A stretch of 33,054 bases of DNA, from contig CACYXC010000047.1 in assembly GCA_902778285.1 (NCBI GenBank), forward strand, positions 1 to 33,054. The letters run 5' to 3'. Both the position numbers and the translations under genes were made by a program. Shown piece by piece: positions 1 through 33,054 of the stretch. How positions within the stretch are numbered: the first letter of the stretch is position 1; each line of letters begins with the position of its first letter. The notes below the pieces were generated by a model. It did no database searches and was not told the DNA's origin. It saw only the letters and a program-made list of their open reading frames with translations. The stretch comes from Oscillospiraceae bacterium. Lineage in GTDB: Bacteria; Bacillota; Clostridia; Oscillospirales; Oscillospiraceae.

Positions 1-258
1 GTCGACCTCATAGCCGGCGGCCTCCAGCTGGGCCTTCATGTTCTCGCCGTCCTGATTCCAGCGCTGCAGATCCTTCGTGGGCATCGCAACGCCGACCAGT
101 TTGCTCGCAGCCTCCTCGGCGGGAGCGGCTTCCTCAGCGGGAGCGGCCTCCTCGGCGGGAGCCTCGGCAGGAGCCTGGGCGGGGGCCGCGGACTCACCGC
201 AGGCAGCCAGCGCAAACACCATGACCAGAGCCAGGAGCAATGCTAACAGTTTCTTCAT
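1..258 (-). CDS. Sugar ABC transporter substrate-binding lipoprotein (5' part only)
   Basis: The first 86 codons are present and the gene runs off the left edge. The start is the ATG at 258, with AGGAGG six bases upstream (265-270). Residues 1-20 form a lipoprotein leader ending in a LAAC lipobox, so Cys20 would be lipidated and the protein tethered outside the membrane. Residues 21-50 are a low-complexity Ala/Glu/Pro linker with repeated AEEAAP units. From about residue 52 the mature domain begins with VGVAMPTKDLQRW, which resembles the first strand of ChvE/XylF-type periplasmic sugar-binding proteins. The family assignment rests on that short piece. It diverges from a ROK regulator, which fits a sugar-responsive locus. 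Confidence 0.75.
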   Translation of the reverse strand, partial: MKKLLALLLALVMVFALAACGESAAPAQAPAEAPAEEAAPAEEAAPAEEAASKLVGVAMPTKDLQRWNQDGENMKAQLEAAGYEVD

Positions 259-307
259 AATTGTCCTCCTTTTCATTTTGTTTAGCGTAGAAGCCGAACA
301 CAGCTTC

Positions 308-324
308 TGTAAATTAATTTTACA
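308..324. promoter_or_regulatory. Possible operator overlapping the binding-protein -10 box
   Basis: TGTAAA and TTTACA form 6-base inverted arms around a 5-base centre, directly over the -10 box. The position suits a repressor site, perhaps for the adjacent ROK protein. That pairing is inference. Confidence 0.35.
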
Positions 325-345
325 AATCTCGCCAGCAGATGTCAA
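317..345 (-). promoter_or_regulatory. Sigma-A type promoter of the sugar-binding protein gene
   Basis: On the minus strand, TTGACA (345-340) and TAAAAT (322-317) are separated by 17 bases, about 60 bases upstream of the start codon. This is close to the housekeeping consensus. Confidence 0.75.
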
Positions 346-491
346 GGCAATTTTGGTATTCGTATGGGATTTGTGTGTTTTCTACATATATTAAAATACA
401 GATTTGTGCATCTTCTCCATATTTCAATAATGTTAAATAAAAGCACTTTTTGAAAGTTGGCAAAAACGGGGCAAAAACGCAGGAAAAACGG

Positions 492-519
492 TTGACGCGG
501 CGGCTGTTCGTGCTATAAT
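492..519 (+). promoter_or_regulatory. Promoter of the ROK regulator gene
   Basis: TTGACG (492-497), a 16-base spacer and TATAAT (514-519), with a TG extension at 511-512. An inverted repeat (TTTTATA at 519-525, TATAAAA at 533-539) covers the expected start point and could serve autoregulation. The rest of the 259-560 gap is AT-rich and shows no gene. Confidence 0.75.
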
Positions 520-560
520 TTTATACACAGTTTATAAAAGTCGGAAGGGAGGGGCGAAGC

Positions 561-1691
561 ATGGCCGCCAACACGATGCGCGCAGACGCCGCGCTGCCCG
601 TTCGCAGCAGGATCTACCGCACGCTGTACGAATCCAGCGGCTTCTGCTCCCGGCAGACGCTGGCGCAGGCCTGCGGCGTCAGCCTGCCCACGATGTATCA
701 GAGCCTCAACGAGCTGATGGACGAAGGGCTGGTGCGCTTTTCGGGCGAAGGCCGCTCCACCGGCGGGCGCAGAGCCCAGGGGCTCGACATCGTACCGGAC
801 GCGCGCATCGCGGTCGGCATGGCGGTGACGGAGGATCAGCTTCGCCTGGTCGCGGTGGATCTGCGGCTGCAGGAGCTGGCCTACCGCAAGCTCCCCTTCG
901 ACCTGACCGGGAGCCTTGAGACGCATGAGGCCGCCCTGCCCGGCATCGTGGGCGACTTTCTGTCCGACGCAGGGCTGGACCGGCAGCGGGTCCTCGGTGT
1001 CGGCATCACGATCCCCGGCATCCTCACGCCGGACCACGCGAGCGTCTTTTTCGCCCCCACGCTCGGGCTGCGGGACGTGCCGCTGCAGGAGCTGACGAAG
1101 GATATCCCCTACCCCGTCCGTGTGGACAACGACGGCTCGGCCAGCGGCCACGCGGAGTGCTTCCTGCGCGGCGGGCGGCAGAATCTGGCCTATCTCTCGC
1201 TGGAGGACGGCGTCGGCGGCGCGGTGCTGATGGCGGGGCAGCCCTACGAGGGCGACCACGCGCGCAGCGGCGAGTTCGGCCACATCTGCGTGGAGCCGGG
1301 CGGCCGCCTGTGCAGCTGCGGGAAGCACGGCTGTCTGGAGGCCTACTGCTCCGCGCGGCGCGTCGAGGAGAGCTTCGGCGTGGACGTGGAGACCTTCTTC
1401 CGCGGCGCGGAAGCGCACGATCCGGCCTATGAAAACCTCCTCTACGACATGCTGCGCCATCTGGCTACGGCGATCAACGCCATCCGCATGACGCTCGACT
1501 GCGACGTGGTGCTCGGGGGCTTCTTCTCGGAATACCTGCAGCCCTGGCTGCCGGTCCTGTGGCAGTACGTGCTGGCGGGCAACCCCTTTGCCGGGAGCGC
1601 GGACTTCGTGCAGCTGAGCCTGCTGCGCCGCCACATCACGCCCCTCGGCGCGGCACTCCACTTCGTGCGCGAGTTTGTGGATTCGGTGTGA
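561..1691 (+). CDS. ROK-family transcriptional regulator (NagC/XylR type)
   Basis: 376 residues, a usual length for ROK regulators. Residues 13-70 form a winged helix-turn-helix with a recognisable RQTLAQACGVSLPTMYQSLNE stretch beginning at residue 31. The remainder is a ROK (actin-like) sugar-binding fold: DND at 189-191, a glycine loop DGVGG near 216-220, EFGH at 238-241, and the zinc motif CxCGxxGCxE with Cys251, Cys253 and Cys258. ROK regulators usually repress sugar genes and release DNA when they bind a sugar or phosphosugar. It is divergent from the sugar-binding protein gene, so that transporter is the likeliest target. The start has GGAGGGG about eight bases upstream. The effector cannot be read from the sequence. 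Confidence 0.9.
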   Translation: MAANTMRADAALPVRSRIYRTLYESSGFCSRQTLAQACGVSLPTMYQSLNELMDEGLVRFSGEGRSTGGRRAQGLDIVPDARIAVGMAVTEDQLRLVAVDLRLQELAYRKLPFDLTGSLETHEAALPGIVGDFLSDAGLDRQRVLGVGITIPGILTPDHASVFFAPTLGLRDVPLQELTKDIPYPVRVDNDGSASGHAECFLRGGRQNLAYLSLEDGVGGAVLMAGQPYEGDHARSGEFGHICVEPGGRLCSCGKHGCLEAYCSARRVEESFGVDVETFFRGAEAHDPAYENLLYDMLRHLATAINAIRMTLDCDVVLGGFFSEYLQPWLPVLWQYVLAGNPFAGSADFVQLSLLRRHITPLGAALHFVREFVDSV

Positions 1692-1712
1692 CGGTTCTCT
1701 AAAACAACAGTA

Positions 1713-1910
1713 CCAGCAGGGTACGCACAGTTTTGTGCGTACCCTGCTGTCAAGCTGTCGACAAAGTGTCGACAGCTTGAAAATCAAAAATGAGAACTCC
1801 CCAAAAAGTTCTCATTTTTGAGTATATCAATCGCGAGAGGGAATACGGCAGCATGGGTTTGTCTACAGTCTGCCAGCAGGGTACGCACAGTTTTGTGCGT
1901 ACCCTGCTGT
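1713..1910. repeat. Composite hairpin repeat, copy 1, between convergent genes
   Basis: It fills the gap between the convergent ROK and GH94 genes. An identical 38-base hairpin block occurs at 1713-1750 and 1873-1910 (stem AGCAGGGTACGCAC, loop AGTTTT). Between them lie a 13-bp hairpin with a 3-base loop (1751-1779, containing GTCGACA/TGTCGAC), a 14-bp hairpin (1785-1820), a conserved 25-base segment (1822-1846) and the end motif ATGGGTTTGTCTACAGTCTG (1853-1872). Related copies lie at 11101-11387 and, inverted, at 19851-20044. The outer hairpins are followed outward by T-rich sequence and may terminate both genes. Confidence 0.85.
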
Positions 1911-1928
1911 TTGTTATCGTTATAAATG

Positions 1929-4364
1929 TTATCCCATTGTCGCCAGCACCTCGACAACGCTGCCGGCGGGCTGCACCGGGATCAGGTTCCCCTCGACGCG
2001 CTCGCCGTCGACGAGCAGCTGCCGTACGCCCTTCTGCACGCCGTCGGGATTCTCCACCCGGATGCGATACTCCGCGCCGCGGTAGCGGCGGACGACCGAG
2101 AAGCCCTTCACGTCCCCGGGGACGCAGGGGTCGATCGCGAGGCCGTCGAGCGTGGGCTTGACGCCCAGGATGGCCTGGCTCACGCTCAGGAAGGTCCAGG
2201 CCGCCGTGCCGGTCAGCCAACTGTTCTTGCCCTCGCCGAAGCTCGGCGCGTCGCGGCCGGCGACCATCTGGCTGTAGACGTAGGGTTCGGTGCGGTGGAT
2301 GTCGCTGATGTCCTCGATGAAGGCCGGGCAGGTGCGGCGGTAGACCTCAAAGGCGCGCTCGCCGTGGCCCAGCTCCGTCTCGGCGCAGACGATCCAGGGG
2401 TTGTTGTGGCAGAAGATGCCGGCGTTCTCCTTGTAGCCGGGGGGATAGCTCGAGATCTCGCCCAGCTCCAGGTGGTAGCGGGTGTAGGCGGGCTGCAGCA
2501 GCACGATGCCGTACTTCGTGTCCAGCCGCTCCTCCACGCTCCTGAGCGCCCTGGCCGCCTCGCCGCTGTCTTTGCCGATGCCGGCCATGACGCACATGCC
2601 CTGGGGCTCGATGAAGATCTGCCCCTCCTCGCACTCTTTCCCGCCGACCACATGGCCGAAGGCGTCGTAGGCGCGGCGGAACCACGCGCCGTCCCAGCCC
2701 GCGTCCAGCACGGTCCTCTCCATCCGCGCGACCGCCGCCTCTGCCTCGCCGGCCTCGGCCTCCAGCCCCAGATGGCGGCAGATGTCCGCCCAGGCGCGGC
2801 CGTACTTGACGAACATGCCCGCGATGAACACGCTCTCGGCCACCGGCCCCTCGCTGGGCCCGGTGATCTGGAAGCTCTCGCCCGGATGCTCGGAGAAGCA
2901 GTTGAGGTTCAGGCAGTCGTTCCAGTCGGCCCGGCCGATCAGCGGCAGGCCGTGGGGACCGAGATGCGTGCAGGTATAGCGGAAGCTTCGGCGCAGATGC
3001 TCCAGCAGCGGCTGCGCAAGCTTCGGATCGTTGTCAAAGTCGCAGGGCTCGTCGAGGATGCTCCAGTCGCCGGTCTCGCGCAGGTAGGCGTCGGTGCCCG
3101 CGATGAGCCAGAGCGGATCGTCGTTGAAGCCGCTGCCCACGGCGAGATTGCCCTTTTTGGTCAGGGGCTGGTACTGGTGGTAGGCGCTGCCGTCGGGAAA
3201 CTGGGTCGCCGAGATGTCGAGGATGCGCTCGCGCGCACGCTCCGGGATCATGTGCACAAAGCCCAGCAGATCCTGGCAGGAATCGCGAAAGCCCATGCCG
3301 CGGCCCATGCCGCTCTCAAAATAGCTGGCCGAGCGGCTCATGTTGAAGGTGACCATGCACTGGTACTGGTTCCAGATGTTCACCATCCGGTCCAGCTTCT
3401 CTTCGCCGGTCTCCGCCTGATAGCAGCCGAGCAGCTCGTCCCAGTAGGCGCGAAGGCGCGAGAGCGCGGCGTCAAATGCCGCGCTGTCCGCATAGCGGGC
3501 CATCATGGCCTCCGCGCGGCTTTTGTTGATGACGCCGGGGGCCGCAAACTTCTCCGCGACCGGGTTTTCGATGTAGCCCAGGCCGAAGAGGATGCTCGCG
3601 CCCGCGCCGGGGGCCAGCGTGAGGTCGAACTGCTGCGCCGCGACCGGCTGCCAGCCGTGGGCCTCGCTGCCCGTGCAGCCGCCGCCGAACACAGCCTCCG
3701 GTCTTGCGGGGCTGCCGTATACGCCGAGGAAGGCGTCCCGCGCGGTGTCGAAGCCGTCGGGCTGCCGGTCGGCCCAGAAGACGGCATAGTGATCCCGCCG
3801 CTCGCGGTACTCGGTCTTGTGATAGATGGCGGGGCCGACCACTTCCACCTCGCCGGTGGAGAAGTTGCGCTGGAAATTGGAGGCGTCGTCCATGGCGTCC
3901 CAGAGGCAGAACTCCACATAAGGGAAGACGCGCAGCCGCTTCTCCGCGGCGCTCCCGTTGCGCAGGGTCAGGCGCATGAGCAGGCACCTGTCCCCCTGCG
4001 GGACCAGCAGCTCCTGCCGGGCGAGCACGCCGTTCTTTTCGCCTTCGATGACCGTGTAGCCCAGACCGTGGCGGCACTCGTAGCGGTCGAGCCCGGTCTG
4101 CGTCGGCTGCCAGCCGGGGTTCCATACCGTCTCCCCTTCGCGGATATAGATATGAAAGCCCTCCTGATCCAGCGGGGCGTTGTTGTAGCGGTAGCGGGTC
4201 AGGCGGCGGAGCCTGGCGTCCCGGTAAAAGCTGTAGCCGCCGGCGGTGTTGCTGAGAATGGTGAAGAAATCCTCGCTGCCGAGGTAGTTGATCCACGGCA
4301 GCGGCGTGCGGGGCGTGGTGATCACGTATTCCCGTCTGGCGTCGTCAAAACGGCCGTATTGCAT
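1929..4364 (-). CDS. cbpA: Cellobiose phosphorylase (GH94)
   Basis: 811 residues, the full family length, with no signal peptide, so cytoplasmic. GH94 enzymes split a beta-glucosidic disaccharide with phosphate, giving glucose 1-phosphate and a sugar and saving one ATP. The N-terminal half is the beta-sandwich domain ([20 protein letters not shown] at residues 42-61). The C-terminal half is the (alpha/alpha)6 barrel, with [11 protein letters not shown] at 359-369 and [14 protein letters not shown] at 478-491. Asp483 in DWNDC matches the catalytic acid of characterised cellobiose phosphorylases. The residues after it (PGESFQ) favour cellobiose over chitobiose or cellodextrin enzymes; exact specificity is inference. 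AAGGAGG lies about 11 bases before the ATG. Confidence 0.88.
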
Positions 4365-4388
4365 GCGGATATCAGCCTCCTTAGTAAT

Positions 4389-4398
4389 CGTTTAACTT
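4389..4398 (+). promoter_or_regulatory. Candidate LacI-type operator at the GH94 start point
   Basis: CGTTTAACTT centred on a CG step, lying about 17-26 bases past the -10 box of the GH94 promoter. The identical 10-mer recurs at 4639-4648 before the LacI gene. Two identical copies at both divergent promoters suggest a common repressor site; this is inference. Confidence 0.5.
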
Positions 4399-4414
4399 CG
4401 CGTTCTACTCTGAG

Positions 4415-4441
4415 ATTATACCATATAACAAAAAAACGCAA
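4415..4441 (-). promoter_or_regulatory. Promoter of the GH94 gene
   Basis: A perfect TATAAT lies on the minus strand at 4420-4415. The best -35 match is weak (TTGCGT at 4441-4436, 15-base spacer). The shared operator-like 10-mer lies just downstream at 4389-4398. Confidence 0.6.
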
Positions 4442-4596
4442 GACTTTTTTGTGCCGAAAACGTCGTATTTTCGCGGTCTTCGCCGAAAAACCGCAGGGCT
4501 GCCGTTTTCGACCCGGGCGTCTTGGAAAAAATCACTAATATTTGAACGCTGCAATTGTGTTATAACGACAAAAATGCAGAAGATATCAAATTCCTC

Positions 4597-4625
4597 TTGA
4601 AAAAGCACAGGGAATGCGCTATTCT
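4597..4625 (+). promoter_or_regulatory. Promoter of the LacI-GH3 unit
   Basis: TTGAAA (4597-4602), 17-base spacer, TATTCT (4620-4625). The start point would fall near 4632, just before the operator-like site. Confidence 0.6.
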
Positions 4626-4638
4626 TAAGCTACGAAAA

Positions 4639-4648
4639 CGTTTAACTT
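4639..4648 (+). promoter_or_regulatory. Candidate LacI-type operator before the regulator gene
   Basis: Second CGTTTAACTT copy, here inside the perfect 8-base palindrome AAACGTTT (4636-4643). It lies between the promoter and the ribosome binding site, consistent with autorepression. Confidence 0.5.
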
Positions 4649-4663
4649 ACAAGGGGTATCCAT

Positions 4664-5674
4664 GTGGTTTCTTTGAAAGACATCGCGCTGCAATGCGGCG
4701 TCTCCGTCGCCACGGTCAGCAAGGTGCTCAACGGCCAGCGGGGGATCGGCGAAGCTACAAGAGAACGCATCCTCTCCGCGGCCAAGGAGCTGGGCTATAC
4801 CGCCAACTCCGCGGCGCGCGCACTGAAGACCAACCGGACCTACAATTTGGGCGTCGTGTTCGTCGATCTGCAGAACAGCGGCTTCATGCACGAGTATTTC
4901 GCCTCGATGCTCAACTACTTCCGCATCGAATCGGAACGCCGCGGCTACGACCTCTGCTTTATCAACAGCAACGTCGGCCTGCAGGACAGAAGCTATCTGC
5001 AGCACGCGCTTTACCGCGGGGTCGACGGCGTCGCCATCGTGTGCGCCGATTTTACGGACCCGCTGGTCTACGAGCTGGCGAGCTCCAGTCTGCCCGTGGT
5101 CACGCTGGACCACGCATACAACAACCGGACCGCCGTGCTGTCGGACAACGTCAACGGCGTGATAAACCTGGTCCGTTACGTCTACGGGAAGGGGCACCGC
5201 CGCATCGCCTACATCCACGGCAATCCCACGGCGGTCACGGAGAACCGCATGACCGGCTTTTACAAGGCCTGCGAGGAGCTTGGGCTCGAGGTGCCGGACG
5301 CCTATATCGCCGAGTGCGAATACCATGAGCCCAACAGCTGCTACCGTGCGACGAAGGAGATCCTGGCCCTCAAGGAGCGGCCCACGTGCATTCTCTTCTC
5401 CGACGACTATTCCTACATCGGCGGCTCCACCGCCCTCGCCGAGGCGGGGCTGCGGGTCCCGGAGGACATTTCGGTCGTCGGCTATGACGGGATCCACATG
5501 GCCAAGGTGACAAGCCCCCGGCTCACCACCTGGGAGCAGAACACCGCCGAGCTCGGCAGGATCGCGGCGGACAAGCTCATCGAGCGCATCGAGCACCCGC
5601 GCACCGCGCTGGCCGAGCACATCGTGGTGCAGGGCAGGCTGCTGGAGGGCGGGACCGTCAGGCAGCTCGTGTAA
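4664..5674 (+). CDS. LacI-family transcriptional regulator of the beta-glucoside module
   Basis: 336 residues. The N-terminal LacI helix-turn-helix is intact (SLKDIALQCGVSVATVSKVL, residues 3-22), followed by the hinge helix (NSAARALKTNRT) and a periplasmic-binding-protein type effector domain ending in a typical GYDGIHMAKVTSPRLTTWEQ region. The start is GTG at 4664 with AAGGGG seven bases upstream. An ATG two bases earlier is in another frame and stops after four codons. The gene diverges from the GH94 gene and is followed by GH3 and an ABC importer, so it most likely represses all of them until a beta-linked sugar appears. The effector is unknown. Confidence 0.9.
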   Translation: MVSLKDIALQCGVSVATVSKVLNGQRGIGEATRERILSAAKELGYTANSAARALKTNRTYNLGVVFVDLQNSGFMHEYFASMLNYFRIESERRGYDLCFINSNVGLQDRSYLQHALYRGVDGVAIVCADFTDPLVYELASSSLPVVTLDHAYNNRTAVLSDNVNGVINLVRYVYGKGHRRIAYIHGNPTAVTENRMTGFYKACEELGLEVPDAYIAECEYHEPNSCYRATKEILALKERPTCILFSDDYSYIGGSTALAEAGLRVPEDISVVGYDGIHMAKVTSPRLTTWEQNTAELGRIAADKLIERIEHPRTALAEHIVVQGRLLEGGTVRQLV

Positions 5675-5703
5675 AGAAAGAATACGAAAAAGGAGGCAGG
5701 GAG

Positions 5704-7794
5704 ATGACGCGCGAGCAGGCGAAAAAGCTGGCGGAGGAACTGGTCGGCCGCATGAGCGTGGAAGAGCGGGCCGGGCAGCTCCGCTTTGACGCGCCCGCGA
5801 TCGAGCGTCTCGGCGTCCCCGCCTGCAACTGGTGGAACGAGGGGCTGCACGGCGTGGCCCGCGGCGGCACCGCCACCGTCTTCCCCCAGGCGATCGGTAT
5901 GGCCGCCATGTTCGACGAGGAGCTGCAGCGGCAGATCGGCGACGCGGTCTCGACCGAGGCCAGAGCCAAATACAACGCCCTCTCCGCCGAGGGGGACCGC
6001 GACATCTATCACGGGCTGACCCTCTGGTCGCCGAACATCAACATCTTCCGCGATCCCCGCTGGGGGCGCGGCCATGAGACCTACGGCGAGGACCCCTTTC
6101 TGACCGCGCGGCTGGGCGTCGCCTTTGTCCGCGGCCTGCAGGGCGGCGGCGAGACGCTGAAGACCGCCGCCTGTGCCAAGCATTTTGCCGTGCACAGCGG
6201 GCCGGAGGCCCTGCGGCACAGCTTCAACGCCATCGCCTCCGCGAAGGATATGGAGGAGACCTATCTGCCCGCTTTCCGCGCCCTCGTGCGGGAGGCGAAG
6301 GTAGAGGCCGTCATGGGCGCCTACAACCGCACCAACGGCGAACCCTGCTGCGCGCATCCGGCGCTGATGAAAACACTGCGCGAAGACTGGGGCTTTGAAG
6401 GCCACTTCGTCTCCGACTGCTGGGCGATCCGGGATTTTCACGAAAGCCACAAAATCACCTCCCAGCCCGTTGAATCCGTGACCAGGGCGCTGAAGGCCGG
6501 CTGCGACCTCAACTGCGGCTGCACTTATCGGCACGTCATGAACGCCTACGCGCAGGGCATGATCAGTGAGGAGGACATCACCCGCTGCGCCGTCCGGCTC
6601 TTTACCACGCGCTTCCTGCTCGGTATGCTGGGCGGGGAGGGGAGCGAGTACGACGCGATCCCCTATTCCTCGATCGAGTGCCCCGAGCATCTCGCTCTCG
6701 CCCGCCGCGCCGCGCGGGAATCCTGCGTACTGCTGAAAAACGACGGGCTGCTGCCCCTTGACGCCGCAAAGTGCGGCACCGTCGGGGTCATCGGTCCCAA
6801 CGCCAACAGCCGCAGCGCCCTGATCGGCAACTACCACGGCACCGCCTCCCGCTACGTCACCGTGCTCGAGGGGATCCAGGACCTGTGTGCCGGGACGAAC
6901 CGCGTGCTCTATTCCCAGGGCTGCGACCTGAGCCGCGACCGGGTCGAGCCGCTGGCCCAGGCGGGCGACCGTCTGGCGGAGGCTGTCGCCGTCGCGAAAA
7001 ACAGTGACACCGTCGTCCTCGTCCTCGGTCTGGACGAGACGCTGGAGGGCGAAGAGGGCGACACCGGCAACAGCTATACCTCCGGCGACAAGGAGGACCT
7101 GCTCCTGCCGGAATCCCAGCGCATCCTCCTGCACCGCGTGCTGGAGCTCGGCAGGCCCACGGTCGTGATCCTCATGGCCGGCAGCGCCATCGACCTGAGC
7201 GAGGCGCAGGAGAAGGCGGACGCCGTCCTGCTGTCCTGGTATCCCGGTGCCGAAGGCGGCAGAGCCGTCGCCGAGCTGCTGTTCGGGAAGGTCTCCCCCT
7301 CGGGCAAGCTGCCCGTCACCTTCTACCACAATGAGGCGCTCGCGGAGATGCCGGACTTCACCGATTACGGCATGCAGAACCGGACCTATCGCTACTATCG
7401 CGGCGAGCCGCTCTACCCCTTCGGCTTCGGGCTGAGCTATGGGCGCTGCGCCGTGCTCGGCTGCGACGCGAGCCGGGAGCGGGTCGAAGTGCGGGTGAAG
7501 AACGAGAGCGGCTTCGATACCGACGAGGTGCTGCAGCTCTACATCAAGGATGAAAGCTCTCTCCTCGCTCCGCCGAATCCCGTGCTCTGCGGCTTCCGGC
7601 GCATCCGTCTTGCCGTCGGCGAGGAGGCCGTCTTTACGCTCACGCCGGACCCGAACGCCTTTACCGTCGTCGACGAGAGCGGCGCGCGCATCCCCGGCAG
7701 CGGCCGCTGGACGCTCTACGCCGGCTTCGGCCAGCCCGACGCGCGGACCGAGGCGCTGACCGGGCAAAAGCCCTTCGCTGTTCCGATCTCCTGA
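5704..7794 (+). CDS. Glycoside hydrolase family 3, beta-glucosidase or beta-xylosidase
   Basis: 696 residues, no signal peptide, so it acts on imported oligosaccharides in the cytoplasm. Domain order is GH3 N-terminal TIM barrel (about 1-290), GH3 C-terminal alpha/beta sandwich (about 330-560) and a fibronectin III-like domain (about 585-690). The predicted nucleophile is Asp238 in HFVSDCWAI. Other family marks are KH at 159-160, YGEDPFLTARLG at 127-138 and the NWWNEGLHGVA motif at 42-52. NWWNEGLHG and the YNRTNGEPCCAHP stretch (208-220) resemble the xylosidase branch, so xylosidase activity is as possible as glucosidase. It starts 29 bases after the LacI gene with AGGAGG upstream, and is probably co-transcribed with it. 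Confidence 0.88.
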   Translation: MTREQAKKLAEELVGRMSVEERAGQLRFDAPAIERLGVPACNWWNEGLHGVARGGTATVFPQAIGMAAMFDEELQRQIGDAVSTEARAKYNALSAEGDRDIYHGLTLWSPNINIFRDPRWGRGHETYGEDPFLTARLGVAFVRGLQGGGETLKTAACAKHFAVHSGPEALRHSFNAIASAKDMEETYLPAFRALVREAKVEAVMGAYNRTNGEPCCAHPALMKTLREDWGFEGHFVSDCWAIRDFHESHKITSQPVESVTRALKAGCDLNCGCTYRHVMNAYAQGMISEEDITRCAVRLFTTRFLLGMLGGEGSEYDAIPYSSIECPEHLALARRAARESCVLLKNDGLLPLDAAKCGTVGVIGPNANSRSALIGNYHGTASRYVTVLEGIQDLCAGTNRVLYSQGCDLSRDRVEPLAQAGDRLAEAVAVAKNSDTVVLVLGLDETLEGEEGDTGNSYTSGDKEDLLLPESQRILLHRVLELGRPTVVILMAGSAIDLSEAQEKADAVLLSWYPGAEGGRAVAELLFGKVSPSGKLPVTFYHNEALAEMPDFTDYGMQNRTYRYYRGEPLYPFGFGLSYGRCAVLGCDASRERVEVRVKNESGFDTDEVLQLYIKDESSLLAPPNPVLCGFRRIRLAVGEEAVFTLTPDPNAFTVVDESGARIPGSGRWTLYAGFGQPDARTEALTGQKPFAVPIS

Positions 7795-7921
7795 GGCGCA
7801 GCCCCTTCCCATTGTAAGAACTTGGTGAACCCCATGTTGCCGTCCTTCCGGGCAGAGAACGGAGACGCGGTTGACCAGCTCTTGATAATCCAAAAAGGAA
7901 ATATTGACAAGGAGGAACACC

Positions 7922-9172
7922 ATGAAAAAGATTCTTTCTCTCGCCCTCGCACTGTGCATGATCGTCGCGCTGTTCACCGTGGCCCCCACGGTCGCCGCCG
8001 CCGACGACGAAGTCACGCTGACCCTCTGGTCCATTGCCACCGAAAGCGACTCCAGCCACCAGGCTTTCATCGACGCCATCGCCGCCTTTGAGGCCGCGCA
8101 TCCCGGTGTGAAGATCGAGCACGTCACTACCGAGAACGAGGCCTATAAGACCAAGATCAAGGCCGCTATGTCTTCCGGCGAAGGTCTGCCCGACATCTTC
8201 TTCACCTGGGGCATGGGCTTCCTTGGTGAGTTTGTCAATGCCGGCCGTGTCTACTGCGTGGACGAGGAGTATGCCGACTACCAGGCCGAGCTGCCTGAAG
8301 CCATGACCGTCAACGTCCGCTATGACGGCAAGATGTACGGCGTGCCCTACACCATGTCCCTGATCACTCTGTACGCCAACATGGATCTGCTTGCCGAGGT
8401 CGGCTACGACGAGATCCCCGCGACCTATGAAGACATGATCGCCTGCTGCGACGCGCTGGTCGCCAAGGGCATCATCCCCTTCGGCGTCGCAGGCAAGGAG
8501 AAGTGGTGTCTGTCCGAGTATGTCGAGCCGCTGGTCATCAAGTCTGTCGGCGGTCAGGCTCTGCGCGACATGTACAACGGCGAGGCTTCCTGGAACAACG
8601 AAGGCGTGATCAAGGCCATCGAGGCTTTCCAGGGCATGATCGACAAGGGTTACTTTGATCCCAGCGCCAACGCCCTCTCCAACGACGAAGTGAAGAACAA
8701 CTTCATCCAGGGCAAGACCGCTTTCTATCAGAACGGCTCCTGGAACAACAAGGACATCGGCGAGCAGGCCCAGTTCACCGTCAAGGCGGGCACCTTCCCG
8801 GTCCTCGATGAATCCATCCCCCTCTACAGCATGATCGGCGGCCCGAACAACACCCTGGCCGTGACCGAGAGCTGCGAGCACAAGGATCTGGCTGTTGCCG
8901 CCGCTTTCGAGCTGGCGCGCTTCATGTCCGACGCTGACTACAAGAGCGGCGCGAACCTGCCCTGCTGGGCTGCCGATCCCGACGCCGACGTCAACGATCT
9001 GATCCAGGTCGCCGCGGATATGGCTTCCCAGGCGGCTGACATGGTCCTCTTCGGCGACAACTTCCTGAGCGCCGACGCGGCCAACACCTATCTCGACTAC
9101 ATCGAGATGGCCTGGGCCGGTGACGTCACCCCGGTCGAGTACGTCGAGGGTCTGGACGCCGAACTTGGCTAA
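7922..9172 (+). CDS. ABC transporter sugar-binding protein (extracellular solute-binding family 1)
   Basis: 416 residues. The ATG at 7922 has AAGGAGG six bases upstream; a TTG 18 bases earlier is not a credible start. The leader MKKILSLALALCMIVALF ends in a TVAAADDE cleavage region. The only leader Cys (residue 12) sits inside the hydrophobic core and does not make a good lipobox, which is unusual for a Gram-positive binding protein. The mature part begins VTLTLWSIATESDS and contains the family 1 pattern LPDIFFTWGMGFLGEFV. With the two permeases downstream it forms a CUT1-type importer. No ATPase gene is nearby, so a shared MsmX-like ATPase elsewhere is expected. The neighbouring GH3 and GH94 suggest an oligosaccharide cargo. 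Confidence 0.88.
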   Translation: MKKILSLALALCMIVALFTVAPTVAAADDEVTLTLWSIATESDSSHQAFIDAIAAFEAAHPGVKIEHVTTENEAYKTKIKAAMSSGEGLPDIFFTWGMGFLGEFVNAGRVYCVDEEYADYQAELPEAMTVNVRYDGKMYGVPYTMSLITLYANMDLLAEVGYDEIPATYEDMIACCDALVAKGIIPFGVAGKEKWCLSEYVEPLVIKSVGGQALRDMYNGEASWNNEGVIKAIEAFQGMIDKGYFDPSANALSNDEVKNNFIQGKTAFYQNGSWNNKDIGEQAQFTVKAGTFPVLDESIPLYSMIGGPNNTLAVTESCEHKDLAVAAAFELARFMSDADYKSGANLPCWAADPDADVNDLIQVAADMASQAADMVLFGDNFLSADAANTYLDYIEMAWAGDVTPVEYVEGLDAELG

Positions 9173-9214
9173 ACGAGATATTCCCGCGATCAATATCGAA
9201 TCTTAGCATGAGCG

Positions 9215-9256
9215 GGGGCGGGTCCCGGCATTGGAACCCGCCCCTGTTTCATCATA
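9215..9256 (+). terminator. Intercistronic hairpin after the binding-protein gene
   Basis: GGGGCGGGT pairs with ACCCGCCCC (9215-9223 with 9236-9244), extended inward across a one-base bulge, followed by a T-rich tail. Hairpins at this point commonly stabilise or attenuate transcripts so that the binding protein is made in excess over the permeases. The rest of the 9173-9329 gap has no gene. Confidence 0.6.
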
Positions 9257-9329
9257 CTGTTCATCGGATAACGAGGGATTCCGGAAATCCTTCGCCCTAT
9301 AGCCGGTTGCCTGATAGGAGAAACAGACG

Positions 9330-10208
9330 ATGAAAAAACCGCTGCAATACAAGTTCAACATATTTCTCTTCCTGCTGCCTGCGCTGTTCCTGTTCATTGC
9401 CGTGCTGATCGCTCCGATCATCATGTCTTTTTACTATAGCCTTACAGAATGGAACGGCTTCACGACCCCGGAGTTTATCGGCGTCAAAAACTATATCGAG
9501 CTCTTTACCAGCAGATCCATCAACATTCCCCGTGCGCTGAAGAATGCTTTCCTTCTGGCGCTGCTTTCCTGCGTTATCCAGCTCCCGTTCGCGCTGTGGC
9601 TGGCGCTGCGCCTGGCCCGGCCGATCAAAGGGAAAACCGCACTGCTTTCCATCTACTTTATGCCTGTTCTCATTTCCACAGTTGTCATCGGCCAGCTGTG
9701 GCTGAAGATATACAATCCGGACTATGGTATTCTGAACGTGCTGCTCCGCTCACTTGGTCTGGACAAATGGACACAAGTCTGGCTGGGCGATAAGAAGACT
9801 GCGCTGGGGGCTGCCTTCGTCCCTATCCTGTGGCAATATGTGGGCTACCACATGCTGCTGATGTACGCAGGAATCAAGGGCGTCCCGGTCGAGCTGACCG
9901 AGGCGGCCATGCTGGACGGCTGCACGCCCGCACAGGCCAATCGTTACATCGTCATCCCCTATATCCGCCCCATCCTGCGCGTCAGCGTCATCTTCGCGAT
10001 CACGGGCTCCCTGAAATCCTTCGACCTGATCTACGTGCTGACAAACGGCGGACCGAGTCATGTAACCGAGGTGCCGAGCACTCTGATGATCAGCATGCTT
10101 TTCCTGCGAAACCGCTACGGCATGGGCTCTGCCATCGCCGTCATGCTGATTATCCTGTGCTTCTTCTTCGCAGTGCTGATCAATATGCTGTTCAAGGAGG
10201 AGAAGTAA
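9330..10208 (+). CDS. ABC sugar transporter permease, MalF/LacF type
   Basis: 292 residues with six predicted membrane helices; the first spans about residues 10-35. The cytoplasmic EAA loop, EAAMLDGCTPAQANRYIVIP, is where the ATPase docks. It is the first of two permeases of a CUT1 importer. ATG with GATAGGAG upstream. Its stop is one base before the next gene's start, so the pair is translationally coupled. Confidence 0.92.
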   Translation: MKKPLQYKFNIFLFLLPALFLFIAVLIAPIIMSFYYSLTEWNGFTTPEFIGVKNYIELFTSRSINIPRALKNAFLLALLSCVIQLPFALWLALRLARPIKGKTALLSIYFMPVLISTVVIGQLWLKIYNPDYGILNVLLRSLGLDKWTQVWLGDKKTALGAAFVPILWQYVGYHMLLMYAGIKGVPVELTEAAMLDGCTPAQANRYIVIPYIRPILRVSVIFAITGSLKSFDLIYVLTNGGPSHVTEVPSTLMISMLFLRNRYGMGSAIAVMLIILCFFFAVLINMLFKEEK

Positions 10209-10209
10209 G

Positions 10210-11055
10210 ATGAATCACACGGTTTCCGACACGAGCAGAGCGAGAAGGCTCTTTGTGTATATCATCCTCATCCTCTGGGCTGTGATCAGCTTATTCCCCG
10301 TCTACTGGATGCTCACCTTCTCGCTGAAGACCAACACCGAGATCTTTGGTGAAAATGTCGCCGGTCTCCCCCGGGAATGGGTCTGGGACAACTACGTCAG
10401 AGCTTTCCATACCGGCAACATGCCCCGTTACTTTCTGAACAGCCTGATCGTCGCGATTTCAACGATCTTTATCACGCTGGCGGCCTCCGTTATGGCCACC
10501 TACGCCATTACGCGCCTGCACTGGAAAGGCCGCAAACGCATGAACAGCTTCTTTATGCTCGGCCTGACCATTCCCATTCACGCCTCCATCGTCCCGCTCT
10601 ACACGACGCTGGCCAAGCTCAAGCTCCTCGATACGCTCTGGGCGCTGATTATCCCGTACTCCGCCTTCTCTCTCGCAATGGGCATCCTGGTCTGCACCGG
10701 CTTCATGGGCGATATCCCCTATGATCTGGACGAGGCCGCCATGCTGGACGGCTGCGGAGTCTGGGGCACCTTCTTCCGCGTGATCGTGCCGCTGATGAAG
10801 CCCGCTGTCGCAACGGTCGGCATCTACACCTTCCTCCAGTGCTGGAACGAGCTGATGTTCGCAAACGTCTTCATCAACTCGGACAAGTGGAGAACGCTGC
10901 CCGTCGGCGTGCAGTCCCTCTCCGGCCAGTACACGACCGACTGGGGACCCATCGGTGCCGCGCTGTCCATCGCGACGATCCCGACCCTCCTCTTCTACAT
11001 CTTCATGAGCAAGAAGATCCAGGACAGCTTTATCGCCGGCGCGGTCAAGGGATAA
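10210..11055 (+). CDS. ABC sugar transporter permease, MalG/LacG type
   Basis: 281 residues with six predicted helices and an EAA loop (EAAMLDGCGVWGTFFRVIVP). The sequence before it, FPVYWMLTFSLKTNTEIF, is the usual periplasmic segment of MalG-type permeases. AAGGAGG overlaps the end of the preceding gene. It is the last gene of the importer unit; repeat copy 2 begins 45 bases after its stop and probably supplies the terminator. Confidence 0.92.
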   Translation: MNHTVSDTSRARRLFVYIILILWAVISLFPVYWMLTFSLKTNTEIFGENVAGLPREWVWDNYVRAFHTGNMPRYFLNSLIVAISTIFITLAASVMATYAITRLHWKGRKRMNSFFMLGLTIPIHASIVPLYTTLAKLKLLDTLWALIIPYSAFSLAMGILVCTGFMGDIPYDLDEAAMLDGCGVWGTFFRVIVPLMKPAVATVGIYTFLQCWNELMFANVFINSDKWRTLPVGVQSLSGQYTTDWGPIGAALSIATIPTLLFYIFMSKKIQDSFIAGAVKG

Positions 11056-11100
11056 CATCGAAGCTTTATTACTTCTTCATCCTCCTGTTCTCCGGCATAG

Positions 11101-11387
11101 CAAGAGCACCATGTACGGACATGGTGCTCTTGTCACGCTGTCGACAATGTGTCGACTGCGTGACAAGAGCAAAAATGGGAACTTCCGAAAAAGTTCCCAT
11201 TTTTGCGTATATCAAACGCGAGAGGGAATACCCAATCTTCCGCCCCCCTTTTGTCAGCTTCGCTGACATTTCCCCCGCCGGGGGAATCTTCCTCTCGCGC
11301 TCTCCCCATGCAAGTCCGACTTGTTCCGTATGGGTTTGCTTACAGTGAGAGCGGGGCAGATCCGCCAATCGGATCTGCCCCGCTCTT
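11101..11387. repeat. Composite hairpin repeat, copy 2, between convergent genes
   Basis: The longest copy. In order: a perfect 14-bp hairpin (11101-11132), an 8+7-bp hairpin with one mismatch around GTCGACA (11131-11165), a 15-bp hairpin (11169-11206), the conserved 25-base segment (11207-11231), a TGTCAGC/GCTGACA hairpin (11252-11268), a TCCCC/GGGGA hairpin (11271-11285), a 56-base segment shared with copy 3 at 52 of 56 positions (11291-11346), and a 16-bp hairpin (11348-11386). The two outer hairpins probably terminate the importer operon and ireB. No open frame in it looks like a gene. Confidence 0.85.
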
Positions 11388-11402
11388 CGTTGTCTTCGCG
11401 TC

Positions 11403-11645
11403 TTATTTGGCCAGATAGGTCCTCAGCAGCTCCTGCAGCAGCTCGTCCCGGTCGATGCGGGTGATGAGCGTGCGGGCGTTGTTGTAGTTGGTGATGTAGG
11501 TGGGATCCTCCGAAAGAATATAGCCCACGATCTGGTTGATGGGGTTGTAGCCCTTCACCATGAGGGAGTTATACACGGACGACAGGATCTCCTTCATCTC
11601 GGCCTTGCTGTCCAACGCGGTAAATTTTCTGGTGGCTTCCTCCAT
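11403..11645 (-). CDS. ireB: IreB family regulatory phosphoprotein
   Basis: 80 residues starting at the ATG at 11645, with AAGGAGG about eight bases upstream; an earlier in-frame codon would add nine residues but has no such site. The family core is plain: YNSLMVKGYNPINQIVGYIL, then SEDPTYITNYNNAR and ELLQELLRTYL. In Enterococcus, IreB is phosphorylated by the PASTA kinase IreK on N-terminal threonines and modulates cell-wall stress resistance; here Thr5 and Thr9 are candidates. The usual downstream partner ruvX (yqgF) is absent, as the gene is followed by a repeat. A TATAAT at 11683-11678 (minus) is a probable -10 box. Confidence 0.9.
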   Translation of the reverse strand: MEEATRKFTALDSKAEMKEILSSVYNSLMVKGYNPINQIVGYILSEDPTYITNYNNARTLITRIDRDELLQELLRTYLAK

Positions 11646-11807
11646 GCTTTTCCCTCCTTCTCTTGTCCTCACTTTGTATTATAACAGAATAAAAACACAA
11701 GTAAAGTCGAATCGTGTAAAAAACTTCAAAAAATAACAGAACCGCAGGCGGTTTCGGGAAGCGGTCGTGTCAGGGGACCGGAATTTTGGTTTGTCGCGCC
11801 AAAACGA

Positions 11808-11824
11808 CCGGCTTTGAAAGCCGG
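11808..11824 (-). terminator. Possible terminator of the acetyltransferase gene
   Basis: CCGGCTTT and AAAGCCGG form a tight palindrome just past the stop codon, followed on the minus strand by TCGTTTTGG. The short loop and modest T-run keep confidence low. Confidence 0.4.
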
Positions 11825-11829
11825 AAACG

Positions 11830-12351
11830 TCACAGAGGGTATTCGTACAGATCAAATTCCGTCCGACCGGTGTCCTCATAGGACATCGGCAGCGTATGGA
11901 CATAGCGAAAGCCCGTCCCGAGATACAGTCTCTTTGCCGCGGCATTGCCCTTCAAAACGTCGATGCGGAGCGCCTTTTGCCGACCCTCCCGGGCATGCTC
12001 GACGGCGAAGCGGAGCATCTGCCCTGCGTATCCTCTTCCCCTGCGGGAGGGGTGAACGCCAAGCGCATGGATGATCGTCACTTCCGTATCCTCCGCCTGT
12101 GTCGGCCACGAAAGCTTTCTGTACTCGTCGTTGTATTGATGATTCAGCACCATGGCGCCGACGATCATCTCCCCCTCCAGGGCGACATACAGCTCTCCGC
12201 GGCGGATGGCGTCGTTCAGAAAGGCCGGCGCGGGGTAGATATCCTTTTTCCAGCCGACGCTGTCGCGGGACTCGCCGACGGCGTCGATCACCGCGAGATA
12301 AAAGGCCCTGACGCTCTGGTATTGATCTGTCCCGGCTTTTTCGATCACCAT
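11830..12351 (-). CDS. GNAT family N-acetyltransferase
   Basis: 173 residues from the ATG at 12351, with GGGAGG seven bases upstream; longer in-frame starts lack a ribosome site. The acetyl-CoA binding motif A is VHPSRRGRGYAGQMLRFAVE (residues 99-118). It is preceded by the beta-4 strand TIIHALGV and followed by a motif B-like LRIDVLKGNAAAKRLYLGTGF region. The N-terminal part resembles GNATs annotated generally as acetyltransferases, and the substrate cannot be predicted. It is a single-gene unit with its own promoter, divergent from the lipoprotein-alr unit. Confidence 0.85.
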   Translation of the reverse strand: MVIEKAGTDQYQSVRAFYLAVIDAVGESRDSVGWKKDIYPAPAFLNDAIRRGELYVALEGEMIVGAMVLNHQYNDEYRKLSWPTQAEDTEVTIIHALGVHPSRRGRGYAGQMLRFAVEHAREGRQKALRIDVLKGNAAAKRLYLGTGFRYVHTLPMSYEDTGRTEFDLYEYPL

Positions 12352-12394
12352 GTGAGACCTCCCGCGGTCGAAGCGCATCTCTGTCCTTGCCCTT

Positions 12395-12423
12395 ATTGTA
12401 GCCGTTCTTTCCCCATTTTTCAA
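12395..12423 (-). promoter_or_regulatory. Promoter of the acetyltransferase gene
   Basis: On the minus strand: TTGAAA (12423-12418), 17-base spacer, TACAAT (12400-12395). Confidence 0.65.
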
Positions 12424-12453
12424 TTCCCATCGGAATAACGGCGCAGAGAGAAT

Positions 12454-12482
12454 TTGACGAATCCGGCCGGAAAGAATATAAT
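12454..12482 (+). promoter_or_regulatory. Strong promoter of the lipoprotein-alr unit
   Basis: TTGACG (12454-12459), 17-base spacer, TATAAT (12477-12482). The predicted start, near 12489, coincides with the first base of an RNA stem, leaving a leader of about 200 bases before the lipoprotein start codon. Confidence 0.75.
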
Positions 12483-12488
12483 AGTATT

Positions 12489-12638
12489 GATGTGCCAATG
12501 AAATCCTGAAGCAAGACGCGGCAATCTGCCGGCACATCGACAGTGATTTGATTGCCGTTTCGCTCGCCCCTTGACGGGGCAAGCGCGAAACATGGCAAAA
12601 TTGCTCCCCAATCATTCAAGAATTGATCGGGGGAGCAA
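12489..12638 (+). ncRNA. Structured 5' leader (possible riboswitch or small RNA) before the lipoprotein-alr unit
   Basis: GATGTGCC (12489-12496) pairs with GGCACATC (12531-12538), beginning at the predicted transcription start. CGGCAATC (12519-12526) can pair inside this stem (CGGCA/TGCCG) or, alternatively, with the perfect complement GATTGCCG at 12550-12557. Two more hairpins follow: 12557-12591 (GCCCC/GGGGC core with a GTTT/AAAC base) and 12601-12638 (TTGCTCCCC/GGGGAGCAA). None has a U-tract. I recognise no known riboswitch consensus. The alternative pairings are seen; the switching role is inference. Confidence 0.5.
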
Positions 12639-12690
12639 TAATATAGACACGCGGCGCATAGGCTGTGGTATTCCAACAAGGGAGGATACC

Positions 12691-13236
12691 ATGAAAAAAG
12701 CCCTGCTGCCCGCACTGATCCTGCTCTCGCTGCTGCTGAGCGCCTGCGGAGGCGGCGCGGCCAAAGGCCGCTTCGAAGCCTTTTCCGCGACTCTCGGCGA
12801 GCGGGAGAGCCTGTCCTTTACCGCCCAGCTGCGCGCCGAGTATCCGGACCGAAGCGACGACTTCACGCTCGCTTACGCGAAGGATCCCGCCGGCGAGCAG
12901 ATCACCGTCCTCGCGCCGGAGCTGATCAAGGGCATCTCCGCCCGCCGGGAGACCGGGAACACCGCCCTCATCTACGAGGGGCTGATCCTCGACCTCGGAC
13001 CGCTGGACGCCTACGGCCTGACGCCGATGTGCGCCCTCCCCCGCCTGGTGGAAGCCATGACGGGCGGGCATGTGGACTCGTACCGGGAGGAGGGCGGCCT
13101 GCGTGTCTACCGCCTGATCCTTGACGACCATCTGAGCGCTACGGTCTGGTTCGACCGGGACATGCGCCCGCTGCGCGCGGAGCTTGCCAGCGACGGAAAC
13201 GTGCGCGTATTCTGCGAAATCTCCGATTGGAGCTGA
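12691..13236 (+). CDS. Small lipoprotein of unknown function, upstream of alr
   Basis: 181 residues from the ATG at 12691, with GGGAGG upstream. The leader MKKALLPALILLSLLLSAC has a good lipobox, so Cys19 is the likely lipid anchor. The mature domain is a run of beta-strand-like stretches with FTAQLRAEYPD, FTLAYAKDPAGEQITVLAP and YRLILDDHLSATVWFDRDM. This layout is reminiscent of the LolA-like fold of small lipoproteins such as B. subtilis YdcC, which also sits directly before alr; the match is by layout and position, not by diagnostic residues. It ends six bases before alr and is surely co-transcribed with it. A role at the envelope is inference. Confidence 0.7.
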   Translation: MKKALLPALILLSLLLSACGGGAAKGRFEAFSATLGERESLSFTAQLRAEYPDRSDDFTLAYAKDPAGEQITVLAPELIKGISARRETGNTALIYEGLILDLGPLDAYGLTPMCALPRLVEAMTGGHVDSYREEGGLRVYRLILDDHLSATVWFDRDMRPLRAELASDGNVRVFCEISDWS

Positions 13237-13242
13237 AAAGAA

Positions 13243-14373
13243 ATGAACGATCTGCAAAAGAGAACCTGGGCGGAGATCTCCCTGCCCAACATCCGTCATA
13301 ACTACGAGGCCATCCGCGCCGGCCTGCCCGCCGGCTGCCGCTTTCTCGGCGTGGTCAAGGCTGATGCCTACGGCCACGGCGCCGTCGCGGTGTCGCGGCT
13401 GCTGCAGGAGGCCGGGGCGGACTATCTGGCCGTCTCCTGCCTGGACGAGGCGCTGGAACTGCGCGAAAACGGCATCTCCATGCCGATCCTGATCCTCGGC
13501 CACACGCCGCCGGAATATACCGAAATGCTGCTCGAAAAACATATCACCCAGACCGTCAGCGCGCTGGCGAAGGCGCGGGAGTATTCCGAGGCGGCCGGAA
13601 AGCTGGGCGGGAAGCTGAAGATCCACATCAAGCTGGACACCGGCATGTCACGTCTGGGCTTTCTCTGCGCGGGGAGCTATTTTGAAAAGGGCGTGGAGAA
13701 TCTGCTGGAGACCGTCGCGCTGCCGAATCTGGAGATCGAGGGCGTCTACACGCACTTCGCCGTCTCCGACGAGCCGGGCGAGGACTGCGAGGCCTATACC
13801 CGCGCGCAGTTCAAGCTCTTTACCGACGTGATCGAGGCGGTCGAGCGCCGCGGCGGGATGCGCTTTCCCATCCGGCACTGCGCCAATTCCGGCGCGGTGG
13901 TGAGCTTCCCGGAGATGGCGCTGGACATGGTGCGCCCGGGGCTGCTGCTCTACGGCTACGGCGACGCGGGTGGCCGCCTCGGCCTGAGGCCCTGCATGCG
14001 GCTGGTCACCACGGTCAGCACGATCAAATACTACGAGCCGGGCACCTCGGTCAGCTACGGCCGCCGCTTTACGACCGGGCGCCGCACGCGCATGGGCGTG
14101 CTGGGCATCGGCTACGCGGACGGGCTGCCCCGCCTGTGCTCCAACAAGGTCAGCTTCGCCGTGCCGGGCGGCTTTGCGCTGCAGCGCGGGAGCATCTGCA
14201 TGGACATGTGCATGGTGGATCTGACGGACCTGCCGGACACGCATGTGGGCAGCGAGGTGGAGATCTTTGGCCCGGCCAACGACCTCTGCGCGCTCTCCGA
14301 CGCTGCGCAGACCATCCCCTACGAGCTGCTGTGCGCAGTCAGCAAGCGCGTGCCCCGGGTCTACGCGGAGTAA
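13243..14373 (+). CDS. alr: Alanine racemase
   Basis: 376 residues, full length. It interconverts L- and D-alanine for peptidoglycan. Lys39 in GVVKADAYGHG is the pyridoxal phosphate lysine, and Tyr291 in GIGYADGLPR corresponds to the catalytic tyrosine of the second domain. Other family marks are KLDTGMSRLGF (130-140), the HCANSGA segment (212-218) and DMVRPGLLLYG (228-238). The ATG lies six bases after the lipoprotein stop, with only a weak ribosome site (GAAAAGAA), so translation may depend on coupling to the upstream gene. Confidence 0.95.
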   Translation: MNDLQKRTWAEISLPNIRHNYEAIRAGLPAGCRFLGVVKADAYGHGAVAVSRLLQEAGADYLAVSCLDEALELRENGISMPILILGHTPPEYTEMLLEKHITQTVSALAKAREYSEAAGKLGGKLKIHIKLDTGMSRLGFLCAGSYFEKGVENLLETVALPNLEIEGVYTHFAVSDEPGEDCEAYTRAQFKLFTDVIEAVERRGGMRFPIRHCANSGAVVSFPEMALDMVRPGLLLYGYGDAGGRLGLRPCMRLVTTVSTIKYYEPGTSVSYGRRFTTGRRTRMGVLGIGYADGLPRLCSNKVSFAVPGGFALQRGSICMDMCMVDLTDLPDTHVGSEVEIFGPANDLCALSDAAQTIPYELLCAVSKRVPRVYAE

Positions 14374-14381
14374 AAGAGTAT

Positions 14382-14575
14382 AAAAGGGGCTGTCTCAAAA
14401 CTCCGTGTCATTCTGAGCGAAGCGAAGAATCTCTTTCTTCCAGCAACAGAAATCTGAAAAAGAGATCCTTCGAAGAATCTCTTTCTTCCAGCAACAGAAA
14501 TCTGAAAAAGAGATCCTTCGTCACTTCGTTCCTCAGGATGACAAAACGGGAAGTATTTTGGGACAGCCCCTTTTT
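14382..14575. repeat. MITE-like element with terminal inverted repeats, acting as a bidirectional terminator
   Basis: Terminal repeats AAAAGGGGCTGTCTCAAAA (14382-14400) and TTTTGGGACAGCCCCTTTT (14556-14574) match at 18 of 19 positions. Inside are inverted arms of the TGTCATTCTGAGCGAAG type and a perfect 48-base tandem duplication (14424-14471, 14472-14519). The element fills the space between alr and the convergent editing gene, whose stop codon it touches at 14574-14576. The paired ends followed by T-runs can terminate transcription in both directions. Similar arms are widespread in Clostridia. Confidence 0.85.
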
Positions 14576-15131
14576 ATTCTTCAATGACCCAGGGCAGGTC
14601 AACATAGCTTGGCTTACGCTCCAGTGCCGGGAGGATCGTTTCAAACAGATCCTTTGTCGCAAAGCGCAGGCTCGAGGTGTTGATGCAGGGATGGCAGCCG
14701 AAGCTCTCCTCGGAGAGCAGGTCTTTATCCACCAGCAGGCGCACGGCCTTCTCCCCGTCGTTCATCAGCCCCATCACGGAGACCGAGCCGGGCGTGACGT
14801 CCAGGTATTTCTCCATGTGTTCGGGACTGGCAAAGCTCAGGCGGGCCGAGCAGATCTGTTTGGACAGCAGCTTCGTCTTGAAGGGCTTCTCCCCCGGCAT
14901 GATGAGCAGGTAGAATTCCGTCTGCTGCCGGTTGGTGAGGAAGAGGTTCTTGCAGATCTTGCAGCCGAGCAGCTCTTCCACCTCTTCGCAGGCCTCGATC
15001 GTGTCCGCGTGCTCATGGTCCACGCGGTAGTATTCGACGCCCAGCCGGTCCAGCAGATCGTAGCAGCGCTCCTCCTTGTCGATGCGCCTGTCCGTCGGGC
15101 GGCCGGTGTATAGGGTTTGGTCAATATACAA
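14574..15131 (-). CDS. prdX: Prolyl-tRNA editing protein (PrdX/ProXp-ala, YbaK-like)
   Basis: 185 residues. The start is TTG at 15131, supported by GAGGAG eight bases upstream; there is no nearby in-frame ATG. The fold is the YbaK/ProX domain: EYYRVDHEHADTIEACEEV at residues 33-51, CKNLFLTN at 60-67 and a GSVSVMGLMND segment (115-125) that carries the substrate-site glycines. Free-standing members remove alanine wrongly loaded on tRNA-Pro. Its stop codon overlaps the end of the MITE-like element. Confidence 0.9.
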   Translation of the reverse strand: MYIDQTLYTGRPTDRRIDKEERCYDLLDRLGVEYYRVDHEHADTIEACEEVEELLGCKICKNLFLTNRQQTEFYLLIMPGEKPFKTKLLSKQICSARLSFASPEHMEKYLDVTPGSVSVMGLMNDGEKAVRLLVDKDLLSEESFGCHPCINTSSLRFATKDLFETILPALERKPSYVDLPWVIEE

Positions 15132-15160
15132 TGCCTTATCTCCTCAAAACTCAAAACGGA

Positions 15161-15192
15161 AAAAGAGCTGTGACAATCGTCACAGCTCTTTT
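15161..15192. terminator. Perfect 14-bp terminator hairpin
   Basis: AAAAGAGCTGTGAC pairs with GTCACAGCTCTTTT around the 4-base loop AATC. On the minus strand the stem runs into TTTTTCCGTTTT, which ends cstA just before the editing gene. Confidence 0.85.
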
Positions 15193-15211
15193 CCTAAGTA
15201 TTGCGTTTGAC

Positions 15212-16909
15212 TTAAGCCTTCTTGGCCTTGGCCTGAGCGGACAGGGTCTTGAGGGACATGACAGCCAGGATAACAGCCAGGACGACCAGAGCGATGCTCC
15301 AGATGACCTGGAAGTAGGTGCCCCACTGAGCGCCGGCAGCGATGGTCTTGAAGCCGTTGATGATGGTGAAGCAGAGCGCGGTGATGGTGGCGCAGAGCAT
15401 GAAGATCATCGGGAAGTAGAACATCTTGTTGTTGCGGCCGATCTTGCCGAGCCAGGTGCAGACAGCCAGCATGGCGATGGAGGCCAGCAGCTGGTTGGCG
15501 GCGCCGAACACGCTCCAGATCTGGGACAGGCCCATGAAGCCCATGCCGCAGCCGATGATGACCATGATCAGCGTGGACACGATCGGGGTGCTGAAGAACT
15601 TCGCGGCGCCGGTCAGATCGTCACGGGTCTTGCCTTCCGGAGTCAGCAGCTCGCCGAACAGGTAGCGGCAGAGACGGGTGGCGGAGTCCAGAGAGGTCAG
15701 CGCGAAGACGGAGACAGCCAGGGTGAAGAGGTTGTAGATGATGCCGTAGCTCTTCTCACCGGCAAAGGAGGCGAACATGGTGGCAATGCCGCCGGCAAAG
15801 ATGGTGGGAGGCGCGGAGAGCTGGAACTTGTCGCCGACCTGGTTCCACACCACGCCGATGGCGATCAGGGAGATAACGCCCAGAGCGGACTCGACGATCA
15901 TGGAGCCGTAGCCGATGACCTGCGCATCCTTCTCGTTGTTGATCTGCTTGGAGGAAGTACCGGAGGAGATCAGAGAGTGGAAGCCGGAGCAGGCGCCGCA
16001 GGCGACCGTGATGAACAGGAAGGGGAACAGGGGCTGGCCGGCGGGGTTCTTCCAGCCGTAGAAGGCGGGAGCCTCGACCGTGGCAGCGCCGGTGAAGGAG
16101 CCGCCGACGATGGCGACGAGAGCCAGAGCCATCATGCCGTAGAGCAGGAAGGAGCTCAGGTAGTCACGGGGCTGGAGCAGGATCCACACGGGCAGCAGGG
16201 AGGCCACGGTGACGTACACGGCGATGAAGAGGACCCAGAAGGTGCGGCTGAAGTGCAGGCCGACTTCCTGGCCGATGAAGACGATCGCGACGATGCCGAT
16301 GATGCCGACGATGGTCGCGGGGCCGATCTTGGCGTTCTTGCGGTACACGAAGAAGCCGAAGATTGCGGCGATGACGATGAAGAGGATGGAGGTCATGGCC
16401 GTGGAACCGTTGGCGGCGTAGGTGGGGGCTTCCTTGTCAACAGACACGAAGGTGCCGGCAACGACAGCGGTGAAGGAGGCGATGACCAGGATCAGAACGG
16501 CGAGGGCGAAGACGATGAACAGGCGCTGGGCCTTGACGCCCATGGAGTCCTTCATGATCTCGCCGATGGAGCCGCCGTTGTGACGGATGGAGGCGAACAG
16601 GGCGCCGAAGTCATGCATGGCACCGAAGAAGATGCCGCCGAGAACACACCACAGGAAAACGGGGACCCAGCCGAACACGGCGGCCTGGATCGGTCCGTTG
16701 ATGGGGCCTGCACCGGCGATCGAAGAGAAGTGGTGGCCCATCAGAACGGCGGGGTTGGCAGGAACGTAGTCCATTCCGTCGTAGCTGGTGTGGGCCGGGG
16801 TCTCGCGATTGGGGTCGACGCCCCACTGCTTGGCCAGCCAGCTGCCATAGAAGACATAGCCCAGAGCAAGCAGAACGATCGCGACTAAGAGAATCAGTAA
16901 TGCGCTCAC
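15212..16909 (-). CDS. cstA: Carbon starvation protein A family transporter (pyruvate/peptide)
   Basis: 565 residues from the GTG at 16909, chosen because AAGGAG lies eight bases upstream. Another GTG three codons earlier would leave no room for that site. The protein has about 15 to 16 predicted membrane helices and the short-form CstA layout: LALGYVFYGSWLAKQWGVD at the N-terminus, YVPANPAVLMGHHFSSIAGA (around 48-67) and GPIQAAVFGW. Proteins of this family take up pyruvate or peptides during carbon limitation. An uncharacterised gene lies 51 bases upstream on the same strand and is probably co-transcribed. Confidence 0.9.
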   Translation of the reverse strand: MSALLILLVAIVLLALGYVFYGSWLAKQWGVDPNRETPAHTSYDGMDYVPANPAVLMGHHFSSIAGAGPINGPIQAAVFGWVPVFLWCVLGGIFFGAMHDFGALFASIRHNGGSIGEIMKDSMGVKAQRLFIVFALAVLILVIASFTAVVAGTFVSVDKEAPTYAANGSTAMTSILFIVIAAIFGFFVYRKNAKIGPATIVGIIGIVAIVFIGQEVGLHFSRTFWVLFIAVYVTVASLLPVWILLQPRDYLSSFLLYGMMALALVAIVGGSFTGAATVEAPAFYGWKNPAGQPLFPFLFITVACGACSGFHSLISSGTSSKQINNEKDAQVIGYGSMIVESALGVISLIAIGVVWNQVGDKFQLSAPPTIFAGGIATMFASFAGEKSYGIIYNLFTLAVSVFALTSLDSATRLCRYLFGELLTPEGKTRDDLTGAAKFFSTPIVSTLIMVIIGCGMGFMGLSQIWSVFGAANQLLASIAMLAVCTWLGKIGRNNKMFYFPMIFMLCATITALCFTIINGFKTIAAGAQWGTYFQVIWSIALVVLAVILAVMSLKTLSAQAKAKKA

Positions 16910-16960
16910 ACTTTTCACTCCTTAATGAAAAAGTTTTTATAAACTATTTGTTGCCCGGGA

Positions 16961-17473
16961 TCATTCCCTGACAGCAAAGAGTTTTTTGAAAAACGGGGCC
17001 AGCTCGTGCCCGGCGGCGTTGGTGACGGTCTTTTTCGATTCCAGATCGACCATGCCGGCCAGCAGATTCGTGAAGCCCCAGAGGCCGAACCTGTAGTTCT
17101 TCGTGAAGCTCAGCTTCTTCACGGCCTTTCGCACCCCGTCGTCCGCCCTGTCCGCCACGAAGACCACCTTAATGTTGGTGCACTGGTGATCCTTGTGGGG
17201 CTTGACGCGCGGCAGCCCGTCGGAGAGCGCGAAGTCCACGCAGGCCCTGACGGTCTCCTCATCAAAAGAGGGTGCGGAGAAGAGGTAGGCGTGCTCATTT
17301 TTTTCGTTGACCCAGACCTTCGCGCTCTTGACGAACCAGAAGTGCTCGTCCAGATTCTTGTAGTCTGCGCGAAAGACGAGCGGGAGCTCCGTGTCCACGT
17401 CCTCGGTCAGATCGTAGTAGGCGCTGTAGGCGTCTTTCAGCACCTCGATAAAGGTCGCGCGATCGATCTGCAT
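16961..17473 (-). CDS. Conserved-looking protein of unknown function upstream of cstA
   Basis: 170 residues, no signal peptide or membrane segment, so probably cytoplasmic. ATG at 17473 with GGAGGA eight bases upstream. I do not recognise a family. It is mixed alpha/beta: an N-terminal helix (RATFIEVLKDAYSAYYDLT), a central stretch with alternating hydrophobics (EKNEHAYLFSAP, TNIKVVFVADRADDGV) and a basic, aromatic C-terminal part (VKKLSFTKNYRFGLWGF). It probably forms an operon with cstA. A link to carbon-starvation transport is inferred from position only. Confidence 0.75.
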   Translation of the reverse strand: MQIDRATFIEVLKDAYSAYYDLTEDVDTELPLVFRADYKNLDEHFWFVKSAKVWVNEKNEHAYLFSAPSFDEETVRACVDFALSDGLPRVKPHKDHQCTNIKVVFVADRADDGVRKAVKKLSFTKNYRFGLWGFTNLLAGMVDLESKKTVTNAAGHELAPFFKKLFAVRE

Positions 17474-17705
17474 GCCGGGGCTCCTCCGAAAAAATGAACA
17501 AATTATGACTACACCATACTATACTGCTATCGTTCAAAAAATTCAATAGTTTTTTTCGGGATTTTTTCTGTTGTTCGCCACAATATTTATGCATAATATG
17601 CAGTTTCACCGTATAATCTCCTTTTCCAAGTTCACAGTTTACAAGGATGGGGAATTGATGTAAGATATGGTAAAAAAAACGCGAGAAAACCGAGGGAAAT
17701 GCTTC

Positions 17706-18833
17706 ATGGAACTTCGTTGCTGCGTCCCCTGTCTGTTCGGCCTGGAGGGCCTCGCGGCCGACGAGCTGCGGCGGATGGCTCTGACCGACGTGGCCGCCGA
17801 GAACGGCCGCGTCTATTTTTCCGGCGGCGAGGAGGCCGTCGCCGCCGCGAACCTGAATCTGCGCACCGGCGAGCGCGTGCTCATCGAGCTCGGCGCCTTT
17901 GACGCCGAAAGCTTCGACGCGCTCTTCGAGGGGACCCGCGCTCTCCCCTGGGAGCGCTTTCTCCCGAAGGACGCGGCCTTCCCCGTCACCGGCCACAGCC
18001 TCAACTCCAGGCTGGCCTCGATCCCCGACTGCCAGAAGATCATCAAAAAGGCCGTGGTCGAGCGCCTGAAGAGCCGCTATGGGCTGCAGTGGTTCCCCGA
18101 GACCGGCGAGACCGTGCAGATCCGCTTCTCGATCATGAAGGACCGCGCCTCCCTCTGCCTCGATACGAGCGGCGAGGGCCTGCACAAGCGCGGCTATCGC
18201 CCGGCGCACAACGCCGCCCCCCTGCGCGAGACCCTGGCCGCCGCCATGGTTATCCTCGCGCGCTATCGCGGCCGGGGTGATTTCGTCGACCCCTTCTGCG
18301 GCAGCGGCACCATCCCCATCGAGGCCGCGCTGATCGCGAAGAACCGGGCGCCGGGTCTGAACCGGCACTTCGCCGCCATGGACTGGCGCGCGCTGGACCC
18401 GAAGATCTGGGAGCGGGCAAAGGAGGAGGCGCGGGCGAAGGAGTTCCATGGCGCGTATTCGATCCTCGGCTCCGATATCGACCCGAAGGCGATCGCCATC
18501 GCGCGCAGGAACGCCGAGCGCGCGGGCGTGGACGGCATCGTGCGCTTCGAGACCGCCGACGCGATGGCCTTCTCCCGCGCGACCGAGCGCGGCGTCATCG
18601 TCACCAACCCGCCCTACGGCGAGCGCATCCTGGAAAAGCAGGAGGCGGAGGCGCTGTACGCGGGCTTCGGCGCGGCGCTCTCGCGCTGCCCCGGCTGGCA
18701 GCTCTATCTGCTCTCCTCCCACACGGAGTTTGAGCGCTGCTTCGGCCGGAAGGCCGACAAAAAGCGCAAGCTCTACAACGGCATGATCAAATGCGATCTC
18801 TTTATGTACATTGACAGAGGACAAACGAAATGA
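17706..18833 (+). CDS. THUMP-domain class I SAM-dependent RNA methyltransferase (RlmL/YpsC type)
   Basis: 375 residues from the ATG at 17706, with GAGGG nine bases upstream; an earlier ATG at 17667 has no ribosome site. The N-terminal half is a THUMP/ferredoxin-like RNA-binding part (about 1-165). The C-terminal half is a Rossmann methyltransferase with FVDPFCGSGTIPIEAALI (193-210) for SAM binding, SDIDPKAIAIARRNAERAGV (256-275) and the amino-methyltransferase motif NPPYGER (301-307). Members methylate the 2-amino group of guanine in rRNA (E. coli RlmL at G2445). The 3' end overlaps the next start codon by four bases. A TATAAT at 17612-17617 may belong to its promoter. Confidence 0.92.
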   Translation: MELRCCVPCLFGLEGLAADELRRMALTDVAAENGRVYFSGGEEAVAAANLNLRTGERVLIELGAFDAESFDALFEGTRALPWERFLPKDAAFPVTGHSLNSRLASIPDCQKIIKKAVVERLKSRYGLQWFPETGETVQIRFSIMKDRASLCLDTSGEGLHKRGYRPAHNAAPLRETLAAAMVILARYRGRGDFVDPFCGSGTIPIEAALIAKNRAPGLNRHFAAMDWRALDPKIWERAKEEARAKEFHGAYSILGSDIDPKAIAIARRNAERAGVDGIVRFETADAMAFSRATERGVIVTNPPYGERILEKQEAEALYAGFGAALSRCPGWQLYLLSSHTEFERCFGRKADKKRKLYNGMIKCDLFMYIDRGQTK

Positions 18834-19756
18834 AGCACCTGTTCATCGTCAATCCCGTCGCCGGCGGCAGCGACAAGACCGATGAGGTCCGCGCCCGCGC
18901 GCGGGAGGCCTTCCGGAGCCGGGAGGAGCCTTATGAGATCTATGTGACCCGCGGACCCATGGACGCCGCGCGGAAGATCCGCGGGGAGGCGGAAAGCGGC
19001 GAGCGCCTGCGTGTCTACGCCTGCGGGGGCGACGGGACCTTCAACGAGTGCGTCTGCGGCGCGGCGCTTTGCGAGAACGTGGCGGTCTGCCCCTTCCCCA
19101 CCGGCACCGGCAACGACTTCTGCCGCATGTTCGGCGCGGAAAAGGAGCTGTTTCGCGATCTGGACGCCCTGCTCGACGGGATGGAGCGCCCGATCGACCT
19201 CATCGAGTGCAACGGCCGTTACAGCGCCAACATCTGCTCCGTGGGCATCGACGCGCGCATCGGCACCGAGGTGCATAAATACAGCAAGATCCCCCTGATC
19301 GGCGGCTCCGCGGCCTACGTGGTCTCGGCGGCGGTCAACATGTTCAAGGGCATCGCCACGGAGATGACGGTCCGCTGCGACGGGATCGAGCGGCATGAGA
19401 AGTTCAGCCTGATCTGCGCCTGCAACGGGCGCTACTACGGCGGCGGCTTCAACCCCAGCCTGCACGCCCGGCCCGACGACGGGATCATGGATGTGTACAT
19501 CGCCAAAAAAGTCAACATCGTCCAGTTCGCGGCGCTGATCGGCAAGTACGCCGCAGGGCGCGCGGACGAGCTGCCCGCATACGTCACGCATCTCAAGACC
19601 GGGGAAGACCTGGAGATCCTGTTTGAAAAAGAGGATGTGGTCAATGTCGACGGCGAGGCGCTCTATACCGACCGGGTGCGCATGCGCATGGTGCCCGGCG
19701 CGATGAAGCTGATCGTCCCGAAGGGCATGCGCTTCTTCGACGACCCGGAGGCGTGA
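18830..19756 (+). CDS. Diacylglycerol kinase family lipid kinase (YegS/DgkB type)
   Basis: 308 residues. The ATGA overlap with the methyltransferase gene shows translational coupling. The diacylglycerol kinase catalytic domain is clear: FIVNPVAGG (5-13), CGGDGTFNE (65-73) for ATP binding and PTGTGNDFCR (90-99). The C-terminal beta domain has GFNPSLHARPDDGIMDVYI and NVDGE, where the conserved DGE acts in catalysis. Members phosphorylate diacylglycerol or related lipids at the membrane. The exact lipid is unknown. Repeat copy 3 follows about 95 bases after the stop. Confidence 0.9.
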   Translation: MKHLFIVNPVAGGSDKTDEVRARAREAFRSREEPYEIYVTRGPMDAARKIRGEAESGERLRVYACGGDGTFNECVCGAALCENVAVCPFPTGTGNDFCRMFGAEKELFRDLDALLDGMERPIDLIECNGRYSANICSVGIDARIGTEVHKYSKIPLIGGSAAYVVSAAVNMFKGIATEMTVRCDGIERHEKFSLICACNGRYYGGGFNPSLHARPDDGIMDVYIAKKVNIVQFAALIGKYAAGRADELPAYVTHLKTGEDLEILFEKEDVVNVDGEALYTDRVRMRMVPGAMKLIVPKGMRFFDDPEA

Positions 19757-19850
19757 CAGGCGGTTTCGCGCATGCAGGGCGGCGTCGGGCAAGGCCTCCT
19801 CACCGGGGCGCGCGTCTGCTGCCGCAGCCTTTCAGAATGTGTTAGGACTG

Positions 19851-20044
19851 TAGGGGCGGCTATCAGCCGCCCGCAGACTGTAGACAAACCCATACAGAAC
19901 AAGTCGGACTCGCATGGGGAGAGCGCGAGAGGGGACGGTAATCCCCTTTCGCGGTACAATCTGTGCAAAAATCGACAGCTTGGGGGCGGCTATCAGCCGC
20001 CCGCGGACATGCTCCTTTGACGGCGGGCGGCTGATAGCCGCCCC
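19851..20044. repeat. Composite hairpin repeat, copy 3, inverted
   Basis: Bounded by direct copies of the 22-base hairpin unit GGGGCGGCTATCAGCCGCCC(GC) at 19853-19874 and 19983-20004; a third, inverted copy at 20023-20044 faces the second and could form a long stem. On the minus strand the core starts with CAAGCTGTCGA and ends with ATGGGTTTGTCTACAGTCTG (19893-19874), exactly as in copy 1. It shares 52 of 56 bases with copy 2 over 19877-19932. Part of the GTCGAC hairpin and of the next stem is missing. The rest of 19757-20150 holds no recognisable gene. Confidence 0.85.
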
Positions 20045-20150
20045 TACGGCAAAAACCTGCCTGCATTTTCTCAAAGCCCGGACTTCAAAACGCAAGCCCT
20101 GTACTCCCCCCGCTTTAACAAATTGTTCAGAACTTTTTTCGCCCAGGGAC

Positions 20151-20178
20151 TTGCAAAAGCAGAAAAATGTGGTATGAT
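20151..20178 (+). promoter_or_regulatory. groESL promoter
   Basis: TTGCAA (20151-20156), 16-base spacer, TATGAT (20173-20178), immediately before the CIRCE element. Confidence 0.8.
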
Positions 20179-20186
20179 AAGCATCG

Positions 20187-20213
20187 TTAGCACTCATGGT
20201 TGTTGAGTGCTAA
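20187..20213. promoter_or_regulatory. CIRCE operator (HrcA binding site)
   Basis: Perfect consensus TTAGCACTC, 9 bases, GAGTGCTAA, over the expected transcription start. The inverted repeat extends outward by seven further matching pairs (AGCATCG/CGATGCT), giving 16-bp arms at 20180-20195 and 20205-20220. HrcA represses groESL here until heat or misfolding stress. Confidence 0.97.
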
Positions 20214-20272
20214 CGATGCTGATTTTTGTCAGTATCTCGATTTGTTAGTATTTTTATGGAGGTATAGAAGCA

Positions 20273-20557
20273 ATGAAACTCAAACCCCTGGCTGACAGAG
20301 TCGTTCTCAAGCAGAACGCCGCGGAGGAGAAGACCGCCTCCGGCATCTTCCTGACCGCTTCCGCGCAGGAAAAGCCCGAAGTTTATGAGGTCGTCGAGGT
20401 CGGCCCCGGCGGTCTGGTGGACGGCAACGAGGTCAAGATGATCGTGGCGCCGGGCCAGAGCGTTCTGGTCGGCAAGTACAGCGGCAGCAAGGTCAAGCTG
20501 GACGAGCAGGAGTACACCATCGTGCGCCAGTCTGACATCCTTGCTATTATTGAATAA
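20273..20557 (+). CDS. groES: Co-chaperonin GroES
   Basis: 94 residues, the usual length. It begins MKLKPLADRVVLKQNAAEEK; the mobile loop is KTASGIFLTASAQEKPE (residues 21-37) and the C-terminus EYTIVRQSDILAIIE is typical. It caps the GroEL ring during folding in the cytoplasm. ATG with GGAGG ten bases upstream. First gene of the CIRCE-controlled operon, with groEL 24 bases downstream. Confidence 0.97.
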   Translation: MKLKPLADRVVLKQNAAEEKTASGIFLTASAQEKPEVYEVVEVGPGGLVDGNEVKMIVAPGQSVLVGKYSGSKVKLDEQEYTIVRQSDILAIIE

Positions 20558-20578
20558 TCATTGCAGGAGGCATTTTGA

Positions 20579-22207
<1,629 letters not shown>

Positions 22208-22342
22208 GATGTAACTTTCGAGTGAGAAAGCAAGCAAATTTGTATCCATTCTTCATGAAAACGCAAAGTTTTAAATGTGAAAAGTTCGAGCTTGCGCAGA
22301 CCTTACGCAGAAAGCTTTGCGCCTAATGAGTAACTATGAAGA

Positions 22343-22377
22343 AGCCTCTGAATCATCAAATGGTTCAGAGGCTTTTT
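22343..22377. terminator. Rho-independent terminator after groEL
   Basis: AGCCTCTGAA (22343-22352) pairs with TTCAGAGGCT (22364-22373), followed by TTTTT on the plus strand. On the minus strand the same stem lies directly behind the stop of the open fragment at 22380-22484, so it may once have served both sides. The 22208-22342 stretch holds only weak palindromes. Confidence 0.88.
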
Positions 22378-22379
22378 CA

Positions 22380-22484
22380 TTACTGGATCTCAAAGGGAAT
22401 GAGCTTTCGCTCGTCCCCTGGGGGATTTTCGATCAAAGCGTATTGCTCAAGAGCAGCAGCTTCTTCCCTTCTCTCGATCCATAG
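22380..22484 (-). pseudogene. Possible 3' remnant of a lost gene
   Basis: An open 35-codon frame on the minus strand ends in ERREEAAALEQYALIENP and then PGDERKLIPFEIQ-stop. It has the composition of a real protein tail and is followed at once by a terminator hairpin, the normal layout of a gene end. There is no start codon with a ribosome site, and a stop lies just upstream. I do not recognise the family. It may mark the edge where the hppA cluster replaced older sequence. Confidence 0.3.
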
Positions 22485-22499
22485 TCAGCGTTTCCAGCA

Positions 22500-24587
22500 T
22501 CAGAGCAAACCTACCAGGTTGAAAGCCAGGATCAGGCCGGAAAACACGATTGAGACCGTGGAGCAGAGCTTGATCAGAATGTTCAGGCTTGGGCCAGCGG
22601 TGTCCTTCAGCGGGTCGCCCACCGTGTCGCCCACAACAGCAGCCCTGTGCTGCTCGCTGCCCTTGCCTCCGTGGTGCCCCGCTTCGATATACTTTTTGGC
22701 GTTATCCCAGGCGCCGCCGGCGTTGGACATAAACACCGCCATGGCAAAGCCGGATACGGAGACGCCGCCCAGCATCCCCACCACGCCGACCGGGCCCAGC
22801 AGCAGGCCTGTCACGATGGGCACGATCACTGCCACCAGAGCGGGAGCGATCATCTCATGCAGTGCCCCCTTGGTGCACAGCGCAACACACTTGGCGTATT
22901 CGGGATCCGCCTGATAGTCCATGATTCCCTGGATCTCCTTGAATTGGCGGCGGACCTCCAGAACAATGGACTGGGCCGCCCGTTCCACGCCGTCCATGGT
23001 GAGGGAGGAGAAGAGGAAGGTCAGCAGCGTACCAATAAACAGCCCCACCAGCATCAGGGGATTGGTAAGGGACAGGTCCAGCACCTCCTCGGTTTTGGCC
23101 TGCACTATGTCCACATAGCTCACCAGCAGCGCCAGCGCGGTAAGAGAGGCGGAGCCGATGGCAAAGCCCTTGCCGGTGGCGGCAGTGGTGTTCCCCAGGG
23201 AGTCCAGCGCGTCGGTGCGCTCCCGCACTTCTTCAGGCAGCTCCGCCATCTGGGCGATGCCCCCGGCGTTGTCGGCAACAGGGCCATAGGCGTCGGTTGC
23301 CAGCGTAATGCCCAGGGTAGAGAGCATACCCACGCCTGCGATGCCGATGCCATAGAGCCCCTGGTCAAAGGATTTTGCCCCGCCGGCCGCAAAAAAGCTC
23401 AGCAGTACCGCTGCCGCCACCACCAGGATCGATACCATAGTGGAGCGCATGCCCAGGGACAGGCCCCCGATGATGATGGTCGCGCTGCCGGTCTCGCTCT
23501 CCTGGGCCAGCTCCCGGGTGGGCCTGTAGGTATCCGAGGTGTAGTACTCGGTAAAATAGCCGATCACGCAGCCCCCCACCAGGCCGCTGAGGATGGCGAT
23601 ATACACGCCCCAGCTGCCGATCAGGAGCTTGGTCAGCGGCGCTGCCAGTACGGCCGCCAGAATGGCCGCGGAATAGGTGCCGATGCGCAGGCTGCGCAGA
23701 AGCGCCTCCTGGCTGGCATTTTCCTTGGTTCGGATCAGAAAGGACCCCAGGATCGAGCACAGAATGCCGCACACCGCAAGCAGCAGCGACAGCAGCATTC
23801 CCCGAAAGCCATAGCCAGCGATTCCGCCCAGGGCAAAGGTAGCCAGGATCGAGCCCACGTAGCTTTCGTAAAGGTCAGCGCCCATGCCTGCCACGTCGCC
23901 CACATTGTCGCCCACATTGTCCGCAATGGTGGCGGGGTTGCGCGGGTCATCCTCGGGGATCCCCGCCTCCACCTTGCCGACCAGGTCAGCGCCAACGTCG
24001 GCAGCCTTGGTATAGATGCCGCCGCCTACGCGGGCAAACAGCGCCATGAAGCTGGCGCCCATGCCGTTCATGACCATGACGGATCCGATCTTCTCCGGCT
24101 CGGTATAGCCCAGGCCGTAACGCAGCAGGAAAAACCACAGGGTCACATCCAGCATGCCCAGGCCCACCACGGAAAACCCCATCACGCTGCCGGAGGAGAA
24201 GGCTACCTTCAGCCCTTTGTTCAGGCTTTCAGTGGCAGCGTTGGCGGTGCGTGCGTTCGCAGAGGTTGCGATACGCATGCCGATAAAGCCCGCCAGCATG
24301 GAGAAGATCCCGCCGGTGAGGAATGCGAAAGGCGTCACCCGGGAGAGCATTTGCCCGCCGGAGGCGAAGGCCAGCGCCAGAAGCAGCAGGAATACGATGG
24401 CAAAAACCTTAAACACCGTGGTATACTGATGCTTTAGATAGGCATTCGCGCCAGCCCGGATGGCCGCTGCGATCTTCTGCATGCGCTCATTGCCTTCGGA
24501 GACCGAAAGCACCCTCCGTCTCTGCAGAGCAGCAAAGCCCAAAGCCAGAGCAGAGCCCAAAAAACCAAGCAAGAAATATCGTTCCAT
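22500..24587 (-). CDS. hppA: Membrane-bound ion-pumping pyrophosphatase (K+-dependent type)
   Basis: 695 residues, full length, with about 16 predicted membrane helices. It couples pyrophosphate hydrolysis to H+ or Na+ export. The catalytic region is [19 protein letters not shown] (197-215) and [20 protein letters not shown] (223-242), which bind Mg-pyrophosphate. [10 protein letters not shown] (465-474) has Ala at 469 where K+-independent enzymes have Lys, so the K+-dependent class is predicted. Whether it pumps Na+ or H+ is not decided from the sequence. The ATG has AAAGGAAG upstream, and the gene starts 18 bases after the PfkB kinase gene, so it is the last member of the HAD-mutase-kinase cluster. 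Confidence 0.95.
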
Positions 24588-24605
24588 TCCGCTTCTTCCT
24601 TTCTC

Positions 24606-25484
24606 TCAATAGAATTCCCGGATATATGCCTTCACGTCGGCAAGGCTGCCCCGAAACACACCGGGAGTCTCCATTTTCAGGGAGACGCAGGCTGTTGCGT
24701 AAAGCAGCGCCTCCTCCACATCGTGCCCAGTCATCCGCATGGCCAAATACGCACCGAAGGTAGTATCCCCCCGGCCAGTTCGCCCGGAGAGATTGCGCGC
24801 CTTCACCGGACAGCGGAACACCCTCTCCCCGTTGCATACCAGCATTTCCGCATTGTGGGAGACCATGACCTCTCCGGCGCCCCAGGCCACCAGCTGTCTG
24901 GCAGCGGCTTCCCGGTCACGCAGGCCCGTGAGCATCTCCGCCTCGGCGGCGTCGGTTTTGAAAAAGTTCATCCAGGGCAGGAAGCGCAGCTTCTCCTGCC
25001 AATCATGCAGCGCCATTGGGCCGCCCTCGTTGTGCCGCAAAAAGCCCTGGGCATCCGCTGAAAGCAGCCCTCGCCTGTGCAGCTCCTCCAACAGCTCCTC
25101 AGGGAAATCGCCGTACAGCAGTCCCGCCAGATGGCAGAGCTTCCAGGAGATCACCGGCAGCTCTGCCGGCAAAATGGGGTCAGACTGGGCGGCGCAGCTG
25201 GATCTGCGGCGCTCCCGGTCCGGTGTGAAATACTCATTGCGCATTAGCGTTGTCTTTGCCGACGGAAGAAGGGCTTTGTCCTCCTCAGGCATCTGGAATA
25301 CGTCCAGAATGTCCCGGTCCTCCGGGGCGATCTTCACCGCCGCGAAGACGCTGGCTCCCATGGCCCGTGCTGCCGGCGTGCAGAAGGTCACGGCACCCCC
25401 GGCACTCCGATCCTCTGCGCCGGTATAGTCGATGTTCACGTCTCTCGTGGCAGGGCCCAGGATCATCAAATCATATGGTTTCAT
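24606..25484 (-). CDS. PfkB-family sugar or nucleoside kinase
   Basis: 292 residues from the ATG at 25484, with GAGGGG upstream; a longer in-frame start would run into the terminator stem. The C-terminal PfkB signature is GRTGRGDTTFGAYLA (234-248), where Asp240 is the catalytic base and GRGD forms the anion hole. Near the N-terminus are DVNIDY (15-20) and the substrate-binding SAGGAVTFCTPAARAMGA (27-44). Substrates of this family are sugars, nucleosides or sugar phosphates; this one resembles no single characterised subfamily clearly. It lies between the permuted mutase, after a terminator, and the pyrophosphatase gene. Confidence 0.88.
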   Translation of the reverse strand: MKPYDLMILGPATRDVNIDYTGAEDRSAGGAVTFCTPAARAMGASVFAAVKIAPEDRDILDVFQMPEEDKALLPSAKTTLMRNEYFTPDRERRRSSCAAQSDPILPAELPVISWKLCHLAGLLYGDFPEELLEELHRRGLLSADAQGFLRHNEGGPMALHDWQEKLRFLPWMNFFKTDAAEAEMLTGLRDREAAARQLVAWGAGEVMVSHNAEMLVCNGERVFRCPVKARNLSGRTGRGDTTFGAYLAMRMTGHDVEEALLYATACVSLKMETPGVFRGSLADVKAYIREFY

Positions 25485-25497
25485 ATTGTATCCCCTC

Positions 25498-25534
25498 AAA
25501 AAAGCTTCCCGCCCGCTCATGTCGGAGCGGGCGG
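25498..25534 (-). terminator. Terminator or attenuator between the mutase-like gene and the kinase
   Basis: CCGCCCGCTC (25509-25518) pairs with GAGCGGGCGG (25525-25534). On the minus strand it is followed after a short spacer by six T residues (25503-25498). It could end the HAD-mutase transcript or lower expression of pfkB-hppA. Confidence 0.8.
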
Positions 25535-25552
25535 CGGCTTTGCGCCGAAGTG

Positions 25553-27121
25553 TCAGGCCTGGTATTCGGTCCCTGTGCCAATGGTCATGGCATCATAGGC
25601 CCGCCTGACCTTGGCATAGTTCTTGTCCCGGTCCAAGGCAACCCCCCGTCCAACGCCGTCCACGATCACGCCTCTGCCGATTTTGGCCAGCTTCTTGTCA
25701 AGTGTCCGGAGCATGGCCGGGGCTGATCCCGGCTCGGTGCTGCGCCCGTCGAAGATGATGTGCAGATAGACCTGCTCCACCCCCTCGGCCATCTCCGTCA
25801 GCATCAGGGGGTAGTCGATGCAGCCATGGCTGGATTTCTCCGTCAAGTAGGCCAGCAGGTGCAGAGCGGTCCCCTCTTCCCTGGCTGCGTCTATGGCATG
25901 AAGGAAGACGGGGTTGCGTTTGAAAGAGCCGTCCTGAATGGCCTGATCCATGCGCACGTCATCCTGTGCTACGATCCGGCCGGCACCAAGGTTGTTGTGT
26001 CCGGCCTCTGAGTTGCCGGCCTTGCCCGCTTTCAGGCCTACGTCCTCGCCGGAAGCGCGCAGCTTGCTGCGGGGGTATTTAGCCAGCATCTCATCCCACT
26101 CGGGGGTATGAGCCAAATAGATGGCGTCGCCCTCGTCCCCGGTTCCGAAGCCCCAGCCATCCAGGATGATGAGCATCATCCTGTCGTTTTTGAAGTCCGG
26201 CGTCTCCATGAGGCTCCGTCCCGTCATCTCCGCCGGCTGCTCCAGCCCCAGCACCGAGAGGATGGTGGGGGCCACATCGCCCAGGCGGCCATCCCGCAGC
26301 CGTACTTCCCTGCCCTTGGGGTCCAGGATCAGGAAGGGCACCAGATTGGTGGTGTGGGCCACATGGGGCTTGCCCTCCTTGGTGTAGAGGGCTTCGATAT
26401 TGCCGTGGTCCGCCGTCACCGCCACCACATAGCCCTTGTCCCTGGCATAGTGGGCAACCTGACTTACATAGCGGCTGATGGCCGCAGCGGCTTCCAGCTT
26501 GGCGTCCTTATTGGCGGTATGGCCAATGACGTCGCCGTTTGCAAAGTTTGTGACGATAAAGTCATAGCCTTCGTCCACGGCCTGCTCCACTTTCTCGGCT
26601 ACGGTGGGCAGACTCAACTCCGGTTTCTGGTCGAAGGGAATCCCCTTGGGTGAGGGAATGCACAGATCCGTCTCTCCCGGGAAGGGCTGGTTATAGCCGC
26701 CGTTGAAGAAGAAGGTCACGTGGGCAAACTTCTCCGATTCCGAGCAGTGGAACTGCCGCAGCCCCGCCTCACTGAGAACCTGAGCCAACGGTTTCTCTAC
26801 CCGCTCAGGAGCAAAGGCGATGGGAAGACTCTTGAACTTTTCGTGATACATAGTCATGATCGCGAAATCCAGCTTATCCAGATACTCACGGTCAAAATGG
26901 GGGAAATCCTCTTCCGTAAAGGCTTCGGTCAGCTCGATCTCCCGCTCGCCCCGGCGGCAGCAGAATACCACGTGGTCGCCGTTTTGGATCTTGCCCACAG
27001 GCTCGCCCTTCTCATCCACGAGGACCATAGGCTCCAGGGAGTAATCGGTCTGCCCCTGGGTATAGGCTTTCTCCACCGCCCTGGCCAGTGCCTCGCCTCC
27101 GTGAAAGCTTTTGTCAAACAT
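25553..27121 (-). CDS. Circularly permuted 2,3-bisphosphoglycerate-independent phosphoglycerate mutase-like protein
   Basis: 522 residues, the normal length of iPGM, but the two halves are swapped. Residues 1-305 correspond to the usual C-terminal part: AYTQGQTDYSLEPMV, GDHVVFCCRRGERE, EKFAHVTFFFNGG, NFANGDVIGH (192-201), TADHGN (236-241), AHTTN (255-259) and the usual end EMTGRSLM. After the short linker ETPDFKND, residues 314-522 are the usual N-terminal part: MLIILDGWGFG (316-326), GNSEAGH with the phosphoserine Ser371, and DRDKNYAKVRRAYD just before the stop. Metal ligands Asp321, Asp197, His201, Asp238, His239 and His256 are present. Two substrate-site positions differ: DGRS (458-461) for DGRD, and HGC (432-434) for HSH. 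ATG with AAGGAGG nine bases upstream; it starts 14 bases after a HAD gene. Confidence 0.9.
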   Translation of the reverse strand: MFDKSFHGGEALARAVEKAYTQGQTDYSLEPMVLVDEKGEPVGKIQNGDHVVFCCRRGEREIELTEAFTEEDFPHFDREYLDKLDFAIMTMYHEKFKSLPIAFAPERVEKPLAQVLSEAGLRQFHCSESEKFAHVTFFFNGGYNQPFPGETDLCIPSPKGIPFDQKPELSLPTVAEKVEQAVDEGYDFIVTNFANGDVIGHTANKDAKLEAAAAISRYVSQVAHYARDKGYVVAVTADHGNIEALYTKEGKPHVAHTTNLVPFLILDPKGREVRLRDGRLGDVAPTILSVLGLEQPAEMTGRSLMETPDFKNDRMMLIILDGWGFGTGDEGDAIYLAHTPEWDEMLAKYPRSKLRASGEDVGLKAGKAGNSEAGHNNLGAGRIVAQDDVRMDQAIQDGSFKRNPVFLHAIDAAREEGTALHLLAYLTEKSSHGCIDYPLMLTEMAEGVEQVYLHIIFDGRSTEPGSAPAMLRTLDKKLAKIGRGVIVDGVGRGVALDRDKNYAKVRRAYDAMTIGTGTEYQA

Positions 27122-27135
27122 ACTGTCTTCCTCCT

Positions 27136-27867
27136 TCAACGTAGCGGCGGGAAAATTTCCAGCAGCTGTGAAAAATGCGTAATAAACCGGTCCGGCCGGT
27201 TCTCGTCGGTGACGGTCTGCGGTTTCTTGCCGGGGTACTGCACTGCCACCGTCATGCCCAGGCCTGCGGCCTTGGCACCGACAATATCCCGGTTCAGATT
27301 GTCCCCCACGTAACAGGTGCGCTTGGGGTCTGAGCCGCATTCCTCCAAAGCGTAGTAATAGATAGCGGGGTGAGGCTTTCGGATCAGACACACAGAGGAC
27401 TGCTGCACACTCTTGAAATAGGGGCGCAAGCCGTCACGATCCAGCCACTCATCGACCTCATGCGTGCCCACCAGATCACTGACAATGGCAAGCGTATAGC
27501 CGCGGGCGAATAGCTCCTTCACGGTTTCGATGCCGCCGTCGGTGACCACCCGCTCGCCCTTGGTACGGCGATAGGCATAGGTCATCTCGTCCGCCGCGGC
27601 CTCCACCCGCTCCCGCGGGAAGTCATAGGCCAGCCAGCGTGTCCAGAGCTCCTTCACCGGCGCCTCGCAGTAGAAATGCAAGGCCCACTCCCGATACTTG
27701 TCATAGCGGGGCTCAATGACCCGGTGATAGAACTCTGTAGGGTCCTCGTCGGTGCCCAGGCACTTTGTGATCACAGTCTTGGCCTCCAGCTCATAGGCCG
27801 GATCTTTACGAATGACCCGGAAGGTGTCCCCAAGATCCACAAATATCGTATTAATGTTCTGTTCCAT
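27136..27867 (-). CDS. HAD-like hydrolase, paralogue 1
   Basis: 243 residues. Haloacid dehalogenase fold with a helical cap inserted after motif I: nucleophile Asp11 in FVDLGDTF, motif II IVSDLVG, motif III Lys in IRKPHP, motif IV VGDNLNRD. The usual second Asp of motif I (DxD) is Gly13. The cap carries ELWTRWLAYDFPRERV, a pattern shared with its neighbours. Its ATG overlaps the preceding gene's TGA by one base, so translation is coupled; the mutase-like gene follows after 14 bases. Likely a sugar-phosphate phosphatase or phosphotransferase; the substrate is unknown. Confidence 0.88.
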   Translation of the reverse strand: MEQNINTIFVDLGDTFRVIRKDPAYELEAKTVITKCLGTDEDPTEFYHRVIEPRYDKYREWALHFYCEAPVKELWTRWLAYDFPRERVEAAADEMTYAYRRTKGERVVTDGGIETVKELFARGYTLAIVSDLVGTHEVDEWLDRDGLRPYFKSVQQSSVCLIRKPHPAIYYYALEECGSDPKRTCYVGDNLNRDIVGAKAAGLGMTVAVQYPGKKPQTVTDENRPDRFITHFSQLLEIFPPLR

Positions 27868-28598
27868 CAGGTACCTCCCTGCAAAATCGGCAGCTCCAGA
27901 ATATCCAGGAAGCGATGTACAATATAATCGGGACGATTGGCGTCGGTGATGATCTTTTTCTTCAGCTTTTCCGGGCTGATGAAGAGGATGTTGGCCCCGA
28001 TGCCCGCCGCTATGGCGCCGGTGATGTCCCGATCCAGATTGTCAGCCACAGAGGCGCATTCGCCGGGTTCCAGGCCGAGCTGCTCACAGCCCAGCAGGTA
28101 CATCCGCGGATCAGGCTTGCGCAGACCCGTCACCGGAGAAAGGATCACCGCGTCGAAATACTCGTCCAGCCCGTCGGCCTTCAGCCACTCAGGAATCTCG
28201 TACTCGCCGATGAGGTTGGAGATGATGCCAAGCTTGTAGCCCCTGGCGTGGAGGGTCTCGATGACTTCCCGTCCGCCCTCCACCACATGTCGCAGGCCCT
28301 TGACCTGGCGGTACTGGAAGGTGATCTCGTGGCATATCTCCCGCACCTTCTCCTCGTCCATCTCCGGCAGGAGCCACTTGTGCCAGAGCTCGAAATCGCT
28401 GCTCTCCTTCATCTCGCCCAGGGCCCAATCCCGATAGGGCAGATAGCGCTGCTCCACCATGTCGATGAAGGCGTCTGCGTCCTCGTAGCCCGCCAATTCC
28501 GCCATGCGCCGTTTGGCCTTTTCCTGGTGCTCGGGCACGTTTTCCGCAATGCGGAGGGTGCCGCCCAGGTCAAAAAATACACCTTTGATCTTCTTCAC
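27867..28598 (-). CDS. HAD-like hydrolase, paralogue 2
   Basis: 243 residues from the GTG at 28598, with GAGGAG six bases upstream; the much longer frame to 28787 overlaps the previous gene and is not used. Motif I is FFDLGGTL (Asp10, second Asp replaced by Gly), motif II IISNLIG, motif III LRKPDP and motif IV VADNLDRD, where the usual GDN is ADN. The cap has ELWHKWLLPEMDEEKV. It starts ten bases after paralogue 3 and overlaps paralogue 1 by one base. Confidence 0.88.
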   Translation of the reverse strand: MKKIKGVFFDLGGTLRIAENVPEHQEKAKRRMAELAGYEDADAFIDMVEQRYLPYRDWALGEMKESSDFELWHKWLLPEMDEEKVREICHEITFQYRQVKGLRHVVEGGREVIETLHARGYKLGIISNLIGEYEIPEWLKADGLDEYFDAVILSPVTGLRKPDPRMYLLGCEQLGLEPGECASVADNLDRDITGAIAAGIGANILFISPEKLKKKIITDANRPDYIVHRFLDILELPILQGGT

Positions 28599-28608
28599 GG
28601 TTGTCTCC

Positions 28609-29337
28609 TCATGCTCTGTGCGGGAACAGATCCAGCAGCTCAGGAATGGACTTGATGGTGTAGTCCGGCAGTACTGTGGGCGCCTTGCCTTCCCGGTCGG
28701 CGGTGCCGGCGTCTTCAAACAGCACCATAGCGCCGAAGTTTGCGGCCTTGGCTCCCTCCACGTCCCGAACCGGGTTATCGCCAACATAGGCGCAGTTTTC
28801 CGGGGCGCTGCCGATACAGCGAGCAGCCAGCAGGTAGATCGCCGGGTCCGGCTTGCGCAGGCGCACCTTGGACGAGAGGATCACGGTCTGGAAGCAGTCG
28901 GCCACACCGTCGCGGCACATCCAGTCGGGGATCTCGGTCTCGGTGATGGTGTTTGCGATGATGCCGAGCTTGTAGCCCCTGCGCTTCAGCTCCCGCAGGG
29001 TCTCCAGGGTGCCATCGTGCACAACGCGGCGGCCGTCATGGTCACGCCAAAGGCGGGTCAGCCTGGCGGCGTGGGGTGCCACACGCTCAGCGGGGTAGTC
29101 CGGCAGCAGATACTGCAGCCAGAGCTCCATTTCGGAGACATCCAAAAGCTCCGTCTTGGCCCATTTGCGATATGCCTTCCAATTCTTCTCGAGCTTGGCA
29201 AAAAAAGCGTCATGCTCTTCCGTGGAGCCGACAAGCTCCATCAGTTCTCTCTCTGCAGCGGCGGCAAACTCCTTATCCTCCACCACATAGCGCAGCGTCG
29301 CGCCAACGTCAAAGAAAATGGCTTCCAGGTTCTGCAT
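28609..29337 (-). CDS. HAD-like hydrolase, paralogue 3 (divergent motifs)
   Basis: 242 residues from the ATG at 29337, with GAGGA upstream; a TTG eleven codons earlier lacks a ribosome site. Motif I is FFDVGATL (Asp10; second Asp replaced by Gly), and motif II is IIANTIT, with Ala where the family has Ser or Thr. Motif III LRKPDP and motif IV VGDNPVRD are normal. The cap has ELWLQYLLPDYPAERV. The loss of the motif II hydroxyl suggests weakened or altered activity. Third from the downstream end of the four-gene HAD run. Confidence 0.87.
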   Translation of the reverse strand: MQNLEAIFFDVGATLRYVVEDKEFAAAAERELMELVGSTEEHDAFFAKLEKNWKAYRKWAKTELLDVSEMELWLQYLLPDYPAERVAPHAARLTRLWRDHDGRRVVHDGTLETLRELKRRGYKLGIIANTITETEIPDWMCRDGVADCFQTVILSSKVRLRKPDPAIYLLAARCIGSAPENCAYVGDNPVRDVEGAKAANFGAMVLFEDAGTADREGKAPTVLPDYTIKSIPELLDLFPHRA

Positions 29338-29376
29338 TTTTCCGTCCTCACTTTCTGCGTTTATGGTCAAACATTC

Positions 29377-30120
29377 TTATCGTTTCAATACAGACGGGAT
29401 TTCTGCCAGGTCCTCGATCAGGGCATCCGGCATGTAGCCCGAATGCTCCAGCCCCGCGTCCCGATGAGCGATACTGGGGTTTCGGATCTGGATCATCATG
29501 GCCCAGCCGGCATTGCGTGTGCCGATCACATCCCGGGAAATGGTGTCGCCCACATAGCAAAGCTCTTCCGGCTTCAGACCCATGGCTTTTTCCGCAATGC
29601 GGAAGATTTCCGGCGAGGGCTTGCGGATCCCAGTCTCGGCAGAGGTAATGACACAATCCATCAGCGCCTCGATGCCGTACTCGGCCAGGAAGTGCCGCAC
29701 GACAGAGCGTGAGATGATGTTGCTGATAACGCCCAGGTGCAATCCCATGGCTTTCAGCTCCATCATCGTCTCCTTCAGATGCTCGCGGCGCATCACGCAG
29801 GGACGCTCATAATCGTAAAGGAAGCTGAGTTCTTCGGCAAAGGGCTCGATCCGTTCGCGTTCAAGCCCGTATTCCCGGAGGTAATAGTCGCTCCAGATTT
29901 GCGCCGAGGGAAGTTCCCGCAGCGTTACTTCGGATTCATGCTTATAGACCTCGCTGTTAATGGCCAGACGCCCAGCCAAAAGCTCAGCGCCGCCTTCCAG
30001 CTTGATCCCATAATCGGAAAACCTCTCGATCAGCCGCTGCGCGAACCAGAGATCCCGTCCTGGGGGTGAGGAGGATTTGTGCAGTGTGCCGCCCAGGTCG
30101 AACAGTACCGCCTTGATCAT
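29377..30120 (-). CDS. HAD-like hydrolase, paralogue 4, first gene of the operon
   Basis: 247 residues from the ATG at 30120, with AGGAG about seven bases upstream. Motif I is LFDLGGTL (Asp8; second Asp replaced by Gly), motif II VISNIIS, motif III IRKPSP and motif IV VGDTISRD. The cap is more divergent (IWSDYYLREYGLERERI) and resembles that of paralogue 5 at the right edge of the window. It is the first gene after the promoter at 30172-30200, divergent from the LacI gene. Confidence 0.88.
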   Translation of the reverse strand: MIKAVLFDLGGTLHKSSSPPGRDLWFAQRLIERFSDYGIKLEGGAELLAGRLAINSEVYKHESEVTLRELPSAQIWSDYYLREYGLERERIEPFAEELSFLYDYERPCVMRREHLKETMMELKAMGLHLGVISNIISRSVVRHFLAEYGIEALMDCVITSAETGIRKPSPEIFRIAEKAMGLKPEELCYVGDTISRDVIGTRNAGWAMMIQIRNPSIAHRDAGLEHSGYMPDALIEDLAEIPSVLKR

Positions 30121-30145
30121 GCTATCGCTCCTTTCCGGCAATCTC

Positions 30146-30153
30146 AAACGTTT
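30146..30153. promoter_or_regulatory. Candidate operator of the HAD operon
   Basis: AAACGTTT, a perfect CG-centred palindrome of the LacI-family type, lies about 20 bases downstream of the HAD operon -10 box. An imperfect inverted repeat, ATTGTTTTAACGAT, lies upstream at 30224-30237. Which protein binds is not known; the adjacent LacI regulator is the obvious candidate. Confidence 0.45.
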
Positions 30154-30171
30154 CCGAACGATCTCAACCAA

Positions 30172-30200
30172 AAGATACCGCTTTTTCTTTCGCCCGTCAA
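30172..30200 (-). promoter_or_regulatory. Promoter of the HAD-mutase operon
   Basis: On the minus strand: TTGACG (30200-30195), 17-base spacer, TATCTT (30177-30172), about 50 bases before the first HAD gene. Confidence 0.65.
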
Positions 30201-30419
30201 GTATCTTTTGTCCACGAAAGTTGATTGTTTTAACGATATTACTCATTTTCTAAAACTTTCCGGAGCATTTTCGGATTATTTTCAGGTATTTCCCGGATAT
30301 TTTCAGAATTCGTGTAAATCATTTCCTCCACCGAGCATCTCAACCGGTTATTCAGGTTGAACTAACTGTATTTCGCTATAAAAATTCCATCGTTTTCGTT
30401 ATTTTACACAAAAATTTGC

Positions 30420-30448
30420 TTGCTTTTTTTGTGAGGGTGAGTTACAAT
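30420..30448 (+). promoter_or_regulatory. Promoter of the second LacI gene, with repeated TTTTCGT boxes
   Basis: TTGCTT (30420-30425), 17-base spacer, TACAAT (30443-30448). TTTTCGT occurs at 30393, 30450 and 30471, the last two 21 bases apart (two helical turns) and straddling the start point. They may be regulator half-sites. The remainder of 30121-30493 is AT-rich, with no gene. Confidence 0.6.
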
Positions 30449-30493
30449 GTTTTCGTGAATTGTACGGAAATTTTCGTTACAAAGGAGGAGCGT

Positions 30494-31516
30494 ATGAAAA
30501 ACGTCACCATCAAGGACGTGGCCAAAGCCGCCGGCGTCTCCTACTCCACCGTCTCCCGCGCGCTGACAGGCAGCCCCGAGATCAGCGAAGAAACCCGAAG
30601 CCGGATCCTGCAGCTTAGCAAAGATATGAACTACACGGCCAACACCGTGGCCCGGGCCATGGTGATGAAGACCACCAAGCTCCTTGGTCTGATCCTCACC
30701 AGTGTGAATAACCCCTTCATGTCGGAGCTTGCTTATCATATCGACCGGCAGGCCCGCGCCAGAGGCTACAACATTATCCTTTGCAACTCTTCCCGGGATT
30801 CTGAGCAGGAGCGGGAGCTCTTCGAACTGATGATGGGCCGCCAGGTCGACGGCATCCTCCTTCTCCCCTCCGGGATCGAGAGCTACAACAAGCTCCATCC
30901 CTATCTCAGTCGCATCCCCACCGTGTTCATCGGGGAGAACCTGCGTGAGGTGCCGGAGAGCTATGTATCTGTAGATAACTACCGGGGTGCCCAGATCGGT
31001 GTGGAATATCTGTATAAGCTTGGCCACCGCGATATTCTGTATTTCGGGCGGCGCCGGGGCAGCACGACTCACCAGCTGCGTGCAGAGGGCTATGCCGCCG
31101 CCTGTGAGCATTTCGGCCTCACCCCGCGTTATTGCAACAACACCTTTTCATTTTCCTCTGTGAAATACGGCTACCAGCTGGCCAAGCAGCTTTTTTCCAG
31201 GGAGCGGCATTTCTCCGCCATCTTCGCCGCTACAGACACCAACGCTCTTGGCATCATGCAGGCGGCGGAGGAGATCGGCCTGCGCATCCCGCAGGATCTG
31301 TCCCTCCTCGGCTTTGATAACATCCGGGACAGCAGCCTGCCCAGGATCGAGCTGACCACCATTGAGCAGCCGATGAAGATGCTGGCCTCCGTGGCGGTAG
31401 ACACTCTGCTTGACAAGATCCAGAACGATCAGGCCGGCTATTCCCACCGGATCCTCTCACCCGCATTGATTGAGCGTTCCTCCTGCGCTCCCTACACCCC
31501 GGCAGCAAAAAAATAA
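30494..31516 (+). CDS. LacI-family transcriptional regulator of the HAD-mutase cluster
   Basis: 340 residues from the ATG at 30494, with AAAGGAGG upstream; an earlier in-frame ATG lies in the promoter and is rejected. The helix-turn-helix is textbook (TIKDVAKAAGVSYSTVSRAL, residues 5-24), followed by a hinge (NTVARAMVMKTT) and the effector domain (LGLILTSVNNPFMSEL onward, GFDNIRDSSLPRIELTTIEQP near 275-295). It is a different protein from the first LacI regulator. Divergent orientation and the shared intergenic region make the minus-strand HAD operon its likely target. The inducer is unknown. Confidence 0.92.
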   Translation: MKNVTIKDVAKAAGVSYSTVSRALTGSPEISEETRSRILQLSKDMNYTANTVARAMVMKTTKLLGLILTSVNNPFMSELAYHIDRQARARGYNIILCNSSRDSEQERELFELMMGRQVDGILLLPSGIESYNKLHPYLSRIPTVFIGENLREVPESYVSVDNYRGAQIGVEYLYKLGHRDILYFGRRRGSTTHQLRAEGYAAACEHFGLTPRYCNNTFSFSSVKYGYQLAKQLFSRERHFSAIFAATDTNALGIMQAAEEIGLRIPQDLSLLGFDNIRDSSLPRIELTTIEQPMKMLASVAVDTLLDKIQNDQAGYSHRILSPALIERSSCAPYTPAAKK

Positions 31517-32265
31517 GCCGGAAAGAAAAACCGAATAAACCGCACGGGCCGAAAGCAACGGCAAGCCGCTGCTTTCGGCCTTGTTGTTATCGTATAGGGC
31601 TGTTGCTGGCGCTTAGAATATCGTCGCGGGATTCCATAGCACGTCGTGCCTTCTTTCCGGCGGTCCACCTTGCTCTCGGTGACCTGGGCTCCCCAAAGCT
31701 CCAGCTGCTTCATCAGGGCGCCGTTGAAATCAAAGCCGTTTTTCACGGTGAACTGCAGACGGTTGGTGGAATAGGCATCGCCGCCGATGGCATAGCGATG
31801 CAGTACGATCAGAAGGATGAAGGCCATCAAAGCCGCCGCGATCCCGATCCAAAACAAGCCTGCGCCGACAGCCAGACCGATGCCCGCTGTAAACCACAGC
31901 ACCGCCGCCGTGGTCAGCCCGCGGACCGTACTGCCATTTTTGAAAATGACGCCCGCGCCGAGGAAGCTGATACCGCTGACCACCTGAGCCGCCACACGGG
32001 CAGGGTCGGCTCCGCGGGTGCCGTTAAAATTCGCCCCTCCGGCGAAGCTCAGGTCGGCAAAGCCATATTTGGACACGATCATGAATAGCGCCGCGCCGCA
32101 GCATACGATAATGTGCGTGCGCACGCCGGCCTCTTTGAATCGCTTGCTTCGCTCGATGCCGATCAGCGCGCCCAGCACACAGGCCAGGGCCAGACGGCAG
32201 AAGAAATCCAAAACCTGCAGCAAAGAAAACTGCCCATTCAGATATTGTACAAGTGTCATATCCAT
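31492..32265 (-). CDS. MgtC/SapB-family membrane protein with degenerate C-terminus
   Basis: 257 residues as read. Residues 1-205 are a good MgtC/SapB match: LACVLGALIGIERSKRF (28-44), AGVRTHIIVCCGAALF (46-61) and SGISFLGAGVIFKNG (97-111), with about five membrane helices, then the start of the cytoplasmic domain (LQFTVKNGFDFNGALMKQ). After about residue 206 the frame reads Arg/Gln/Phe-rich nonsense through the terminator of the LacI gene and ends inside that gene's 3' end. Shifting frame near 31640 gives SRDDILSASNSPIR and a stop at 31587, just before the terminator. The end therefore looks truncated or frameshifted. MgtC proteins modulate magnesium or phosphate homeostasis. ATG with GGGAGGGG upstream. 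Confidence 0.75.
   Translation of the reverse strand: MDMTLVQYLNGQFSLLQVLDFFCRLALACVLGALIGIERSKRFKEAGVRTHIIVCCGAALFMIVSKYGFADLSFAGGANFNGTRGADPARVAAQVVSGISFLGAGVIFKNGSTVRGLTTAAVLWFTAGIGLAVGAGLFWIGIAAALMAFILLIVLHRYAIGGDAYSTNRLQFTVKNGFDFNGALMKQLELWGAQVTESKVDRRKEGTTCYGIPRRYSKRQQQPYTITTRPKAAACRCFRPVRFIRFFFPAYFFAAGV
31547..31586. terminator. Terminator after the second LacI gene
   Basis: GGCCGAAAGCA (31547-31557) pairs with TGCTTTCGGCC (31570-31580), with an inner CGGC/GCCG pairing, followed by TTGTTGTTAT. The same stem can act on the minus strand behind the frame-shifted end of the MgtC gene. Confidence 0.85.
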
Positions 32266-32294
32266 TCTCTCCCCTCCCTCACAAAAGCGCAGTG

Positions 32295-32327
32295 GGAATA
32301 AACACAGGCCCGGAACCCGTCCGGGCC
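32295..32327 (-). terminator. Terminator of the right-edge HAD gene
   Basis: GGCCCGGA (32307-32314) pairs with TCCGGGCC (32320-32327) around ACCCG. On the minus strand it is followed by TGTGTTTATT. It lies just past the stop of the HAD gene, before the MgtC gene. Confidence 0.7.
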
Positions 32328-32334
32328 ATGTTTC

Positions 32335-33054
32335 TTACTGCTTTGCCACAAGCTCCTGCAGCAGGGGCAGGACCTGGTATATTTCCTCGATCATATAGTC
32401 CGGCTCAAACTCCCGGCGAACGCCCGCGTCCTTTTCCCCGGTCAGCTTGGAGCCGATCTGGATCGCGCAGGCAAAGCCCGCCCGCTTCGAGCCGATGATA
32501 TCCCGGGAGACGGTGTCTCCCACATAAACACAGTCCTCCGGTCTTACGCGGAGCTGATGCGTGGATACAAAGAAAATATCCGGCCGCGGCTTGCGCAGCC
32601 CCGTCACCGAGGACAGGGTCACATCCTCAAAGAGGTCGCGAATTCCGTATCCCTCCAGACTGTCAAAAACCTGGTACATGGCGGCAGTGTTGCTGATGAT
32701 GCCTAACTTCAGCCCGAGCTCCCGCAGGCCCTCCAGCATCTCCCGCACACGGGGACGGAGGCTGCGGTGGTAGTGGGTCAACTCCCACATATAGGCAATC
32801 GGCTCGCAGAGAGGCTCCAGCACATCCCGCGGAAAGCCGAAATCGGCCAAGGCATAGTCGCGCCAGATGGGGATGGGCTTGAGCTCCACGTCACAATCGT
32901 CCCGGAAAGCGCCGTAGCGCTTCCAGCCCTCGTCCACGCGGCGCTTGAGCTCCGTCAGATCGACCTGAGGATCCAGCCCGCCCTCACGCAGCATCCGGTC
33001 CAGCTTTTCGATAGCGGCCCACTCCGAGCGTTCATCCACATAGATGTCCTCCAG
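32335..33054 (-). CDS. HAD-like hydrolase, paralogue 5 (5' end missing)
   Basis: The last 239 codons of the gene are present; the frame is open to the window edge, so the true start and the motif I nucleophile lie outside. Visible are the cap with IWRDYALADFGFPRDVL, motif II IISNTAA, motif III LRKPRP and motif IV VGDTVSRD. It is most like paralogue 4 across the river of the LacI and MgtC genes: both have AGxxxxIQI after motif IV. It probably belongs to the same expanded family, and further members may follow outside the window. Confidence 0.87.
   Translation of the reverse strand: MEDIYVDERSEWAAIEKLDRMLREGGLDPQVDLTELKRRVDEGWKRYGAFRDDCDVELKPIPIWRDYALADFGFPRDVLEPLCEPIAYMWELTHYHRSLRPRVREMLEGLRELGLKLGIISNTAAMYQVFDSLEGYGIRDLFEDVTLSSVTGLRKPRPDIFFVSTHQLRVRPEDCVYVGDTVSRDIIGSKRAGFACAIQIGSKLTGEKDAGVRREFEPDYMIEEIYQVLPLLQELVAKQ

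Follow-up and report, generated by a model that had tools for sequence, protein, structure and literature searches.

The DNA analysed here, referred to as the window, is a stretch of 33,054 nucleotides from an Oscillospiraceae bacterium (assembly GCA_902778285.1, contig CACYXC010000047.1). On its minus strand, a single unbroken frame of 522 amino acids, preceded by AGGAGG a few bases 5' of its ATG at 27121 and ending with the stop at 25553, encodes a protein (P0001) related to phosphoglycerate mutases of the iPGM type. The gene lies amid HAD-family genes, the outermost of them beyond an MgtC-like gene, and a PfkB-family kinase gene (Table 1); the two remaining products listed are those that we take to be a membrane-bound pyrophosphatase (22500..24587) and a LacI-type regulator (30416..31516).

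Table 1. Genes, protein segments and motifs of the permuted-gene locus (window coordinates)
Feature	Position	Strand	Basis
Circularly permuted iPGM-like gene, 522 aa (P0001)	25553..27121	-	Frame, Pfam, NCBIfam, 1ejj alignment
N-terminal part, aa 15-305 (canonical iPGM 219-509)	26207..27079	-	Alignment to 1ejj
Linker, aa 306-314, old C-terminus to old N-terminus	26180..26206	-	Alignment to 1ejj
C-terminal part, aa 315-521 (canonical iPGM 6-214)	25559..26179	-	Alignment to 1ejj
CCRRGERE, aa 54-61, for canonical N-F-R-x-D-R-A; R57, R60 = R261, R264	26939..26962	-	Alignments
GNSEAGH, aa 369-375; catalytic Ser371 = Ser62	25997..26017	-	1ejj alignment, A2 rows
SSHG, aa 430-433, for canonical GVHS; His432 = His123	25823..25834	-	Alignments
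DGRS, aa 458-461; Ser461 replaces Asp154	25739..25750	-	Alignments
HAD-family protein, DLGDT, 14 bp upstream of permuted gene	27136..27867	-	Profile and clustering
HAD-family protein, DLGGT	27867..28598	-	Profile and clustering
HAD-family protein, DVGAT	28609..29370	-	Profile and clustering
HAD-family protein, DLGGT	29377..30246	-	Clusters with other HADs
Fifth HAD, truncated at window end, beyond MgtC-like gene	32335-33039		
PfkB-family kinase, TM0415-like, RxGRGD	24606..25520	-	Closest match and motif of PMC5931981
Membrane-bound pyrophosphatase-like protein	22500..24587	-	Sequence; cluster in 32/93 stretches
LacI-type regulator (presumed), divergent	30416..31516	+	Sequence; cluster in 62/93 stretches

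Comparison with the iPGM of G. stearothermophilus (1ejj), our reference for alignment and residue numbering, resolves P0001 into two blocks, residues 219-509 of 1ejj coming first and residues 6-214 second (phmmer, E 7.5e-110 for the whole protein). The Pfam profiles fall in the same exchanged order, with Metalloenzyme (profile positions 64-251) at residues 104-294 followed by iPGM_N at residues 392-519, and the GpmI equivalog model TIGR01307 matches P0001 in two stretches with 470.9 bits, above its cut-off of 330.65; the other GpmI model, NF003897, gives 391.3 bits against a cut-off of 862, and permuted copies scored piecewise in genomes stay under the TIGR01307 cut-off. The canonical order of metal/serine segment, phosphotransferase domain and second metal segment is absent from P0001. 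What characterizes a circular permutant is present, namely, a contiguous frame, two complete halves, new ends that are adjacent in the parent and a short linker. The initial annotation of this DNA had placed the second part before the first within one frame, with new termini that neighbour each other in the canonical chain; the 1ejj, Pfam and NCBIfam blocks bear out the former and the positions of residues 214 and 219 the latter, while the linker, given there as eight residues, comes out at about nine (306-314). P0001 is a natural circular permutant of iPGM, with which it shares ancestry. The canonical chain is opened between residues 214 and 219, inside the phosphotransferase domain, and its old ends are bridged by the short linker. 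Both iPGM domains are kept but, because the cut falls inside the phosphotransferase domain, the usual iPGM domain boundaries place the phosphatase domain within it, the reverse of the canonical arrangement.

An AlphaFold2 model built from 50 permuted sequences is confident (pLDDT 93, pTM 0.78), and a Foldseek comparison with the PDB retrieved 22 chains at E<=0.001, all of them iPGMs. The matches cover 228-330 aligned columns with TM 0.37-0.48, partial coverage that is to be expected of a permutant because Foldseek is a sequential aligner, which cannot superpose one over its full length. The structure prediction proposed in the initial annotation as a check thus yielded a confident model with exclusively iPGM neighbours among its significant matches.

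The permuted order recurs well beyond the window. Under an E-value limit of 1e-80 for the permuted gene, where the best canonical piece reached 1.4e-67, it was detected in 12 of the 102 genomes of the genus, source genome included, as well as in two of six genomes from the genus of G155 and three of 87 from the family of the latter. With scoring confined to the top three or four candidates of each genome, at least two of 394 genomes of the order, at least 12 of 398 genomes of the phylum and at least two of 301 genomes from the phylum of G932 (the Levilinea saccharolytica genome) carried it. Genome matches mostly cover nearly the whole query in a single piece, the exceptions being G518 and G810 (partial), G074 (frame-broken) and G092 (residues lost in frame across the junction). 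A search of named genomes for a stretch specific to the permuted proteins confirmed 205 loci, 80 of which were analysed: 74 have a complete frame, all in the permuted order (L048, mentioned below, is counted among them), and the other six (L053, L074, L088, L107, L115 and L120) are contig-cut or frame-broken. The record titles place these loci in Clostridia/Bacillota and Chloroflexota, two mostly anaerobic groups, and the carriers include the cultured L. saccharolytica KIBI-1 (L119; G932) and L124 (CP070811.1, genome G933), the record of which is titled a chromosome. In L031/L032 (G092) and L048, 25 residues corresponding to P0001 286-310 are lost in frame across the junction, through either deletion or assembly collapse.

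The gene is under purifying selection, with dN/dS of 0.08-0.13 in five same-length pairs with the window gene, rough ratios given that dS is near or above 1. Considered on its own, before relatives were searched, the window could have been misassembled here, or two gene fragments could have been joined, but the identical order in many separate assemblies and in a cultured isolate, together with the low dN/dS across the gene, reduces this reading to a negligible probability, and the recurrence in the genus, the phylum and the named loci rules out an assembly artefact. The same recurrence supports the true circular permutation claimed at the outset, for which homologues of the same order had been proposed as a check; these were found in many Bacillota and Chloroflexota assemblies, including the cultured strain and the chromosome-titled record. 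A viral or plasmid origin was also considered and rejected: none of 27 pattern matches to the permuted-specific stretch in viral contigs was confirmed as a relative, and all 44 matching plasmid records are below 60% identity, with the 20 listed each matching in two pieces, as expected of canonical genes.

For phylogenetic analysis, the permuted proteins were rotated to the canonical order (L101 and L125 being left out of this alignment), and 60 of them were combined with 32 canonical proteins, a set from which the canonical L149, L150 and L152 are absent. The permuted and canonical proteins are parted by one branch with SH-aLRT support of 100. A chimera, with halves from two unrelated iPGM paralogues, might be imagined, as a route through tandem duplication and trimming would involve two copies, but either half by itself (67 rows) sets the permuted proteins apart by a single branch, with support of 99 and 99, and the half-trees rule out this reading, which we accordingly deem very improbable. 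Within the permuted side, clade A comprises Clostridia and Anaerolineae-type loci, and clade B the phylum families f67, f80, f86 and f92. Besides these two clades, the genome G947 (L161/L162) encodes a strongly diverged permuted protein, the long branch of which attaches between the permuted and the canonical proteins and which possibly represents an early offshoot that would reveal the sequence of active-site changes. This protein has FYDLRGERE and LGRRG where the others have FCCRRGERE and DGRS. The permuted lineage is apparently old and of single origin, with the rooting and the placement of G947 being unsure.

The seven metal ligands of canonical iPGM, which we take to be D12, S62, D403, H407, D444, H445 and H462, correspond to D321, S371, D197, H201, D238, H239 and H256 of P0001, all invariant in the 50 rows of the A2 set. 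The same pattern of seven is reported for the C. elegans iPGM (PMC5382265). Of the nine substrate contacts named for iPGM in another study (S62, H123, R153, D154, R185, R191, R261, R264 and K336; PMC3886921), eight are kept and invariant in the 50 A2 rows, and the ninth, Asp154, is replaced by Ser in all 62 permuted rows and by Gly in G947. The motifs around the metal ligands and the kept contacts were found in 62 of 62 permuted rows, in every case arranged in the permuted order. The initial annotation had rightly considered the metal ligands and the phosphoserine to be kept and had made no mention of the Asp154 replacement.

Fourteen columns, several of them near substrate contacts, discriminate 60 permuted from 27 canonical proteins. 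The family-wide changes include SSHG for GVHS, C-R-R-G-E-R-E for N-F-R-x-D-R-A and L for M in the MDR motif, and clades A and B have one Arg more and one Asp less near the contacts, that Arg being missing from G947. The A2 rows were collected by a CRRG pattern, with an ORF filter that also required DGRS, and both motifs are therefore there partly by selection; DGRS nonetheless occurs in every complete frame of the named loci. Twelve of the 62 rows (10 from clade B, L033 and L034) were collected by E-value alone, and the 62 include at least one identical pair (L092 and L034). Because the catalytic residues are conserved, the two-metal, phosphoserine phosphotransfer chemistry is presumably retained, and the gain of Arg with the loss of Asp in clades A and B would point to a different or more acidic substrate. 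Since Asp154 is missing in the permuted proteins examined, these should not be presumed to act as phosphoglycerate mutases.

Gene neighbourhoods were compared in 93 of 96 stretches (L100, L127 and L128 excepted), some genomes being present twice, for example, as L068 and L139. Counted over whole stretches, protein clusters of HADs occur in 82 of the 93, LacI regulators in 62, PfkB kinases in 50 and pyrophosphatase-like proteins in 32, and those of ABC components in 45 (ATPase, a cluster that may include unrelated ones), 42 (binding protein) and 29 (permease). At least one HAD lies immediately upstream of the permuted gene in 81 of 93 stretches and exactly four in 54; among the Chloroflexota-titled loci, HADs are upstream in 11 of 12, the gene of the twelfth being at a contig edge. 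Motif I is readable in 290 of 325 HAD members and takes the form DxGxT, without the second Asp, in 288. The four readable HADs of the window likewise lack the second Asp of DxDxT, and in the relatives the prevailing motifs, from the permuted gene outward, are DLGDT, DLGGT, DVGAT and DLGGT. A candidate HAD fusion in L105/L106 was rejected, the upstream residues not being HAD-like and the long frame being taken as an overlap.

The closest match of the window kinase, TM0415, is a PPi-dependent myo-inositol kinase, and RxGRGD is given as the mark of such kinases in the respective study (PMC5931981). This motif is present in 50 of 52 PfkB cluster members, the other two being fragments of 149 residues, and the acceptor motif ADAQGFxR in only 39 of 52, so that the acceptor may vary. 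Of the residues named there, the window kinase retains K171, R229, R232 and M266 together with the acceptor residues D11, N78, Q141 and R145; F221 is not kept. A homologue from L. saccharolytica is reported to have PPi-dependent activity on myo-inositol (PMC5931981); no such kinase adjoins the permuted gene of this species in L119. The RxGRGD kinase and the adjoining pyrophosphatase-like gene, recurrent as they are in relatives, could constitute a pyrophosphate-based salvage module.

Contexts differ between the clades. The HAD array was observed in clade A, and three clade B stretches (L129, L130 and L135) carry, next to the permuted gene, a regulator, presumably of the GntR type, a protein that matches cyclic 2,3-diphosphoglycerate synthetase (with E 1.3e-133 in L129) and an ABC system. 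Cyclic 2,3-diphosphoglycerate has been described as confined to hyperthermophilic methanogenic archaea (PMC10690619); in these three stretches, bacterial homologues of its synthetase lie in a transporter operon beside the permuted gene. In family f86, both the HADs and the synthetase are missing around the permuted gene, and an ABC system of another type is found some genes off. The best PDB match of the clade B binding protein (L134 copy) is a pyridoxal-phosphate binder, followed by AfuA (4r72) and many ferric-binding proteins; its fold was discarded as an indicator of the substrate, because the predicted structure (pLDDT 89.9) resembles ferric-, citrate-, opine- and sugar-phosphate-binding proteins too broadly to single out a ligand. 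In nine Chloroflexota-titled loci (L096, L109, L110, L114, L116, L119, L121, L122 and L126), an ApgM gene lies within two genes after the permuted gene, and a phosphoribulokinase/uridine-kinase-like protein, c11, also follows. Identification of c11 as 2-phosphoglycerate kinase was discarded, as NCBIfam gives phosphoribulokinase and uridine kinase types only.

In the source genome, a canonical GpmI (688 bits), the presence of which elsewhere in the genome had been raised as a point to check, is encoded on another contig next to genes that, from their sequences, we take to be tpi and pgk. The permuted gene is thus an extra one in this genome, which has an ordinary gpmI besides. We profiled 34 genomes, 31 with the permuted gene and three without (G006, G009 and G012); 20 of the 34 exceed the GpmI cut-off, in every case with a canonical match. 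Canonical GpmI over the cut-off is missing in 11 of the 31 carriers (G017, G109, G112, G588, G661, G919 and G932-G936), among which ApgM exceeds its cut-off in G588, G661, G919, G932, G934, G935 and G936, and dPGM in G017, G112, G932 and G934, and by a combined match in G935. Neither GpmI, ApgM nor dPGM is over the cut-off in G109, a genome 81% complete, or in G933 (L124), where an ApgM fragment scores 189 against 320 bits and dPGM-type matches are sub-threshold. G012, which is 99% complete with 5% contamination and has no permuted gene, also has all three models under the cut-off. The permuted enzyme would mostly not be the housekeeping mutase; in G933, it is a candidate for the sole phosphoglycerate mutase.

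What the permuted enzyme does can be approached from its active site, its neighbours and these co-occurrence data. We consider it moderately probable that it is an accessory phosphomutase or phosphotransferase, with a small organic phosphate obtained by import or salvage as its substrate, rather than a glycolytic mutase, because Asp154 is lost along with other active-site changes and its operon partners are HADs and a PPi-type kinase, joined in relatives by an ABC importer. Against this stand the variation of context between clades (HAD array, cyclic 2,3-diphosphoglycerate synthetase or, in f86, neither), the retention of eight of the nine contacts listed in PMC3886921, co-occurrence compatible with mutase activity, and G933, which has no other intact known phosphoglycerate mutase over the cut-offs. 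More tentatively, the permuted proteins may form a distinct family of phosphomutases or bisphosphate-handling phosphotransferases in organic-phosphate salvage, in which a new substrate arrived together with the permutation and with an active site made more basic by the loss of Asp154 and, in clades A and B, by the extra Arg. Candidate substrates would be inositol phosphates, suggested by the clade A neighbour that resembles PPi-dependent myo-inositol kinases, or 2,3-bisphosphoglycerate, suggested by the synthetase neighbour in part of clade B.

A genuine, though permuted, phosphoglycerate mutase, serving as a conditional isozyme or as the mutase of genomes without GpmI, appears rather unlikely to us. 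It would fit the complete set of metal ligands, the eight contacts kept of the nine, the TIGR01307 score above the equivalog cut-off and the 11 of 31 carriers without canonical GpmI, two of which (G109 and G933) also lack ApgM and dPGM over the cut-offs. However, Asp154 is Ser or, in G947, Gly throughout, nine of these 11 carriers have an ApgM or dPGM match over the cut-off, and it is the canonical gpmI of the source genome that sits with pgk and tpi. Still less probable is that the protein has become a phosphatase (phosphohydrolase) of phospho-acids or phospho-polyols, having lost the transfer step together with Asp154. The metal centre is intact, and several diagnostic changes do cluster in the phosphotransferase domain near the substrate contacts, but the equivalents of R153, R185, R191, R261, R264 and K336 are invariant in the 50 A2 rows, beyond the needs of a plain phosphatase, and HAD proteins, often four, already adjoin the gene.

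To our knowledge, circular permutations are unusual among enzymes of central metabolism. The initial annotation knew of no described natural permutation in iPGM, and our search among open-access papers likewise found no description of one. A survey of bacterial phosphoglycerate mutases reports that iPGM paralogues are rare and contains no word starting with 'permut' (PMC2964296). The permuted enzyme, apparently old and maintained by selection, provides a natural experiment on how a two-domain, hinge-closing enzyme copes with new termini within a moving domain and on whether the permutation accompanied a substrate change, and it is directly testable because a cultured strain carries the gene. 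Automatic annotation can be expected to label such proteins GpmI, as P0001 passes the TIGR01307 cut-off, and this mislabelling could put a false phosphoglycerate mutase into metabolic models.

Among known families, phosphopentomutase gives only weak, one-stretch matches to P0001 (29.5 against 254 bits for NF009049 and 23.3 against 256 bits for NF003766), and P0001 is not a member. ApgM, the archaeal-type iPGM, belongs to the same superfamily as the permuted protein; its model (TIGR00306) matches P0001 weakly in one stretch (30.5 bits, far under the cut-off of 320), and an ApgM-like gene lies near the permuted gene in nine stretches. The closest relative is GpmI (TIGR01307; 1ejj, 1o98 and 1o99), with which the permuted protein has in common both domains, the seven metal ligands, the catalytic Ser and eight of the nine contacts listed in PMC3886921. 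Unlike GpmI, it has its halves swapped, Ser in place of Asp154, the SSHG and C-R-R-G-E-R-E motifs and L for M in the MDR motif, and in the source genome it is encoded away from pgk and tpi.
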